Origin: Halobacterium rubrum
GTDB taxonomy: Archaea; Halobacteriota; Halobacteria; Halobacteriales; Halobacteriaceae
Reading direction: 5' to 3'
DNA: 64,000 nucleotides
NCBI RefSeq assembly: GCF_021729015.1
Contig: NZ_JAJQQZ010000005.1
Span: 1-64,000 of the forward strand
Every line of letters starts with the position of its first letter. The first letter of the stretch is position 1. The position numbers were made by a program, and so were the translations under genes. Positions 1 to 64,000 of this stretch are shown piece by piece. Under the pieces are notes generated by a model. The model had not been told where the DNA came from and ran no database searches. It saw only the letters and a list, made by a program, of their open reading frames with translations.

Positions 1-283
1 AGCCTGGCCACAGCTCGAGGGATACCTCCTCGATGCCCTGCAGTACGTGAACCTCGCTGGCGAGACGCTCCCGGATTGGGCGCGCTTCGTGTACGGCGCG
101 GAACCGACCCTGCTCTACCAGCGTGTCATGGACGCGTTCGTCGCCGATGTCACTGTCGGGCCGTATCTCGGGCCGTCGGCACCGTGGTATCTCGGTGGTG
201 GCACTGCCGCTGTGCTACTTGCCGTGTGGGCATTGCTCCCAGCGCTCGGAGGATACGTTCGATTTCGGAGGGCCGACCTGTGA
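1..283 (+). CDS. ABC-2 type transporter permease, 3' end only
   Basis: The reading frame is open from base 2, so the start lies outside the window. The visible end has one hydrophobic segment and finishes PALGGYVRFRRADL, very like the end of the next gene (PVAAGYVSFRRIDL). The two are therefore likely paralogous permease subunits of an ABC exporter. The stop TGA overlaps the GTG start of the next gene (GTGA), so they are translationally coupled. The substrate cannot be told; the ATPase is probably upstream, outside the window. Confidence 0.7.
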   Translation, partial: AWPQLEGYLLDALQYVNLAGETLPDWARFVYGAEPTLLYQRVMDAFVADVTVGPYLGPSAPWYLGGGTAAVLLAVWALLPALGGYVRFRRADL

Positions 284-1092
284 ATTGGCGAGCTGTCGCA
301 AAAAACGACATCCGCCGCGCGACCAGTCAGCGAGCCATCTGGAGCCTACTGGGCGGATTCGTACTCGGATTCGGTGGACTTGCGGCGTTGCTGCTCTACG
401 TCGGGGAGCCGAACTTCGAGGGGTATGTCGTGTTGGTCAAGGCCGGCGCTGGGTTGCTGGTGCCGCTCGCGGGGATTGTGCTCGGTTACGGAGCGGTCAT
501 CGGGGCGCGGGAGTCCGGGACTGCAGTGCTCTCGCTATCGCTTCCACTGTCTCGCGCTGATATCCTGTTCGGGAAGCTGGTCAGCCGGACCGTACTGCTG
601 GTCACTGCGGTCGTCGTTGCCGCGGTCGGGACGGCGCTCGGAATGCTGGTCACGTATCCGTCGTTCGATAGCCTGCAGTACGCGGGTTTGGTTGCTGGTG
701 TTGCCGGATACGGGGCGGTGTTTCTCTGGCTCTCGGTGGGACTCTCGATGGCGTTGTCGACGGCTCGGCGTGTGATTGCTGCTGCGTTCGGTGCGTACGT
801 CGGGCTCACCCTATTCTGGAATGTGCTGGTGACCCTGACCGTTCAGATCTTGTTCCGGTTTCAGCCCCCACAACAGCCCGAGTCGTGGGCCACGTTCAGC
901 ACGTTTATTGGACCGTTCACGGCCTACAATTACGTCCTCGGAGAAGTGGCTGGAATTGGCGGAGTTCCGCCCGTCGCAGCCACGTCTTCTGCCGGGTTTA
1001 TTTCGCCGGCAGTAGCGGTACTCGGGCTCGCTGGATGGGCTGTTCTCCCGGTCGCTGCGGGGTACGTGTCGTTTCGCCGAATCGACCTGTGA
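280..1092 (+). CDS. ABC-2 family transporter permease
   Basis: A 270-residue membrane protein with about six hydrophobic segments, starting at GTG 280, which overlaps the previous stop. The segment GARESGTAVLSLSLPLSR followed by a FGKLVSR-type sequence is typical of ABC-2 permeases (NosY/YhaP-like), where it follows the second helix. The protein should form the membrane channel of an ABC exporter with the preceding paralogue. The substrate is not deducible. The start was chosen because upstream in-frame sequence is a shadow of the preceding gene. Confidence 0.75.
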   Translation: MNWRAVAKNDIRRATSQRAIWSLLGGFVLGFGGLAALLLYVGEPNFEGYVVLVKAGAGLLVPLAGIVLGYGAVIGARESGTAVLSLSLPLSRADILFGKLVSRTVLLVTAVVVAAVGTALGMLVTYPSFDSLQYAGLVAGVAGYGAVFLWLSVGLSMALSTARRVIAAAFGAYVGLTLFWNVLVTLTVQILFRFQPPQQPESWATFSTFIGPFTAYNYVLGEVAGIGGVPPVAATSSAGFISPAVAVLGLAGWAVLPVAAGYVSFRRIDL

Positions 1093-1171
1093 CTCGCTGT
1101 GGGTCGAGTCAGGCGACGCTCGGTCCGCCCCGCCTCGTAGCTGGTGGGTGACCGAAACGAATATAGGTAAC

Positions 1172-1185
1172 TGAATGTTCATTCA
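1172..1185. promoter_or_regulatory. TetR-type operator candidate
   Basis: TGAATG-TT-CATTCA is an inverted repeat just before ATG 1190 and just after a TATA-like AATATAGG. The same architecture recurs at 4285, 9142 and 10930, and two TetR-family genes lie in this cluster. I infer an operator of the TetR gene encoded in this operon. Confidence 0.55.
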
Positions 1186-1189
1186 ACAC

Positions 1190-1600
1190 ATGAGCGCGAA
1201 CTCTCGAAAACGCCCCTGGCTCGCAGCCATCCTCTCCACGCTCGCTGCTGGCCTTGGCCACCTCTACCTGCGCCGCTGGCGGCGAGCACTCGGCTGGATA
1301 CTGCTCGTCATCGCCGCGACCTACCTCGTCGGCCCCGAGACGCTCACCGCGTACCAGGCCGGTAACGCAAACATCTGGGACATCGCACCAATCCTCACCA
1401 CCACCGCAGGAGCGGCCTTCGACGCATACGTCGTCGCTCGAGTAGAGAACCTCAAACTCAGAACGAAACGAGACAAGACAGACTGGGCGACGTGCCCGAA
1501 CTGCCGGAAAGATATCGATCCGTCACTCGACTTCTGTCAGTGGTGTGCTGCCGACTTCTCGACTCCCGAAGACGACGCGAACGTCGACTCAGGGCAGTGA
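1190..1600 (+). CDS. Zinc-ribbon membrane protein
   Basis: A 136-residue protein with two to three hydrophobic segments (about residues 10-70) and a C-terminal CPNC...CQWC zinc ribbon. The AAGLGHLYLRRWRRALGWIL stretch resembles haloarchaeal small membrane zinc-ribbon proteins of unknown role. ATG 1190 was chosen because it follows a TATA-like box and the operator at 1172. Its stop overlaps the GTG of the following TetR gene, so it is probably co-transcribed with the regulator and the MATE exporter. Confidence 0.7.
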   Translation: MSANSRKRPWLAAILSTLAAGLGHLYLRRWRRALGWILLVIAATYLVGPETLTAYQAGNANIWDIAPILTTTAGAAFDAYVVARVENLKLRTKRDKTDWATCPNCRKDIDPSLDFCQWCAADFSTPEDDANVDSGQ

Positions 1601-2214
1601 CCCGTGACCAACCTACCTCCGCGTCCGTCGACTCGCCTCCGACGAAAGAAGCCCTCGTGCAAGCGACCTACCGGGCGCTCCGCGAACACGGCTACTCGGA
1701 CCTCGCCGTGACCGACATCGCCGCCGAGTTCGAGAAGAGCAAATCACTCATCTACTACCACTACGACTCGAAAGACGACCTCCTGCTGGAGCTACTCACG
1801 TACGCCACCGACCAGCTCTTCGAGAATCTCGATTCAAACACGGGGCAGGGACATCACGACGACCTCCGGTACTTACTCACACTGTTGCTTCCACAGTCGC
1901 TCTCTGCGGGGCGACACGACGCGCAACAGATTCTCTTCGAATTACGGGCGAGGGCTCTCGTCGACGGCGCGTACCGCGTGCAGTTCACCAGATTCGACGA
2001 GCGCCTCTCAAGACGCATCGAGGACGTCGTCGCTGGCGGTATCACGGCTGGCGTCTTCGAGACAGCCGACCCTGCGTGCATCGCTGACCACGTACTGGCA
2101 ACCGCGAATGGAGCGGCTCTCCAGCGACTTACGACCCACCGCGACCAGGGCGTCGAATACGCGCGTCGCGGGCTCGAAGGGTATCTAGCGGCCGAACTCG
2201 GGGTGTCGCTGTGA
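1597..2214 (+). CDS. TetR/AcrR family transcriptional regulator
   Basis: A 205-residue regulator. The N-terminal HTH reads VQATYRALREHGYSDLAVTDIA, followed by FEKSKSLIYYHYDSKDDLL, a classic TetR helix-turn-helix with its YYHY recognition helix. The rest is the ligand-binding and dimer domain. GTG 1597 overlaps the preceding stop and GTG 2211 of the MATE gene overlaps this stop, so the three genes are coupled. The likely role is drug-responsive repression of this operon through the palindromes at 1172 and 4285. A paralogue lies at 8431. Confidence 0.85.
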   Translation: MTRDQPTSASVDSPPTKEALVQATYRALREHGYSDLAVTDIAAEFEKSKSLIYYHYDSKDDLLLELLTYATDQLFENLDSNTGQGHHDDLRYLLTLLLPQSLSAGRHDAQQILFELRARALVDGAYRVQFTRFDERLSRRIEDVVAGGITAGVFETADPACIADHVLATANGAALQRLTTHRDQGVEYARRGLEGYLAAELGVSL

Positions 2215-3671
2215 GCACGCGCGACGTGAACCTCACCGACGGCAACCTCGTGAAGCCGCTCCTCGTTCTATCCCTCCCGATCGTTCTCTCGCAGATGCTT
2301 CAGGTCGGGTACAATCTCGCGGACACGTTCTGGGTCGGGCGCCTCGGACAGGAGGCCGTGACGGCGCTGTCGTACTCGTGGCCGCTGGTCTTCCTGATGA
2401 TTAGTGTCGCCGGCGGCTTCACCGTCGCCGGGACCGTGCTGGTGTCACAACACAAGGGCGCCGGAAACGACGACAAAATAGATTATGCAGCGGCCCAGAC
2501 CGTCGGCTTCGTCGGTCTCGTAGCACTCGTCTTCTCGATTCTCGGCTGGCTGCTGACGCCCCGGCTGGTCACACTCGTCGGCGCGACAATCGGCACGCCG
2601 GAGTACGCACTCGCCGTCGAATACACGCGAACCATCTTCGTCGGTGTCGTGTTCATGTTCGGGTTCTTCGTCTTCCAGGCGCTCCTGCGCGGCTGGGGTG
2701 ACACCCGAACGCCGATGTACGTGATGGCACTCGGCGTCGCATTGAACGTCGTGCTCGACCCGTTCCTCATTCTCGGGTTCGAGAGCAACCTCCTTCTCGA
2801 AGTCCTCGGCCTCGACGGCCTGCAGTCGTGGCTGTACGGTGTCACTGGCTTCGCGGGATTCGGTGTGCAGGGCGCAGCGATTGCGACCGTGGTGTCGAGG
2901 GGCATCGGGGCGATGCTCGGGATGATATGGCTGTTCTCGGGACGCGTCGGCATCCACCTCTCGTTCCGTGACCTCGTGCCGGACCCGGTGATGATTCGGC
3001 GCATCCTGAAAATCGGGGCTCCTGCCAGCGTCGAGCAGTCGACGCGGGCGCTTGGCATCACGGTTCTCACCGCACTGGTGGCGGTTGTCGGTGACCCGGC
3101 CGTCGCGGCCCTCGGTATCGGGAACCGACTCAACTCGCTGGTGTTTCTCCCGGCGCTCGGTCTGGCCAAGGGGACCGAGACTGTCGTGGGGCAAAACCTC
3201 GGGAGCAAGCAGACTGCGCGCGCGAAGCGTGCGGTGACCGTCAGCAGCATGCTCGTCGTGGGAGTGCTGGCGGTGGTGAGTGTGGTTGCCTACGTGTTCG
3301 CCGAGCCGATCACGAGCGTGTTCATCTCCGGCGGGGAGAATGCTGCGGAGGTCGTGTCCCTCGGCGCGGAGTACCTCCGTATCATCGGCCCGACGTTCGC
3401 GTTCCTCGGTGTGTTCCAGGTGGTGCAGAGCGCCTTCCGTGGAAGCGGCAGTACACGGGCTGCCATGGGTTTCTCGATTCTCTCGCTGTGGGTGTTCCGG
3501 CTCCCGATAGCGTACGCGCTGGTGGAGTGGGCTGGAATGGGCGCGGCTGGCGTCTGGTACGGGATTGCGGCGTCGAACGTACTCGCCTTGCTGGCGGCCG
3601 CCGCGTGGTACTACCGCGGGACGTGGGCGTCGGAGGTAATCGAACCCGGGACAGCTACTCCCGCAGATTGA
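2211..3671 (+). CDS. MATE family efflux transporter
   Basis: A 486-residue polytopic protein with about 12 hydrophobic segments. The start PLLVLSLPIVLSQMLQVGYN followed by LADTFWVGRLG is the hallmark N-terminus of MATE (NorM/DinF) exporters, which expel cationic drugs using an ion gradient. The internal repeat typical of the family is visible: GAPASVEQSTRALGITVLTA starts the second half. It lies in an operon with a TetR regulator and is followed by an overlapping ATG (TGATG) of the next gene. Confidence 0.9.
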   Translation: MSTRDVNLTDGNLVKPLLVLSLPIVLSQMLQVGYNLADTFWVGRLGQEAVTALSYSWPLVFLMISVAGGFTVAGTVLVSQHKGAGNDDKIDYAAAQTVGFVGLVALVFSILGWLLTPRLVTLVGATIGTPEYALAVEYTRTIFVGVVFMFGFFVFQALLRGWGDTRTPMYVMALGVALNVVLDPFLILGFESNLLLEVLGLDGLQSWLYGVTGFAGFGVQGAAIATVVSRGIGAMLGMIWLFSGRVGIHLSFRDLVPDPVMIRRILKIGAPASVEQSTRALGITVLTALVAVVGDPAVAALGIGNRLNSLVFLPALGLAKGTETVVGQNLGSKQTARAKRAVTVSSMLVVGVLAVVSVVAYVFAEPITSVFISGGENAAEVVSLGAEYLRIIGPTFAFLGVFQVVQSAFRGSGSTRAAMGFSILSLWVFRLPIAYALVEWAGMGAAGVWYGIAASNVLALLAAAAWYYRGTWASEVIEPGTATPAD

Positions 3672-4279
3672 TGTCCGAAGCACACTCTGTCGACGTCGAG
3701 CGGTTGCGGTCGGAGGTCAGCGAGTCCGTTCAATCGGTGCTGGCGACAAAGCCGGACGGAAAACTCAGCGAGGACGCCAGCGCGTTTGTCGAGGAGCGAG
3801 CCCCAGGACGGGCTGCCTTGTTCACCGCTGCTGTCGGTAACCGGTACGGTGCGGTTGCGCCGGTGCGGGCGGCCACAGTCGTGGAGTTGCATCGATTACG
3901 TGCCGTCTGCCACGGCGAAGCACAGCGTGTGCTGGTGGGGGACGGCTTGCGGTCCGTTGCCGATTGGGTACTGCTGGACGGGCCGTGGCCGTCGGAGCGT
4001 CGATTGCTGGCCGTCAGAGAGTTGGCGAACGCGAGCGCGTGCTTGAATGCCAGTCTGACCGAATCGGCGGCGGTGTGTATCGACGCGTGGTTGGCTGCGG
4101 ACGCAGCGAGGCTGGCGGATGCGTTGTTCCCGCTTTCGGACGACGTTGCAGTATCAGTGCGGGAGGTTGGGCGTGAAGTTCGATGGCAGGAGGAGTGGTG
4201 TGTTCCGGGTGTGCTGGAGGATGTGCCACAGGGTGTCGGGGAAGCTCTGCGGGCGGTTTCCGGCACTGAATGCCGCTAG
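3671..4279 (+). CDS. Haloarchaeal protein of unknown function
   Basis: A 202-residue soluble, alanine-rich, largely helical protein. ATG 3671 overlaps the MATE stop. Helical stretches such as RAATVVELHRLRAVCHGEAQ slightly resemble the helical fold of polyprenyl-synthase-like haloarchaeal proteins, but no DDxxD motif is visible, so I give no function. It is the last gene of the operon and is followed by the operator at 4285. Confidence 0.55.
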   Translation: MSEAHSVDVERLRSEVSESVQSVLATKPDGKLSEDASAFVEERAPGRAALFTAAVGNRYGAVAPVRAATVVELHRLRAVCHGEAQRVLVGDGLRSVADWVLLDGPWPSERRLLAVRELANASACLNASLTESAAVCIDAWLAADAARLADALFPLSDDVAVSVREVGREVRWQEEWCVPGVLEDVPQGVGEALRAVSGTECR

Positions 4280-4284
4280 TTTAC

Positions 4285-4298
4285 TGAACGTTCGTTCA
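4285..4298. promoter_or_regulatory. TetR-type operator candidate before the RND exporter
   Basis: TGAACG-TT-CGTTCA, a near-perfect palindrome, sits just upstream of a TATA-like GTTTTTATG (about 4306) and the RND exporter gene at 4392. It matches the motifs at 1172, 9142 and 10930, which suggests a shared TetR regulator. Confidence 0.6.
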
Positions 4299-4391
4299 AA
4301 TTCGACGTTTTTATGTACCGCTCAGACAGACGTTCGACTGGAGAACGACTGTCAGTATGAGACTACAAACACAGAATCCGGGGGTGGCGGA

Positions 4392-7300
4392 ATGAGTTGG
4401 ATAGACAAGCTCAGTACTGCCATCACCGAACACAGCCGCGCCGCAATCGCTGTCATGCTCGTGCTCACGGTTGTTGCCGGAGCAGGAGCAGGTATGGTCG
4501 ACCAGTCGTCCTCGCTCGACCAGTTCCAGGGCGAGACAACTGAGTCACAGAAACTCGACTACATCAACGAGAACTTCCAAACGGGCAACCAGAACACCAC
4601 GTCGGCACAACTCATCCTCCGTGGCGACAACGTCCTCTCGAAGGACGCGCTACTCGCCCAACTACGGACAGAGCAAGCATTCCTGCAAAACGATACCATC
4701 GACAGCACGCTGGCCGATGAACAGCCAGTGTACGGCGTGGCGAACGTCGTCGCTGTCGGCGCGATTCAGCAGGAACAAGCGAAGCGAGTCCGAGCGACCG
4801 CGGCCGAGTTACAGCAACTGAACGCCACGGTCCAACAGGAGAAAGCCGCGCTCGAGGAGCTCGGTGCGGAACTCGACGCGCGAAGCCAGACGCTCAACGA
4901 GACCGCAGCGGCGCTCCGTGGCGCGCTCGACACACTGCGCGAGAACCCGGATGTCAATGTCCGAACGCAGTTCGAGCAAGTAGCCAGTGAGACGAGCGTC
5001 GAGTTCACCGACGAAGACTACGCGACGTTCCAGGCTGCCACTGACCAACTCCGGAACGCGGAGTCTCAACAGGAAGCCACGGAGGCGTACCAGCTCGGCA
5101 CGCAGGGCGTCCTCGCGGACCAGTTCCAGCGCCTGAGCGAGCGGGCACAGGCGCTCGAAGAGCGCCAGGCCGCCCTCGAGGAACAGGCAGCGAAACTCGA
5201 GGAGATGGCCGCAACTCTTCAAGACCAGCGCGCTGCGCTCCAGAACGCGTCCAGCGCGTCGCTAGACGAACAGATGACGCAACTCGAGTCGATGAACGCG
5301 AGCCAAATCGACTCGGTTATCGAGGCCGCGCTCAGCGGCGACGGACAGTCCTCGGGCGCACTCGCGTTCATGCCGACGTACTACGAACCCGGCGACACCG
5401 CCACGAACGCCACGATGTTGCTGGTCACACAGCAGTCTGGCAGTGGCGGGGCCGGCGCAGCTTCTGACGCGCTCGTCGACGCTCAACTGGCGATGCAGGA
5501 TCTCGCCAAGCAGACCATCGAGAGCACAGAGGTCCTCGTGTTCGGGACCGGTATCATTAGCGAGGAAATCAACTCCTCGATGACCGACAGCCTGCTCATC
5601 GTCGGGCCGCTGGCGATCCTGTTCGTGTTCCTCGCGCTCGCCATCGCCTACCGCGACGTCATCGACATCCTGCTGGGGCTGTCCGGCATCGGTGTCGTCC
5701 TCGTGTGGACGTTCGGCTTCATGGGCTGGGCGGGCATCTCGTTCAATCAGCTCTTCATCGCGGTGCCAGTGCTGTTGATCGGGCTGTCTATCGACTACGC
5801 GATCCACATCTTCATGCGGCACCGCGAGGAGCGGCACAACGACGACACCCCGAGTACTGCGGCTGGCGCGATGAAGGTCGCGCTCACGGGCGTCGGCGTG
5901 GCGCTCGTCTGGGTGACCGCCACCACCGTCATCGGGTTCCTCTCGAACCTTTCGAGCCCGGTGCCGCCGATTCAGGAGTTCGGCGTCGTCAGTGCAGTTG
6001 GCATCTCAGCGGCGCTGCTCGTCTTCGGCGTCCTGATTCCCGCCCTCAAGCTAGAGGTCGATTCGTTCCTCGAGGGTCGGGGCTGGGACCGCAAGAAGCG
6101 CGCGTTCGGTACCGGCGGCGGCCGGTTTAGCAAGGTGCTGGCCGTCGGGTCCACGGCCGCGCGGAAGGCACCGTTCGTCGTGCTTGCCCTCGCAATCGTC
6201 GTCAGTGGTGCGGCGGCGTTCGGCGGCGCGCAGGTCGACACGTCGTTCAATCAGGAGGACTTCCTCGCGGAAGACCCCGCTGACTGGCAGAAAGACCTCC
6301 CCGAGCCGTTCGCACCTGGGGAGTACACGGCAAAGAGTAACCTCGAGTACGTCAACGAGAACTTCCTCCGTCAGGACTCCCAGGCCCAGATTCTGGTTGA
6401 AGGCGACTTGACGGAACCGGGGGCGCTGGCAGCTATCGACACGGCGGTGGAGACGGCGGCTTCGAGCCCCGTCACGCAGAAACTCTCGAACGGCGACGCG
6501 AACATCCGCAGCCCGCTCTCGCTGATTCAGCAGGTCGCAGCGAGCGACGACGGGTTCGCTGAGACGGTCGCGGCCGCTGACACTGACGGCGACGGCGTTC
6601 CCGACGAGAACCTCGATACCGTGTTCGAGGAGCTGTTCGCAGTCGCCCCACAGCAGTCCGCTGGCATCATCGAGCAGACAGACAGCGGCGAGTACAGCGC
6701 CGCCCGGCTCGTCGTCTCCACCAGCGGCGCGGCGTCGGGTGGTGAGGTCACCAGCGAGATGCGTGCCGTCGCAGACGACATCGAGGCCGGGAGCAGCCTG
6801 ACGGCGACCGCGACCGGGCAGACGATTCTGTTCAAAATCGTGCAGGACCAGCTGCTGAACACGGTCATCGAGAGCCTGCTCATCACGCTCGCCGCGGTGT
6901 TCACGTTCCTGATGCTCACGTACCGTATCACTGAGGGGAGCGCGACGCTGGGCGCAGTGACGCTGCTGCCGGTCGTGTTCAGTGTCTCCTGGATTCTCGG
7001 AACGATGTACCTCCTGGACATCCCGTTCAACATCCTGACGGGGATGATTACGAGCCTGACTGTCGGGCTCGGGGTGGCCTACAGCATCCACCTCAGCGAA
7101 CGGTACAACCAGGAGCTCGAACGCACCAACTCAGTGTGGACGGCGATGAACCGCGCCGTGACTGGCACCGGTGGCGCGCTACTGGGGTCGGCAGCGACGA
7201 CGGTCGGCGGGTTCGGCGTGCTGGCGTTCGCCATCCTGCCGCCGCTCCAGCAGTTCGGCATCATCACGGGGCTGACCATCATCTACGCGTTCCTCGCGAG

Positions 7301-7409
7301 CGTGCTGGTGTTACCAAGCCTCCTCGTCGTCTGGACGAAGTACTTCGGGCCGGACGTCGACGAATCGGCGACGAGCGTCAGCGCGGCGACGCCCGCTCCG
7401 GAGGACTGA
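4392..7409 (+). CDS. RND/MMPL-type exporter
   Basis: A 1005-residue RND-superfamily protein of the archaeal HAE3/MmpL type, with the typical two halves. TM1 is at about residues 17-35. It is followed by a large outer loop with an unusually long heptad-rich coiled coil (about residues 130-310, e.g. QEKAALEELGAELDARSQTL), then a five-helix membrane bundle containing GLSIDYAIHIFMRHREER. The second half repeats this (GLGVAYSIHLSERY). Known relatives export hydrophobic compounds or lipids with proton energy. Four bases separate it from the TrmB gene downstream. ATG 4392 gives TM1 the usual position. Confidence 0.85.
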   Translation: MSWIDKLSTAITEHSRAAIAVMLVLTVVAGAGAGMVDQSSSLDQFQGETTESQKLDYINENFQTGNQNTTSAQLILRGDNVLSKDALLAQLRTEQAFLQNDTIDSTLADEQPVYGVANVVAVGAIQQEQAKRVRATAAELQQLNATVQQEKAALEELGAELDARSQTLNETAAALRGALDTLRENPDVNVRTQFEQVASETSVEFTDEDYATFQAATDQLRNAESQQEATEAYQLGTQGVLADQFQRLSERAQALEERQAALEEQAAKLEEMAATLQDQRAALQNASSASLDEQMTQLESMNASQIDSVIEAALSGDGQSSGALAFMPTYYEPGDTATNATMLLVTQQSGSGGAGAASDALVDAQLAMQDLAKQTIESTEVLVFGTGIISEEINSSMTDSLLIVGPLAILFVFLALAIAYRDVIDILLGLSGIGVVLVWTFGFMGWAGISFNQLFIAVPVLLIGLSIDYAIHIFMRHREERHNDDTPSTAAGAMKVALTGVGVALVWVTATTVIGFLSNLSSPVPPIQEFGVVSAVGISAALLVFGVLIPALKLEVDSFLEGRGWDRKKRAFGTGGGRFSKVLAVGSTAARKAPFVVLALAIVVSGAAAFGGAQVDTSFNQEDFLAEDPADWQKDLPEPFAPGEYTAKSNLEYVNENFLRQDSQAQILVEGDLTEPGALAAIDTAVETAASSPVTQKLSNGDANIRSPLSLIQQVAASDDGFAETVAAADTDGDGVPDENLDTVFEELFAVAPQQSAGIIEQTDSGEYSAARLVVSTSGAASGGEVTSEMRAVADDIEAGSSLTATATGQTILFKIVQDQLLNTVIESLLITLAAVFTFLMLTYRITEGSATLGAVTLLPVVFSVSWILGTMYLLDIPFNILTGMITSLTVGLGVAYSIHLSERYNQELERTNSVWTAMNRAVTGTGGALLGSAATTVGGFGVLAFAILPPLQQFGIITGLTIIYAFLASVLVLPSLLVVWTKYFGPDVDESATSVSAATPAPED

Positions 7410-7412
7410 CTG

Positions 7413-8189
7413 ATGGACGAATCTGACGCGATAGACGCGATGGAGGAACTGGGCCTCACGAGGTACGAGGCACAGGTGTTCATCGCGCTCCAGCAGTTGG
7501 GTATCGCGTCTGCGAGCGAGATCGGACAGGCTACCGAAGTCCCCCGGTCACAGGTGTACGGCACCGCGGAGTCCCTCGAAGAACGCGGACTCCTCGACGT
7601 CCAGCAGTCGAACCCGATTCGATACCGTCCCGTCGGGCTGGACGAGGCCCAGCAGACGCTCCGGAACCAGTACGAGACGGCCGAGCGAGACGCGTTCGAC
7701 TATCTCGAATCGGTCCGACAGCAGCAACCACACAGCGCCGAACAGCAAGAAGATATCTGGACCGTCCGCGGCTCGGACCACATCGACAAGCGCGTGCAGC
7801 AACTGGCCACTGACGCGACTGAGCACGTCGTCTACGGCTGTGGCGAGGCTCTGCTGGATGAGCAGACGGCCGAGACGCTGGTCGGCCGTGCGGACCAGGG
7901 CGTCGACGTGACCGTCATGAGCCGGGACGAAACGGTTCGCTCACGGTTCACGGACACCGGCGTTGGCACACTCGCGTTTCCCAGTGAGGTCGACTCGCCT
8001 CGGAATCAGGCGGGCCGCGTCCTTTCGGCGGATGGTGACACGATTCTACTGAGTGTGCTCGGTGCTTCAGTTACGCCTTCCGTGCCCGAGGAGACGGCCA
8101 TCTGGAGCAGTGGGACCGGGTTCGCGGTGACCTTTACGCTGCTCTTGTCGAGCTGGTTCGAGATGCATCTGGGCCGGGCAGTATTATAA
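7413..8189 (+). CDS. TrmB family transcriptional regulator
   Basis: A 258-residue protein with an N-terminal winged helix (LTRYEAQVFIALQQLG ... VPRSQVYGTAESLEERGLL), the signature of archaeal TrmB regulators. The C-terminal region contains a phospholipase-D-like or ligand-sensing fold (about residues 105-230). It directly follows the RND exporter and may regulate it or respond to its substrate. The ligand is unknown. Confidence 0.8.
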   Translation: MDESDAIDAMEELGLTRYEAQVFIALQQLGIASASEIGQATEVPRSQVYGTAESLEERGLLDVQQSNPIRYRPVGLDEAQQTLRNQYETAERDAFDYLESVRQQQPHSAEQQEDIWTVRGSDHIDKRVQQLATDATEHVVYGCGEALLDEQTAETLVGRADQGVDVTVMSRDETVRSRFTDTGVGTLAFPSEVDSPRNQAGRVLSADGDTILLSVLGASVTPSVPEETAIWSSGTGFAVTFTLLLSSWFEMHLGRAVL

Positions 8190-8339
8190 ATTGCTGCCCG
8201 CCCCCGCTCGTGTGAGGTGGGCTGGATCGTGGAGCAATTAGCAGGCACTTTGATCCGAGCGGGGACGACGAAGCTGGGGAGGGCCAGCCAGCGGTCCCAC
8301 CGGGGAGTGGTGAGACGGTGGCAACCCCAGCAGTACTGA

Positions 8340-8428
8340 CTAAACGTACAGTTAACTTAATCGTGTCGGTCACGATCGGCGACACGCCCGACCGGGCAAC
8401 CTTTTACTCCTACTAGACGTACATTCAG
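8340..8428 (+). promoter_or_regulatory. Promoter with two degenerate TetR-type operators
   Basis: CTAAACGTACAG (8340-8351) and CTAGACGTACATTCAG (8413-8428) are degenerate forms of CTGAACGTTCAG. The second sits between a TATA-like CCTTTTACTCC and ATG 8431, where a bound repressor would block a leaderless transcript. Autoregulation of the TetR gene at 8431 is inferred. Confidence 0.45.
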
Positions 8429-8430
8429 CC

Positions 8431-9033
8431 ATGAGTGAAGCCGATACAGAGGGCGAGGACCTCGACACCGAGGACCTCATCATGCAGGCGACCTACCGGG
8501 CGCTATGCGAACACGGCTATCCGGCCACGAGCATCTCCAAAATCGCCGACGAGTTCGAGAAGAGCAAAGCCCTCCTCTACCACCACTACGACGACAAAGA
8601 AGACCTCCTCGCACACTTTCTCACCTACCTCATCGACCAGTTCGAGACCGAACTCGAGCAGAATCTACCGGCCGACCACCGGCAACGGCTCGAGGCCATC
8701 ATCGAGCAAGCGCTTCCCGAGCCAGGTGAAGCCGAACAGTTCCAGTTTCGCCGGGCACTTCTCGAAATGCGGTCGCAAGCCCCCTACCACGAGACCTACC
8801 ACGACCAGTTCGTCCACTCCGACGAGCTGGTTCTACGGGAGTTACGCGAAACCATCGAAGCGGGCATCGAAGCTGGGGAGTTCCGTGACGTTGACCCCGC
8901 AGAGACGGCGCAGTTCCTCTACACGCTCATCTACGGTGCACTGGAACGTGACGTCACCCTCGGGGAGGAGTCAGTTATCACGTTGACGCGAGAGCAGGTT
9001 CACGCCTACATCGCTGAGAACATCTACGAATAG
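8431..9033 (+). CDS. TetR/AcrR family transcriptional regulator
   Basis: A 200-residue TetR regulator with the HTH MQATYRALCEHGYPATSISK and recognition segment EKSKALLYHHYDDKEDLL. It is closely related to the regulator at 1597 in the DNA-binding helix, so both may recognise similar palindromes. ATG 8431 lies about 27 bases after a TATA-like box, consistent with a leaderless mRNA. The C-terminal ligand domain differs from the paralogue. Confidence 0.85.
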   Translation: MSEADTEGEDLDTEDLIMQATYRALCEHGYPATSISKIADEFEKSKALLYHHYDDKEDLLAHFLTYLIDQFETELEQNLPADHRQRLEAIIEQALPEPGEAEQFQFRRALLEMRSQAPYHETYHDQFVHSDELVLRELRETIEAGIEAGEFRDVDPAETAQFLYTLIYGALERDVTLGEESVITLTREQVHAYIAENIYE

Positions 9034-9136
9034 ACGACGCAACGTCATCGGTTTGTCTGTGGAGACAGTTCACGAGCGAGCAGTGGCTGGCTTCTGTCGT
9101 TGCTTCGTTCAGGTAGGTGAGAAGCGAAGTACCTTT

Positions 9137-9158
9137 GTTAACCGAACGTTCAGTTAAC
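9137..9158. promoter_or_regulatory. TetR-type operator candidate
   Basis: GTTAAC-CGAACGTTCA-GTTAAC abuts ATG 9159. The centre CGAACGTTCA matches the palindromes at 4285 and 10930, and two flanking GTTAAC palindromes add further symmetry. Confidence 0.55.
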
Positions 9159-9371
9159 ATGTTCATGGATTCCACGACGACACGACGATACCTCGGGCTC
9201 GGTGTACTCAGCGCCATCGCTTCGCTATTCGTGCTCCCGATCTCCGGGTTGGTCTCAATGTACAGCGCGTACAGACTCCACGATGAGGTCTCCCGACTGT
9301 ACAGTTACCTCATCGGCGGCGTCGGCGCGTTCTCAGTCGCCCTCTGGGCTGTATACCTACTGACACTCTGA
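9159..9371 (+). CDS. Small two-helix membrane protein
   Basis: A 70-residue protein with hydrophobic segments at about residues 11-32 and 48-69. ATG 9159 directly follows the palindromic operator, so the message is probably leaderless. It has no recognisable family. Its position in the TetR-operator cluster suggests co-regulation with the exporters. Confidence 0.55.
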   Translation: MFMDSTTTRRYLGLGVLSAIASLFVLPISGLVSMYSAYRLHDEVSRLYSYLIGGVGAFSVALWAVYLLTL

Positions 9372-9498
9372 CGCCAAACGATTGCGAGTTTGCAGATTCG
9401 ACTAGACAACACAGTACAGTGAGAATCAGTTGGTTAGATCTGCTGGGGTACTGAACGGTCGTCGAGGACTGCCGTCAAACGTCAATAGACGTAGACGA

Positions 9499-10395
9499 CT
9501 ACGAGCGGAGTCGCCGGATGCGCTTCTCCATCGGAGGATGCGTAGAGACAATTTGCTGGAGAAAACCGCTGTCAGAACTGGAGATACAGAGCGCACTCAC
9601 CTGCTGGTCGACATTCGAGTTACGGCGTCGATTCTCGTAGGCCCGACCGCGTCCGCGCTGGGCCCGCTGTGCACGTTGAGTCGTCTGTTGGGCCTGCTGG
9701 TTGCCCTGCTGGATTTTTTCGAGGGCGCGAGCGAGTGGCTCCCCCCGTCCGAGAACGTCTTTGGCATCGGCATCGGCGACGTACTCACGGTACCGTGAGA
9801 CGGCGAGCACGAACAGCATCACGATGAACTGGACGATATTCCCGACGACGACCGCGAGGAAGAAGTCCGCGAGGTCGTTCTCCCCAGTGAACAGGACGAT
9901 GTACTGTGCGACGATGGCGACAATCGATGCGATACCCTGGCCGAGTTGCATCGTGATCACGTCGCGGTTGTCGATGTGTGCCAGCTCGTGGGCGATGACC
10001 CCTTCGAGTTCATCGCGGTTGAGGAGCTGAATGAGTTCCTGGGAGACGACCACAGTTCCGTTGCCGCGGCGACCGACAGCGAACGCATTCGGGACGCCCA
10101 TACTGGCGATTTTCAGCGAGGGCTTTTTCAGGTCCTTCTCTCGACACACGCGTTCGACGAACTGGTGAATTTCCGAGTACTGGTCTTCGGGGAGGTCTTC
10201 AGCGCCGACGCTTCGTAATGCGGCCCACTTTCCAATCTTGTACTGGGCGGCGACGAGCACAATACTGCCCACGATAGCGATAGGGAGAATGCCTTGACCG
10301 AACGCGACCATGGCTGCCGCCACGGCGACGAGGTAGAATCCAGCAAGAATCGCACCGACCACCGCCATCCGTACTTTGAGTCCAAAATGACGCAT
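9499..10395 (-). CDS. htpX: HtpX-like membrane zinc metalloprotease
   Basis: A 298-residue M48 family protease. Two N-terminal hydrophobic segments are followed by the catalytic motif in VIAHELAHIDNRD (HExxH, near residue 130). Two further hydrophobic segments and the third-ligand region (REYVADADA) come next. It matches the usual HtpX length and layout, with the active site facing the cytoplasm, and it degrades misfolded membrane proteins. The start is the ATG at 10395, giving MRHFGLKVRM. Confidence 0.85.
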   Translation of the reverse strand: MRHFGLKVRMAVVGAILAGFYLVAVAAAMVAFGQGILPIAIVGSIVLVAAQYKIGKWAALRSVGAEDLPEDQYSEIHQFVERVCREKDLKKPSLKIASMGVPNAFAVGRRGNGTVVVSQELIQLLNRDELEGVIAHELAHIDNRDVITMQLGQGIASIVAIVAQYIVLFTGENDLADFFLAVVVGNIVQFIVMLFVLAVSRYREYVADADAKDVLGRGEPLARALEKIQQGNQQAQQTTQRAQRAQRGRGRAYENRRRNSNVDQQVSALCISSSDSGFLQQIVSTHPPMEKRIRRLRS

Positions 10396-10565
10396 ATTAT
10401 ACAGTAGGGATATCGCCGGTGGGCGAGTGGGCACTAACGATAGCTGTACCAGTCCTCTGGTTCTGTAGCCACTGGGGGGTAACGCCACCGTTCTTTGCTC
10501 CGATTGTTGTCGTCGGTTCTGTACGCGATCTGCCAGTGTCAGTGGATGAGGTCATTTGTTGGGGT

Positions 10566-10892
10566 CTACGTACTCGTGTTCGGTCCTTGGTTGGCAAGAC
10601 TGACCGAAAGGTGTCCGTTACTGTGGACCGAGACGATACACTCGGACAGCGCGAACTCGACTTCACCAGTTGAGGGCGGCGATGCTTCGGCTGTTTCACC
10701 GAATAGATGGGAGAGCGCCACCGCGTGTGCCCGGTCATACTTACTGGCGACTGCCGAGCGGGCATCGCCGGTGACCGTCGACACGGCGTCGGTGACAGCC
10801 TCGTAAAGTGGGGTCTCATCACCCCATCGAGCGAGATAACGGCCGTGCCACGTCGCCGTCGACTTTTCTGGGGGTCGTGATTTCCCGGTCAT
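10566..10892 (-). CDS. HalOD1 output-domain protein
   Basis: A 108-residue protein matching the haloarchaeal HalOD1 pattern: an amphipathic helix PLYEAVTDAVSTVTG, a central helix with YDRAHAVALSHLFG, and a C-terminal beta pair ending GHLSVSL. HalOD1 is a stand-alone or response-regulator output domain of unknown biochemistry. The ATG at 10892 (MTGKSRPP) is preferred over an upstream ATG because the palindrome at 10930-10943 then falls in its promoter. Confidence 0.6.
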   Translation of the reverse strand: MTGKSRPPEKSTATWHGRYLARWGDETPLYEAVTDAVSTVTGDARSAVASKYDRAHAVALSHLFGETAEASPPSTGEVEFALSECIVSVHSNGHLSVSLANQGPNTST

Positions 10893-10929
10893 TGCGTTCT
10901 GGGGCGTTTCGAGGTTTGCCCGTGTGCTG

Positions 10930-10943
10930 ACTGAACGTTCAGT
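10930..10943. promoter_or_regulatory. Perfect TetR-type palindrome
   Basis: ACTGAACGTTCAGT is a perfect 14-bp palindrome lying upstream of the HalOD1 gene (minus strand) and of the CBS gene (plus strand). It is the best-formed member of the operator set in this region. Confidence 0.6.
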
Positions 10944-11015
10944 AACTATCAATCTTCCCCTACCAATATCCGCACCGACCTTCGATTTATGTGCTCACCA
11001 GCGCTCGAGATTACC

Positions 11016-11748
11016 ATGTACACAATCGCTGACCTGCCCATCGAAAACACCCTCCAGACCGTAGTACGACCTCGGGCTCGAATCGGCACTCCGTCAGATG
11101 TTCGAGAACAGTTACACCCAGATCGGTGTCGAACGTGACGGCGAGCTCGTCGGGATTGTCACCTACAGGTCCGTGGTCCGGACCCTTCTTGCATTCCAGC
11201 GGCTGGAGGTCGGGCACAAAACGCTCGATAAGATCTCGGTCGGAGCGGCCGTCGAAGATGCACACACCATCAGCGAAGATGAGAACCTCCTCGCCGTATT
11301 CGATGCGCTCGCAGAATACACGTACATCGTGGTCAATCGAGACGATGGGTGGCGGATTCTGACTGACTACGACCTCCTGACGCGACTGAAGCAGATGCTC
11401 GAACCGTTTCTGTTGATCGAGTCGATCGAGATGCAGTTGCGGGAGATTTTCACGCGAGTGTTTGGGGATTCGCTGTCGGAGCAGTTGGCCGAAACGTTCG
11501 ACGAGGAACACCCTCTGCCAACCCCGGCGTCAATCGAGCACTGCAGTTACGCACACTACGCACAGTTCATCTCGATTCACTGGGGAGAATTTGAATCACT
11601 CTTCGATGATCAACAGGATGTAATTCGCGAGCTAGTGCTTGAAATCGGGGATATGCGAAATCAGCTCTTCCACTTTCGAGTCGACGACCCGGAGGAATTC
11701 GACAGAGACCTGCTTCGCTTCGGTCAGTCGTACTTCTCCTCAGTGTAA
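11016..11748 (+). pseudogene. CBS-domain protein gene with a frameshift
   Basis: ATG 11016 opens a frame reading MYTIADLPIENTLQTVV. The homologous continuation (LGLESALRQMFENSYTQIGV, then ERDGELVGIVTYR, a CBS domain) is in the next frame. That frame cannot be read further upstream because of a stop near 11058. A single-base indel at about 11060-11068 explains this. The rest is intact: a CBS pair to about residue 115, then a helical C-terminal domain ending FGQSYFSSV. Either a recent inactivation or a sequencing error is possible; internal initiation at 11098 could still make a 216-residue protein. Confidence 0.65.
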
Positions 11749-11854
11749 CTGCCGCGTTCGTGAGCGGAGTGGCCTGAGTATCAGACGGCTCGACGGCAAA
11801 TTGAAGAACTGACTTGGGCCCTATGCATTGAGATAGCTAGTCTCAACTACTGTC

Positions 11855-11869
11855 GGGGGGTTGCCCCCC
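11855..11869. terminator. GC hairpin after the CBS gene
   Basis: Six G, TTG, then six C form a very strong stem about 100 bases after the CBS stop. An overlapping longer inverted repeat GGTTGCC (11860-11866)/GGCAACC (11885-11891) follows. It may act as a terminator or insulator before the next AT-rich promoter. Confidence 0.4.
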
Positions 11870-11970
11870 CACAGGTTCGGAAGGTGGCAACCTATAAATT
11901 ATAAAGTTACTAATACTTTCTCTAAGCATCTATCACGGCATTTGATATATTGGGATGATCACTATAGGTT

Positions 11971-13467
11971 ATGAAACGCCGGAGTGTGTTGGCCTCCGCT
12001 GGCTTTCTCGCTGGTGGAGGGCTGATAATCCCCTCTAAGACTACTGGACAGACGAGTCAGGAGTCTTGGGAGTCGTTCCAATCGGATCCCCAAAATACCG
12101 GCTGGACGACAACTGCTAGCGGGCCGACCACAGACGTTGGAACTGCATGGAGGTACGGAACCCGCGGTGAGATTACTGGAGGAGCGGTCATTGACAGCGG
12201 TCGAGCATATGTACCGAGCCGAGATGGTACTCTTACCGCAATTTCACTGGAAGACGGAAGTGAGATCTGGTCAAAGAATCTTGGTAAGCCACTCGACACA
12301 ACTCCTGCGATAATTGATGGGACAATCTACGTTGGTGGCAGAAAATCAACCTTATACGGAGTACGTGATGACGGGACAGTTACCTTAGAGTACTCTCTCG
12401 CACAGTCAGATTCAAAACGAATGCTCTCGGGTACCTGCTCTGACGGTCAATCGTTGTACGCCCTCATCGGTGAATATGATCCCGTTGATGGGTGGAACGA
12501 GGGGAAGCTTACCGCAATAGATCCAAATGCGGGCGTAGAAATCTGGAGTGAACCGCTAATTTCCTCTGCTCCTCACACGCCAGCAATCGATAACGAAACG
12601 ATCTATTGCTTCGGTGTTGGTGAACAAGATGGAGCTAATGGAGCTGTGCTCGCACTGAGTACAGCAGATGGAGACTTGGAATGGGCTGGCGGCAAGAACC
12701 GGGGGCCCGGGGGCATAACGACCTCTGGGAACTCCGTAATTTCGACAGCTGGAGGGACCGTTACGGCTCTTTCTCAATCAACAGGATCGACCCAGTGGGA
12801 CGTCAACTTCCCTGATGAAGATAACCTGTGGGCAAATACGTCCGCAGCTGTCGCCGACCGAAGTGTCTACGTCGCTGTTCAGGGTGGGAACGAGTTCGGT
12901 TACCTCTATGATCTCGATCTAGTATCCGGAAAAATTAATGGACGAGTGGAATTCTATAACCCCATACAGTGTTCACCTGGCGTAACTGATGACCACATCT
13001 ATGTAGCAACCGACGGAGGAAGGGTATCAGCAATCAACCGATCTGAACTTTCTAAAGACTGGACATTGGAAGTTGGCAGCCCCGTCCGCGCACCCCCCGC
13101 TCTTGTCGGGAACCAATTAATAACAGGGACGACTTCCGGCTACGCTGTTATGCTTCGTGACAATGGTAAGACACCCACATCTACGAGTCCGACAGCAACC
13201 CCCACCTCAGACAGAACGGAAACGGATTCTTTGACTACTCAAGAAACAGAGTCAGGGCAATCCGTAACTACAACTAAACAATCGACAACACCTACTTCCA
13301 AAACCTCAACACGGCCCAATACCAATGATCAAACGCCGTCACGGGGATTTTTCACAAATTCCGGAAACCCCACGATGTCATATCTAAATGACCCATTCTT
13401 ATTGACTGTAGGAGGGTTCATGTTATCCGTAATTGGGATCCTTCATCAGTTACTCAGTGGTGATTAA
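11971..13467 (+). CDS. Tat-exported PQQ-type beta-propeller protein
   Basis: A 498-residue protein. The start MKRRSVLASAGFLAGGG is a twin-arginine signal. It is followed by repeats with the Ala-W-x-x-G pattern of PQQ/BamB-type propellers (GTAWRYGTRGEITGGAVID, GSEIWSKNLGKPLDTTPAI and others, about residues 45-400). A Ser/Thr-rich stalk and a C-terminal membrane helix (about 470-492) anchor it outside the cell. Its GC content is lower than its neighbours, suggesting separate acquisition. The ligand is unknown. It is followed after 2 bases by a membrane gene, probably the same operon. Confidence 0.8.
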   Translation: MKRRSVLASAGFLAGGGLIIPSKTTGQTSQESWESFQSDPQNTGWTTTASGPTTDVGTAWRYGTRGEITGGAVIDSGRAYVPSRDGTLTAISLEDGSEIWSKNLGKPLDTTPAIIDGTIYVGGRKSTLYGVRDDGTVTLEYSLAQSDSKRMLSGTCSDGQSLYALIGEYDPVDGWNEGKLTAIDPNAGVEIWSEPLISSAPHTPAIDNETIYCFGVGEQDGANGAVLALSTADGDLEWAGGKNRGPGGITTSGNSVISTAGGTVTALSQSTGSTQWDVNFPDEDNLWANTSAAVADRSVYVAVQGGNEFGYLYDLDLVSGKINGRVEFYNPIQCSPGVTDDHIYVATDGGRVSAINRSELSKDWTLEVGSPVRAPPALVGNQLITGTTSGYAVMLRDNGKTPTSTSPTATPTSDRTETDSLTTQETESGQSVTTTKQSTTPTSKTSTRPNTNDQTPSRGFFTNSGNPTMSYLNDPFLLTVGGFMLSVIGILHQLLSGD

Positions 13468-13469
13468 TT

Positions 13470-14108
13470 ATGGCACGTGGATTACCTGCCGTATGGAGTA
13501 CTATTATTGGGGGCGTATTTTGCTTGACCGGGCTCTATCTGTATACTGGTACCAATCGGTATCCAATCCTATTCGGCCTGCCATTCCTCTTGTTTGGAGC
13601 ATTCATTATTTTGCTAGGGGTTTACATTCACTTCGTCACCGCTCCAGATCCCCCAACAATGCGTGACGGTGAGGAAATTATCGATACTCGGTCCCCGACA
13701 CAGAAAGTGGCTATCGTGAAAATTGCTGTCGGTTTTCCATTTGTTTTGATGGCGATCTATCTTATGTACTTCACTCGTCAACCATACGTCTACCCAACAG
13801 GTTCTCTATTTATCGGATTATATGGCCTTTCCAGCGGTTTAATCACTTACTGGAAAAACACTCTCACTACATATTACGTCACGACTATACGCGTTGTCAA
13901 GGCCTATCGATTCGTCTCGTTGGTACAGCGAGAGGTTCCGCTTAAGAAGGTGAGAGGGGTGGAAGAACGGCAATCATTCATCGAATCTTTCGTTGGACTT
14001 GGGAATATTCGCGTCGCAAGTGGAGGCGGGAGTGGCACTCTAGAAATTGTTGTTCGTAATATTGAAAATTCTAGGGATTTCGCAGATAAGGTTCGGAATC
14101 TACTCTGA
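13470..14108 (+). CDS. Membrane protein with PH-like (bPH2) domain
   Basis: A 212-residue protein with two hydrophobic pairs (about residues 8-52 and 85-130) and a C-terminal domain. That domain carries TTYYVTTIRVVKAYRFVSLV, then EVPLKKVRGVEERQSFIESF and GLGNIRVASGGG, the pattern of bacterial PH-like domain 2 (YdbT/YdbS type). Relatives sit in the membrane with a cytoplasmic PH domain; their function is poorly known. It likely forms an operon with the propeller protein. Confidence 0.7.
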   Translation: MARGLPAVWSTIIGGVFCLTGLYLYTGTNRYPILFGLPFLLFGAFIILLGVYIHFVTAPDPPTMRDGEEIIDTRSPTQKVAIVKIAVGFPFVLMAIYLMYFTRQPYVYPTGSLFIGLYGLSSGLITYWKNTLTTYYVTTIRVVKAYRFVSLVQREVPLKKVRGVEERQSFIESFVGLGNIRVASGGGSGTLEIVVRNIENSRDFADKVRNLL

Positions 14109-14267
14109 ATTCTTCTGGTGAGGGTATCATAGAACAATGCCACACTAGTTGAAGCGGTAAGTGCAGTAGACCCCATTTAAACGAGATCCTGGTAGCAAAA
14201 ATAGTAGAATATTAGAAGTTCAATTTTACTGGTATTGAATTTAAATAAAGAAGGAGAGTAGGTACCG

Positions 14268-14400
14268 CTACAGTAGTTGATTCAAGCGAGAACGAAGATC
14301 TTCAATCCGGCCCTCAAACACCTCAGAACTCTCCCCTGGAACATCACCAAACTCAAGAATCAGATCCTCTCCTATCAACTTATCCTTGATATCCCCCGTG
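14268..14400 (-). pseudogene. 3' remnant of a gene cut by the IS element
   Basis: On the minus strand an open frame of 43 codons ends at 14268 (..EVFEGRIEDLRSRLNQLL). It runs straight into the IS end at 14401 without a start codon. The codons look real (acidic, amphipathic helix). The 5' part is missing and is not on the other side of the IS, so sequence was lost. The AT-rich stretch 14109-14267 holds no other gene. Confidence 0.5.
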
Positions 14401-15146
14401 GGCACTGTCTAGTTGAGCCAGTTTGAGAAGTGAGCGGGTCGTTGAGTGGATCGACCAAGATGCTCGCAGACCTGCTCAGCGAGTGCTATGATGCGGATTC
14501 AAAAGAACCTTGGGAGAACGAGCGGACGGCGAACGCCCATTAGGGCGTTCGCCGTCCGCCTTCCCGAAACCGGTTGTTCGCTCCGTGAGACAACAACGAT
14601 CTTAGCGGAATTAGGCGTACAACGTTCGCATGGAGCGGTTTGGAACTGGGTACATCGGCTCGCTGACAGCGGCTGCGACCCGCCTGAGGCGCAGCCGAAG
14701 CGGGTCGCCGTTGACGAGACCGCGGTCAAAATTAACGGTGAGTGGTATTGGTTGTACGCTGCAATAGACACCGAGACGAAGTTCATTCTCGATGTCGCGT
14801 TATTTGATCGGCATGGTACCGGTCCGGCAGCTGCGTTTCTGCATCGGCTCAACGAGAAATACGACCTCTCGGACACTGTATTTCTCGTGAATCAATTTGG
14901 GTATCGGACTGCCCTTGCTCGATTAGGGTTGAGCGGTCGAATCAACTATACTGAGCGAAATCTCATCGAGAAGTGAATTCACACCCTCAAAATGCGCATC
15001 GACCGCTTCCATACCTCGTGGGTGGGCAGTCGGTCAAGCGTCCGAGAGTGGCTTGAACAGTTTATGCATTACTACAACCGACAGCGACCGCACCATGCTC
15101 TCGACGGAAAGACGCCGATCGAGGAGATTCAGAACTAGACAGTGCC
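14401..15146 (+). mobile_element. Degenerate IS6-type (ISH14-like) insertion sequence
   Basis: The element is bounded by perfect 12-bp terminal inverted repeats, GGCACTGTCTAG (14401-14412) and CTAGACAGTGCC (15135-15146), and encodes one IS6-type transposase. The flanks (CCCCCGTG left, CCGCCTGC right) show no target duplication, which suggests a deletion or recombination through the element after insertion. Confidence 0.85.
14461..15138 (+). pseudogene. IS6-type transposase, inactivated three ways
   Basis: The reading frame starts MLADLLSECYDADSKEPWEN and breaks at about 14540, where one extra T turns CAT-AGG into CAT-TAG. The shifted frame continues with AFAVRLPETGCSLRETT and the first catalytic Asp in VAVDETAVKI. 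The second catalytic Asp is replaced by Asn (FLVNQFGYRTAL instead of the usual VDxFGY). A TGA at 14974-14976 interrupts the family's NLIEKW segment. The rest (LKMRIDRFHTSWVGSRSSVRE, then YYNRQRPHHALDGKTPIEE) is well preserved. The element cannot move by itself. Confidence 0.85.
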
Positions 15147-15161
15147 CCGCCTGCTGATCCG

Positions 15162-15524
15162 GTGTCTGACTGGGAGTGCGACACCTGTCCGTTCCGGATT
15201 CGCTGTGGACAGGCTAACGAGGGCTACGAAGATGTCGGGTTCACCGGACTGTTGCCCGGGGTGGATAGGTATCGAAAGCACCAGCTCGTGGAATACTTCG
15301 ATGCGTATCCTGACGCGAAACTCACACCGACGTTAGCACATCAATTCCCGGCACTCGCAGAGGAACACGGCGTGTACGACTGGCACTGCCCGACATGCGG
15401 AGGGACCTACGCGTGGGATGCTATCGACATCGAGGCACAGTCACCGCTCTGTGAACGCTGTGTCGAAGACGACGAACTCTGTACTGTAGCGGTTCCCATG
15501 CCAGAATCGCAAAACACCCACTAA
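15162..15524 (+). CDS. Small zinc-binding protein
   Basis: A 120-residue protein starting at GTG 15162 with four Cys pairs: CDTC and RCG near the N-terminus, CPTC and CERC near the C-terminus. They suggest two zinc ribbons. It follows the IS right end by 15 bases, so its native promoter may be replaced by IS sequence. Its function is unknown. Confidence 0.55.
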   Translation: MSDWECDTCPFRIRCGQANEGYEDVGFTGLLPGVDRYRKHQLVEYFDAYPDAKLTPTLAHQFPALAEEHGVYDWHCPTCGGTYAWDAIDIEAQSPLCERCVEDDELCTVAVPMPESQNTH

Positions 15525-15698
15525 TTCGAACACCCGTTGAACTACCGCGCCCTGCTCACCCTCTGCTGGAATTGGCTTAGCAGTAGTTTCCAATACGTTT
15601 TCTTTATCCAGTGGATGAGATGAAACGCCCGGCAAGTGCAGGGAATCTCCGTTCCGGTGTACAGAAAGTCTATACCTTCACGACACGTTCTCCACACT

Positions 15699-15815
15699 AT
15701 GAAAGGGCAATTCGAATGGATGATTATAATGGGCGTTATAATCCTTCTACTCGGATATACGCTCTACACCGCAGTCAACCTCACAATTTTCCTCAGTAAC
15801 TACCTTGACTCCTGA
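15699..15815 (+). CDS. 38-residue single-pass membrane peptide
   Basis: ATG 15699 opens MKGQFEWMIIMGVIILLLGY followed by TLYTAVNLTIFLSN and a TGA at 15813. It has one strong membrane helix and a clean start. A TATA-like TCTATACC about 28 bases upstream would give a leaderless message. It is too short for family assignment; coding is supported by the hydrophobic pattern and the promoter spacing only. Confidence 0.4.
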   Translation: MKGQFEWMIIMGVIILLLGYTLYTAVNLTIFLSNYLDS

Positions 15816-16100
15816 CGGGTGGATGCCTCGAAGCTCGCATTCCCACTTACCGATTCATCCGCCCCACTTCCAGCACTTGTTCTGAAGGTTGCCCCGCTCG
15901 GCTACTTTCGAAACTGCTCTAGAAAACCTTATTCGAGGCTACAGGCACTCATGGACAGAGAATTAGAGAGTATAATCACAGTGTTTACCACATGTGGAGA
16001 CGATATTCAAGGACTAACGGGATAGTATTCGCCTGTTTAAGCCCGTTTCTCAGCCGTTCTGCCGGAGGATTTAACAACCCGTGAGGAATTATGGGAGGAC

Positions 16101-16537
16101 GCACCCGACGAGATCGGGGGACCAGTTTTACTGTCTCCCGGTGTTTCAGGCTCGTCAGCGACCGCCTTGTGCTTCGAATTTCAGTCCACATCACTCCCGG
16201 TGAAATTGTGCACAAATCAGTCTCGAAATTGCACACTGTGTGCCGGCCAGTGTGAGTGCCATCGACCGAGAGTGGCTGATGAGAAGACCCACAAATTGGC
16301 TCGAAAAACATCGGCCAAATCTCGTGTGCGGTTTTCGTACAATTATGGCTCATGCTTTATACAGAGCGAGTGTAAAGGTCTGCTAAATTCGTCTTGCTCA
16401 TTCAGCGGATAGACGCCTTCTACGAGCCTCTCCGTGCATTCTACGGTAGCAGTGTTGTAACGCCAACGGGCGCCAGACTTATACGTCCGAAGTGTTGACG
16501 TGTTGATGCCGGAGTGACCCCCGATCTCGTCGGGTGC
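16101..16537. repeat. 20-bp perfect inverted repeat in a degenerate region
   Basis: GCACCCGACGAGATCGGGGG at 16101-16120 is repeated exactly in inverted orientation at 16518-16537. Both copies read APDEIGG in open frames (plus strand after LPEDLTTREELWED; minus strand before HSGINTSTLRTYKSGARW). They may be remnants of related genes or the ends of a lost element. The rest of 15830-16752 holds no convincing intact gene. Confidence 0.5.
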
Positions 16538-16549
16538 CAACCGGAGACG
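16343..16549 (-). pseudogene. Possible C-terminal gene remnant
   Basis: The minus-strand frame reads LAPDEIGGHSGINTSTLRTY, then a basic RWRYN stretch and an acidic end, with no plausible N-terminus. It looks like the tail of a small DNA-binding-type protein, but I recognise no family. It is listed because it shares the 20-bp repeat with another fragment at 16101. Confidence 0.25.
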
Positions 16550-16752
16550 GTCCGGTTGCGGCGAGATGGGTTGACCCGTGCCTACGCCCGCGGTCGCGCG
16601 GGCCGGCCGAGTGCGCCCCTTCATCCGGAAGCGGACCCGGGAACCCTGTAGCGACGACCATGTCGCCATTCTCGGAGCTGTGACTGGCATGAAGAGCGGC
16701 GGCACCGGCCCACGGGCCCCATCAAGGGGTGGTCTCCGGCACCACCCGAACA

Positions 16753-17424
16753 ATGACGGATTCACAGTCATCCGCTGGCGACAGCGGGCACGATCAGCCG
16801 GAAGAATCGGCAGATGAACAGCACGGCAACAGCGACAGCGACGACCGCGCAGACCTCAAACAGGTCGCGGAGGTCGTCCAACGAGTCCAGAACGGCATCG
16901 ACGACCTGGAGCCCGAGGTCTCCATCGACCTGTTCAAGCGCCTGGACCACCTCGAAGGCGCCGCCGAAGCCATCGAGGACTGGGCCGACGACGCCGAAGA
17001 CGACGACCTGGACGCCATCGCCGGCGCCCAGGCTATCGTCGACGCCGAGCAGACCCGCGTAGGACTGCTCCGCGAGAAGGCCCCCGACGGCCGCGGCGAA
17101 CTGCTCCGGAAGTTCGAGACCCTCGAGGACTCCCTCGAGGACCTGGAGGACACCGTCGACGCGTTCACGTTCACCACCAACGCGTACATCGTGTACGTGA
17201 ATCAGCAATTCGTGGGCCGCTACACCAACGACCAGGTCGACGTCGAGACCATCCTCCGTGACGCGGGGAAGAAGAGCCCCGAGGAACTCGGCCTGTTCCC
17301 CCTGGACGGCTTCCGCGGCTCCCGCCAGACCGACCAGGCGTTCCCGGCCAACGAGACGCTCGACCTCGACGGACCCAACCGAACCCACTTCGAGTCCACC
17401 AGCGACGGTGGGAAGATCGCATGA
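16753..17424 (+). CDS. Ubiquitin-like (multiubiquitin-family) protein
   Basis: A 223-residue very acidic protein. Residues 1-30 are disordered and 30-130 helical. From about residue 140 it has a beta-grasp-like domain (AYIVYVNQQFVGRYTNDQVDV, then ETILRDAGKKSPEELGLFPL) resembling the prokaryotic multiubiquitin family. The end ...STSDGGKIA carries a Gly-Gly followed by three residues, as expected of a Ub-like precursor that a JAB peptidase trims to GG. The next two genes encode the E2-like and JAB-E1 partners, with ATGA overlap. The start is ATG 16753, chosen over GTG 16729. Confidence 0.7.
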   Translation: MTDSQSSAGDSGHDQPEESADEQHGNSDSDDRADLKQVAEVVQRVQNGIDDLEPEVSIDLFKRLDHLEGAAEAIEDWADDAEDDDLDAIAGAQAIVDAEQTRVGLLREKAPDGRGELLRKFETLEDSLEDLEDTVDAFTFTTNAYIVYVNQQFVGRYTNDQVDVETILRDAGKKSPEELGLFPLDGFRGSRQTDQAFPANETLDLDGPNRTHFESTSDGGKIA

Positions 17425-17897
17425 GCGAAGCCGCTCCCCGGGATTCCGACGACACGGACGCGACCGCCCTCCGCGCCGAGCTCACGGAGCAGTGTCGAGA
17501 CGCCATCGACGCGCTCCAGGAGGTCCGTCCTGAAGCAGAGCTCATCGCTGTTCGCGGTGACTGGGCCTGGGTCAGCATCGGCAACGTCCGTCCCGCGCAC
17601 GTCAACGACGTGTTCGACGAGGAGAAGGCCCATGCGGTCATCCGCATCCCGACGGACTTCCCAACCGGCAGGCGACCGTACGGCATCATCACGATTCCGT
17701 ACGTCACCAAGCACGGCGGGCAGACTGTCGACAGTGAACACCGGAACCACCAGAAGGCCGAAGCAGTCGAAGACGCGCTGGGCGTCGACGACACCGGCAT
17801 GTGGAGCTACCAGTGGCAAGACATCAGCTGGATGGAACCCGAAGACCTGACGAAGGCCCTGGAAATCGTCCGGTCGCGGTTCGAGAAGGAGGACTGA
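17421..17897 (+). CDS. Prokaryotic E2-like protein (family E type), Cys-poor
   Basis: A 158-residue protein overlapping the Ub-like gene by 4 bases. It has the UBC-like core of prokaryotic E2 family E (AVIRIPTDFPTGRRPYGIIT and a C-terminal helix SWMEPEDLTKALEIVRSRF). The only cysteine is Cys25 near the N-terminus; none lies in the expected active-site region, and the WSRH-type motif is replaced by WSYQWQD. It may be non-catalytic, use another mechanism, or act as an adaptor for the Ub-like protein. The family call rests on fold pattern and operon context. Confidence 0.6.
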   Translation: MSEAAPRDSDDTDATALRAELTEQCRDAIDALQEVRPEAELIAVRGDWAWVSIGNVRPAHVNDVFDEEKAHAVIRIPTDFPTGRRPYGIITIPYVTKHGGQTVDSEHRNHQKAEAVEDALGVDDTGMWSYQWQDISWMEPEDLTKALEIVRSRFEKED

Positions 17898-17900
17898 ACC

Positions 17901-19589
17901 GTGCCTGACGGAACACCCGCTGATTGGCTCCAAGCCGCCGACGCCGACGAGGTGCATCTGGCGTTCCCGCGGGAGGTCTACGAGGACCTCCTGTCGGTGC
18001 TGTTCCCCGACGAGAGCCACCCGTTCCACGGGATGGGCGAGCGCGGCGCGTTCGCCGTGCTCGCGAAGAGCACCGGCGCCAGCCGCGTCACCTACATCGT
18101 CGAAGACGTGGTGCATCCCGAGTCCAGCGACGACCTCAGCCTGAACCGTGGGTCGACGTCCGGCGACTCTGTCGGGGAGTCGACCCGAGGTGGTTTCATC
18201 GGGTCGCTGTTCGGGGGTAACTCTGACAGCGACATCGCGGGCAGCGACTCGATGCTCGGCTACCAGTTCAGCGAGGACTACCACGAACGCGCCATCGAGC
18301 GCGCACAGGAGCGCGGCGGCGGCCTCCTCCGGGTTCACACCCAGCCTGGTGGCGTGACGGCGAGCTCCATCGACACGGAGTCCGCGGCCCGCGTCTACAA
18401 GGCGGATGCAAGCCGGCTACCGCCGGACGCCCCGTTCGGCGCGGCGATCACGAACAGCGACGACGACTGGACGATGCGCGTCTACGAGCCAACTCGCGAC
18501 AGCGACGAGCCGACAGTCACACACGCCGACGCCGTCCGAATTGTTGGCCCGACCCACGACAGACCACCGTTCGAGAAGCGGCCCACGGGCAGCGGGTTCA
18601 CAGGCGGGAACGCGGTGAACGCCGAGGAGCAGGACTCCACCATCCAGTTGTGGGGCGCCGACGGCCAGGCGGTCCTCAGCGAGCTCACGGTTGGCGTCGT
18701 CGGCTGCGGCGGCGTCGGGTCAGTTCTCGCCGAAGACCTCGCCCGACTCGGCGTCGGGGAGCTGGTGTTCGTCGACTTCGACCGCCTGGAGCGCGCAAAC
18801 TTCAACCGCGCGCAGGGCGCCCAGCGAATCGAGGTCGAGCAGGAGCGGCTCAAGACGAGAGTGGCCGAACGCGTCGCCCACGAGAGCGCGACGGCCGAGT
18901 CGTTCGCGACCCGTGTCGTAGACGGTAGCGTCGTCGAGGACGACCCGGAGTACATGGCAGTCCCGGAGCTCCTGGACTGCGACATCATCCTCTCGGGTGT
19001 CGACGCTGCTCGCCCTCGGCAGGTCTTGGGGGCGCTCGCTCGCGCCCACTCCATTCCGGTCATCGACGGCGGAAGCCGTCTCCACGCCGCCGACGACGGC
19101 GTGCTGGAGCCGGAAGCGAAGGTCGAAACCGCAGTCGCGGGCCCGGGCTGGCCGTGTTTCGAGTGCCAGCGCGTGTGGCGCCAGGAGGATGTCGACTGGG
19201 AGAGCGACCACCCCGAGTTCCGGGGTGAACGCGGCTACGTCGACGGTGGTGTCGACCCCGACGAGGAGGACCGGGACCCGTCGGTAATCGGAGTGAACAA
19301 GATCGTGGCCGGCCTCATGCAGCGCCGACTGTTCGGCGTGGTCCTTGGCGTCGTCGACGGCGTAGAGTCGACGCTCCGACTCCGTCTGAAGGATGTCGAC
19401 ACCTACTGGAGCACGAAGTGGGGCTGCGAGCCGGACTGTGGTGCGCCCCGTGTCGGTGTCGGGGATCGCGAGCAGTTGCCGACCGGGACGGACTGGGCGA
19501 TGCGGTACGAGCGCGACGACATCGAGATGCCGGAGCTGAAGACTCAGGACGCTAGCGGCCTCGTCGACGACGACCTGCTCGGCGAGTAA
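17901..19589 (+). CDS. JAB peptidase-E1 (ThiF) fusion protein
   Basis: A 562-residue two-domain protein starting at GTG 17901. The N-terminal JAB/JAMM-like domain (about 1-200) has the Glu (GERGAFAVL) and the segment HTQPGGVTASSID. The usual HxHP...SxxD has Gln for the second His. The C-terminal E1 domain (about 250-530) has the nucleotide loop VGVVGCGGVGSVLAEDL, the acidic VDFDRLERANFNR motif, and zinc Cys pairs CFEC and CEPDC. It should adenylate the Ub-like partner and perhaps process its GG-KIA end. A degraded second E1 lies at 20985. Confidence 0.8.
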   Translation: MPDGTPADWLQAADADEVHLAFPREVYEDLLSVLFPDESHPFHGMGERGAFAVLAKSTGASRVTYIVEDVVHPESSDDLSLNRGSTSGDSVGESTRGGFIGSLFGGNSDSDIAGSDSMLGYQFSEDYHERAIERAQERGGGLLRVHTQPGGVTASSIDTESAARVYKADASRLPPDAPFGAAITNSDDDWTMRVYEPTRDSDEPTVTHADAVRIVGPTHDRPPFEKRPTGSGFTGGNAVNAEEQDSTIQLWGADGQAVLSELTVGVVGCGGVGSVLAEDLARLGVGELVFVDFDRLERANFNRAQGAQRIEVEQERLKTRVAERVAHESATAESFATRVVDGSVVEDDPEYMAVPELLDCDIILSGVDAARPRQVLGALARAHSIPVIDGGSRLHAADDGVLEPEAKVETAVAGPGWPCFECQRVWRQEDVDWESDHPEFRGERGYVDGGVDPDEEDRDPSVIGVNKIVAGLMQRRLFGVVLGVVDGVESTLRLRLKDVDTYWSTKWGCEPDCGAPRVGVGDREQLPTGTDWAMRYERDDIEMPELKTQDASGLVDDDLLGE

Positions 19590-19645
19590 GTTCGCATCCC
19601 TCTTTACCGATTCAGCTGCCCCAGTTTCAGTACTACCAGGAACAG

Positions 19646-20710
19646 CTAGACGAGCGCGCTAAGGGCGAGCAGTCCAGCATACGGCACACCTATCCACTTG
19701 AGACGGTAGGTGATCTTCCACCGGTACACATCCCAGACATCCTTCTCAAAGTGATGCGGTTCAATGCTCCCGTCAAACTGCCTCCACACCCACTGCGTAA
19801 CCCCAGCAACACTCCAGCGAATCGTATACGCAAGCAACATTGCAACCACGAGCAAGAGAGTCCTCGTCATCCACGACTCCCACCCAATTGTAGAGAGTGG
19901 ATCTATTGAGGACAACCACGGAGACACCCTTGAGAGGTTGCGTATCGATAGATACGATAGCCCAAGAAAGATTCCAAGAGTTCCAAGCGTTCGCCAGAAG
20001 AAATGCACGAAGCGGTAAGGGCTCTTGAATAAGACCCATTCCTTTCGGTTGACGGCCTCTCGAGTCACTCCGAGCTTCGCTCCTTTCCAAGTCCCCGATA
20101 TTTGTGCTTCTTCAGTGCGTGTAGTGATATTCTGGGGCGCTCGGGAATTTTCCGTGGTACGCAAAGCTTCACGGGGCGTTTCGTCATCGTTGTCAAGAAC
20201 TAGTCCGGCGCACGGTTCACAAAGCGGGACGCATTTTTCGCCGGGTGGGGTCCCGTTTAGCTTTGAGGAGTCGAAGTTCGGGTAGACGAGGAGTGAGTTC
20301 CCGTCATTAGGAGTGTGGTTACATCGTCTACAGCGGTCTCGAAGCCCCTGAAAGAACTCGTAGATGGTTTCGCCTTCCGTGTCCGTGTTAACGAATGCAA
20401 CACTACTCTGGGCCTCTGGTGAGGGATAGATGCGGGCGCGGGTTCTGTGTTGGTCGAAGTTCTCATTGTCGGGGTGTTGGACGCCGTGACAGGGTCGGCA
20501 GAGCGTAACGAGATTTTCCTTCTCATCCCCTCCGCCCCGAGATTTCCATGTGATGTGATGCACATCGAGGATACGCCCATCTTCATCGGCGTGTGGCCCA
20601 CTCTTCTCCCCACACCGTTGGCACGTCCAGTCGTCGCGTTTCCGCACTTCAGCCGCAAGCGAATCCCACTCGGGGCCGTAACGACTGGCCTCGCTCATCG
20701 AGCCACTCAT
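19646..20710 (-). CDS. HNH endonuclease-domain membrane protein
   Basis: A 354-residue protein. The N-terminal HNH nuclease (about residues 10-80) shows WTCQRCGEKSG, then LDVHHITWKSRGG and ENLVTLCRPCH. A second Cys-rich region (CRRCN... CVPLCEPC) follows at about 130-180. Two hydrophobic regions (about 240-265 and 280-310) plus a hydrophobic end suggest membrane attachment. A nuclease joined to membrane segments is typical of defence-type effectors, but this is inference. A TATA-like TTTTTTAG lies 25 bases before ATG 20710. Confidence 0.7.
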   Translation of the reverse strand: MSGSMSEASRYGPEWDSLAAEVRKRDDWTCQRCGEKSGPHADEDGRILDVHHITWKSRGGGDEKENLVTLCRPCHGVQHPDNENFDQHRTRARIYPSPEAQSSVAFVNTDTEGETIYEFFQGLRDRCRRCNHTPNDGNSLLVYPNFDSSKLNGTPPGEKCVPLCEPCAGLVLDNDDETPREALRTTENSRAPQNITTRTEEAQISGTWKGAKLGVTREAVNRKEWVLFKSPYRFVHFFWRTLGTLGIFLGLSYLSIRNLSRVSPWLSSIDPLSTIGWESWMTRTLLLVVAMLLAYTIRWSVAGVTQWVWRQFDGSIEPHHFEKDVWDVYRWKITYRLKWIGVPYAGLLALSALV

Positions 20711-20803
20711 CTGTTAATCACGCAAACAGATATGGCTAAAAAACTTGTCTGTCTGCAAATCAACTTCTCGGTTGTTTCGTACGGATAGACAGGTAAAATT
20801 CGG

Positions 20804-20990
20804 CTACTCTGTAGTGAGCGTAGTCGTGATCTCGTAGCTCAGTTGCAGCTGTGTCGTACTCAAAACCTCGGCCAGCTCGGGCGTCATGTCGGGGTTGGCC
20901 AGCGCCTTCTCTTTCGCTCGCCGGTCCTGACGGGCGTGCTCGCAGGCGGTCAGGAACGCGGCGGTCTTCGTGTTCTCGTCGAGCGCGACG
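20804..20990 (-). pseudogene. 3' remnant of an unknown gene
   Basis: The minus-strand frame ends with KTAAFLTACEHARQDRRAKE followed by KALANPDMTPELAEVLSTTQ, a plausible helical coding end. Upstream it runs into the E1 pseudogene on the other strand, so two truncated genes are fused tail-to-body near 20985. This marks a deletion junction. Confidence 0.45.
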
Positions 20991-21633
20991 ACGACGACGA
21001 CTACGCCGGTCTGGGCGCAGTCATAGACTGCGACGTGATCCTGAGCGCGGCGGACCCGCACTGGGTCCAGAAGGTCATCGACCGGCTGGCGTACGCCCAC
21101 CTCATTCCGGTCATCTCCGGCGGGACGCACCTCCGCGTCGACGAGGCGAGCGACGAGCTCAGTTCGAGCGCACGGTCCACGGTCGAGACCGCAGGCCCCG
21201 GCCTGGCGTGCCTCCACTGTCTCGAGGCGTGGAAGGAGGGGACCTAGAAGCGGGAGTCGTGCGCGACCGAAAGCCGCCGAAGAACCGCGCGGACAACGGC
21301 GGGCTCTACGTCCAGCAGGAGCCTGGCGAGGCCGTCGACGGCAGCGACGAGCTGCGTGATCCGAGCGTCGTGACGACGAACGGGCTGGTGGCGTCGCTGA
21401 TGATGGAGCGGTTCCAGGCGCTCGCCCTGGGCACGTCAACGTCGACGTTCGCAGGCCGGCAGATGTACCGGCCGAGCAGTGGCGAGATGCAGTGGCTGAC
21501 GGCGAACGGCGACCGCCGCACCACCTGCAAGGACGGCTGCAAGAAGACCCAGACGGTCGGTCTCGGCGACTACGTCGACCTGGACACCGGCCAGGACCAC
21601 GACCTCCGCGTCGAGAACCCCGACGCCCGCTGA
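20985..21633 (+). pseudogene. E1 (ThiF)-like pseudogene, truncated and frameshifted
   Basis: The frame reads GAVIDCDVILSAADPHWVQK, then IPVISGGTHLRVDE and CLHC, matching the middle of the E1 domain at 17901 (DCDIILSGVDAARPRQV...IPVIDGGSRLHAAD...CFEC). After a frameshift near 21235 it continues ELRDPSVVTTNGLVASLMME and ends with a CKDGC pair. The nucleotide loop and JAB half are missing. It diverges from the intact copy, so it is the remnant of a second Ub-like system rather than a recent duplicate. Confidence 0.75.
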
Positions 21634-21717
21634 AAGGCGGTTGGGTCGGGACGTCTCTCGTTTCGACCTGCCCTCCATTCCGTGTTTTATATGGAATGCC
21701 CTGGATGGTTCTCCTAA

Positions 21718-22638
21718 ATGCTACTTGACGTTCGCGGGAGCTCGAAACCCGGCCACACGCTTCTCGTATTCGTCGTGTTGGGCGCTGAATCCCACGGTCT
21801 ACAGAGAATCGAGCCGGAGCCGTATGATTGCGAGTGCGGGAATGTTATGACACCGTTCGAACTGGACCTGGGGGACCGCCGGAAGCAGTCATGGCCGGAC
21901 TGCAAATCGTGGCGGGGAGATGGCCAGAAGCGGTGTCCAGAATGCAGTGAGCGAGTGTCGACGGACAAGCAGCAGCACGCTCACGCACTCGGGTACGAGA
22001 GTTTCGAGCAGGAGGACTACGAGAACATCACTGACGAGGCCCGGGAGACAGCGTTCGAGAAAACGGACGGGACGTGCATCGCCTGTGGTCAGGAAGCCGA
22101 CGCAGTCCATCGGATCGTGCCGCCTATGTTCGGTGGCTCGGGGGACCCGGTGAATCTGGTTCCGGTATGTAGCGACCACCAGCACCACACAGGACACCGC
22201 TTCGTGGACGTAATGGCTCCCTGGGAGTGGGAGAGCCACTCCGGATTGGACTGGGAGGAGTACGTTACTGAGCTTCGTGAGAGATTTGATGCGACCGACG
22301 GTGACGCGGCGGAGCAGATTGTGGGTCTCTGTGACCGGCTGCTTGAAGACGAGAGGCCCTCGAATCCCCGCCCGTATGCGGACTCCAATCTTGGGGAGCC
22401 GATTGACGTCGACGCCTCGATTGACAGCTCAGTAAATCCGCGAGTAGCCGTGAAAGAAGCCATCAAACAGGCCAGCGGAGAGTATTCGGACGGTGGAGGC
22501 GTCCCAGAGAGGGTTGTTCGCTTTGTCGTGAGAGAACAGTGTGATGTTGCGAAGGGAGAGGTTGAATCCACTATCGAGTCCATGCTTAACCACGGCGAGG
22601 TGTATCGTTCCAGTGGAACCCGTCTAAAAGCCGTCTGA
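21718..22638 (+). CDS. HNH-type protein with zinc ribbon
   Basis: A 306-residue protein. The N-terminal zinc ribbon (CECGN ... RCPECSERV, residues 38-80) is followed by an HNH-like module (CIACGQEADAVHRIVPPMFG, then NLVPVCSDHQHHTGHRF, residues 120-165). The C-terminal part (about 225-306) resembles a winged-helix domain. ATG 21718 lies about 27 bases after a TATA-like TTTTATAT, so the message is leaderless. It could be a nuclease of a defence or restriction type; the catalytic His is not fully clear. Confidence 0.6.
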   Translation: MLLDVRGSSKPGHTLLVFVVLGAESHGLQRIEPEPYDCECGNVMTPFELDLGDRRKQSWPDCKSWRGDGQKRCPECSERVSTDKQQHAHALGYESFEQEDYENITDEARETAFEKTDGTCIACGQEADAVHRIVPPMFGGSGDPVNLVPVCSDHQHHTGHRFVDVMAPWEWESHSGLDWEEYVTELRERFDATDGDAAEQIVGLCDRLLEDERPSNPRPYADSNLGEPIDVDASIDSSVNPRVAVKEAIKQASGEYSDGGGVPERVVRFVVREQCDVAKGEVESTIESMLNHGEVYRSSGTRLKAV

Positions 22639-22727
22639 GTTCTGTGGTGGCTGGTTTGAGTCGCGCTCACGATCTCTGCGTGGAGAATCCGGGCGGCCTC
22701 TAAGGCCCGCCTCCTGGGGTTCTCGTT

Positions 22728-23042
22728 TTAGGAGTTGTCTCCTGATTGAGTTGCGTGGTAGAGAGTTGCTGCTGCGGCTTGGGCTGGTATCCCGGCGATG
22801 ACAGCGATGTACGGCTGTGGCAGTTGGAGAAGCGTTCCGAGGATGATAATGAGGAGCGTGAATCCAGTGAAGGCGGCGATATTGAACTGGGGTTGACGCG
22901 TGGCTTGGTATTCGGATTGGCGGTGGTAGAGGTAGAGGAGGGTGTGTTCGAGCGCGACCAGATATGAGAAGGCACGCTCCGCTCCTGCGGGGGTCTCGTC
23001 CCGGGAACGGGTTTGCGTGCCTTCCTGCTCTGAACTGGCCAC
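22728..23042 (-). CDS. Two-helix membrane protein of unknown function
   Basis: A 104-residue protein with hydrophobic segments at about residues 53-75 and 78-97, preceded by a helix rich in Tyr and His (LEHTLLYLYHRQSEY). It has no known family. The noncoding stretch 23043-23170 upstream holds nothing else I can identify. Confidence 0.5.
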   Translation of the reverse strand: MASSEQEGTQTRSRDETPAGAERAFSYLVALEHTLLYLYHRQSEYQATRQPQFNIAAFTGFTLLIIILGTLLQLPQPYIAVIAGIPAQAAAATLYHATQSGDNS

Positions 23043-23170
23043 CCCGAAGATCCATCTCCACGCTGAGTGTGGATGATGGCTGCTTCAGGCACGTTGTAGT
23101 ATGTGATTGTCACACATAATGTTTCTGCCCCAACTGGTAGCAGAAGCCAATGAGGAGAGAGAAAATAATA

Positions 23171-23215
23171 CCGGCAGTTTCGTATGCAAAACAACTAATT
23201 TGGTCCGGTCCCTTG
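23171..23215 (+). promoter_or_regulatory. GTATGCAAAA-type promoter, copy A
   Basis: CCGGC, then GTATGCAAAA (23182-23191), an AT-rich CTAAT box and TCCGGTCCCTTG, ending about 17 bases before ATG 23232. The same block precedes the genes at 58389, 59147, 61160, 62510 and 63523. The shared extent goes beyond a plain BRE/TATA promoter, suggesting an element-specific activator. Confidence 0.6.
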
Positions 23216-23231
23216 CCCTAATCAAGCTACG

Positions 23232-24143
23232 ATGGCGCGTTCCGTCACCCCTACAATCGACCTCCGGGACACCCCCCGGTTCGACAGGACCCACTGGCCG
23301 CAACACTGGCACACCCAGAACCGATACATGGTCGCCGACTTCTTCAGCGGCCGCGGCGGGGTGGGCCGCGCCCTCGCCGACTGGTACACCCACTACGACT
23401 ACGTCGGCGTCGACAAGGAGCCCTACCACGAGCAGTACCCCGGCCAGTTCATCCAGGCCGACCTACTCGGCCCCCAGGGCCCGCCGTTCGACGGGGTCGT
23501 CGCCGACGTCATCTGGGTGAGCTTCCCCTGCCTCGCCTACACCCCGCTCTCCGCGACCGCCTACGGAAGCCGGGAAGCCGCGCTCAGGCAAAACCCACGA
23601 ATCACCGACGAACTCCGCGAATGGCTCTTGGACCACGCCGCACACTACATCATCGAGAACGTCCCCGGAGCCTCCCGCGCCGGCGACCTCGATGCCAACT
23701 GTCGCTGCAACGGCCTCTACTTCGGCGAAGACTACGACCTGGAACGCCACTTCGAGACCACCTTCGAGGTCCCCGACGCGTACCGAGACGGCAACGCCAG
23801 CATCACCGTCGACACCCGAGACGACCAGTCCATCGAGGAGCTCGCCGCCGCCAAGAACGTGCCCGCCTCCTGGGGCAAATCCGGCGTCCGCAGCGCCATA
23901 CCCCGTGAATACGTCTACTGGCTGCTCTCCCACTGTCCGTCCGTCCCCTGCCCGGTGCCCGCAAGTGAACAGTCCACACTCGCCGGCTTCGGGGAGGGGG
24001 TCGGCCGCCACAAGCGCCTCCCGGACGGTCGCCTGGGCGGCACGAAGGTCACTCCGGGCGACGAACTCTACGCCGACCCAGGCGTTGACCGGACCGCCGA
24101 GGCCGAGTACCAGAACGTCGGCGTCAGGCCCCGGGTGCGGTAG
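23232..24143 (+). CDS. DNA (cytosine-5) methyltransferase-like protein
   Basis: A 303-residue protein with C5-methyltransferase motifs: motif I ADFFSGRGGVGRAL (about residue 35), the motif IV Pro-Cys in SFPCLAYTPLS (near 97) and motif VI IIENVPGA (about 140). It lacks a clear large target-recognition domain and resembles short plasmid or virus enzymes. It likely methylates element DNA to evade host restriction. It is expressed from the GTATGCAAAA promoter shared with genes 35 kb downstream. Confidence 0.75.
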   Translation: MARSVTPTIDLRDTPRFDRTHWPQHWHTQNRYMVADFFSGRGGVGRALADWYTHYDYVGVDKEPYHEQYPGQFIQADLLGPQGPPFDGVVADVIWVSFPCLAYTPLSATAYGSREAALRQNPRITDELREWLLDHAAHYIIENVPGASRAGDLDANCRCNGLYFGEDYDLERHFETTFEVPDAYRDGNASITVDTRDDQSIEELAAAKNVPASWGKSGVRSAIPREYVYWLLSHCPSVPCPVPASEQSTLAGFGEGVGRHKRLPDGRLGGTKVTPGDELYADPGVDRTAEAEYQNVGVRPRVR

Positions 24144-24208
24144 CCACCGATGCACCACCCCACCACACCCGACGGCTTATCCCGGAACACGGCGGACATG
24201 GAGGACAC

Positions 24209-24664
24209 ATGACCACGCTTCGGGAAGGGCTCGTTCTCGAGGAGGTGGAGGAAAACCTCTACCTCGGGAACCGGCTCGCCGCGGTCCGCCAGGAACACGA
24301 CCACCGGTTCGAGTACGTCGTCACCGTGTCCCGGGACCGCGAGCCCATGACCACAGCCTACTATCCGATGCGGGACGGCCAGGGCAACGACCCGGAGGCG
24401 TTCGCAGAGGCTGTCAAGTCCGCGCGCTACTACTACCGATCCCCCGGGAAGGTGCTCGTTCACTGCGAGGCGGGAATCTCCCGCAGCACCACAGTCATCG
24501 CGACGGTTCTCGTCGCCGAGAAGCAGGCCCGGTCGTTCGCGCACGCCGTCGAGCAGGTCCGCGAGGTCCGGCCTGACGCGCGACCGGCAGATGCGCTCAT
24601 CGACGCCGCCGAGCAGTACCTCGGGACGACCGTCGACCGGAGTGCCATCCGGGCCGCTGAATAG
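24209..24664 (+). CDS. Dual-specificity protein phosphatase
   Basis: A 151-residue cysteine-based phosphatase. The P-loop HCEAGISRSTTVIATVL (HCx5R, near residue 85) is intact. An upstream Asp in YPMRDGQGND is the probable general acid. An N-terminal ENLYLGNRLAA is the DSP start motif. It would dephosphorylate Tyr/Ser/Thr or other phosphates. The element context suggests host or element signalling; the target is unknown. Confidence 0.8.
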   Translation: MTTLREGLVLEEVEENLYLGNRLAAVRQEHDHRFEYVVTVSRDREPMTTAYYPMRDGQGNDPEAFAEAVKSARYYYRSPGKVLVHCEAGISRSTTVIATVLVAEKQARSFAHAVEQVREVRPDARPADALIDAAEQYLGTTVDRSAIRAAE

Positions 24665-24735
24665 TTCCTCGCCGTCTCTCCGACACCAGGCCCCGGTTTA
24701 TACGGGAAGGCGCAGCACCAACGAGTACCGCGACC

Positions 24736-25926
24736 ATGCCCGGGGATTCGCCTAATGTGACCGGCGCGAGCCAGCTTGAACACGAACTCGCGAACGCCGA
24801 GTTCGCCCGTATCACCGCGTACCCTGACGGCGACTCGGTCGCAGCGGCCGGCATCCTCGCGAAGACCTGTAGTGCCCTGGAGGTCCCGTTCCGACTCCGC
24901 GCTGGCACTCCCGCGTCCAACCCCGACACCGAGGCGGATACGACTGTCATCGTCGTCGGCCACCACCGACCAGACCCGGAGACAAACGACATCCACGTCG
25001 GCGGCCGCGGACCAGCGAGCAAGGACGCCTTCGAGGCTACTCGAGACGTCGACGGCGTGGAGGCCGACCCGGTCCTCGCGCTCGCTGGGCTGACGACACT
25101 CCCGACTCCCGTCGACGAGACCGCCGGCGACGTTCGCAGTCTCGCAGAGGACCTCGGCTACCTCTCGCAGCGGCCGGGCGTCGCGACGGCTACCCAGGAC
25201 CTGATGAACGGGCTCGCCAACGCCCTTACCATCCACTCCCCGTTCTCCGGCCGCCCCGACCGCGCGCAGGCGAACCTCGCGGAACTCGAGCTCCCGGTCG
25301 AGATGGACGTCGACGGCCACCGGCGGCTGGAGGCGTTCGCCGCCACCGCCACGGCGCCGACGGGACGGCCGAGCGCACGGGAGGCGCTTCAGACAGGCAT
25401 TCGTCCGTATGCCGTCGAGGACGGCCGGTTCCAGACGCTCGCTGGGTACGGCGACGTTCTCCGGGCCGTCGCCCGTGACGCCCCTGGAATCGGGTTCGGA
25501 CTGGTACTCGACGACGTCGACGAGTCGGAAGCACTGGAGGTCCTCGGCAAGCACGCCGAGGCTGCCCACCAATGCGTTCGCCGGGCAGAGGTGTTCGAGT
25601 ACGACTCGTTCGCCGTCGCTCGCGTCGACGGCGAGAGCCTCACCGACGACCGCGTCGAGGCAGCCCTCCCGACGGTCGCCCGCCTGGTTCGAGACTTCAG
25701 GACGCCCATGTCGACGTGCTACGCGGTCACTGACGGCTACGCTGCCGGGGCAACCCGGACAGCCGAGGCGGTCGGCCCTCGCGTTCAGGCCGCCGGACGG
25801 TCGCTAGACGGCGGCGGGCTGGCCCGCCAGCACCGCGGCGAGGCGCGCTTCGACGGGACTGCCGAGGAGTTTGTCCAGACGCTCCGAGACGAGGCACAGA
25901 CGACGACCGCCGACCCCACCCCATAG
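24736..25926 (+). CDS. DHH-family phosphoesterase (RecJ/GAN-like)
   Basis: A 396-residue protein with the DHH motif I FARITAYPDGDSVAAAGILA near residue 30, VIVVGHHRPD near residue 75 and a C-terminal DHHA1-like glycine segment (SLDGGGLARQHRGEARFDG). The usual DHH triad is partly altered (GHH kept). Archaeal relatives (GAN) are single-strand exonucleases working with the replication machinery. The first motif has DGD where DxD is expected. The enzyme may process element DNA, or may be inactive. Confidence 0.6.
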   Translation: MPGDSPNVTGASQLEHELANAEFARITAYPDGDSVAAAGILAKTCSALEVPFRLRAGTPASNPDTEADTTVIVVGHHRPDPETNDIHVGGRGPASKDAFEATRDVDGVEADPVLALAGLTTLPTPVDETAGDVRSLAEDLGYLSQRPGVATATQDLMNGLANALTIHSPFSGRPDRAQANLAELELPVEMDVDGHRRLEAFAATATAPTGRPSAREALQTGIRPYAVEDGRFQTLAGYGDVLRAVARDAPGIGFGLVLDDVDESEALEVLGKHAEAAHQCVRRAEVFEYDSFAVARVDGESLTDDRVEAALPTVARLVRDFRTPMSTCYAVTDGYAAGATRTAEAVGPRVQAAGRSLDGGGLARQHRGEARFDGTAEEFVQTLRDEAQTTTADPTP

Positions 25927-25930
25927 AAGG

Positions 25931-26347
25931 ATGACCACGACACAGGACTCTCCCTCAGAGACGAACGGCTACGAGAACATCACGCAGCACCACCACCTCT
26001 ACGTGCTGGCGTTGTCCGACGCGATGACCGAGCAGATGGTAGAGGAAGACATTCCGGACTGGCGGCACGCCAACAACGGCCTCTACAAGGCCAGCCTCTC
26101 CGATGCCATCCAGGCCATCGACGGCGACCCCTTCCCGTTCGCGGAAACCTGGGACGGCTACAAGGGCTTCATGGGTATCCTCGAGCGACTGGGTGCGGAG
26201 AATCTGATCGGCCGCGTCCGAGACAGGGAGCGAATCGCGCTCACCGAACGAGGACAACAGGAAGCCACCAAGCTCTATCAGGTCGCAACCGATGACCAGG
26301 AGGCAGCGATTCGTGAGGCTGTAGCCGCAGCCGTCAACGAGGACTAA
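25931..26347 (+). CDS. Winged-helix-like protein of unknown function
   Basis: A 138-residue protein starting 4 bases after the DHH gene. The segment GFMGILERLGAENLIGRVRD then RERIALTERGQQEATKLYQV resembles the recognition helix and wing of a winged helix-turn-helix domain. No family name can be given. It may regulate the phosphatase/DHH operon. Confidence 0.5.
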   Translation: MTTTQDSPSETNGYENITQHHHLYVLALSDAMTEQMVEEDIPDWRHANNGLYKASLSDAIQAIDGDPFPFAETWDGYKGFMGILERLGAENLIGRVRDRERIALTERGQQEATKLYQVATDDQEAAIREAVAAAVNED

Positions 26348-26364
26348 CCCAGGAGGACCGACTG

Positions 26365-26670
26365 ATGCCTGGTTACAATCTCCTGAACGCACGTCTCCAC
26401 ATCAAGCAGCTACGCGACCGGCCCGACGGCCAGGACGTCATCGAGAACGTCGCCGAGGAAGTCGCCGAGCGTGAGGATACTCCCGTCTCTGCCATCCCGG
26501 ACGTGATCGCGTACTGTATCCACCAGTACGCAGACGGACAACGGCTGGAGTCGCTCACCAGGACTCACCATGTCGAGTACGATGTCCTGGGGCAGGCTAT
26601 CGAGGAGATCTCCGCGAAGGCGACCGAAAGAACAGGGGGGAGCTGCGAAGAAGACGACGAGGCGAGTTAG
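26365..26670 (+). CDS. Small acidic protein of unknown function
   Basis: A 101-residue helical protein (NLLNARLHIKQLRDRPDGQD...) with an acidic tail, 17 bases after the preceding gene with GGAGG-like AGGAGGAC before the start. Likely the same operon. Its 3' end overlaps the end of the convergent gene on the minus strand by 4 bases. Confidence 0.5.
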   Translation: MPGYNLLNARLHIKQLRDRPDGQDVIENVAEEVAEREDTPVSAIPDVIAYCIHQYADGQRLESLTRTHHVEYDVLGQAIEEISAKATERTGGSCEEDDEAS

Positions 26671-27206
26671 TTGGCGGACGTCGTGTTGTTCTGTCGGCTC
26701 TCACCGTCGGATTGGTCTTCTTCGTCGGCCTCGCCGGTGGTGTCGGTGTCTGTGTCGGTGTCGTCGTCGTCGTCGTTGTCGTCGAAGTTCCGAGATTCGA
26801 AGGGAGTGTCGCTGACGGGGCAGATATACTTGCTCTTGATTTTCCCTGTCTCTGTGTCACGCCACTGCCAATAGAAGTAGTCGTAGCCGCTGATGTGTTT
26901 GACCGTGTAGTGGGCTTTCTCGGCCGCTTCGAGCTCGGTCTTGCCGTAGTGAACGAGGAGGTATTTCTCGATTTCTACGTCCGTGGCTTCGGCGGGGTTT
27001 TCGACCGTGGTGTCGTTCGGGTCGTGGCTGGAGGTGTTGGCGAGGTCGAGTGAGAAGGTGGAGACGGCGCGTAGCTCTTCCTCGTCGAGGGTCCGGAGGC
27101 GTGCTATGAGTGACTGGGGGAGGTTGTCAGGTTCTTTCGGCTGGTCTGAGAATCCCTCGTCGGGGTTCTCAGCCGAAGCGTCTGGGTCGTCAGATGGAGG
27201 GGTCAT
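26667..27206 (-). CDS. Acidic protein of unknown function
   Basis: A 179-residue protein with an Asp-rich disordered C-terminal part and a small aromatic-rich domain (YTVKHISGYDYFYWQWRDTE) between about residues 100 and 125 that might bind a ligand. The ATG at 27206 is chosen because an upstream 17-codon ORF (27256-27203) ends by overlapping it (ATGA). A TATA-like TTTATAAC at about 27285 fits a leaderless start of that short ORF. A longer TTG start at 27266 is possible. Confidence 0.5.
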   Translation of the reverse strand: MTPPSDDPDASAENPDEGFSDQPKEPDNLPQSLIARLRTLDEEELRAVSTFSLDLANTSSHDPNDTTVENPAEATDVEIEKYLLVHYGKTELEAAEKAHYTVKHISGYDYFYWQWRDTETGKIKSKYICPVSDTPFESRNFDDNDDDDDTDTDTDTTGEADEEDQSDGESRQNNTTSAN

Positions 27207-27256
27207 TCGTTTCTTCGAGAGGTGCTGCCAGATTCGGCAGAGCGTTTGGTTGCCAT
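27203..27256 (-). CDS. 17-residue upstream ORF
   Basis: It reads MATKRSAESGSTSRRNE and its TGA overlaps the ATG of the next gene. The ATG is about 29 bases after TTTATAAC, the usual position for a leaderless start. It may set translation of the downstream gene by coupling. It is supported by position only. Confidence 0.3.
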   Translation of the reverse strand: MATKRSAESGSTSRRNE

Positions 27257-27518
27257 CTTGATTCAAACATGCAAAACTAATGTTATAAACGTTTGTTGTG
27301 TCCAGAGTGTTGTACGCTGGTGTACTTCTCTGGGAGGTATTGTAAGTTGAATAGTCTTATTGCCGTTTGCTGCAGAGGTCAGCGGCCGACCACGTCTACG
27401 ACCCCGGACGAGCGGCTACCGGAAACCATCGCTCTCTGTCGAGCAGCGTGGGCTTCGAGACTATGGCCGCCTACGACGGGGTAGCCAATGGTTTAAGTAC
27501 AACCCAAATCGTAATTCC

Positions 27519-27713
27519 GATGCTCACACGCGAGCGGTCATCGCACGGCTCTGCCGTGCCTCACCGTTTGGTCACGGTGACCGTCGCTGTTGGTCGCAGC
27601 GGCATAACTGGGGCTGTCCATCGCTTGGTCGTGATGGCCAGACAAGTGGTATCGGTATCGGGTTAAATCCGCATCCCTCCGCTCGGCGTGTGAGGAACCG
27701 GTTTCTACCGGTT
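27519..27713 (+). ncRNA. Structured RNA candidate, predicted antisense regulator
   Basis: A TATA-like TTTAAG at 27492-27497 would start transcription near 27519. The ends pair: CTCACACGCGAGCGG (27523-27537) with 27679-27694, 15 bp with one bulged G. Inside are four hairpins: 27543-27559 (7 bp), 27561-27580 (7 bp, loop TTGGTC), 27585-27601 (5 bp, loop TTGGTCG) and 27618-27637 (7 bp, loop TTGGTC). The stems differ while the loop core is kept. Residues 27647-27664, TGGTATCGGTATCGGGTT, are exactly complementary to the 18 bases before ATG 29990. A hairpin at 27696-27713 may terminate it. No coding ORF fits. It is not recognised as SRP RNA, RNase P or 6S-like. Confidence 0.65.
27696..27713 (+). terminator. 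Hairpin ending the structured RNA
   Basis: AACCGGT-TTCT-ACCGGTT is a perfect 7-bp stem with a tetraloop followed by TAACG, directly after the closing helix of the RNA candidate. It is a plausible terminator or 3' stabiliser. Confidence 0.45.
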
Positions 27714-27867
27714 TAACGCACGCACACGTTCCCGACCCTATACGCGGGTTCTCTACTCACAACTCACAGCGACACCGAGCGAGTATCTCGTCTCGCCGAG
27801 CTCGCCGCAACCAGAGGCGACCACTGCGACCTGCACCGGCCGACAGCCAGAGTTGTGTCCGGAGGCC

Positions 27868-27890
27868 TTTCAAGGGGAACGACAAACCGA
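27868..27890 (+). promoter_or_regulatory. Promoter with TTTCAAGGGG-CGACAAACC block
   Basis: CCTTTCAAGGGGAACGACAAACC precedes ATG 27906. A very similar block (CTTTTTGAGGGGAACCGACAAACC, about 28303) precedes the pilin gene, and CGACGCTTTTTGAGCGGG (about 29428) precedes ATG 29464. The three neighbouring units may share a regulator. Confidence 0.45.
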
Positions 27891-27905
27891 GGCACAGCTA
27901 ACGCC

Positions 27906-28253
27906 ATGTCGAAATCTCAGTCCGACGAGGAAGACCAGCAGTTCTTCGACCCGACGGAGGCGAACAAGCGTTCCCTACCTCAGAGGGTGGTCCCGTCGTC
28001 AAACGTCGGCACGGTGATTCTCGCCGTCGCCATGCTCTCCGCGTTCAGCCACATGGCTTCCATCATGTATCTCGAGTCAGTTCCTGTCCTCGCGTCAAAC
28101 CCACTCTATCAGGACCTGTTCACTCCCGAGGAACTGGAGACCGGCAAGCAAGTTGCACAGCGAGTGACCGCTCTCGCGATAGCGGGGTACATCCTCTCGG
28201 TCGCCTGCTCTCTCCCCCTCGCCATCAAGGGCATCGTCCACCGGTACCTCTGA
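27906..28253 (+). CDS. Two-helix membrane protein
   Basis: A 115-residue protein with membrane helices at about residues 35-58 and 90-112 and an outer loop containing SVPVLASNPLYQDLF. ATG 27906 was chosen for its position relative to the TTTCAAGG box. It has no known family. It lies at the head of the appendage region, so a role in pilus or surface assembly is possible. Confidence 0.5.
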   Translation: MSKSQSDEEDQQFFDPTEANKRSLPQRVVPSSNVGTVILAVAMLSAFSHMASIMYLESVPVLASNPLYQDLFTPEELETGKQVAQRVTALAIAGYILSVACSLPLAIKGIVHRYL

Positions 28254-28338
28254 CCTCCGAGGGAGGCTTTGGGAACCGTTCACCTACGCTCGTGAGTTCC
28301 GACGCTTTTTGAGGGGAACCGACAAACCCCTGCGTGGA

Positions 28339-28830
28339 ATGCCCGATACCGACCTGACCATCTCTGTACCGTCCTTCGACATGGAGGACCTCCGGACTGA
28401 CCACCGGGGCGTCTCTCCTGTCATCGGAGTCGTCCTCATGGTGGCCATCACCGTGATTCTGGCCGCCATCATCGCGAGCTCCGTGCTCGGATTCGGAAGC
28501 AACGTCAACACGCCCGTCAACGGTGGCGCGGACATCACACGCGACCAGGGCTCACCAGGCACCTCAGAGGTAACCTGGGTGAACGGTGGGAACGCCGAGG
28601 AAATCAACGTCACCGTCAACTACAACGGCACCACGGCAACGACCACCCTCACTGAAACCGGGGAAATCGCCTTCATCGAGGAGGACAGCAGTGTAGACGG
28701 ACTCACCAAATCCGGTGGGAAAATCCTCGTCGGGCCGCCCGGAAGCGGGGACTCCGAAATCACCATTGTAGTCCTCGGCGTGAAAGGCCAAACCGAAACA
28801 GTCCTCCAGAAGCAGAAAGTCATAATCTAA
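28339..28830 (+). CDS. Archaeal type IV pilin
   Basis: A 163-residue pilin. The class III signal and hydrophobic core are typical of haloarchaeal PilA-like proteins: LRTDHRGVSPVIGVVLMVAI followed by TVILAAIIASSVLGFG (about residues 17-52). PibD would cleave just before the core. The remainder is a beta-rich surface domain with NVT-type N-glycosylation sites. The first codons (28342-28352, CCCGATACCGA) match the antisense target found in three nearby leaders, followed by CTGACCA, so the RNA at 27.5 kb may also act here. Confidence 0.85.
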   Translation: MPDTDLTISVPSFDMEDLRTDHRGVSPVIGVVLMVAITVILAAIIASSVLGFGSNVNTPVNGGADITRDQGSPGTSEVTWVNGGNAEEINVTVNYNGTTATTTLTETGEIAFIEEDSSVDGLTKSGGKILVGPPGSGDSEITIVVLGVKGQTETVLQKQKVII

Positions 28831-28936
28831 CACTTCAACAACCCGCTCGCTGCCGAATCGCCCACTGTCCCGAGAGCTCGTTCCTACCAAACCCTCCGAC
28901 ACGATTCCATCGCCACCACGAGAGAGTCTCGTGTAT

Positions 28937-28964
28937 CCACTGCGGCGGGCCAACGCCGCGGTGG
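28937..28964 (+). promoter_or_regulatory. 11-bp hairpin with GGCCAA loop after the pilin
   Basis: CCACTGCGGCG and CGCCGCGGTGG pair over 11 bp (one U-G) around a 6-base loop GGCCAA. It lies 106 bases after the pilin stop and before the TATA-like CTATTATAC of the next gene. The loop can pair with UUGGUC over six positions (one G-U), so it may be a terminator, mRNA stabiliser or another contact of the structured RNA. Confidence 0.45.
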
Positions 28965-29023
28965 TGTAGCCGAGCTATTATACTACGACACGCGGATACC
29001 TCTCGTCAACTCGAGGACACAGA

Positions 29024-29389
29024 ATGAGTCAACTTCCCGATGGTGAACCAGCCTGGCACGACCTCACCTTCCAAAATCCCGGCCCCCGGCTCATCCGCGG
29101 CGGCCAAATGGATGCGACAGTTCGGTTCCTTGAGCCGAGCTCTGTCTCGGTCTACGACTATATCAGGGCCTACACCGAGGCTGGCGACAAGTTCGCGCGC
29201 CTCCAGGTGAAGGAAGTTGCGGCGGAGACCGTCCGAGACCTGCCGATGGCCATTCACCAGCGCGGAGCAAGCCATCATTCCGAGCTCGAAGATGAATTTC
29301 GCGACTTCCTCCATGAGAGAGAGGACAGGACGGTTCAGCTTACAGATACGGCCACGGTGCTGATTTTCGAGCGCCACGAGCTGTTCTGA
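29024..29389 (+). CDS. Protein of unknown function
   Basis: A 121-residue soluble protein, mixed alpha/beta, with no membrane segment (MSQLPDGEPAWHDLTFQNPG...). It lies between the pilin and the surface protein with its own AT-rich promoter. No family was recognised. Confidence 0.5.
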   Translation: MSQLPDGEPAWHDLTFQNPGPRLIRGGQMDATVRFLEPSSVSVYDYIRAYTEAGDKFARLQVKEVAAETVRDLPMAIHQRGASHHSELEDEFRDFLHEREDRTVQLTDTATVLIFERHELF

Positions 29390-29463
29390 CTCGGCCCCGG
29401 CAGCCGACAGTCGGGATAGCACGACGACGACGCTTTTTGAGCGGGCCCGCCGAAACGCTCAGT

Positions 29464-29739
29464 ATGACGGGAACTGACGACCCGGCTATTCGCAGCCTCC
29501 AGAACCGAGTCTCTCATATGGAGACTCGGATGGAGCAGTACGAACACGCGATCATCGCCCTGTCTCATCTAGTGGCATCCCTCGCGGAGGAGCACGAAAC
29601 CGTCGAGACCGATCTCCCGGATACGGAACGGCCAGACATGGAGACCGAGTCGTTAGCGGCGTTCGTCGAAGAGGAATCCTCTGGTCGACAGGCGGCGGGG
29701 TCGAGCGACGAATCCGATTCGATGGACGACTCATTCTGA
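29464..29739 (+). CDS. Small coiled-coil acidic protein
   Basis: A 91-residue protein with a central heptad pattern (IRSLQNRVSHMETRMEQYEH) and a disordered acidic tail. ATG 29464 follows a CTTTTTGAG box about 30 bases upstream. It is probably a small oligomeric adaptor; the function is unknown. Confidence 0.45.
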   Translation: MTGTDDPAIRSLQNRVSHMETRMEQYEHAIIALSHLVASLAEEHETVETDLPDTERPDMETESLAAFVEEESSGRQAAGSSDESDSMDDSF

Positions 29740-29831
29740 CCGACGACCCCGGGAATCTGGTATGTTCTCACACGGCTGGTAGCGAGTCTCTCCAGCGTAA
29801 AGAGTTAAGTAGAGCCGCTGATAATCCCGTT

Positions 29832-29989
29832 CTCAAACGCACGCAACTAACTCCGTGACTGACCCACGGCGGGCTGACCACCCGTCGTCCCCCCACGGAC
29901 ATTCGCAGAGGCGCTGACCACGCCCCTGCCTTCGAGTGAGCCCCCCTCCGCTACCCGGCGGAGTAACCCGGAACCCGATACCGATACCA
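29832..29989 (+). promoter_or_regulatory. Structured leader 1 with antisense target site
   Basis: A TATA-like GTTAAGTA (about 29803) predicts a leader of about 158 bases. Hairpin 1 (29867-29887) is a 7-bp stem with loop CTGACCA, enclosed by TCCGTG/CACGGA (29852-29857, 29894-29899). Hairpin 2 (29905-29929) has the same loop on a different 8-bp stem with one mismatch. Hairpin 3 is CTCCGC/GCGGAG (29946-29963). The last 18 bases, AACCCGATACCGATACCA (29972-29989), abut ATG and are the exact complement of 27647-27664. No Shine-Dalgarno sequence is present. Confidence 0.65.
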
Positions 29990-32900
29990 ATGACCAGGAG
30001 AAACCAGCGTTCCTTCAACTTAGACGAGCGAGGCGTTACGAGTACCAAGAGCGTCCTGTTCGCGATGGCGGGCGTCGTCGTCTTGGCCGGTGTGACCGCC
30101 GGCGTCGCCACCGACAGGATGGGTAAGACCGCCGAGACGGAGAAAGTCCTGAAATCCGAGATTGAAGTGATCTCCCAGGACAAGGTCCGTGTCACCCCTC
30201 TTGTCGGGAATCCACTACCGACGAAACATCTCCGCGTTCACGTCACCTTCCCTGAGCAGAACAAATCAGGCATCACAGTCGAGAATCTGAAGGGTGCAGC
30301 CGGTAAGACGCAAGTCGCCACACAGACTGTCACCGAGAACGTCACTGTTGGAGTCAAGCAGAAACCCATCTACAAGAACGTCTCTATCCCCGGGGTAGGC
30401 CTCAGGAAGAAACTAGACCACTACGTCGAACGCCCAATAAAGCGGAACGTCACCCGGAAGAAGACCGCCTACCGATTCGAGGTTGACGAGTGGCACAACA
30501 ACTCCGGCGGCGAGGAGGATAGCGTTGAGTCAATCGGCGACGACGACGACACCAGCTTCTTCTCCAGTATCCCAGGCCTCGGCAACGGGAAGAAGAAGAC
30601 GCTCGCGAGCAACGTCGTCTCCGGAGTCGGCGGCTCCTTCAACGCAGATAACCCCCGAATGTGGAGTGCAGGCGAGTCCTTCATCGTTGACCTGCGGGAC
30701 GACATCATCAACGAGGGCGACGTGGTACGCGTCCAGGTTTACGACGCTCGCTCTGAGAAGCGCGTCCTCAATAAAGCAGCGCGAGCTCAGGGACTCCCCT
30801 ACACAGGCTTCGAGTTCGGCGAGGAAGAGAGCTCGGACGGAGATCTCAAGACGAAGCCCACCGCCAAAATCTTCGGCCCGAACACGACCATTCCGAACAA
30901 GGAGGTCACCTTCATTCTCGAGGCCAACGACGTCGACGGCACGATTGAGGAAATCATCTGGAGCAACGGTGAGAAGGGCCCGACTGCGGACTATTCGTTC
31001 ACAGAGAGCCCTGGTGCCTACGTAGGGGTGTCCGCGACGGTCATCGACGACGATGGGAACACGACCGGCGCGAAACACACCGTCCGAATCGTCGAGCCGC
31101 CGAACATCGGACCAGAGGTCTCCATCGACGGGCCAACGTCCGTCGAGTTCGGAGACGTACGGTCCTATACTGCTGATGCGACCGACTCCGACGGCCAGAT
31201 CACGAATATCGAATGGAGCACCGGCGATAGCGGCCCGCAGTCCTCCGTGTCGTTCTTCCAGGGTGCAGGGTCTACGCGGACAATTTCCGTTAGTGTCACC
31301 GACAACGACGGGGCAACTACCACCGCGAGCCGGACCGTCCGAATCAACCCGGTAGACGACGGGTACAGCGGTGGGAACCAGGACCCGGAAGTCTCGATTA
31401 GTGGCCCCTCTAGGGTAGACCTGGGTGATTCTGCCAGGTACACCGTGTCCGCTTCAGACCCCGACGGCTCGGTCAGGGACATCGAATGGAATAACGGGGG
31501 GAGTGGCACCAGCGAGAATATCGAAATCGACGGCGTCGTCGGGGAAACGGATACGGTCTCTGTGACCGTCACCGACAACGATGGAGGGACCACAACGGCC
31601 ACGAAGACGGTCCGAATCACCGAGCCGCCGCTCAGTGCGACGATCCTCGGCCCCTCAAAAGTCCAGTCGGGGTCGAGCGCGTCGTTCTCCGTAACCGCGA
31701 GTGAACGAATTACCCGAGTCGAATGGGAGAAGACCAGCCCAGCCGCGGGTACGGCCACAGGGACTGGAGACTCGGCGTCCTTCTACTTCTCGGCTCACCC
31801 AGGCGACACCGCGACCATCTCGGCCCAGGTCACCGACCGAGACGGCGACACGGTGTCCATCTCGAAAACCGTCGACGTGGTCCCCGGCGCCGAACCCCCA
31901 GAAGTCGAGGACATCTACGTAAACACGGGTCAGGAGGGTCGTTGTCTCCCTCCGGATAAACCGAGTACAATCAGGGTCGTCGCTAACGACCCCGACCCGT
32001 CCGGGAGAATCGACTCGGTTCGCTGGTTCGACCAGATGCACACGAACCCGATTGGGTTCGGGCAGTCGATCTCGTACACGCCAGACGTCGCACCTGGCGA
32101 ACAAGCCAAGATCGCGGCGAAGGTCTGGGACAACAGCGGCAAGTCTACTACCGAGGTCCTGAGTCGGTTGGTCTGCCAGCGGCAGGCTGACAGCGACCCT
32201 TCGATTGACCTGATGAAGGCGACCAACCCCGACCCGGACCAGTCGTCCGCGACCGATTACTTCGATAGTCCGGCAGGATTCACGAATAAGCTGTTCCGGT
32301 TCACTGCCAACGCAAATGACGACAACGACGACATTCTGACGTACGTCTGGAAGTTCCCGAACGGGGACGTCAAGAAAACCGAGGGGCGAGCATCGGTGGT
32401 TCCCTACGCGTTCAGTGGCAGCCTCAATGAGGGAGACTCTCGGTCGGTAACGTTGCTTGTTACGGACAGCAGCGGTAACACGGTGACAAAGACGGAAACT
32501 ATCAACTGGGAGCAGGATACGACGACGCGATACAGTAGTTGGGTCCCAGATTTCGAGGTCTCGCCGAGCTATCCGAAGCCTGGCGAAACGGTCACTCTGG
32601 CATACACGCCCTCGCGCAATCGTGATGGGCCTGTGGAACCCCCCATGAAGGATGTCTCTGTGCGGGTGAGTTGGGGGGACGGCACAACAGATACTGTTCA
32701 GGGCCATGACTACGATAGGGCACTTGATCTCAGGCATCAGTACGAGAACGGGGGAGACTACACTATCCAGATTTATCCTCTGGACCGGGATGGGAACCTC
32801 ATAGGTGGCTCACACGTTACGAGCGTCGATATTTCGGTCCAGGGCGGGAGTTACAAAGTCTACAAATACAAGTCTGAGGTGGTCTCCGAGGAAACGGTGG

Positions 32901-33889
32901 CAGCTTCCCCGCCGAGCGACCTGTGGACGAAAAAGGAGTTCCACCACTCCGAGAGTGAGCTCATCAGCGAGGAGACTCAGGACATCAAGGCCAGCAACAA
33001 CTTCCGGAAAGAGCAGCTTCTGATGGCCGGGTGGGAGACGGATGGGTCGCACTACGAGGCGGTTCATGTTGGGTACTACGAGCAATCGGACTGGCAGTCC
33101 CCAGGGTCAGATTGGTTCAAGGTCGAGGACGACATCGGCACGACAAGCGTTCGCGACGGCTGGAGCTATGAGGTTTACGAGGACAAACAGGACGACTCTG
33201 GCCATGTGATTGACGGGGGGACGCCGGGTACCTACGTGGGGAAGGTCAAAGACTACTACGAGACCACGAAAACGACGGAGTCCACGTCCAGTCCCGGATA
33301 CGAGTGGTCCAGAGGAGATCATGTAGGAACTACCCGAACCGGGTGGGACTACTACTGGCGAGACAACGAATATTCGGGCTGGTCGTCCCCGACACTGGTG
33401 GATACCCGTCAGGATAAAATCGAGTCGCGAACCACTGATACCAGCTACAAGTGCGAGAACTACATTACGGGCTCTACCTCCTGGAGTGGCAGTCCCTGTG
33501 GGCCCTACGAGACTCAGGTGGCCACTGACACCGACGTGGACCCCGCAGAATACGATACCGATTACCAGTACAGGGAGGGGGAGTATGATGACGTCTACGA
33601 GTGGCACAAGACGGTGACTCGCTACGAGTACGATTATAAGTACAAGTTCAAGGATTACCGCCAGGAGACGCTTCACCTCTGGAATAAGGACAAGTACGAG
33701 GACCAGTTGTTCCTCGATATGCGGAAGGCGAAGTACAACACGACGTTGTACTATGTCTACGAGAAGTCCGGAGTCACCCAAGAATACAGTCTGACGAGGC
33801 CCCCAGAGAGCGCAGTGGTAGACGGCGTACGGGAAGTCAGGCACAGATGCACGAATCCGGAGGCGCCACTCAACGAGAAGGCCTGCTAG
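29990..33889 (+). CDS. Large PKD-domain surface protein
   Basis: A 1299-residue secreted protein. The N-terminus has a pilin-like hydrophobic helix (about residues 14-38, RGVTSTKSVLFAMAGVVVLAG). About six PKD-type domains follow from residue 285 to 960 (e.g. TPVNGPTSVEFG-like starts, DSDGQITNIEWSTGDSGPQ). The last 350 residues form an unusual Tyr/Trp/Asp-rich region with repeated YEWxxG and YDYKYKFKDY-like segments and two Cys pairs. It is probably an adhesin or pilus-tip protein. The start ATG 29990 directly follows the leader target site. Confidence 0.7.
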   Translation: MTRRNQRSFNLDERGVTSTKSVLFAMAGVVVLAGVTAGVATDRMGKTAETEKVLKSEIEVISQDKVRVTPLVGNPLPTKHLRVHVTFPEQNKSGITVENLKGAAGKTQVATQTVTENVTVGVKQKPIYKNVSIPGVGLRKKLDHYVERPIKRNVTRKKTAYRFEVDEWHNNSGGEEDSVESIGDDDDTSFFSSIPGLGNGKKKTLASNVVSGVGGSFNADNPRMWSAGESFIVDLRDDIINEGDVVRVQVYDARSEKRVLNKAARAQGLPYTGFEFGEEESSDGDLKTKPTAKIFGPNTTIPNKEVTFILEANDVDGTIEEIIWSNGEKGPTADYSFTESPGAYVGVSATVIDDDGNTTGAKHTVRIVEPPNIGPEVSIDGPTSVEFGDVRSYTADATDSDGQITNIEWSTGDSGPQSSVSFFQGAGSTRTISVSVTDNDGATTTASRTVRINPVDDGYSGGNQDPEVSISGPSRVDLGDSARYTVSASDPDGSVRDIEWNNGGSGTSENIEIDGVVGETDTVSVTVTDNDGGTTTATKTVRITEPPLSATILGPSKVQSGSSASFSVTASERITRVEWEKTSPAAGTATGTGDSASFYFSAHPGDTATISAQVTDRDGDTVSISKTVDVVPGAEPPEVEDIYVNTGQEGRCLPPDKPSTIRVVANDPDPSGRIDSVRWFDQMHTNPIGFGQSISYTPDVAPGEQAKIAAKVWDNSGKSTTEVLSRLVCQRQADSDPSIDLMKATNPDPDQSSATDYFDSPAGFTNKLFRFTANANDDNDDILTYVWKFPNGDVKKTEGRASVVPYAFSGSLNEGDSRSVTLLVTDSSGNTVTKTETINWEQDTTTRYSSWVPDFEVSPSYPKPGETVTLAYTPSRNRDGPVEPPMKDVSVRVSWGDGTTDTVQGHDYDRALDLRHQYENGGDYTIQIYPLDRDGNLIGGSHVTSVDISVQGGSYKVYKYKSEVVSEETVAASPPSDLWTKKEFHHSESELISEETQDIKASNNFRKEQLLMAGWETDGSHYEAVHVGYYEQSDWQSPGSDWFKVEDDIGTTSVRDGWSYEVYEDKQDDSGHVIDGGTPGTYVGKVKDYYETTKTTESTSSPGYEWSRGDHVGTTRTGWDYYWRDNEYSGWSSPTLVDTRQDKIESRTTDTSYKCENYITGSTSWSGSPCGPYETQVATDTDVDPAEYDTDYQYREGEYDDVYEWHKTVTRYEYDYKYKFKDYRQETLHLWNKDKYEDQLFLDMRKAKYNTTLYYVYEKSGVTQEYSLTRPPESAVVDGVREVRHRCTNPEAPLNEKAC

Positions 33890-33990
33890 CCGACGCGCCT
33901 ATCGCGATAGGATTTTAACGCGTTGCGACGCGGACTAATTTCTTAGCAGAGGTCCGATTCTTTAAGCCAACCGACGCGGAAAGAGCGCCC

Positions 33991-34620
33991 ATGATGGAGC
34001 ACCGTGCGATTGCCGTCGGACTTGCTGTGTTGCTTGTCGTCTCTGGGTGTGCAACCACGACCGAGTCGCCGACCACCTCCGTAGACGAGTCGACGACTAC
34101 CTATCCGGACCCAGTGTACGAGCAGGACTACACGAAGCCAGAGAAACCGGCGACGAAATCCGAATACGGAGCTGGGCTGAACGTCACCAGGATCGAACAG
34201 TTGGTCGGCCAGAAGATCAACCAGCATCGAGAGGCCAACAATCTCTCGCGACTTCATTACGACCCGAAGGTCGGAAACATCGCTCGCTACCACTCCTGGG
34301 AGATGGAGGAACACGGATATTTCGCCCATGAATCAGCGGTCGACGGTGATGACCACAATAACTGGCTTCGGCAGTATAATTACTCGAGCCCGGGGTTAGA
34401 CGCTGAGAATATCGCCTCGACTGTGGTGGATGATTGGCGAATGGAGCGAAACGACACAGGTGCCTACCTCGCCAAGGAGATTTTCACTCTCTGGAAAACG
34501 TCTGAGTCCCACAACGAAGCGATGCTCGGGCCGTACGCAATCCAGGGGGTCGGCGTTTACATTGGCGAGGACGGCACTTTGTACGCTACGCTGTTCCTGC
34601 TCTCCAACGAACCAGCTTAG
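33991..34620 (+). CDS. CAP/SCP-domain lipoprotein
   Basis: A 209-residue protein. The lipobox LLVVSGC at residues 14-20 predicts a lipid-anchored outer protein. The CAP domain follows (INQHREANNLSRLHYDPKVG, then ARYHSWEMEEHGYFAHES and AENIAS). The two His and the Glu of the CAP cleft are present. The role of CAP proteins in archaea is unclear; here it lies between surface appendage genes. A TATA-like TTCTTTAAG about 30 bases upstream fits a leaderless start. Confidence 0.75.
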   Translation: MMEHRAIAVGLAVLLVVSGCATTTESPTTSVDESTTTYPDPVYEQDYTKPEKPATKSEYGAGLNVTRIEQLVGQKINQHREANNLSRLHYDPKVGNIARYHSWEMEEHGYFAHESAVDGDDHNNWLRQYNYSSPGLDAENIASTVVDDWRMERNDTGAYLAKEIFTLWKTSESHNEAMLGPYAIQGVGVYIGEDGTLYATLFLLSNEPA

Positions 34621-34714
34621 TTCGAGTATTCCGTTCGCCTGTACTCCAAGTCGGCAGTCTGTTTTCTAGCCGCTCCAATCTGTCTCGGCGTAGAGAATAC
34701 GGTGAGGAGACGGA

Positions 34715-35470
34715 CTAGTACCCACGGTCGGGGTTCTGTTCCATTTCGGTAGACAACTTGAGTGGAAGGCTCTGCGGCAGGTCCGAGACTTTCGCGGGGT
34801 CGACTGCACGACGGACGCGACGGATGGTGATAGCGTCCGTATCCGAATGCTGGCCTGCCGAGGAATACGTGAAGAGGAGGTCAGCGGAACGGACTGCGTA
34901 CCGGCTTCCATCGCTGAGAGGCGAAGTTTCGTCGAGGAACACGAGGACCGCGGTCTGGTGGGTGTCGGCGAAACTGCGAAGGGCAGAAATCGTGTCCACC
35001 ACGGCGTCGTGGCCCCCGGCTGTATCGACGGAGGATAACGAATCGAACACGAGCAGCGAGAGGGAGTCTGCGTCAGACTCTGCGCTAGTACTGGTCGCCT
35101 CCTGATGGTCCGCAGCGGGAGACAACCAGTCCGGAGGAATGGCGTCTGTGGAGGAGGTGAGGTCCGAGGCGTCCACTTGGGTAATCCGGAGCTCTGTCGA
35201 GTCCTCCTGGTTTTCAGCTCCACCCTCTCCGGTTACGGCAGCGGCATCCAGAGATCCGCGGTCGGCAGCGGTTAGTTCAGACCGGACGCGGTCCGGGTCA
35301 CGGTACGTGGTGAGGATGTGTACTCCCGAATTTTCGAGCGCGGCAGAGTACCCGAGAAGGGAGGCCGCGGACGTCGGAGGGGCGGTCAAGACTGTGAGGG
35401 ACCCTGGTGGGAGCCCGCCGCCGATGTCCTCGTCGAGTTTCGGGAGGCCAGTCGAGTAGCCTTCTTCCAT
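34715..35470 (-). CDS. RecA/KaiC-like protein of the pilus cluster
   Basis: A 251-residue protein with a RecA/KaiC-like layout: STGLPKLDEDIGGGLPPGSL start, a degenerate Walker A in LTAPPTSAASLL (no GKT), a Walker B-like LSLLVFDSLSSVD and a strand AVLVFLDE. The lost Lys suggests a pseudo-ATPase. It is divergent from pilB and resembles haloarchaeal KaiC-like proteins near pilus or signalling genes. ATG 35470 lies 27 bases after a TTTTACC box. Confidence 0.6.
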   Translation of the reverse strand: MEEGYSTGLPKLDEDIGGGLPPGSLTVLTAPPTSAASLLGYSAALENSGVHILTTYRDPDRVRSELTAADRGSLDAAAVTGEGGAENQEDSTELRITQVDASDLTSSTDAIPPDWLSPAADHQEATSTSAESDADSLSLLVFDSLSSVDTAGGHDAVVDTISALRSFADTHQTAVLVFLDETSPLSDGSRYAVRSADLLFTYSSAGQHSDTDAITIRRVRRAVDPAKVSDLPQSLPLKLSTEMEQNPDRGY

Positions 35471-35576
35471 ATCTCCCGTTCCCTCGTGCTCCGGTAAAAG
35501 GCGTCTCACCGAATACTGGAGGGGCGTATACCACGCCAGACGGGAGTTTTAAAGGGAGCAGGGCTAATGCGTGCGA

Positions 35577-35682
35577 TGTACCGAGCATCGCTGGCGGCCT
35601 GACCAGCCGCTCACACGGAGCCATCTCCGTGGCCGTGTCTGAACCGCTGACGCGGCGCTCGATACCCGATACCGAGACCACC
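35577..35682 (+). promoter_or_regulatory. Structured leader 2 with antisense target site
   Basis: A TATA-like GTTTTAAAG (35546-35554) predicts a leader of about 106 bases. A hairpin GGCGGC/GCCGCT (35593-35611) carries loop CTGACCA. A perfect 7-bp hairpin CACGGAG-CCAT-CTCCGTG (35614-35631) and CCGC-TGAC-GCGG (35644-35655) follow. TACCCGATACCGAGACCA (35663-35680), two bases before ATG, matches the RNA target with 16 of 18 positions. No Shine-Dalgarno sequence is seen. Confidence 0.6.
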
Positions 35683-37437
35683 ATGCCCGACCAACCGGAC
35701 ACCACAGCGTCTGGTTCCGCAGAACAGGCTGCCACAGCGGAGGACGGCCCAACTGAGGGACCTGGCGTACCAGACAGCGAAACTCAGTCGCATAGCGCGG
35801 AGGGGGAGGCTCTCGTCGACGACGTCGACCCCGACGAGTCCGTCCCTCTCGAGGGACACGACCTCACCACGACTCGGTCGCGAAGCTACCTCCTGGCGTT
35901 CAGAGAGGAAGAGGCTGAAACGCTCTCCGAGGACCAGTACAGTCTCGAAACGAGGTACTGGCTCAATCGGCCATTCGCGTACGCGGCCATCTTCCGCGAC
36001 GAGACGACCAACGAGCTCACGTACCGAGTCGTCGAGCCGGACCTGGACGAGCACGAAGCCAAGCTCTACCAAGACCTCGAGAACCAACTGACCGACCGGC
36101 TGCTGTACCAGGTCCCCGCCGACGAGGACATCGACCGGGCGGCCACGCTGGAAGCGCAGGCCCGCGAAGTTGTCCAGGGGCTCGCAGGGTTCAGCGTCGC
36201 GGACCCATCCTTCGAGAAGGTCCTGTACTACCTGCACCGGAACCTGCTGGCGTCCCGCTACGGTCGAATCGACCCGCTGATGCAGGACCCACACATCGAG
36301 GAGATCTCCGCGGACGGCCCCGGCGTCTGCGTCTACATCTACCACCGCGAGTACGAGAACCTCGCGACGAACATCGTCTACGAGGAGGACGAACTGGACC
36401 GGTTCATCCACCAGATTGCCCAGCGGGCAGGGAACGACATCTCTACCGCGCATCCGACGGAAGGCATGTCGCTCCCCGACGGCTCCCGAGTGCAGCTCTC
36501 ACTGGACGACATCTCGCCCCGAGGGGCGAACTACACCGTCCGGAAGCACGCGGAAGACCCGTTCACGCCGGTTGAGCTCATCGACCTCGGGACATTCAGC
36601 GTCGACCAGATGGCCCACCTCTGGCTGCTCATCGAGAACGGATACTCCGGGCTCATCACCGGCGGGACGGGGTCGGGGAAGACGGCGACCCTGAACGCGC
36701 TCACCATGTTCATCCCGCCGGGCGAGAAGGTCGTCTCACTCGAGGACACCAGAGAGCTCCAGATTCCCCAAGACAACCTCGTGTCGCTCCTGACGCGAGA
36801 GGGGTATGCCCACGAAGCAGAGGCTGAAATCGGGATGTACGACCTGCTGGAGAACGCCCTGCGGAAACGGCCAGAGTACCTCATCGTCGGCGAGGTCCGT
36901 GGCGAAGAAGCCCGAGACATGTTCCAGGCGATGAACACCGGCCACACGACGTTCTCCACCGTTCACGCCGACAGTCTCGAGTCTGCATTCAGCCGTCTCC
37001 TGAACGAGCCGATGGCTGTCGAACGGCCACTCGTGTCGGAGTTAGGGTTCCTCGCGGTGCAGACGAAGCTGAACGCAGATGGGAGTGATGAAGGAGCCCG
37101 CCGAACCCGGCGGAACCAGTCCATCTACGAGATCAAGCGGCTGGACCCGGACACGAACAGTATCAACCACCGGCGGGTCTACGAGTGGGATGAAGCGTCC
37201 GACACCATCAATCAGGTGGCGGATAGCTACCATCGAGACAGCCTTCGCGAGCAGGGCCGCGACCCCGACGAGTCGTTCGAGGCGCGTCGACGGCTACTCT
37301 CGCATCTCGTCGACGAGGGCATCACCGAGTACGAGCACGTCGCCACGGCGATTCGGAGCTTCATGCGCGCCCCGGGCGTTGTGTCCAAACAGGTAGAGCG
37401 CGGCGAACTGGACTTCGACGCGCTGGAGGACCTCTGA
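35683..37437 (+). CDS. PilB-like type II/IV secretion ATPase
   Basis: A 584-residue ATPase of the archaeal pilus/TadA family. It has Walker A ITGGTGSGKTATLNA (about residue 325), an Asp box VVSLEDTRELQ, Walker B EYLIVGEVRGEEARDMF and a His box MNTGHTTFSTVHADS. An acidic disordered N-terminus of about 70 residues precedes the N-domain. It powers pilus assembly with the PilC protein encoded directly after it (TGATG overlap). ATG 35683 is chosen because the conserved leader ends there. Confidence 0.9.
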   Translation: MPDQPDTTASGSAEQAATAEDGPTEGPGVPDSETQSHSAEGEALVDDVDPDESVPLEGHDLTTTRSRSYLLAFREEEAETLSEDQYSLETRYWLNRPFAYAAIFRDETTNELTYRVVEPDLDEHEAKLYQDLENQLTDRLLYQVPADEDIDRAATLEAQAREVVQGLAGFSVADPSFEKVLYYLHRNLLASRYGRIDPLMQDPHIEEISADGPGVCVYIYHREYENLATNIVYEEDELDRFIHQIAQRAGNDISTAHPTEGMSLPDGSRVQLSLDDISPRGANYTVRKHAEDPFTPVELIDLGTFSVDQMAHLWLLIENGYSGLITGGTGSGKTATLNALTMFIPPGEKVVSLEDTRELQIPQDNLVSLLTREGYAHEAEAEIGMYDLLENALRKRPEYLIVGEVRGEEARDMFQAMNTGHTTFSTVHADSLESAFSRLLNEPMAVERPLVSELGFLAVQTKLNADGSDEGARRTRRNQSIYEIKRLDPDTNSINHRRVYEWDEASDTINQVADSYHRDSLREQGRDPDESFEARRRLLSHLVDEGITEYEHVATAIRSFMRAPGVVSKQVERGELDFDALEDL

Positions 37438-39815
37438 TGTCCGGAGACGACCCTCCCCACATCGGGGGTGACTCATCCGGTTCGGAGGAGGCTCCACCGC
37501 GCGACGACGAGGAAACATCGGAGGGCGGTCAACCGGCGGGCGGCGACGAGACTGCCATTGACGGGGGAGACGGCCATCCGAATCGGGTTGGCGGTCAGGC
37601 TGCCGTGGCAGCCGAGTTCCGAGCGTTGGGCGACTCCGAGGAGGTAGCCGGATTCCGGCCCGGCGAACAGACCCGTGTCGAGTGGCTGCTCGAGCGTGCC
37701 TTGGACGTCAGCGACCGTCTGCACTCCACCGACGACCAGAGCGACCTGGACCAGTGGGCGTACCGGACCTTCAGCGGGTTCTTTCGGGACCACGAGACGT
37801 GGTTCGCGTCCACTGAGCGAGCGGTCAAGCAGGCGCGGATGGACGAGTCCTACGACTTCTACCTGGCGCGGGCGACGATGCTCACCCTCATCGCAGCCGG
37901 CATGGGCGGCCTTCTGGGCGGCATCTTCGCCACGCTGCTCCACTTCTCAGGCCTGAACCCCCTCTACTCCGCTGTCGCCGTACCTGCTTCAGTCGAATCT
38001 GTCACCAGTCTCCTACGCGTGCCCCTGGCGGGGTTCCTCGTGGTCGCAGTCACCGCGCTCACGTTCGCCGTCCCAACGGGCACACTCCTACTGTATCTCC
38101 CCAGGATTCGAGCAGACAAACGCGGCCGGCAAATCGACATGCTGCTGCCCCAGGCCGTGACGTACATCTACGCGCTCTCCCAGGGGAGCCTCACCATCCC
38201 CGCCATCGTTCGGAAACTCGCCGGCGACGAGGAAGCCTACGGCGAGATCGCGGTCGAGTTCCAGAGTGTCGTCAACAACATGGACTACCTCGGGGCGGAC
38301 CTTCGCGAGGCTCTCCACAGGACGAGAGACGCAACGCCGAGTGACGAGCTCGCGGAGTTGTTCTCCGACCTCAGTTCCATCGTCGAGAGCGGCGGTGGGG
38401 CGACCAGCTATCTGGCGCAGAAGACGGAGAGCTACCAGCGACGTGCCCGCCGCCAGAAGGACAGCCACATCGAGCGAATCGACACGGTCGGCCAATTCTA
38501 CATCGTTGCGGGAGTCATTTTCCCGCTGCTCGTCATGTCCACGTTCCTCGTCCTGTCTGCAATCACGCAGCAGGGCCTCTACCGCGTCTACATCATCATC
38601 TACCTCGGCCTCCCGTTCATCTCTGCGCTCTTCATCGTGTTCTTGGACACGACCGGCACGGACGACCAGACGACGTCGCCGACCCTAACGACGGGTTCTG
38701 GCGGCGTCACCCCGTCTGAAATCGAGAAGCGGTTAGAAGGCCACGCTAACGACGAGGGGCGTGGGTCGAGAGGCACGTCGACGGACGGCGGATACCATCG
38801 ACCCGTTCGCTCTCGTACCGACGGCCACTCCGGGTCCCTGAGCCCAGTCGAGCGTTCTGGCCTCATAGAACTGTATTCCGCACTGCGGAAGCGACACCTC
38901 TTATCGGTGCTTCGAGAGCCAGTCGACGCGGTTCGAGAGTACCCGCCATACTCGCTTCTGGTCACAGTTCCAGTTGCAGGCCTCTGGCTTCTCGCCATGA
39001 GCGTCCTCGGCATCAGCACACCGACGCCGGCGGCGTTCCTCACGAGTCCCGTCTACACGACTACCCTCAGTGCCCTGATTCCACTGTTCGTGGCGCTGAC
39101 GCCGCTCTCGTACTACCACGAGCGACAAGCTCGTCGACAGCGGAAGGTCAACAAGCAACTCCCGAACGTCCTCGATAAACTCGCGTCGGCTAGCGACCGC
39201 GGGGATTCCGTCACCGAGAACCTGCGGACGGTAGCGGAGTCATCGGACACGTATCTCACCCGGGAGTTGGAAGCGACCTACAACGAGCTCGCCGGATGGA
39301 GCGTGTCATTCGAGGACGCGATGACCAGACTCGCAAACCGCGTGAAGAACCCGCGGCTCTCTCGGGTCGTGAACCTCCTTCTCGAGGCCAACACGGCCTC
39401 CGGGAGAGTGAACGACGTGTTGGAAGTCGCTGCCTCAGACGTCAAAACGGCGTTCGCCGTCGAGGAGGAACGTCGGAAGAAGACGCGGACGCACATCGTT
39501 ATCGCCATCTTCGGGAACAGCGTGTTCCTTCTGATCTCGATTGTCCTGGTCGTGGTGATGCTCCCGGCGCTCTCGAACGCGGCCGAGGCCACCCCGAATG
39601 CCGTGCAGGCCGGGGCTGGAGCCGCCAGCGCCCTTCCGTTCCAACAGGGCGTTTCCCCAATCGAGTTCAAATTGCTGTTCTACCACGGCGCCCTCTTCCA
39701 GGCGTTGTTCTCCGGGCTCGTCGCCGGGAAAATCGGATACGACAACGTCCTCTCCGGCCTGAAAATATCACTCCCACAGCTACTGCTCGTCGAGGGGGTG
39801 TTCCTCCTACTATGA
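37437..39815 (+). CDS. PilC-like pilus platform protein, two T2SF domains
   Basis: A 792-residue membrane protein with two T2SF modules (about residues 230-380 and 575-690), each followed by hydrophobic helices, as in haloarchaeal PilC. Helices are visible at about 145-220, 355-395, 500-560 and 690-792. It should form the inner-membrane platform for PilB and the pilin. The acidic N-terminal 100 residues are disordered. Start and stop overlap with both neighbours (TGATG, ATGA). Confidence 0.85.
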   Translation: MSGDDPPHIGGDSSGSEEAPPRDDEETSEGGQPAGGDETAIDGGDGHPNRVGGQAAVAAEFRALGDSEEVAGFRPGEQTRVEWLLERALDVSDRLHSTDDQSDLDQWAYRTFSGFFRDHETWFASTERAVKQARMDESYDFYLARATMLTLIAAGMGGLLGGIFATLLHFSGLNPLYSAVAVPASVESVTSLLRVPLAGFLVVAVTALTFAVPTGTLLLYLPRIRADKRGRQIDMLLPQAVTYIYALSQGSLTIPAIVRKLAGDEEAYGEIAVEFQSVVNNMDYLGADLREALHRTRDATPSDELAELFSDLSSIVESGGGATSYLAQKTESYQRRARRQKDSHIERIDTVGQFYIVAGVIFPLLVMSTFLVLSAITQQGLYRVYIIIYLGLPFISALFIVFLDTTGTDDQTTSPTLTTGSGGVTPSEIEKRLEGHANDEGRGSRGTSTDGGYHRPVRSRTDGHSGSLSPVERSGLIELYSALRKRHLLSVLREPVDAVREYPPYSLLVTVPVAGLWLLAMSVLGISTPTPAAFLTSPVYTTTLSALIPLFVALTPLSYYHERQARRQRKVNKQLPNVLDKLASASDRGDSVTENLRTVAESSDTYLTRELEATYNELAGWSVSFEDAMTRLANRVKNPRLSRVVNLLLEANTASGRVNDVLEVAASDVKTAFAVEEERRKKTRTHIVIAIFGNSVFLLISIVLVVVMLPALSNAAEATPNAVQAGAGAASALPFQQGVSPIEFKLLFYHGALFQALFSGLVAGKIGYDNVLSGLKISLPQLLLVEGVFLLL

Positions 39816-41176
39816 CTCTTCCGTGGCCCCTTCAGCACCGCAACGACCGGAAAGCACGAACCTCCGACACGGAGACTGAAATGTCCAAACACGACCGTTC
39901 CATCGAACTTCGACCACCCGCACTGTTCAGTGAAGACAAGCGCCCCCAGGAGGCAAGTCGTGGCCAGGTGGTGATGCTGGGTATCGTGCTGCTTGCACTC
40001 ATCCTCGCAGCAGTCTACGCGATAGCTCAGTCGACGGTTGCGCCACAGGTCCGCGAGACCACCGAGTACAACCACGCCATCGACACGCTCTCCGATATGC
40101 AGTCCCTGCAGGTAGACACGATTTCCGCAGCAGACACGGGCTCTCTCCAGGGGTCTATCGTCAAGATGGGGGCGACCTATCCGTTCAAATTCCTGTTCAT
40201 CCACTCGACCGACCCGACAGGGACCATCAAAACGACCGAATCGAAGCCACTGTCCATCGAAAATGCCGTCGCGAGAGACAACGAGACGGCGGACTATATC
40301 GACGGTCGGGAACTCGTTTACCAGTCCGTCGGTCTCAGATATTCGCCAGACTACTCCGAGTACCGGTCAGCGCCGGACCTCGAAATCACGCCGAGCGGAG
40401 TCCTCTATGCCGACCATCCCTCCACACGGAAGGTAATCAACGAGCCGGCTATCGTCGATGGCCGCACCATCTCGCTGACGGCGACCGACGGCGAGCTCTA
40501 CTCGTCGCAAGGGCTGCCCCAGATGATGCACGTCATGCCGCTCAGTACCTCGTCGACGACCGTCCGCGTGACGAACGAGACGGACGCCTCCCCGGTCACG
40601 GTCACGATGGATACCGAGCTCAACCTGAGCACCTGGCGGCAAATCCTCAAGGGAGAGATCGACAGCGACACCTCCCGAACGAACCCGAGATCTGACAGCG
40701 ACTCGCAGTACATCGCAGAGGTCGACAAGAGCGGAGAGACGCTGGAACTGGTGTTCGAGACCGGCGAGAGCTACCTCTTGGAACTCTCGAAACTGGGGTT
40801 CAAGCGCGCCTCGCAGCCCACGCTCAGTGAGGCGTCACAGCCGAACGTCACCTACCTGACCGCGGAAAGCGACCAGGACCCGACGGTCGTCGAGAACAAC
40901 ACGGTGGAGTTGGCCGTTGAGGTGCGGGACTCGATGAATAACCCCGTCAGCGACGTGAAGGTGAGCGCCTCCGCACCGGCCGGAGACATCTCCCGGCCCG
41001 CGAAACTCTCCGGGACGGACGGCGAGGTGCGATTCGAGTACACCGCGCCGGAGATTATCGCGGACACCTCAGTGAAGGATTCCGAGACCTACCAGGTGAC
41101 GACCCAGATTGGCGTCGGCAGTGGGACACAGGTCGTCGTCGTGTTCGAGGTGCAGGTCCAGAACTCGTACAACTAG
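39812..41176 (+). CDS. Pseudopilin-like secreted protein with Ig-like domain
   Basis: A 454-residue protein. A pilin-like helix after a charged start (RGQVVMLGIVLLALILAAVY, about residues 50-72) is followed by a beta-rich outer region with N-glycosylation sites. A C-terminal bacterial Ig-like/invasin-type domain (ELAVEVRDSMNNPVSDVKVS, then DGEVRFEYTAP) closes it. It is translationally coupled to PilC (ATGA) and is probably a minor subunit or tip of the same pilus. Confidence 0.65.
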   Translation: MTLPWPLQHRNDRKARTSDTETEMSKHDRSIELRPPALFSEDKRPQEASRGQVVMLGIVLLALILAAVYAIAQSTVAPQVRETTEYNHAIDTLSDMQSLQVDTISAADTGSLQGSIVKMGATYPFKFLFIHSTDPTGTIKTTESKPLSIENAVARDNETADYIDGRELVYQSVGLRYSPDYSEYRSAPDLEITPSGVLYADHPSTRKVINEPAIVDGRTISLTATDGELYSSQGLPQMMHVMPLSTSSTTVRVTNETDASPVTVTMDTELNLSTWRQILKGEIDSDTSRTNPRSDSDSQYIAEVDKSGETLELVFETGESYLLELSKLGFKRASQPTLSEASQPNVTYLTAESDQDPTVVENNTVELAVEVRDSMNNPVSDVKVSASAPAGDISRPAKLSGTDGEVRFEYTAPEIIADTSVKDSETYQVTTQIGVGSGTQVVVVFEVQVQNSYN

Positions 41177-41199
41177 ATACGATTCCGATTCAACTATCA

Positions 41200-41844
41200 A
41201 TGATACAAAATTCGCTTTCATCGGCCGTGAACCGGCTCAAGACCACCGGAGCGCAATCCGCCGTCATCGGGAGACTCTTCGGTCGAGGCAGTGATGCTGA
41301 TAGCGCCGAGGCAAGCCAGCAGGACGGCGCTGCGGCAGGGATTGCTGCCGACCGCCTGAACACACCGATTGACCCTGGGACCGTTCAGCTCGCCCAGCAG
41401 CACGCCAGAGGCGTCCTCGGAGAAGAGGACCGGTCGCTCGTGGAGCTCTTGAACGCCATCCAGAGCTACGTGGAACAACACGAGTACCGAGACCGCCCCG
41501 GCAACGCGTTCTATGAAAAGCTACTCGCAGACTTCAACGACCCAGAGTCACTCAGAGAGCCGCTCTACGCGAGCGATGACGAACTCCTATTCGTCGTCGG
41601 AGCCGACGGGTGGGCCGCCATCTCCGAGGAGCTTCGGCTGAACACCCGTGAAGAGAAAGCCGTCCGCGACGCGCACCAACTGTACGCTCGGGAACGCGGT
41701 CTCGAGGAGTATAGCTCGCTGGTCTGTGTGATGGCGGTGTCGATTGAGCCAGCGCGAGTCGCTGAAATCGTGACCCGAACCACGCCGGAACTGGAGACGG
41801 AGGACCTCTCTGTGAACGCGCGAGAGCAGGCCGCCAGTCTCTAG
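41200..41844 (+). CDS. Soluble helical protein of the pilus operon
   Basis: A 214-residue protein, helical, with no membrane segments or known motif (ELLFVVGADGWAAISEELRL...). It follows the pseudopilin gene by 23 bases and is likely the last gene of the pilB operon. A cytoplasmic accessory role is possible. Confidence 0.5.
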   Translation: MIQNSLSSAVNRLKTTGAQSAVIGRLFGRGSDADSAEASQQDGAAAGIAADRLNTPIDPGTVQLAQQHARGVLGEEDRSLVELLNAIQSYVEQHEYRDRPGNAFYEKLLADFNDPESLREPLYASDDELLFVVGADGWAAISEELRLNTREEKAVRDAHQLYARERGLEEYSSLVCVMAVSIEPARVAEIVTRTTPELETEDLSVNAREQAASL

Positions 41845-41967
41845 TCGTTTTCTTCGTTCCGTCCGTCTCTGGTGGACGCCTCCACGTCATAGAACCTGCC
41901 GTACAAGCGGATTCTAGCGGCTGACCCTCCCCAAATTATTTATCCGGCGTGTGGGTAACTAAGGGTA

Positions 41968-42128
41968 TCCCACGAATGGGACGGCGGCAACCGGTCGACG
42001 AACAGACCGGGAGGGTCTGACCACCCCTCGCCGTCGCCCTATGCTGGGTCGACCACGGGCGAGGTCCCGGGTCGAGAGCCCCCGACCGGGCTCATGCGGA
42101 GACCGACACCCGATACCCGATACCACAC
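41968..42128 (+). promoter_or_regulatory. Structured leader 3 with antisense target site
   Basis: TTATTTATCC (41937-41946) is the TATA-like box, predicting a leader of about 160 bases. GGG-ACGGCG (41978-41986) pairs with CGCCGT and CCC (42029-42039), enclosing CCGGTC/GACCGG (41991-42010) and GAGGG..CCCTC (42011-42029) with loop core CTGACCA: a three-way junction. A further GTCG/CGAC hairpin follows near 42070. ACCCGATACC-C-GATACCA (42108-42125), three bases before ATG 42129, matches the RNA target with one bulged C. Confidence 0.6.
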
Positions 42129-42515
42129 ATGAAGCGCAAGCACGCGCGCCTCTACCAGTACCAGCTAGATTGGCTGGCTTCAGAGGCCCCTGACTCGTTC
42201 AACCTCTCCGGATACGTCCGAGAGGTCCTAGATGCCGTCATCCCTCCTGGGTGCATCCCACCCGACCGGTTACCCAAGTCAGAGCAGGTCACTCCGGACC
42301 TCTGGTACCAGGAACAAGGCTGGGCAACGCTATCCACCAGCCGCCGGCATCTGACACTCCTCGATTACCAGAAATCCTGGGTCGAGAGCAATACAGAGTT
42401 CTTCTGGAGCCAATACATCCGAGACCGTCTTGACGAACGGGTAGACGACCGCAGCATCCCCGACAAGCGGCAGGACTGGCGCTCCATCGCAGACAACCCA
42501 ATCATCAACCAATGA
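42129..42515 (+). CDS. Small protein with an internal duplication
   Basis: A 128-residue protein made of two similar units: LYQYQLDWLASEAPDSFNLS-GYVREVLD (about 8-35) and LLDYQKSWVESNTEFFWSQ-YIRDRLDERV (about 74-102). Each unit looks like strand-helix-helix and might be a ribbon-helix-helix-like DNA-binding fold, which would fit an autoregulator or relaxosome component. It is first in the T4SS operon. No known family was recognised. Confidence 0.5.
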   Translation: MKRKHARLYQYQLDWLASEAPDSFNLSGYVREVLDAVIPPGCIPPDRLPKSEQVTPDLWYQEQGWATLSTSRRHLTLLDYQKSWVESNTEFFWSQYIRDRLDERVDDRSIPDKRQDWRSIADNPIINQ

Positions 42516-42949
42516 CGAAACCCGAATCCGACAGCACTGGCACCGAAGAATCGACCAAGAGACGGGTTCTCCCCGGCCCCCTCAGTTCCACCTGGACCTT
42601 CCTCCTGTTCGGTATCCTCTCACTGATGGTCGTCGCCGAACCAGTTTCGGCACAGACCCAGGCTGGAGGTGGCCTATGTGGCACGGAGGGCGGTCAAAGC
42701 CTGATCAACGGCATCATCCGTTTCGTCACCTCCGTCGGCCTTATCGGTGGGTTCCTCTCCTGGCAAGGGACCAACCTTCTGGGTATCTTCTCGTTCACTC
42801 AGGAGGCCAAGAAGAAGCTCAAACAGAAGCAGCGCAGCATCGCGAAATACTCCATCCTGTTCATTGCAGGGCCGATTCTCTTCAAGGCCATCTTGTCCGA
42901 GATCGGCATTGGAATCGCCGACTGCATCGATGTCGTCCCGTACTTCTAG
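42512..42949 (+). CDS. VirB2/TrbC-like conjugative pilin candidate
   Basis: A 145-residue protein. The signal peptide-like segment (FLLFGILSLMVVAEPVSAQ) is followed by two membrane helices (about 70-90 and 115-135) joined by a basic loop (EAKKKLKQKQRSIAKYS). This is the layout of VirB2/TrbC pilins. Two Cys (GLCGTE, IADCID) could form a disulfide outside. It overlaps the preceding stop by 4 bases. The call rests on topology and position in the T4SS operon. Confidence 0.5.
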   Translation: MTKPESDSTGTEESTKRRVLPGPLSSTWTFLLFGILSLMVVAEPVSAQTQAGGGLCGTEGGQSLINGIIRFVTSVGLIGGFLSWQGTNLLGIFSFTQEAKKKLKQKQRSIAKYSILFIAGPILFKAILSEIGIGIADCIDVVPYF

Positions 42950-42979
42950 AGGTCGCCTTCCCCCACCATCGAGAATACC

Positions 42980-44965
42980 ATGAACCGTCTCCCCGCGTCC
43001 GGTATCCGGGTCATTGCCTGCTGTTTAGTAGTGGGTTCGCTCATCACCGTCGGCGTTGCGACACCCGCTCACACGACTGCACAGGTCAATGGCATCTCGC
43101 ACAACGAATCGCTCTCGCTGTTCAGCCGGGACGTCGACGACCCGTCGGCCACCACTGAAACGCCGGCGTACGAGTCGCTGGTGCGAAATTCCTCCACTGA
43201 GAGCGCACTGGAATACTACCGGGACGGGGACATCGAGTACGCCGCCCCACCTGAACGTGCGGAGACCTGGACGGAGAACGCGTTCCAATCGCTTCCTGAG
43301 AGTACGCCCGCGACAGAATCCACGTACCCGGAGGGGGCGGAATTGAAGAATGGTTCGTTCATCCAGGAGGCCCACGTCACAGTGTTCAGCGTCTCTCCGA
43401 GCACGGTTCTGCATAGGGGAGACGAACAGGTGCGGCTAGTGGGCGAAGACGCGACCCTGGCCGCCTACGCCGACGCTCGGGTTGACTTACCGGAGTCCGA
43501 GGTCGTCGAGAATCCCGAACCCGGAATCGCCAAGAGAACTACGAACTGGACGCTCACTGGATTGGAAGTCACCGGCCTGACGCTTCGCGTCGACGGGGAG
43601 ACCGTCGGTTCGAGCGAACAATCCAAGGCCAAGCTCGATTTCCAAGTCGCTCACCGGGAACAAGCAGACGTCACCGTTCATGCGACCTTCAGAGCGAACC
43701 TGACGAAGACAATTACCGAGTGGGAGGAGGTCGAAGACGACTCCGATCAAACGAGCAGCGACGAGTCGGAGGCTGATAGCGGGTCAGGTGAGACGATTCG
43801 AGAGCCTGGGGAGACCCGGCGCGGCGGTTACACCCAATTCCCGGTTATCGGCATCCCAGGACGCCCATCCGACCCTGACCGCTCCGGTGAGCAGGAGACG
43901 GAAGAGGAGACCGGTCATGAAACGAGCTCGGAGTCCGGCGAGTCATCAGAGACGCTGGTTCAATCGGGAACCATCGAGAAAGTCGTCTCTGAGACGGTCT
44001 CGGTGGAGGATGGGATTAGCGTCGAGGGGTATGACATCAGTGATAGCCTCGACGGCGCGGTTCTCCAAAGGAACGGAGAACTGCGGCGGCTATCGCTTGA
44101 GTCGACGACTCCCGTTGCCAAATATAGTGTCAAAGCGAGTACGGCGGCGCGTCCCAGCACTGTTCAAACTCGGTGGCGGTTCTTCACGGCCCGGAATACA
44201 ACCTGGGAGACGCTGAAGACGGCCACTCCTTCCGACACGGAGACGACGTCGAGGACCACGGTCCCAGTTACGGTTCACGCGTTTCCGTCGAATAACTCGC
44301 TCTATACCCGAACCTACGGTGTTCAGCCGGTCACAAATGTCCAGCCGCTGTATGAGTTCGGTCAGCCGGCTACGTTGCCGGAGCACGTCAACGTCGACGC
44401 AGCGACGCAGCCGTACAAGTCTCACCAGCGAATCAAGGCCGACGTTCACCGCCTGGACCGAACCTACCCCGTCAGGGTTCAGGGGCTAGTGTCCGGCCAG
44501 ACAGCGACTCTGCAGTGGAGTGAGCTGTCGGAATCAGAGCTTCGGCCGGTGGACCTGTCGTTGTCTGTCATCAAGAAGAGTGGGCAGCAGACGACTCTAC
44601 GCGCTACAGCCCTTGATGGGGTTACTGGAGAACCCCTCCCAGAGGAGGCGTCCGTTCGCACCGTCACTATCGCATACGGCTCGCAACACAAACATGTTGA
44701 ACTGAACGAAGACGGTGTCGGAACCGTCGCGATAGATTACTCCGGCGTCTTTGAAGCACGTTACACCCCAGGAGTATGGGCGGGCACAGGTGGCGAGATC
44801 GTGTACGAGCACACGCGAGCGACTGCCAGAAGGACCCCGATGAAAGACGTCGGCGGTATCCTGGGTGAAGCAATCCGTGCAGCAGCCTGGATAGCGCCGC
44901 TCTACTTCGTGTACCGGTTGTCGCAGCTCGCTGGCCAACTCATCACCCTGGAGGACCTCACATGA
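42980..44965 (+). CDS. Secreted single-anchor protein of the T4SS operon
   Basis: A 661-residue protein with an N-terminal signal (about residues 8-33), a long beta-rich outer domain with NxS/T sites, an acidic low-complexity stretch (about 250-320) and a C-terminal membrane helix (about 630-650). It is anchored outside the cell. No family was recognised; it may be a cell-contact or mating-pair protein. Its stop overlaps the next ATG. Confidence 0.55.
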   Translation: MNRLPASGIRVIACCLVVGSLITVGVATPAHTTAQVNGISHNESLSLFSRDVDDPSATTETPAYESLVRNSSTESALEYYRDGDIEYAAPPERAETWTENAFQSLPESTPATESTYPEGAELKNGSFIQEAHVTVFSVSPSTVLHRGDEQVRLVGEDATLAAYADARVDLPESEVVENPEPGIAKRTTNWTLTGLEVTGLTLRVDGETVGSSEQSKAKLDFQVAHREQADVTVHATFRANLTKTITEWEEVEDDSDQTSSDESEADSGSGETIREPGETRRGGYTQFPVIGIPGRPSDPDRSGEQETEEETGHETSSESGESSETLVQSGTIEKVVSETVSVEDGISVEGYDISDSLDGAVLQRNGELRRLSLESTTPVAKYSVKASTAARPSTVQTRWRFFTARNTTWETLKTATPSDTETTSRTTVPVTVHAFPSNNSLYTRTYGVQPVTNVQPLYEFGQPATLPEHVNVDAATQPYKSHQRIKADVHRLDRTYPVRVQGLVSGQTATLQWSELSESELRPVDLSLSVIKKSGQQTTLRATALDGVTGEPLPEEASVRTVTIAYGSQHKHVELNEDGVGTVAIDYSGVFEARYTPGVWAGTGGEIVYEHTRATARRTPMKDVGGILGEAIRAAAWIAPLYFVYRLSQLAGQLITLEDLT

Positions 44966-45093
44966 CCGCGACCAACAGCCACAGCAAGGTACAATTCGAC
45001 ATCACGGAACAGTCCGTCAATCGCCAGAGCACGACCCGAGCGGCTGGCCGAACAGCCCCGGGGCATCAGGACCGGAGGTGGTTCCAATGGTGA
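44962..45093 (+). CDS. 43-residue ORF bridging two T4SS genes
   Basis: ATG 44962 overlaps the previous stop (ATGA). The ORF encodes MTATNSHSKVQFDITEQSVN and ends RRWFQW, its TGA lying inside the next gene (start ATG 45087). Tight coupling on both sides suggests it is translated. It is basic and has no recognisable domain. It may only pass ribosomes on to the next gene. Confidence 0.45.
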   Translation: MTATNSHSKVQFDITEQSVNRQSTTRAAGRTAPGHQDRRWFQW

Positions 45094-46229
45094 ACATCCC
45101 GGGAATCGGCATCCCGAATAAGCCGCTCAAGTGGCTCGCCGACAAACTCGTGGGTGGAGCCATTGACGCCGTCGAGAATGTCTGGAGAGGATTCACTGAG
45201 TGGTTCTTCAACATCCGAATCCCCCAGACGGATGGGCCGTTCATCTTCGGCGAACCGACCTGCGCTGGCGAGTCCATCTGTGAGATCGCGGCTATCCAAG
45301 ACCAGGTGTGGTTCGGTGAAATGACCGGCCTGATGCTGTTCACACTCTACCTACTGTTCCAGATTCGCGTTGCCGGGGCTCTCGCAGGGTTCGGGTCTCG
45401 CTACGAGATGCGGAAGCAGCGGAAAGAGATTATTCGGGGCGCGTTCCTCATCATCGGCTGGTATCCCCTCGCCCTGGGGACATGGGCGCTCTCCAACTGG
45501 ATGGCGCTTGAGCTCGCCCCTGATGTCGGAGAGTTCGCCAACGCGATGGCGCAGTTCGCGACCTCGAGCGCGATTACTGCTGCTGTCTCCGGTCCCCTGG
45601 GCTGGTTGATCATCGGAATTACCGCCCTTCTCGCATTAGTGCTGAAGCTGCTCTTCGAGATTCGGCCGCTGTTGTTCTTCTTCTACCTGGCCCTCGGCCA
45701 GTTTTTCTTGGTTCTCCGATACAGCGGCCTCCCGGTAGCCAAGACCATCGGCTCACGGGCGCTGACACGCCTGGTTCCGGTCTGCTTGATGCCGATTCCA
45801 ACCCTCGGAATGGCGAAGCTGTATTCCTGGATCTTCATCGACACGACCGGTGGCGTCACGGCAGGGACAGTCTCTGGGAACGTGCTGATGCTCGCGTTCC
45901 TCGCCATTTCGCTGTGGGCGACGTGGCGGATGTTCAAGTTCGCGTCTCCCCGGACGGCAGCCGCCATCGGAGGGACAGCGAAAATGACCGCAGGCGTAGC
46001 CGCTGGCGGGGCTATCGTGGCATCTGGCGGGAGCTCCTACCTCGGAGCACAGGCTGTCTCTGGAAACACCGGTCGCGCCGCACTGTTGCACGCCGCGAGA
46101 CAGCCCGGAAACATCCGTAACGCCGCCAGTAACGCCTCACAAGCTGTGTCGAATGCGCGGGATTCCGTCCGGCGTACAGAGAACAACCCAGACAACGACC
46201 CCCTCGACCCCTGGGGTCACAACCAGTAA
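45087..46229 (+). CDS. VirB6/TrbL-like polytopic membrane protein
   Basis: A 380-residue protein with about six membrane segments between residues 80 and 325 (MTGLMLFTLYLLFQI, ITAAVSGPLGWLIIGITALL, LLFFFYLALGQFFLVL and others) and a disordered C-terminal tail. The size and layout fit the VirB6/TrbL channel component. No sequence-level proof is possible by eye. It precedes the PrgI-like and VirB4 genes, as in Gram-positive-type T4SS operons. Confidence 0.55.
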   Translation: MVNIPGIGIPNKPLKWLADKLVGGAIDAVENVWRGFTEWFFNIRIPQTDGPFIFGEPTCAGESICEIAAIQDQVWFGEMTGLMLFTLYLLFQIRVAGALAGFGSRYEMRKQRKEIIRGAFLIIGWYPLALGTWALSNWMALELAPDVGEFANAMAQFATSSAITAAVSGPLGWLIIGITALLALVLKLLFEIRPLLFFFYLALGQFFLVLRYSGLPVAKTIGSRALTRLVPVCLMPIPTLGMAKLYSWIFIDTTGGVTAGTVSGNVLMLAFLAISLWATWRMFKFASPRTAAAIGGTAKMTAGVAAGGAIVASGGSSYLGAQAVSGNTGRAALLHAARQPGNIRNAASNASQAVSNARDSVRRTENNPDNDPLDPWGHNQ

Positions 46230-46238
46230 TCCAGACCA

Positions 46239-47351
46239 ATGGCAGAACACCACCCAGACAGAGCGATTCTCAGCGAGAACGACAAGCAGCAAGTCGTCCC
46301 AATCCTCGGGATAGCGATTGCCGAAGGAAAATTCGTCGCCGGATGTGTGCTCGTCGGCCTGGTCCTCCAGTCGTTCGCCGGCGGTGGCATCCTCTTCTAC
46401 CCGATAGTCGGGGGGAGCCTGTTCGTGGCTCTGACCGCAGTCTACGCGAGCCCGAGCCACGTCCTCACCTACCGGTTCCTACAGGACGTGGCGGACTACC
46501 TCTGGCGTCCCTCCCGTCTCTTCGCGGCGAGCTCCGAGGCGCCGAGGAACATGAAGAACGAGGGGGGTCTCGCGAATTACACCCCGTTCGAGCCGGACAC
46601 CACCACGCAGGACCTGACGAACATCAAGCAGGCGTGGACTGGGGCTGGAGCGGTCCTTCGGAGCGACAATCGTCTGGAGGCCGTTGTGGAGCTGCAAGCG
46701 GACAATATGGACTTCGCTCAGGCGCAGGAATGGGCGAGCCGCCAGGAGATAGGGCAGGAGTTCGCGAACAAGAGCCTAGACGGCTCGCTCAAGTTCGCTG
46801 GAACGACGGAGTCCTTCGAGATCGACGACGTCGTGAATCGGTTGGAGGACCGTCTGAATGACCCCGAAATTCGGGAATCGCCGACCAAACGGGCGTTGCT
46901 GGAAGAATACCGCCAGCGCCGGCCAGAAGAAATCGAGGACCGCGGAACCCAGACTGTCCGCTCCTTCCTGATCGTGACGGTGAAAAAGAAGGAAGTGACG
47001 GACAACTACCAGGGGGAGCCAGGGCCGGCAGAGAAGCTGGGTCGTATCCCTCTACTCGGGCGGCTGTTCTCCCCGTTCACGACCACTACCAGAGACCTCA
47101 CCGAGCAGGAACTGCATGGGGAGATGCTGGACGAACTGGACCGTCGAGTCCACGAGGAGATTATGACTGAGTTCGTCCAGAAGATGCCGGGATTCTCGGC
47201 ACGGCGTCTGAGCACGCTCGAGATGTTCACTCTGAACGCCCGGTTCTGGAACGGGAACAAGCCGGTCTACGACGACCTGGAGGACGTTGTGTCGAATCAG
47301 GCCGTGAAAGCACGTCAGCGGCGCGGTCAGCGCGGGGGTGGTGCAGAATGA
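46239..47351 (+). CDS. PrgI/VirB3-like membrane protein
   Basis: A 370-residue protein. Two adjacent N-terminal membrane helices (about 30-70) after a charged start resemble PrgI/VirB3, and the following soluble part resembles the N-terminal domain of VirB4-type ATPases. The domain may have been split from the ATPase encoded next (overlap ATGA at 47348). This arrangement, VirB3 and VirB4 N-domain fused, is inferred from position and topology. Confidence 0.5.
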   Translation: MAEHHPDRAILSENDKQQVVPILGIAIAEGKFVAGCVLVGLVLQSFAGGGILFYPIVGGSLFVALTAVYASPSHVLTYRFLQDVADYLWRPSRLFAASSEAPRNMKNEGGLANYTPFEPDTTTQDLTNIKQAWTGAGAVLRSDNRLEAVVELQADNMDFAQAQEWASRQEIGQEFANKSLDGSLKFAGTTESFEIDDVVNRLEDRLNDPEIRESPTKRALLEEYRQRRPEEIEDRGTQTVRSFLIVTVKKKEVTDNYQGEPGPAEKLGRIPLLGRLFSPFTTTTRDLTEQELHGEMLDELDRRVHEEIMTEFVQKMPGFSARRLSTLEMFTLNARFWNGNKPVYDDLEDVVSNQAVKARQRRGQRGGGAE

Positions 47352-49633
47352 GTGTCCCGCTCTCGTTGCCAGGACCGCGGGTCGGACCCGAGATTCCGCC
47401 GGGCCTCTGGAACACGATCTTCGGGGCGCTACCCGGTGTCGAACCAGTCACCGGTCCGACTCCGCTTCCGGCTGTCGCGATTCTCGGTGCCGTCCTCGCC
47501 GGAGCCATCGTGATCCAGGGCTACAGATGGGTGAGCGGTCCTAGCCCCGATGGAGACGAAGAAGTCCGGGAAGCGACGCTATCGGGGATGCTCCAGGAGG
47601 AAAACCGTCGGAGTGGTGCAGAGGCGGAGGCTGGCTCTACTCTCGGAGAGGAGGTGGGGCCGGGGGACACGAACGCCGGCGCCGGGGAAACGTTCGCGGA
47701 CATTTCCGAGGACCACAACGACCTGATGGCGGCCGCCGGCGTCGACGAAAGTCTCCGTCACGTCGAAATGGCGGGCGAGTACGTCAAAGTCCTCCACGTC
47801 CAGGGGAGCAGAGACGAGCCGACTGACGGGTTCCTCAGCCCCCTCTGGGAGCTCACCGACGCCCGGTTCGACTTTACGGCATACGTCAACGAGAAGAACC
47901 AAAACCGCGCTCGAGAGAACCTCCGCGACCGCGCCGACGACCTGCGAGTCGACGCGGATTCGGAAGACTCGTCGCGAGCGTACCACCTCCAGAAGGAGGC
48001 AGACTGGGCCCAACAGGTCCACGAAGCGGCCGAGAGTGGAACCACCGTGTTCGACCTCTCTGTCTGGGTCACAGTCCGTGGTGACTCGCTGGAGGAACTC
48101 GAGGAGAACGAGCGGAAGGTTCGGAAGGCACTGCGAGAGTACCCGGCATCGGTCGTCCCGAAAACCCCCATCGGGAAGCAACTCCCCGCGCTTCAGAGCG
48201 CGGCGCCGCTCGGACAGGACGAGCTCGGTGAGCGCGACCCGAAATACTACAATCTGCAGGCGATGGCGGGTGGCATCGGCGCGATGCTCGGGTCGCCCAC
48301 GAACCCGACGTTCACCGAATCGTCTGGTATCGAAGTCGGGAAGCACAAGTCGACTCAGACACCGGTCATCGTCGACCCGACCGAGCGTGAGAACGGCCAT
48401 GCGTGGTTCGTGATTGCGGACGTCGGCTCCGGGAAGTCCGTCAACGGGAAGACGGTGTTCCAGCGGCTCATCACGCAACGTCAGGACACGCAGGGTGTCG
48501 TCCTAGAACCGCTAGGAAACTGGAAGGGGACAGCCGATGCGCTCGATGCTGAGCACGTCGTGATCGGCGGCGATAAGGGCATCAACCCGATGGAGATTCG
48601 GCCGACTCCCGAGCGAGTCCGTCGGAACATGGCCGCCGGTGAGACACCGCTCGCCAGTAAGAAGGAGGGCGTCATCTCGTTCTTCAAGAACTTCTTTGCG
48701 ATGCGGGGGCTGGACAACCAGTTCGCGGAACGCCGGGCCGTGTTCGAGAGTAGTGTCGCTGACGCCTATGACGCAGCCGGAATCACCGAGGAGTTAGACA
48801 CCCACGGTCGGGACAGCCCTACGATTCAGGGCGAACTCCGGGAGGCGCTCAGAGACCGCGAGCAGAATCCCCACGACTACGCGGAGTCCGAAAATCGTGC
48901 GGAGAAGCTCAAAGACGACTCGTCGTGGCTGCTCAGTAACCTCAAGCCGTTCATGGAGGACGGCCAGTACGAGAACCTTGGCCGCGAGAGCGAAATCGAC
49001 CTCCACGGCAGCGAGACCGTGTATCTCGATCTCGGTCAGTCAGAAGGCGAGGTCTCAGAGAAGGCCGCCCTCACGATGCAGTTGCTCGTGCTGGAGGTCT
49101 ACGAGATGGCAAAGCAGACGGACGACTGGCTGGTGTTCGCGATGGACGAGTTCAGGTACATCCTGCGGGACGCCGCGAACCTCGAGTTCATGGAGACGCT
49201 GTTCCGTCACCACCGCCACCAAGGCATCATCCCGATTCTGATGACGCAGACTGTCGACGAGTTCCTCGAGCATCGTGAATCCGAGGCCATCCTGGACCAG
49301 TGTACGATCAAGCAATTCCTGGCTCTGGACGGGATGGACAAGGAAATTGCCGAGGAGTTCCGCCTGAACAGCGCCCAGGCGAAGTTCGTCGGGCAGGAAG
49401 CGGAACCGGGCAGCGAATCGCTGGGGTACGCTGACTCGCTACTCGGCATCGACGGAGACTGGAGGCAGGTCGAAGTCCACACGCTCCCAGAAGAACACAA
49501 GGTCGTCGACCGCGAGGACGATGCAGACGAGCCGCTACCAGGCGAAGAGCCCACGGACGTCGGTACAGCCTCGCAGCGCGACGACCGAGCGGCCACGGTA
49601 GAGACCGACGGCGGCCGGGAGGTGTCCGACTGA
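47348..49633 (+). CDS. VirB4-like conjugation ATPase
   Basis: A 761-residue HerA/FtsK-superfamily ATPase. A membrane helix lies near residues 38-57. Walker A HAWFVIADVGSGKSVNGKT is near residue 355-375 and Walker B DDWLVFAMDEFRYILRD near 595. The sensor-like segment HHRHQGIIPILMTQTVDEFL follows, as in VirB4/TraC. It should energise T4SS assembly and substrate transfer. Start and stop overlap the neighbours. Confidence 0.8.
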   Translation: MSVPLSLPGPRVGPEIPPGLWNTIFGALPGVEPVTGPTPLPAVAILGAVLAGAIVIQGYRWVSGPSPDGDEEVREATLSGMLQEENRRSGAEAEAGSTLGEEVGPGDTNAGAGETFADISEDHNDLMAAAGVDESLRHVEMAGEYVKVLHVQGSRDEPTDGFLSPLWELTDARFDFTAYVNEKNQNRARENLRDRADDLRVDADSEDSSRAYHLQKEADWAQQVHEAAESGTTVFDLSVWVTVRGDSLEELEENERKVRKALREYPASVVPKTPIGKQLPALQSAAPLGQDELGERDPKYYNLQAMAGGIGAMLGSPTNPTFTESSGIEVGKHKSTQTPVIVDPTERENGHAWFVIADVGSGKSVNGKTVFQRLITQRQDTQGVVLEPLGNWKGTADALDAEHVVIGGDKGINPMEIRPTPERVRRNMAAGETPLASKKEGVISFFKNFFAMRGLDNQFAERRAVFESSVADAYDAAGITEELDTHGRDSPTIQGELREALRDREQNPHDYAESENRAEKLKDDSSWLLSNLKPFMEDGQYENLGRESEIDLHGSETVYLDLGQSEGEVSEKAALTMQLLVLEVYEMAKQTDDWLVFAMDEFRYILRDAANLEFMETLFRHHRHQGIIPILMTQTVDEFLEHRESEAILDQCTIKQFLALDGMDKEIAEEFRLNSAQAKFVGQEAEPGSESLGYADSLLGIDGDWRQVEVHTLPEEHKVVDREDDADEPLPGEEPTDVGTASQRDDRAATVETDGGREVSD

Positions 49634-51201
49634 TGGCGGACCTCGGCAGTGGTGATGTTCGCGAGAAACTGGTGGGCTTGTTCACGGACAAGACCGCAGC
49701 GTATCCGGCACGAGAGCTCACCGGCGAGGACTACGAGGCGTATCAGACGGCTATCTCGGAGTTCCAGGCCGACGATGGACCGCTCCTGAACGTCCGGCCG
49801 CCCCGGGAAAACGACCATATCAACGCTGGTATCGACCTCTTGGAGACGATTCACCAGCCGAACGCCGAGCGGGTTGGTGTTCCATCGAACCTGCTGACTC
49901 AGCTTGTGGGGTTAGACCGGCTGGCCGGCATCCAGACGAACCCCGAAACCCATGCTCACGAAATTTGGTATGAGGATTCGAAGGTTCAGTTCTTCTACCG
50001 CCCGCAGTCCGACATTTCCGGCGACCAGTTCCGGCGCCAGATACGGAACAGCTACAAGAATGCCGACGTCAGTGAGTCGGCCAAGCCGTTCCCGGATCTC
50101 TACGAGGGGGACTACGTCGCGGCTGCCACTCTGGACCTGAAACGGCCTTTCTACTACCCCATCAAGAGCGAGCTGACCACCAACCACGGTGGCGAGGAGT
50201 TCGAACGCGACCCGTACGCGGACATCACCTCCGACATGGTCGTCGAGGAAGACACCACCTCGGACGGCCACCGCGTCACCGGCGACGAATGTACGGTGAT
50301 GATCCAGACGCTGTTCGAGGCCGCTCGCGACGTCTGGAGTAAGCAACGCCCTTGGGGGAAAGACGTCGACACAGTCGCCCATCAGGTCAAAGAGGGGCGG
50401 CTTAAGGGGAACATGGTCAAAGGCTACCGGATGCAGGATTCGGGGTCGAAGGACAAGACCGCGGCCAAGATCATCGAGAAGCAGCGGGGGATGAAAGGCT
50501 ACTACGCGACCGTTCGCGTCGTCGGGTTCAGTCCCTACAAAGAGATTGCAGAGCGGCGTGTCCGGACCATCGCGACGGACATGGAGAAATACTACAACTC
50601 GTTCACGGAACAAGGCCTTGAGCCGTCTCGAGTCCCTCCCAAGGACATCGTCGACGTACTGTCGTCGACGGTGAAGCGAGAACACTCCATCGGCGTTACC
50701 GACCGGTACTCGGGGGACAAGTTCCTCCAGCCTGTCGCCGCCTTGGGTGGCCTCGCTCACCTCCCGAACGCTGACATCAACACGCCTGCAGTCGATTGGG
50801 CGAAGCAAGAATCCGGCGCAGGGGTGCCGGCCGACTCCACCCAGTTCGAGGAAATCAAGCACGGCGACGAGGAGGACGACAGCCGCCGGGCCTGGAAGAC
50901 TGCGAACGAGGGTGGCAACCGGCCGGAGCATATGTCCGGAACCACACCGCCAGGCACTGACTCCCGTGACAACAACGGCGAGCAAGAGAACGACGTCGAC
51001 GGAGACGGCGCCGACGGAGATGGCGACGAGGCGAGTGACGACCAGGCCTTCGGCGGGGACAACGCCATCGAGGAGAACCAGGGAGAAGGAGAGGTCGACG
51101 ACGAGGATTCGGTGTCAGAAGCCGACGATACCAGTGAGGACGACGACTGGATGCAGCCGGAAACGCCGCCGAAAGACTCGCCCCGGCGGGGAGGCCGATA
51201 G
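49633..51201 (+). CDS. T4SS-associated protein with acidic tail
   Basis: A 522-residue soluble protein. The first 390 residues are mixed alpha/beta (LTQLVGLDRLAGIQTNPETH, FYRPQSDISGDQFRRQIRNS) and may correspond to the N-domain of a HerA-type ATPase without the motor. The last 130 residues are Asp/Glu-rich and disordered. It lies between the VirB4 and VirD4 genes with ATG overlap (TGATG). It could link the two ATPases; no family was recognised. Confidence 0.5.
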   Translation: MADLGSGDVREKLVGLFTDKTAAYPARELTGEDYEAYQTAISEFQADDGPLLNVRPPRENDHINAGIDLLETIHQPNAERVGVPSNLLTQLVGLDRLAGIQTNPETHAHEIWYEDSKVQFFYRPQSDISGDQFRRQIRNSYKNADVSESAKPFPDLYEGDYVAAATLDLKRPFYYPIKSELTTNHGGEEFERDPYADITSDMVVEEDTTSDGHRVTGDECTVMIQTLFEAARDVWSKQRPWGKDVDTVAHQVKEGRLKGNMVKGYRMQDSGSKDKTAAKIIEKQRGMKGYYATVRVVGFSPYKEIAERRVRTIATDMEKYYNSFTEQGLEPSRVPPKDIVDVLSSTVKREHSIGVTDRYSGDKFLQPVAALGGLAHLPNADINTPAVDWAKQESGAGVPADSTQFEEIKHGDEEDDSRRAWKTANEGGNRPEHMSGTTPPGTDSRDNNGEQENDVDGDGADGDGDEASDDQAFGGDNAIEENQGEGEVDDEDSVSEADDTSEDDDWMQPETPPKDSPRRGGR

Positions 51202-54200
51202 ATGAGGCTGAGAGACAAGCTCGGGTTTGGCGGCGGCTCAGAAGACGAACTCGCGATGGTTTCGCTCACCGAGGACGAGCTCGCGGACCTCCGGGGCCGA
51301 GTGAACGAACTGAGTCTCGAGATCAAGGGAAAGCGGTTCCCCGCAGAGGTGAACCGGACAGCTAGCCAGAAGGTCGAGCAGATCGCGCACTCGGCGGCGG
51401 AAGTCACATCGGCCGAGCTTCCATACCCTGACCCGGCGCAAAATCCCCGGACAGAAGACCTCGCTGCCGCTCTGAACAACCTCGCCGGGTCACTCGTTCC
51501 GGAGGTAGTTCGTGACTCGGTCTCCGAGCGGGAAGTTGAGCAGTTCCAGCACCACGTCGACGATACTCTCGCTCTCGTTCGGGACGCAGAGGAGCTGGAC
51601 CACGTCATCCACGAGTTCGACGTCATCACGAAGTATCAAAAGGACCTCCAGGCGGACGCCGAACGCACTGACCTAGACCGCGACGAAGTTCCCCCTGGGG
51701 ACCGGGAAGACATCTACGCGGGCCCTCGTGTTCGCGAGAAGTTCGACAAAGCAGCGGAGAACCCCGACTGTCCGCTCTGGGTCGGGACCGGGACTCGTAC
51801 CGGCCGAGACGCGAGCATCGAGAAACACCACCTGCGCCGCCACCAGGGCGTCTTCGGGATCACTGGCCACGGCAAGAGTACGTACCTGACGAACGCAGCG
51901 TACCAACTCGCACGTGCCGGCAGCGGCCTCTGCTTCATCGACCCGAAGGGTGACGACTCCGAGCGCCTCATGGAAATCCTCCCGGAAGACCGGATAGACG
52001 ATGTCGTCTGGCTGGAACCCGGGGGAAGCCACGAGTACATCTCCGGCTTCAACTTCATCAACGTCGGTCTAGACCCCGACGACCCGAACTTCGACACTGC
52101 GCTCTCGGCGCTCATCGAGGACCTCGTCGCCCTGCTCGGCGCAGGCGACTACTGGGGGCCCCGGATGGACCGCGTGTTCCGCACGCTCGTTCGCGCCATG
52201 AACGAGTACAACCGCCGGTTCCCCGAGAAGCGAGACCTCAATCTGGTGGACCTGTATTATGTCTTGAAGTCCCCAGAGTCCCGCCACGAGTTCCACTACC
52301 GAATCAAGTCCGCGGGCATCCACTTCGTCGAGGATTATCTTGAGGACATCGCTGAATTCGACGACGGCGATCTGGAGCCGCTCCTTGGTCGGTTCCAGCA
52401 GTGGGTTCAGGACCGCATGGCCCGCCGGATGATTGGCTTCCGGGACTCCGACGTGAACATCCAGAAGGTCGTGGAGGAGGGCAAAATCCTCATCGTCCGG
52501 ATGGGCGGCCAGCCGAAGGAGCTCAAGCGGATGCTCGGCATGGCGGTCCTCCGGCGTATCTGGTCGACCATCCGCTCGCGTGCCGAAATGGACGAGTGGG
52601 AGCGCGACCAGTTCTACACCTTTGTCGACGAGTTCGACAACATCGCGAAGACGGGCGAGGCGATCCCGACGATGCTCTCCGAGTCTCGGAGTCTTGGGAT
52701 GGGGCTGACCTTCTGTTGTCAGTACCCGAGCCAACTCCCCGAGGACATCGTGGACGCCATGATGGTGAACTGCGACACGATGCTGTCGTTCAACCCCGGT
52801 TCGAAAAAACAGGCGCGTATCATCGGGCCGAAAATCGGGAAGGACTCACAGCCGCTGTTGGACGAGTCGCCATTCCACCTCTGGATGCGTATTACTATCG
52901 ACGAGACGAACGAACGCAGCGACCCATTCCGGGTCTACACGCACCCACCATATCCCCCGCGTCGGGGTCGCGAGGAGCGCGACGCCGAAATCATGCGGAG
53001 TCTCGAGAAGTACGGGAAGCCGGAACCCACGGACTCCGAGGAGAAACGCGCCCTACTCTACAACAGGGGGAACGGCCCCTGGGAGTCCGGTCTCGGGAGA
53101 GACCTCGTCCAGGCGATTTCCGAAGGGGAAGACCCCCTTATCGAGATCGCGAAACAGGAGCTTCGGCAGGCCTACCAAGACGGCGAGCTCGTCACTGGCG
53201 AACCAAATTTGAGCACGTCGAAGGGGGACGAGGCCAGCCCTTCCCAGTCACAGTCTCTGTCTGCAACGGGAGCTGGAGGCGAGGACGAGCCGACTGATGC
53301 AGAGCGCCTCGCAGAGGACTACCAGACGGACATCTTCGAGTCTATCTGGGCAGCGCGTTTGCAGGCCGGGCTCGAGCCCGGTGAGACCGTGCCCTACGAG
53401 GCAGCGGAGCAAGAGATCGAGCGTCGTCTCGGCGACACTGGCTACCTCTCGCAACTCTCAAACGCCATCGAGAAGCTACCAGGCGACCACGTCATCCGGG
53501 AACGGAACGATGGAGAGCTCCACCTTGGCCTGACCGCGCGTGGTCGAGGCGAAGTGACGCACCAAGACACCGGTAGTTCCGGGTCTGGCGGTGGCGAAGA
53601 CCATCGGTGGGTCCTCAGTCAGGTGTTCGTCGCGTTCACGCGCCTTGGCTACCTCACCACCCTCCCCGAGCAGGAAGGTGAGGAACAGCCAGACGGACTC
53701 TCGAAAGCCCCGATTGACGTCACCGACGTCGACGACGACCTCTCACCGAACGAGATGATGGCGGCGATGGAGGACCGCCGAGAGGAACTTCGAGAGGAGT
53801 ATCCCGGCGTCTGGAATCTCGCCGGCGCCGACAACGTCAGCATCGAGGCTGAAACGAGCACGTTCACGTACCCGTTCCAGACGTTCCGGAACCTCGGGAA
53901 AGCGATGGAGAGCGGCGACCTCTGTGTGTTCGCGACGAAAGACGGCCGCGCAGATCATGGAGACTTCGGCCACTACGGCCGGCGCCTTGAACAGGTCCTC
54001 TATGACACGACCGGCCCCCTCCGTGGCGGCAACAAGACCATCCACCACGACCGGTTGACGCTGATGAAGCACCGCGACGACCAGGACCGAGAGCGGTTCT
54101 ATACGCAGGGGTCACACTACAAGGTCGACGACGGGTCGAAGGCCTTGCGGCCGCGGCGTGACGACCAGTACGATTCGACGGCTTGGTATCGGGACCCCGG

Positions 54201-55401
54201 AACCGACGAAATCGTCGCGTGCTACTCGAAGTCCGGGTCCATCCCCGGAGATGGGGAGTTCGCCCGGTTCGAGGACGTCGACGACGTCGTCGACAACGGC
54301 CGGACGAGTGTGCCGGCGTACTACGAGTACGACCAGTCCGACGGCGAGTACGTCGTCTACACGGCTGAGGGCGACAAGAATTTCTACCCATCCGAGGAAG
54401 AACTCGAGGACGAATGGGAGCGGTTCAACAAGCCGTACATCCCGGAGGCCGACCTGCCTGAGATGCCCTCGGAGGACGACTTCCTCATCGTCATCTTCCC
54501 CGACGACGATAACCCTCAGTACGATCAACCGCAGGTCTACGAAGGCGGAGAAACCACGCCGCTGTTCGAGTACACCGATGTCAACCTGGACATGCCCGAG
54601 CTCGGCGAGACAGCCGCGCCGACAAGGGGCGACAACCAGGACGCGGAGGACCCGCCCGAGGCGGCCGAGTCCACGGAGGTCGAGGAACCCACCGACGGTC
54701 AGTCGATGGACGTCGTAGAGAATCGGCTCTCGCCGGGGGCGCTGTCCGCGAAGACGATGGTCGACGAGGACCTCTGCGCGGACATCCTCCAGGGGACGTA
54801 CAAGCCGCGGAGAGAGCACCGCGAAGGCCTCCGGAAGGCCCTCAAGGCACTCCGCCCCCAGGATGCGTCATCCGAGGACCTGCCTCCCGTGTTCAACGAG
54901 CCGTGGTTCAAGCGAGAGGAGGCAATGAACAGTCCGGCAGCCCCTTCCGCTGACGCCGCCGACACCGACGAAGTCGGTCCGGATAGCGACGAGGAAGACA
55001 CCACGAGTGCCGACCAGAGTGACAGTAGTGAGGAGCCCGCAGCGGACACGGGCAACGAAACTTCCCCGACCACGACCGAGTCGCTTGAGGATAGCGACGC
55101 AGGCCCTGGAGTGTCGCTCGCTGAAGCTCGTGCGGTCGCTGGGGAGGAAGAACACACTCCGAAGCATCGAGACTCCTTGGACGAAGTCGTCGACCCTGGG
55201 TCTACACCCCGGGAGAGACACCAGGCGGAGACAGATGCGGATACGCCTGAGGAGACAACCGGTTCCGAGGCACCGTCGCGCCCGACAGAGGAAGACACCA
55301 TCGACGAGGACCAGAAGCAGGCTGCAGGTGCAGCGACCGAGGACGAGACGGAAGAGGACCAGTCTGGCGCTGAGGACTCGTTCTTCGAACGCTACAACTA
55401 G
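51202..55401 (+). CDS. VirD4/TraG-like coupling ATPase, very long
   Basis: A 1399-residue protein. The motor domain (about 210-600) has Walker A GVFGITGHGKSTYLTNAAY, then LCFIDPKGDDSERLMEIL, Walker B QFYTFVDEFDNIAKTGEAIP and sensor MGLTFCCQYPSQLP, all typical of TraD/VirD4/HerA coupling proteins. The remaining 700 residues are unusual: a mixed domain up to about 1100 and an acidic disordered tail. No N-terminal membrane helix is visible, unlike classic VirD4. It should deliver the DNA-protein substrate to the T4SS. Confidence 0.8.
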   Translation: MRLRDKLGFGGGSEDELAMVSLTEDELADLRGRVNELSLEIKGKRFPAEVNRTASQKVEQIAHSAAEVTSAELPYPDPAQNPRTEDLAAALNNLAGSLVPEVVRDSVSEREVEQFQHHVDDTLALVRDAEELDHVIHEFDVITKYQKDLQADAERTDLDRDEVPPGDREDIYAGPRVREKFDKAAENPDCPLWVGTGTRTGRDASIEKHHLRRHQGVFGITGHGKSTYLTNAAYQLARAGSGLCFIDPKGDDSERLMEILPEDRIDDVVWLEPGGSHEYISGFNFINVGLDPDDPNFDTALSALIEDLVALLGAGDYWGPRMDRVFRTLVRAMNEYNRRFPEKRDLNLVDLYYVLKSPESRHEFHYRIKSAGIHFVEDYLEDIAEFDDGDLEPLLGRFQQWVQDRMARRMIGFRDSDVNIQKVVEEGKILIVRMGGQPKELKRMLGMAVLRRIWSTIRSRAEMDEWERDQFYTFVDEFDNIAKTGEAIPTMLSESRSLGMGLTFCCQYPSQLPEDIVDAMMVNCDTMLSFNPGSKKQARIIGPKIGKDSQPLLDESPFHLWMRITIDETNERSDPFRVYTHPPYPPRRGREERDAEIMRSLEKYGKPEPTDSEEKRALLYNRGNGPWESGLGRDLVQAISEGEDPLIEIAKQELRQAYQDGELVTGEPNLSTSKGDEASPSQSQSLSATGAGGEDEPTDAERLAEDYQTDIFESIWAARLQAGLEPGETVPYEAAEQEIERRLGDTGYLSQLSNAIEKLPGDHVIRERNDGELHLGLTARGRGEVTHQDTGSSGSGGGEDHRWVLSQVFVAFTRLGYLTTLPEQEGEEQPDGLSKAPIDVTDVDDDLSPNEMMAAMEDRREELREEYPGVWNLAGADNVSIEAETSTFTYPFQTFRNLGKAMESGDLCVFATKDGRADHGDFGHYGRRLEQVLYDTTGPLRGGNKTIHHDRLTLMKHRDDQDRERFYTQGSHYKVDDGSKALRPRRDDQYDSTAWYRDPGTDEIVACYSKSGSIPGDGEFARFEDVDDVVDNGRTSVPAYYEYDQSDGEYVVYTAEGDKNFYPSEEELEDEWERFNKPYIPEADLPEMPSEDDFLIVIFPDDDNPQYDQPQVYEGGETTPLFEYTDVNLDMPELGETAAPTRGDNQDAEDPPEAAESTEVEEPTDGQSMDVVENRLSPGALSAKTMVDEDLCADILQGTYKPRREHREGLRKALKALRPQDASSEDLPPVFNEPWFKREEAMNSPAAPSADAADTDEVGPDSDEEDTTSADQSDSSEEPAADTGNETSPTTTESLEDSDAGPGVSLAEARAVAGEEEHTPKHRDSLDEVVDPGSTPRERHQAETDADTPEETTGSEAPSRPTEEDTIDEDQKQAAGAATEDETEEDQSGAEDSFFERYN

Positions 55402-55425
55402 GGGACGACCCGGGGTGGCGTGACC

Positions 55426-56175
55426 CTACTCTCCAGTTGCTCCAGACGGCCCCGAAGTCGAGCGGTCTGCTTGTGTCCCGGATGCTCCCTCTGCAGTCTG
55501 AAGAGTGTCAAGGACCCCTGCTCGGAGTGCCTGCTTCTGGTCGTCGTCGAGGTCGCTGCCGAGTTGGTCCAGGTCTACACCCAGGACTTCGGAGAGTGCC
55601 TGGTCGTGGCGTGGAAGTGCCTTCAGGACAGCATTGAGCTTGTCCGCGAACTCGGAGTCGAGTGCGCCGCGGTCGCGATCTTCGAAGCGCGACAGGGTCT
55701 CGTTGACCGACTGGACGGACTCCGCGACGTCCGCGATGTTTTGCTGAAGGGCCTCCACTTCGGCCTCAAGTTCGGCCATCTGGTCTGCGGTTTCCGCGGT
55801 TCCTTCCTCCGTCGCCTGTCCGGGCGCACCCCCGAACCTGACTCGGCTTTTCGCTTCGTCCAGCACCTCGACTCCACGCTCTGTGAGCTCGGCTGACTTG
55901 GGTCCAAATCGTCCGTTCTCAAGAGACGCACTGTGGATGCGAAGTAGCCCGAGGCCTTCCTCGCCGAACCCCCGATAGTCGTCTGGGTCGGCACCCATTC
56001 GGTACTTGATTTCGGACCGAGATAGGTTGGTCGCGCTCCGGATGGAAGTGCTGTTCGCAGCGACTTCTCCCGGGTCGGTTTCCTCGTAGGCGTCCGGGTC
56101 CGCATTGATCGCTCGGACGGCTTCGAGGAACTCTATGTCTTTGTGTTCTAAATCTGGTAGTTCGGCGTCGGTCAT
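55426..56175 (-). CDS. Coiled-coil protein with an N-terminal winged helix
   Basis: A 249-residue protein. The N-terminal part (DIEFLEAVRAINADPDAYEE ... NLSRSEIKYRMGADPDDY) resembles a winged helix. A heptad region follows (MAELEAEVEALQQNIADVAE..., about 145-195). It could be a DNA-binding dimer. It is convergent with the coupling ATPase, and its promoter lies in the palindrome cluster at 56187-56268, so it may bind there. ATG 56175 is chosen over a start at 56229. Confidence 0.55.
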   Translation of the reverse strand: MTDAELPDLEHKDIEFLEAVRAINADPDAYEETDPGEVAANSTSIRSATNLSRSEIKYRMGADPDDYRGFGEEGLGLLRIHSASLENGRFGPKSAELTERGVEVLDEAKSRVRFGGAPGQATEEGTAETADQMAELEAEVEALQQNIADVAESVQSVNETLSRFEDRDRGALDSEFADKLNAVLKALPRHDQALSEVLGVDLDQLGSDLDDDQKQALRAGVLDTLQTAEGASGTQADRSTSGPSGATGE

Positions 56176-56186
56176 GTACTCACTCC

Positions 56187-56268
56187 GGGTATCTCCCAAC
56201 AGATACCCCGTTAACGGATACGGTGACACCGAAGTGCAAAAAAGATACCGCCTAAGCAGCTATTAGGC
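56187..56268. repeat. Cluster of four palindromes
   Basis: GGGTATCT-CCCAAC-AGATACCC (56187-56208), CCGTTAACGG (56208-56217), CGGTG-A-CACCG (56221-56231) and GCCTAA-GCAGCTA-TTAGGC (56250-56268) follow each other within 82 bp. They cover the promoter of the minus-strand gene at 56175. They suggest operator sites, a partition site or an oriT/origin. Confidence 0.6.
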
Positions 56269-56306
56269 AGAGAAGCTAACTCTATATACAGCGAAGACAC
56301 CTACAG

Positions 56307-56456
56307 TTCACCCCGTCTGTTAACAGCTACCCTATCAGTTCTCTACCGAGCCCCCATAGCTTCCAGCAGCTATCAGTTTGACACCCTACGTTCACCCCAT
56401 CTGTTTACAGCTACCTCATCCAGAAGCTATGCTTCACCCCGTCTGTTCGCAGATAC
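56307..56456. repeat. Three 24-bp iteron-like direct repeats
   Basis: Copies at 56307-56330, 56391-56414 and 56433-56456 fit TTCACCCC(G/A)TCTGTTnnCAG(C/A)TAC. Starts are 84 and 42 bp apart, whole multiples of about four helical turns, so proteins bound to them would face the same side. A degenerate copy with CCCCAT...CAGCTA lies near 56352-56372, in the gap where a 42-bp register would place one. The region is AT-richer than its surroundings. Confidence 0.6.
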
Positions 56457-56519
56457 GTCGACACCTGCCACAATAATAGCTCGTAACCCCCCCGCTAACA
56501 ACTTGGATACGCTCATCTG

Positions 56520-56749
56520 GGGGTCGGGTGTGCTATAGCTGAGTGTCGGATATGGTGTGCGCTCTGTCTGGGGTCGAGGTGTCGTGATACTGGGTTGAAC
56601 TATCACTATGTATCGAGATTGTGAGGGGTCGAGTGTGCTGAAGCCCCCCGGACAGTACTGACGACGTCGACGACCGCTCGAGGATTCGACGTCGAACCCA
56701 GCTTGACGAACACTGACTGTCCAACTCGAAACGCTCGAACACGGGGTCG
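56520..56749. repeat. GGGGTCG direct repeats
   Basis: GGGGTCG occurs at 56520-56526, 56570-56576, 56625-56631 and 56743-56749, three of them followed by a GTGT-type stretch (GGTGTGCT, AGGTGTCG, AGTGTGCT). With the iterons this makes 56176-56941 a 766-bp noncoding region full of short repeats, origin- or transfer-like. Confidence 0.45.
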
Positions 56750-56941
56750 AATATAGCTACGACAACTCGGGGTTCAGATAGTGTAGAGAGGAGGGCCCAG
56801 TGTGTGTCGCGTCGACGACGCTATCACTACCGAGCGAAGGAGGACCCTCGAGCTCGAATCGGGGCGGTGTGGCAGGTCGGGGAGGAGGCTTTTTGCGTTA
56901 GTTTTAGGGTGCAGCAAAGCCGTAGTGGGGGATAGATACTG

Positions 56942-57757
56942 ATGACGCGGTCTGCCGAGACCTCACTAACAGGATTCATTCCTCGCGTTGAGGCCCAAAC
57001 CGCCCACGAACGCTTTGTTGAAGCCGTCAGTCCCGAGTCAGTGATGCTCCCCATCACCCACGCTCGTCGACTCGCGAACCAGGGGGAGACAGCGTCGACG
57101 TGGGCCGGCCAAGGAGTCGCGGTTATCACGACCACGACGATAGCGGACGATAAGCTGGCGCGGCTGGGCCACGAGTCCGAGTTAGAGATTGTCGAGAGGT
57201 TCCGCCCGGACTACCACGTTCCAACGGACTACGCGGTCTATGGAGACGACCCACTGTCGAAGCAGCGCGAGCAGGCGACAGCGTGCGCTCAAGGGACACG
57301 GTGGATGGCGGACCGTGTGCCCGACGAGACAACGGTCGTGCCGCTCATCAAGGGGAGTACGCCCAACATCCGGGCCATCACCGAGCGAGCAGCCGCAGAC
57401 CTCGGGGTGGACATCGTCGCGTTCTACGGCGGCCAGTATGAGACGACACCGTGGACGCGTCGGAAGGCGACACTGAATCAGGACCTCCGTGGAATCCAGC
57501 GGGAGACCGCAGGGCTGCCCGTGGTCGTCATCGGCGCCACCGGGCCGTGGACGCTCTTGGATATGCCCGGGAACGTCCAGGGGGTTGCTGGCCTGCGACG
57601 ATGGCGGGAGGCAGTGACGCCACGGTCGACGTCGGCCAGCGAGATGCAGACTACCTATCGTTCGGTAGTTGAGGGCGTGAAGAGTTATCTTGGTGCGTCG
57701 AGCGACGGCGGCGGAATATCGAGGGGCGGCGGCGTATCAGCGAACGGGGGTCCGTAA
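56942..57757 (+). CDS. Possible TGT/DpdA-like protein
   Basis: A 271-residue protein. Segments such as RFRPDYHVPTDYAVYGDDP, TVVPLIKGSTPNIRAITERA and GVDIVAFYGGQYET recall the beta strands of the TIM-barrel of tRNA-guanine transglycosylases and their DNA-modifying DpdA relatives. No zinc site is seen. If true, it could modify element DNA with deazaguanine. The C-terminal 35 residues are Gly/Ser-rich. The next gene overlaps closely (2-base gap). The call is tentative. Confidence 0.35.
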   Translation: MTRSAETSLTGFIPRVEAQTAHERFVEAVSPESVMLPITHARRLANQGETASTWAGQGVAVITTTTIADDKLARLGHESELEIVERFRPDYHVPTDYAVYGDDPLSKQREQATACAQGTRWMADRVPDETTVVPLIKGSTPNIRAITERAAADLGVDIVAFYGGQYETTPWTRRKATLNQDLRGIQRETAGLPVVVIGATGPWTLLDMPGNVQGVAGLRRWREAVTPRSTSASEMQTTYRSVVEGVKSYLGASSDGGGISRGGGVSANGGP

Positions 57758-57758
57758 G

Positions 57759-58256
57759 ATGGGGGGTGGTGACTCCCGGCCGCACCCCGACCCCAGTCCG
57801 CAGTACGAGTCGCGGGATGCGGACGACCAGGAGGGAGGAGGGACGGCAGGCGAGCACGGCGACGCAGGGAATCCTGACGGGACGACGCTGCCCGAGTTCG
57901 AGAGGGCGAGCGAGGCGGGGGCAGGGTCTGGGTACGGCGGGAGTGACTCGGACGGTCGAGATGGCGCGAGCTCGGCGCGTGAGGAGCGCGAGGGTCGCGA
58001 GGGTGCAGACCCTTCGGCGGGTCGCGGGAGCGGCCAGGGGTTCTCGCTGGGGCTGTCTCGTGACGACGGGCCGGAAGACGCCGCAAGGGTGTTCGCGGCA
58101 CGTTCGACGGCACGCGTTGGCCGAGACGCAATCAGGCAGGCAGAGGAGGCGGAGGAGGACGTCGAGGAAGACATCCGAGAGGTGAGCGAGGAGATCGCGC
58201 GAGCCACCTTGCAGTACGTCGCTGGAGAAGACGAGGAGGAGGACGGCCAGCGGTAG
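57759..58256 (+). CDS. Disordered acidic Gly-rich protein
   Basis: A 165-residue protein. The first 100 residues are Gly/Asp/Glu/Ser-rich and probably disordered. The last 60 (RVFAARSTARVGRDAIRQAE, then VEEDIREVSEEIARATLQYV) form a helix. It directly follows the 56942 gene and probably acts with it. No family was recognised. Confidence 0.45.
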   Translation: MGGGDSRPHPDPSPQYESRDADDQEGGGTAGEHGDAGNPDGTTLPEFERASEAGAGSGYGGSDSDGRDGASSAREEREGREGADPSAGRGSGQGFSLGLSRDDGPEDAARVFAARSTARVGRDAIRQAEEAEEDVEEDIREVSEEIARATLQYVAGEDEEEDGQR

Positions 58257-58330
58257 GCCACGCGGTTCCGGCGGCGGGGCGGTTTCTCGGGAGTGTGGTG
58301 AGCAGAGGTAGGTGTCCGCCGGTTCAAATA

Positions 58331-58374
58331 CCCGGCGATTTAGTATGCAAAAGCTTAATACAGTCTGGTCCCTT
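58331..58374 (+). promoter_or_regulatory. GTATGCAAAA-type promoter, copy B
   Basis: CCCGGCG, GTATGCAAAA (58343-58352), a GCTTAATA box and CTGGTCCCTT, before ATG 58389. See the shared promoter finding. Confidence 0.6.
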
Positions 58375-58388
58375 CTACCGAGTGTACG

Positions 58389-59075
58389 ATGGCACTACTC
58401 CAGACCGCGCTCACTGACGGCGGAGTCGTGACGAAGACCGACGCAGACGACGACCTCCCGCCAGCCCCGGCGACGGTCGAGGACCCGACCGACGACCAGC
58501 AGCGGATGCTCGCGGACCGTGCCCGGGAGTACGCCCGCCAGGAACTCGCGGACTCTCGATTCTTCGACGCCTTCGACGTCGACGACATCCGGTGGACGGT
58601 GTCGACGAACAGCCAGCGGACGCGGACGGCTGCGACTGCAGAGGTCGAGTTTGAGGATGGCGAGGTGACAGACCGCGCGGTGTCGCTGACGTGGCGGGCA
58701 TACGCAGCATGGGGGTGGGGCGAGAAGTTCGAGGGCGCGGTCCTCCACGAGCTCGCGCATCATGTGGACTACACCCGGCGCGGCATCAGCAAGCACGATG
58801 TGCGTTTTGAGTTGTACGCTGACGCACTGGGAGCGGACATCCGCGCGCCGGAGTTCTACGACGACCACCGGCTTCGGGTGTTCTGTGGCAAGGGCTGTGA
58901 GGACGGCCGCGAGAAGGCAAGCGCACTGGTGAAGGGGCCCGGCGACCGGAAGTGTCGGAAACACGGCGCGACGTTCACGGTCGAGCACGTCGAGAGCGGG
59001 CGGACGTGGGAGGCGAACGGCGGGTACGAGGAGGCGCGTGCGGCCATCGAGGCGGCGGCAGACGTGGAGTGGTAG
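58389..59075 (+). CDS. SprT-like zinc metallopeptidase
   Basis: A 228-residue protein with the zinc motif VLHELAHHVDYTRRGISKHD (HExxH, about residue 121, with a distal His) and a C-terminal Cys cluster (CGKGCEDG...KCRKHG). The layout matches SprT/Spartan-type peptidases, which cut DNA-bound proteins. In an element it may remove protein crosslinks or host factors from DNA. It is expressed from the GTATGCAAAA promoter. Confidence 0.7.
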   Translation: MALLQTALTDGGVVTKTDADDDLPPAPATVEDPTDDQQRMLADRAREYARQELADSRFFDAFDVDDIRWTVSTNSQRTRTAATAEVEFEDGEVTDRAVSLTWRAYAAWGWGEKFEGAVLHELAHHVDYTRRGISKHDVRFELYADALGADIRAPEFYDDHRLRVFCGKGCEDGREKASALVKGPGDRKCRKHGATFTVEHVESGRTWEANGGYEEARAAIEAAADVEW

Positions 59076-59087
59076 GTTTACAATACA

Positions 59088-59133
59088 CCCGGCGCTATCG
59101 TATGCAAAAAGCTTAAGTCAATCCGGTTACTTG
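59088..59133 (+). promoter_or_regulatory. GTATGCAAAA-type promoter, copy C
   Basis: ACCCGGCG, GTATGCAAAA (59100-59109), GCTTAAGTCAATCCGGTTACTTG, before ATG 59147. The CTTAAG box is the likely TATA element. Confidence 0.6.
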
Positions 59134-59146
59134 GGTTAATCGTACG

Positions 59147-59521
59147 ATGGCCCAAGCCGAGACCACCACCCCGAAAACGTACAGCGCGATGGACCCCCGC
59201 GACTTCAGCGACCACGATAATGAGGAGGTCCGCCGCGGCACCGTTCGCAAGGACACCGCGAAGAAGATTCTCCGCAACGGCTGGATAGAGTCCGCCGAGT
59301 GCGACGGCCAGTACACGGACGATTACAAGCGCGACGCCGCCCGCAACTTCGGCAAAGGCCCGCGGACGGCCGAGGCGGTCCTCGATGCCTGCGACCCGGT
59401 CGACCCCCGGAACTGCTGGGTGACCGAGTACGAGGACGGCAGCCTGGAGCTCGAACTGCACTGGAGCTTCCAAGACTACACCGTCGAACTGGACACGGAC
59501 GCCGTCACCTTCGAGTTCTAG
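59147..59521 (+). CDS. Protein of unknown function
   Basis: A 124-residue soluble protein with an alpha/beta pattern (KDTAKKILRNGWIESAECDG, LDACDPVDPRNCWVTEYEDG). No family was recognised. It starts from promoter copy C, and the next gene begins 2 bases after its stop, so they are co-transcribed. Confidence 0.5.
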   Translation: MAQAETTTPKTYSAMDPRDFSDHDNEEVRRGTVRKDTAKKILRNGWIESAECDGQYTDDYKRDAARNFGKGPRTAEAVLDACDPVDPRNCWVTEYEDGSLELELHWSFQDYTVELDTDAVTFEF

Positions 59522-59523
59522 CG

Positions 59524-60387
59524 ATGCCGCCACAGACCAGTCTCACCGCATACGAGGACGGCGAGCAGCCAGCACCGGCGGCCGACCAGGCCGTCGACGT
59601 CGAGCCGCCGACCGCGGAGGCTGACCCCGAATCGGTCCGGGATGCGCTGCTGGACGTCGACCCGGGCCAGCCGGTCACTATCGCCGGCGACACCTACCAC
59701 GTCGCCCGGCCGAAGACCGGCGCGATGCGCGTTATGGCTGGCAACCCGGCCATCACGTTCGAGGACGGCGGGACGCTCGCGGTCGGTCCGGCCAGCCAGG
59801 GCGTCGCGTGGGAGCAGGACATTCCCGAGACGGGCGAGGTCGCGGCGGCCGACATCACCGAGTACCGGCAGGTGATCGTCCGCGAGCGGCCGGCCCTTCC
59901 GGACCTCGGGGACGGGGTCGTCGCGATGACGAACGAGCGGGCGTGTCCTGACTGTGGCGAGCGCGGACTCGTCTTCGAGGATGACAACGTCCAGGAAGCG
60001 CGAGGGCGGGCGGAGACCGTCCCCGAGGACGTAGTGGAACTCCGTATCTGCAGCGCGTGTGACCAGCCGGTCGCGGTGCATCGGACACCGTCGCGAGCGT
60101 CGACGGCGACCGTACAGACGCGGTCTGTCTCGGGGTCCGTGGACGAGGTGGAGCTTTCAGGGCTGTATCTGCGGTACGATACGGACATCGGCCCCGTGCG
60201 GCGGGAGTCGTGGGCGTATCGTGGCCTCTGGACGGCCGAGGAGGTGGCGGCGCTCGTGAACGCGCGACTCTCGGGGGAGGAAGTGTGGGGGTTCGCGTCG
60301 GTGGAGGGCGCTGGGGAGCGCGTCGTGTGGAACGACGACCAGCCGTTTTCAGTGGAGGTGAGTTTCTCCCGGGTCGACGGCGCGTAG
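59524..60387 (+). CDS. Zinc-ribbon protein of unknown function
   Basis: A 287-residue protein. A disordered N-terminus is followed by a beta-rich segment (GQPVTIAGDTYHVARPKTGA), a zinc ribbon CPDCGERGLVF ... CSACDQP (about 140-185) and an alpha/beta C-terminal part. It is coupled to the preceding gene. No function can be assigned. Confidence 0.5.
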   Translation: MPPQTSLTAYEDGEQPAPAADQAVDVEPPTAEADPESVRDALLDVDPGQPVTIAGDTYHVARPKTGAMRVMAGNPAITFEDGGTLAVGPASQGVAWEQDIPETGEVAAADITEYRQVIVRERPALPDLGDGVVAMTNERACPDCGERGLVFEDDNVQEARGRAETVPEDVVELRICSACDQPVAVHRTPSRASTATVQTRSVSGSVDEVELSGLYLRYDTDIGPVRRESWAYRGLWTAEEVAALVNARLSGEEVWGFASVEGAGERVVWNDDQPFSVEVSFSRVDGA

Positions 60388-60565
60388 GCGGAGAGAGCCG
60401 CGGCTAGGGAGCGTGAGAGGCTTGGACCGGCCGGGTATCCCCGACCGGCGACCCAACCCAAAAGTCCAGTTGATAATATCGGGGTCGAGGGCTTATGTGT
60501 TGTGTCGGGTAGGTTGACGTGACAGCTTTCCGATAGGTTTAAGGCCCCCTGGCACATACGAATAG

Positions 60566-60685
60566 ATGGGTCGAATGACCCAACCCGAAAGTCCACCGTC
60601 GTGGCTGAAGGAGTGGGCCACCGTCCTCGCGAAGCTGGGGACGTTCGGCCTCTTCGTCCTTCAGGCCGCCAAACTGGCGGCATAG
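60566..60685 (+). CDS. 39-residue amphipathic peptide
   Basis: ATG 60566 (MGRMTQPESPPSWLKEWATV, then LAKLGTFGLFVLQAAKLAA) follows a TATA-like GGTTTAAGG by about 30 bases, so a leaderless message is expected; a second ATG is at 60575. One amphipathic or membrane helix forms most of it. Two hairpins directly follow (60689-60720). Toxin-like or membrane-signal peptides have such features, but this is only a possibility. Confidence 0.4.
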   Translation: MGRMTQPESPPSWLKEWATVLAKLGTFGLFVLQAAKLAA

Positions 60686-60688
60686 GCT

Positions 60689-60720
60689 GGGGTGATAACC
60701 CCGAGCCGCCCCGAGAGGGG
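60689..60720 (+). terminator. Two tandem GC hairpins
   Basis: GGGGT-GATA-ACCCC (60689-60702) and CCCC-GAGA-GGGG (60709-60720) follow the 39-residue ORF within 4 bases. They may terminate it or control the next ORF. Confidence 0.4.
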
Positions 60721-60757
60721 TCTTTCCAAGGTGGGCAAATCCATCAAACAGGCCAGA

Positions 60758-60958
60758 ATGAACGCACACACCACGAACACAGAGCGCGTCCGGCGAGCAG
60801 GTGACATCCTCTGGCTACCGACGGCGCTCAGTCTCTGGTTTGTCCAGCCGAAGCTCGCGAGCGCCGGCGTCGAGGCGGTCGGCCTCGCGATCCACGCAAT
60901 CGCGGCCTGTTTCATCGTAGTGTCCGCGGTGATGGACCTGCGGGACCTCCTGGAGTAG
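60758..60958 (+). CDS. Small two-helix membrane protein
   Basis: A 66-residue protein with hydrophobic stretches at about residues 17-33 and 35-58 (GLAIHAIAACFIVVSAVMDL). ATG 60758 is chosen; in-frame GTG starts at 60692 and 60731 would add a basic N-terminus, the first inside a hairpin. No family was recognised. The following 200 bases hold only promoter copy D. Confidence 0.45.
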   Translation: MNAHTTNTERVRRAGDILWLPTALSLWFVQPKLASAGVEAVGLAIHAIAACFIVVSAVMDLRDLLE

Positions 60959-61097
60959 CCACGGAACCCACCCCGCAGGACGGGTTTTCCTTCGCTGTAG
61001 CGCCAGCTCGTAGCGACAGCATCAACGCCACTCCACCGCGCCCGTAGTGGGACCCCTCCGAGTCGGTCGTCCGGCTCCGCGCCCTTCTCCAATATAC

Positions 61098-61142
61098 CCG
61101 GCCCTATTGTATGCAAAAACCTTAAGTCAACCCGGTCCCTTG
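61098..61142 (+). promoter_or_regulatory. GTATGCAAAA-type promoter, copy D
   Basis: CCGGCC, GTATGCAAAA (61109-61118), CCTTAAGTCAACCCGGTCCC and TTGTATCGAGTAGACGCA, before ATG 61160. From GTATGCAAAA on it is nearly identical to copy E. Confidence 0.65.
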
Positions 61143-61159
61143 TATCGAGTAGACGCAAG

Positions 61160-61492
61160 ATGGCACGTTCAAACACCGCCGACGCCCCAAGCACTGCCGA
61201 CGAACTAGAAGCCGAAATCCCCGGGTTCGACGTCGCCTCCTTCGCGACCATCCGCGACGGAGCCATTATGGCCGACCTATACGCGACCCCCGACGACGTC
61301 GACGGCCAGCTCATCGTCGCCTACGAGGGCGTGTTCACGCCCGGCGAGGTCGAGGCCCACACGGTGAAAGCCCAAGTCGAGGGTACGTACACGGAGGTCG
61401 CCGGTCGAGGGGAGGACCTGGACGCCAGCGAAGTCGTCGACGTGGCCGCCAACTATGCCGCGGACCTCCCGTGGGTGAACGGCAATGAGTAA
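61160..61492 (+). CDS. Protein of unknown function
   Basis: A 110-residue soluble protein (LEAEIPGFDVASFATIRDGA ..., GVFTPGEVEAHTVKAQVEGT). It is the first gene of a three-gene operon (61160-62247) with overlapping starts (8 bases to the next). No family was recognised. Confidence 0.5.
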   Translation: MARSNTADAPSTADELEAEIPGFDVASFATIRDGAIMADLYATPDDVDGQLIVAYEGVFTPGEVEAHTVKAQVEGTYTEVAGRGEDLDASEVVDVAANYAADLPWVNGNE

Positions 61493-61685
61493 GCCCACGC
61501 ACACGGTCGACGTCTACACCATGAGCGGCATCAAGACGTACAGCGGCGTCACGCACGCCGACACGGAGTGGGGAGACACCAACACCGTCATCCTACACAT
61601 CACCGGGGAAGACGAACCGAAGAAGGTCGAAGGAGCGGGTGTCTGCATCCAGGGATTCCTGCCGGAGGGTTCCGACGATGAGTGA
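61485..61685 (+). CDS. Small beta-rich protein
   Basis: A 66-residue protein (HTVDVYTMSGIKTYSGVTHA ..., VILHITGEDEPKKVEGAGV), probably a small beta barrel or sheet. It overlaps the genes on both sides by 8 bases. The function is unknown. Confidence 0.5.
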   Translation: MSKPTHTVDVYTMSGIKTYSGVTHADTEWGDTNTVILHITGEDEPKKVEGAGVCIQGFLPEGSDDE

Positions 61686-62247
61686 AGCCACCGGGCGGCA
61701 GACCGGGCTCGGCACGTTCGATTCCCGCGACGAGGGGTCGGAACACCGGGAGGGAGCGAACGGGAAGATGGACGAGATTCTCTCGATGGACGACGCGGTC
61801 GACGAGCTCGCCCCGGTTCAGGTGATGGACGTCTGGGTCCGCGGGAAGCTGATGCGGGACATCGTCGAGCAGTACGAGGAGGAAGCGAAGTTCGACGCGG
61901 GCCCGACCAACCCGATGGCGCGGGCGGAGGACGCCGAGGCGGCGCTCAGTGCAGGCGCGAACCCGTACGGGCGGTTGGCCGGCGCGGGCGACGGGAACGA
62001 CCCAGACCCGATACTCGCGCGGAAACACGCGGCGCGACTGCGGGAGCGGAGTCACCAGGAGAACGTCGAGGCGTTGTTCGATGACCTGACGCGGGACGGG
62101 GCGGAGGTCTCGGAGGCTCTCGTCGAGCTTGCTCGGAAGAAGGTGAAGTCCGCGCTATCGGGGTGCGGGATGCCGCGTATCAACGTGCAGCGGGACGCAG
62201 TCCAGTATTACCGGGAGAACCCGGAGGCTCTGGCAGTAGAGGAGTAA
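61678..62247 (+). CDS. Helical acidic protein of unknown function
   Basis: A 189-residue protein with helical segments (VQVMDVWVRGKLMRDIVEQY, HAARLRERSHQENVEALFDD) and a C-terminal CGMPRINVQRDAVQYY segment. It is the last gene of the operon. It may be a DNA-associated protein, but no motif proves it. Confidence 0.45.
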   Translation: MSEATGRQTGLGTFDSRDEGSEHREGANGKMDEILSMDDAVDELAPVQVMDVWVRGKLMRDIVEQYEEEAKFDAGPTNPMARAEDAEAALSAGANPYGRLAGAGDGNDPDPILARKHAARLRERSHQENVEALFDDLTRDGAEVSEALVELARKKVKSALSGCGMPRINVQRDAVQYYRENPEALAVEE

Positions 62248-62447
62248 GGCGAGCTCGCGGCTGACTGGACGGTGGCTTTTTGCTGGCAGCCTCTGTAGTG
62301 ACGGGTGACCGGTCGTTCGGGGGCAGCAATGATCCCTCCTTGCAGGGTGCTGAGTGCCCCAGGAATGACCGAGCCGGGTACTGCCGATTCTCCCGTCGTT
62401 TGGTGGTGATAGTCGCGCGCTCGCTAGTCACTCCCGTTCCTATACAC

Positions 62448-62492
62448 CCGGCGCGCCTGTATGCAAAAGCCTTAAGTCAATCCGGTCCCTTG
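62448..62492 (+). promoter_or_regulatory. GTATGCAAAA-type promoter, copy E
   Basis: CCGGCG, GTATGCAAAA (62459-62468), CCTTAAGTCAATCCGGTCCC and TTGTATCGAGTAGACGCA before ATG 62510. It shares the same leader as copy D, including most bases up to ATGGCAC. Confidence 0.65.
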
Positions 62493-62509
62493 TATCGAGT
62501 AGACGCACG

Positions 62510-63448
62510 ATGGCACACCCCAAGACCACCACCGTCGACAGCGACAACCTGCTCACCCCCAACGGCGAAACGCACCTCAACGACGTGACACCGGAGGCCT
62601 GGGCGGTCGAGGAGTACGAACCGAACAACCAATCGAAGAGTCTCAGCGCGACCCTCCTACGCGACGATGGCGCGACCATCACTATCGGTTCCCTCGCCGT
62701 CGCTGCCGACCGTCTGGAAGGGCACAGCGGCCAGAACACAGTCATCGTCCACCGAGTTGAGTATATGGGCCCCCAGACCGGCACCTCCGAGCTCGCAGGG
62801 GCCGAAGACGGCTACGACGTGGAGCAGGCCGCTCAGGCAGCAATCGAACATGCGAAGGACCACGCAGAGACGGCGCTCTGTGATGACGAGGACCTCCGGC
62901 GGCGGTTCTACCTCCTTCTGGGGGACCGCTTTGGTGAGACCATCGAACAGCAGCAGCGGAGCTTTGAGCAGGGCGGCCACGACCTCGGCCCTGTTGGGGC
63001 GCTCTACGAAACCGATGACCTCCCCGTGGAATCCGACGCGGACCTCTATGACGCGGCACGCCGCCTGGGGTCGAACGCCATGACTGTCCTGAACGACGAC
63101 CCGTGGAACTACGAGTTCCTGACGACGGAACGCGGAACGACGGTCGGGCTCAAGGACACATTCAACGACGAAGTGGTCGGCCGAACGGCCGATGCCACGG
63201 TCAACCAGTTCATTGACGCCGGTCTCTGCCACGAGAATGCGTTTACGCAGGTCGTGCTGGCGCAACTCGGCGAGCGGTACGGCGACCGGTTCGTGGAGAA
63301 GGCCGAGGAACTGGAGGACCAGCGCGGGTGGTTCGTCATTGCCGTGGCCCGGAACCACGGGGTCGAGAACAACGTCGAACGGAATCGCGTGGGTACGGTG
63401 GTAGAGGCGGTGGCCGAGGAGGTGTTCTCGGAGCTTCAGGCAGAGTAA
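62510..63448 (+). CDS. Protein of unknown function
   Basis: A 312-residue soluble acidic protein. Segments YVDVEQAAQ-like helices and LCDDEDLRRRFYLLLGDRFG suggest a helical body, with a beta-rich N-terminus (SLSATLLRDDGATITIGSLA). No family was recognised. It is transcribed alone from promoter copy E. Confidence 0.5.
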   Translation: MAHPKTTTVDSDNLLTPNGETHLNDVTPEAWAVEEYEPNNQSKSLSATLLRDDGATITIGSLAVAADRLEGHSGQNTVIVHRVEYMGPQTGTSELAGAEDGYDVEQAAQAAIEHAKDHAETALCDDEDLRRRFYLLLGDRFGETIEQQQRSFEQGGHDLGPVGALYETDDLPVESDADLYDAARRLGSNAMTVLNDDPWNYEFLTTERGTTVGLKDTFNDEVVGRTADATVNQFIDAGLCHENAFTQVVLAQLGERYGDRFVEKAEELEDQRGWFVIAVARNHGVENNVERNRVGTVVEAVAEEVFSELQAE

Positions 63449-63463
63449 CACCACCCAATCTTT

Positions 63464-63508
63464 CCGGCGTTCTCGTATGCAAAACTGTTAAGTGAACGGG
63501 GTCCTTTG
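63464..63508 (+). promoter_or_regulatory. GTATGCAAAA-type promoter, copy F
   Basis: CCGGCG, GTATGCAAAA (63475-63484), CTGTTAAGTGAACGGGGTCC and TTTG before ATG 63523. It is the most diverged copy downstream of the box. Confidence 0.55.
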
Positions 63509-63522
63509 TCTCAGGTAGGCCG

Positions 63523-64000
63523 ATGCCAACCGATACCGACCACACCAACCCGGACCCCACGACCATCGAAGACGGCGACCCCATCGAAGTCCGGTACGCG
63601 AGCGTATACGGCAAAAACGAGCAAATTCTCACCGGGACCGTCGACCACGTCGACCCACTCGAAAGCCGTGGGGAGACCGCCTCCGTGACGGTCTACGTCC
63701 GCCCCGACGACGAAGACGTCGACGAGGCCACCAACCGCGTCGAGTTCGACAACATGAGCGGCGGCTGGAAAGGGTACTCTGTCGAGACTCGCCACAACGG
63801 CGGCTGGAACCGAATCAGCCGCGTCCTTGCCATCAAGGGCTGGAGTGTTTCCCCGAAGAATGGGAGCGACGACGACGGCGAGCAGGGCAGCCAGGAGACG
63901 GCACACGAGCGGCCGAACGACGAGACGGAGGTGGCGACGGACGGAGGAACTACGGGCGTTGCGGAGGAGGCCAGCGGCATCACTGAGGCGATGATCCCAG
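63523..64000 (+). CDS. Protein of unknown function, 3' end outside the window
   Basis: At least 159 residues. The beta-rich region (DPIEVRYASVYGKNEQILTG, then TASVTVYVRPDDEDVDE) resembles a small beta barrel, followed by a disordered acidic stretch. It is transcribed from promoter copy F. The reading frame is still open at the window end. Confidence 0.5.
   Translation, partial: MPTDTDHTNPDPTTIEDGDPIEVRYASVYGKNEQILTGTVDHVDPLESRGETASVTVYVRPDDEDVDEATNRVEFDNMSGGWKGYSVETRHNGGWNRISRVLAIKGWSVSPKNGSDDDGEQGSQETAHERPNDETEVATDGGTTGVAEEASGITEAMIP

Follow-up and report, generated by a model that had tools for sequence, protein, structure and literature searches.

Three tightly packed genes lie on the forward strand at positions 16753-19589 of the window, a stretch of 64,000 nt that forms the start of a 169-kb contig in the 3.07-Mb, seven-contig genome of Halobacterium rubrum. 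The genes code for a ubiquitin-like protein (Ubl), an E2-like protein and a fusion of a JAB domain with an E1 (JAB-E1), and their open reading frames were confirmed at the coordinates listed in Table 1. The initial annotation described all three genes as overlapping. This is the case for the Ubl and E2 genes, which overlap in an ATGA, but the E2 and JAB-E1 genes are 3 bases apart. The E1 part of the fusion is recognised by the Pfam ThiF model (E = 4e-24). The Ubl and the E2-like protein had no relevant match among the Pfam, NCBIfam and PADLOC models; their identity is backed by synteny in 16 genomes and by profile-profile matches of the multiubiquitin and Prok-E2_E type. The earlier description of the locus as an operon of a type known from bacteria, with Ubl, E2 and JAB-E1 genes, is borne out. 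Purifying selection acts on every gene of the operon in close orthologues, which excludes a chance origin of the open reading frames.

Table 1. Features of the conjugation operon and its neighborhood, in window coordinates
Feature	Position	Strand	Remarks
Ubl	16753..17424	+	223 aa; ends ESTSDGGKIA; hhalign to multiubiquitin profile, AF2 topology (low confidence)
E2-like protein	17421..17897	+	158 aa; UBC-type topology; without catalytic Cys; invariant Ser129
Ser129 codon of the E2-like gene	17805-17807	+	
JAB-E1 fusion	17901..19589	+	562 aa; GTG start; Pfam ThiF, BubCD alignment
Domains of JAB-E1			JAB, ~residues 17-235 (E47, H146, Q148, D158); ThiF-type adenylating E1, ~245-540
HTQP codons (JAB-E1 residues 146-149)	18336..18347	+	Gln148 in place of the second zinc-binding His
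Decayed JAB-E1 remnant, Halopiger type	20843..21633	+	residues 325-552, ~80% identity, two frames

The operon is probably located on a mobile, plasmid-like replicon, in line with its earlier assignment to a mobile element. Large proteins with weak matches to TraC/TraG-type ATPases are encoded at positions 47348-55401, 28-35 kb from the operon, and suggest a conjugation apparatus on the same replicon. The genome was found to contain no intact second copy of an operon gene. The only other JAB-E1 copy is the decayed remnant, which follows the intact operon at a distance of 1.3 kb. The remnant belongs to another subfamily, and this spot has therefore received such systems at least twice. An HNH endonuclease-like protein (19646-20710, reverse strand; Pfam HNH, 7e-10) is encoded between the intact operon and the remnant, and further downstream, past the remnant, lies the gene of a dual-specificity protein phosphatase (24209-24664; Pfam DSPc, 1.6e-12).

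A genome search gave strong JAB-E1 matches in 16 of 391 halobacterial genomes, at 17 loci, and weak, mostly E1-only matches in nine further genomes. The same three-gene order was found in 16 of the 391 sampled genomes, and a search with the E2 profile returned exactly the 16 genomes of the strong JAB-E1 set, the E2 gene always adjoining that of the E1. The JAB-E1 proteins are 72-73% identical to the window protein at three loci, those of its close orthologues, and ~36-44% identical at the rest. Many of the haloarchaeal loci are on small contigs or on named plasmids, the latter belonging to Halorarius, Halopiger, Halorussus, Haloarcula, Natribaculum, Haloplanus and halophilic archaeon DL31. One Halobacterium genome carries two different operons, one with the HTQP motif in its JAB domain (see below) on the largest contig and one of the HTHP type on a plasmid.

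A first scan of genome contigs returned nothing, and a second, with an alignment as the query, returned Thermoplasmata and bacterial relatives. The JAB-E1 relative from a Thermoplasmata metagenome-assembled genome (MAG) groups with the haloarchaeal set on the tree and is preceded by Ubl and E2-like frames; the archaeal branch is therefore not confined to haloarchaea. On that contig (5032-7296) the Ubl ends with GGGGFS, the E2 contains YYSWSW, and the JAB-E1 follows in the same gene order. Bacterial plasmids carry the operon with the same gene order and overlaps, annotated as multiubiquitin, E2/UBC and ThiF, with or without DUF6527, and the bacterial Ubl and E2 members score on Pfam Multi_ubiq and Prok-E2_E. 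The DUF6527 gene occurs in none of 145 halobacterial genomes. In Bub and type 6e operons, a DUF6527 or metal-binding accessory gene is frequent but not defining, none being listed beside the three-gene units of Acidiphilium and Clavibacter. No relatives were found in phage and viral collections. The plasmid location and the presence in few genomes fit the setting of a mobile defence or stress module. Bub operons, the bacterial systems discussed below, have been linked to stress-induced immune regulators, although protection against phage had not been shown (PMC13373217).

The Ubl consists of an N-terminal helical bundle (residues ~28-142), a β-grasp domain (~145-217) and the tail STSDGGKIA, so that the original reading of its end, GG followed by KIA, agrees with the translation. 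All nine residues of this tail are identical in the four Ubls of the clade formed by the window protein and its three close orthologues, even though these proteins are just ~50-70% identical. The relatives have two more residues after the GG than the KIA found here. The helical bundle (window positions 16834-17178) is missing from several haloarchaeal relatives. The haloarchaeal Ubl profile matched the multiubiquitin profile in hhalign with a probability of 93.6% (E = 2e-7). The Ubl and the E2-like protein were modeled with AF2 from alignments of few rows, which left out the haloarchaeal relatives from the genome search. The Ubl model, of low confidence (mean pLDDT ~61), has the helical N-terminal bundle and the β-grasp order of elements. 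A Foldseek search with it was swamped by helix-bundle matches and gave no useful match for the β-grasp part. By profile, the protein is an adjacent multiubiquitin-type β-grasp Ubl with a Gly and then a short tail, a trait of the bacterial Bub (type 6e) Ubl conjugation operons.

The E2-like protein contains a single cysteine, Cys25, and none in the catalytic region, as had been noted from the translation. The interpretation that the E2 active site is altered in this particular operon did not survive the comparison, however, because the absence of the cysteine is the rule across the whole family. Cys25 takes the place of no canonical active-site cysteine: it lies in the N-terminal helix, is shared by no proteins beyond the four closest orthologues, and is replaced by Phe, Leu or Ile in more distant relatives. 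A conserved catalytic cysteine elsewhere in the E2 homologs was sought and none was found, and a hidden one was rejected, since no cysteine column is conserved outside the clade. Ser129, in contrast, is the sole invariant residue besides Met1 among 15 archaeal and bacterial E2s (89 gap-free columns), three of which are bacterial. In hhalign, the haloarchaeal E2 profile matched the bacterial Prok-E2_E profile (94.9%, E = 4e-8) with Ser129 on the serine of WSRH. The profile of the 15 E2s, with its three bacterial rows, found Citrobacter BubB in the Protein Data Bank (E = 6e-7), serine being aligned to serine, and the BubB serine is at the expected place of the active site. The profile made from haloarchaea only had no match in the same database. 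An adjacent E2-like protein that lacks the catalytic cysteine and has a conserved serine in a WSxx motif is a further trait of Bub and type 6e operons.

The AF2 model of the E2-like protein is also of low confidence (pLDDT 61) and has the UBC order of elements. Its VIA-align matches are weak and are mostly to E2, RWD and UEV chains. The superposition on BubB (Z 5.6, rmsd 4.2, 107 residues) gives values at which a shared arrangement is possible. Since the lack of the cysteine is a family trait, Ser129 is the candidate nucleophile, and a serine-oxyester mechanism is the likeliest one to be deduced for this E2. The initial annotation had left the choice between attachment by the E1 alone and a different E2 chemistry. 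The latter is favored over the former, because the family has an invariant Ser129 where Prok-E2_E proteins and BubB have a serine. In work of 2026 by Ye et al., Bub enzymes reportedly act through acyl intermediates on conserved serines. The invariance of Ser129 could nevertheless reflect a structural role instead. In a rival reading, the E2-like protein is a catalytically dead adaptor of the UBC/RWD type that only binds the Ubl or the substrate, with the E1, alone or together with an unlinked factor, transferring the Ubl from the adenylate as in SAMPylation. Such an adaptor would account for the missing cysteine, on which ground the E2s of type 6e operons were considered inactive by Iyer et al. 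2006 (PMC1779556), and for the weak structural matches, which are not confined to active E2s but extend to RWD and UEV domains; archaeal SAMP conjugation, moreover, has been described without any E2. We nevertheless consider it unlikely, because a bare adaptor would not be expected to have conserved a single residue, a serine that aligns with that of BubB, unchanged in archaea as well as in several bacterial phyla, and because the E2 gene always accompanies that of the E1.

In the alignment, the E1 half of JAB-E1 keeps GxGGxGS, Asp292 and Asp294, Asn300 and Arg303, Lys318, Asp361 and the zinc cysteines. The window protein has no crossover-loop catalytic cysteine between its two zinc pairs, so that this candidate was rejected. 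Ser461, in the crossover-loop region, is invariant in 15 haloarchaeal proteins and is present in Citrobacter BubCD, but it is not universal, being Ala or Val in several bacteria. BubCD is the nearest solved relative of JAB-E1. Both domains align with it in the same order, the JAB domain being fused N-terminally to a ThiF-type E1 as is typical of Bub and type 6e operons. The match to the NCBIfam model SAMPActivE1UbaA is distant (E = 1e-8), with 34.7 bits against a cut-off of 450 bits. The ThiF/MoeB-type zinc cysteines and the lack of a crossover-loop cysteine would also suit a sulfur-carrier system of the MoeB/ThiF kind, in which the Ubl would become a thiocarboxylate and would not be conjugated to proteins. 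This is highly improbable, because conservation is limited to the three genes as a unit, because sulfur transfer requires neither a fused JAB domain nor an E2-like partner, and because the protein of known structure closest to JAB-E1 belongs to Bub.

The JAB domain retains Glu47, His146, Pro149 and Asp158, whereas the second zinc-binding histidine is replaced by Gln148. The HTQP sequence reported earlier is thus confirmed at residues 146-149, and the domain departs in this one residue from the pattern of active JAMM/MPN+ proteins (Glu and HxHP-x(n)-SxxD). A sequencing error or a lone mutation was rejected, as the same glutamine is present in the 72-73% identical orthologs; histidine was seen in the other relatives inspected, haloarchaeal and bacterial alike. 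In the tree the window protein and its three orthologs form a fully supported clade, the sister of which keeps HTHGP. Gln148, being limited to this four-member clade, is therefore derived and most simply arose once. The dN/dS ratios (Nei-Gojobori) are well below 1 in JAB, E1, E2 and Ubl, with dS near saturation, and approach 1 only in the short linker, in one pair. Relaxed selection on the JAB domain is thus not seen, with the same reservation about dS, and the domain has therefore been kept for some purpose.

In JAMM enzymes the zinc is bound directly by the second histidine of HxHP, and loss of this histidine normally marks the inactive MPN- proteins. Because this ligand has been lost, the HTQP-type JAB domain is probably weak, inactive or regulatory. 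There is a realistic, if lesser, chance that it is still an active zinc peptidase, its metal coordination being completed by Gln148 or a water molecule, and that it performs both the maturation and the removal of the Ubl, as the domain would in other members. This concerns the JAB step only and is compatible with the Bub reading of the operon. The four retained residues and the low dN/dS of the JAB region agree with such activity, and the identity of STSDGGKIA in the four otherwise divergent Ubls would be expected if the tail were still cut precisely. What speaks against it, besides the usual consequence of losing the ligand, is that the change from His to Gln arose once, on the branch leading to the HTQP clade. 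Two further JAB proteins, in which the HSHP motif is intact, are encoded by the host genome, so that removal of the Ubl tail in trans is possible. A more tentative proposal is that the fused domain of the HTQP clade is a zinc-less pseudo-peptidase, whose sole role would be to bring the Ubl tail into position for the E1; the invariant GG-KIA precursor would be matured in trans, by a JAMM protein encoded on the host chromosome. A mobile conjugation system of this kind would depend on, or sense, the SAMP-processing enzymes of its host, and would work wholly without catalytic cysteines.

With good confidence, we assign the operon to the bacterial Bub (type 6e) pathway, as an archaeal branch in which the Ubl is probably held on Ser129 as an oxyester, because the nearest solved relative of JAB-E1 is BubCD and because bacterial plasmids carry the same operon. 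In the proposed pathway, the residues after the GG (KIA, or those of the relatives) would be removed first. In most relatives this would be done by the fused JAB domain and in the HTQP clade perhaps by one of the two other JAB proteins of the host. The E1 half, judging by its aligned adenylation residues, would then adenylate the glycine at the C-terminus of the matured Ubl. The Ubl would be passed to the E2, where it would probably be held as an oxyester on Ser129 and not as a cysteine thioester, and would go from there to a substrate.

Archaea outside a few lineages had long been regarded as devoid of an E2, a view stated in 2010, and the description of SAMP tagging in haloarchaea did not include one; later, an E1/E2/E3 cascade was reported in an uncultured archaeon (PMC5654768). 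No description of Bub in haloarchaea was found in the literature searched, which did not extend to the published list of Bub operons. If the interpretation is correct, Bub is present in two domains of life, with an E1-E2-Ubl cascade that is based on serine and carried by plasmids in haloarchaea that are easy to grow, and ubiquitin-type transfer need not use thioesters. The HTQP clade is then a natural test of a built-in deconjugase losing its zinc site.

The haloarchaeal operon can be compared with several known systems. Bil and the type II CBASS proteins Cap2/Cap3 likewise combine a prokaryotic E1, an E2 and a JAB-type peptidase, but their E2s use a cysteine, whereas there is none at the E2 site of the haloarchaeal operon. 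Haloarchaeal SAMPylation (SAMP, UbaA, HvJAMM) occurs in the same host group and also employs a Ubl ending with GG, a ThiF-type E1 and a JAMM peptidase. However, SAMP has no dedicated E2, its system is not a JAB-E1 operon, and UbaA is just a distant match. The type 6e operons of Iyer et al. 2006 (PMC1779556) have the Ubl, the Cys-less E2/RWD-like protein and the JAB domain fused to the E1, but were described from bacteria only, with an extra metal-binding protein and an E2 called inactive. The closest system is Bub (BubA, BubB, BubCD; PDB 9ea4, 9ea5, 9eae, 9eav; Ye et al. 2026, doi 10.1038/s41594-025-01696-1). The present operon differs from it in its archaeal host, in a Ubl and an E2 that are too diverged for Pfam, in the helical N-terminal extension of the Ubl, in the absence of DUF6527 and in the HTQP motif of the window clade. 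Both share a Ubl, a Cys-less E2 with a conserved serine, the JAB-E1 fusion, the adenylation residues of the E1, an HxHP JAB domain in most archaeal members, and a frequent location on mobile replicons.
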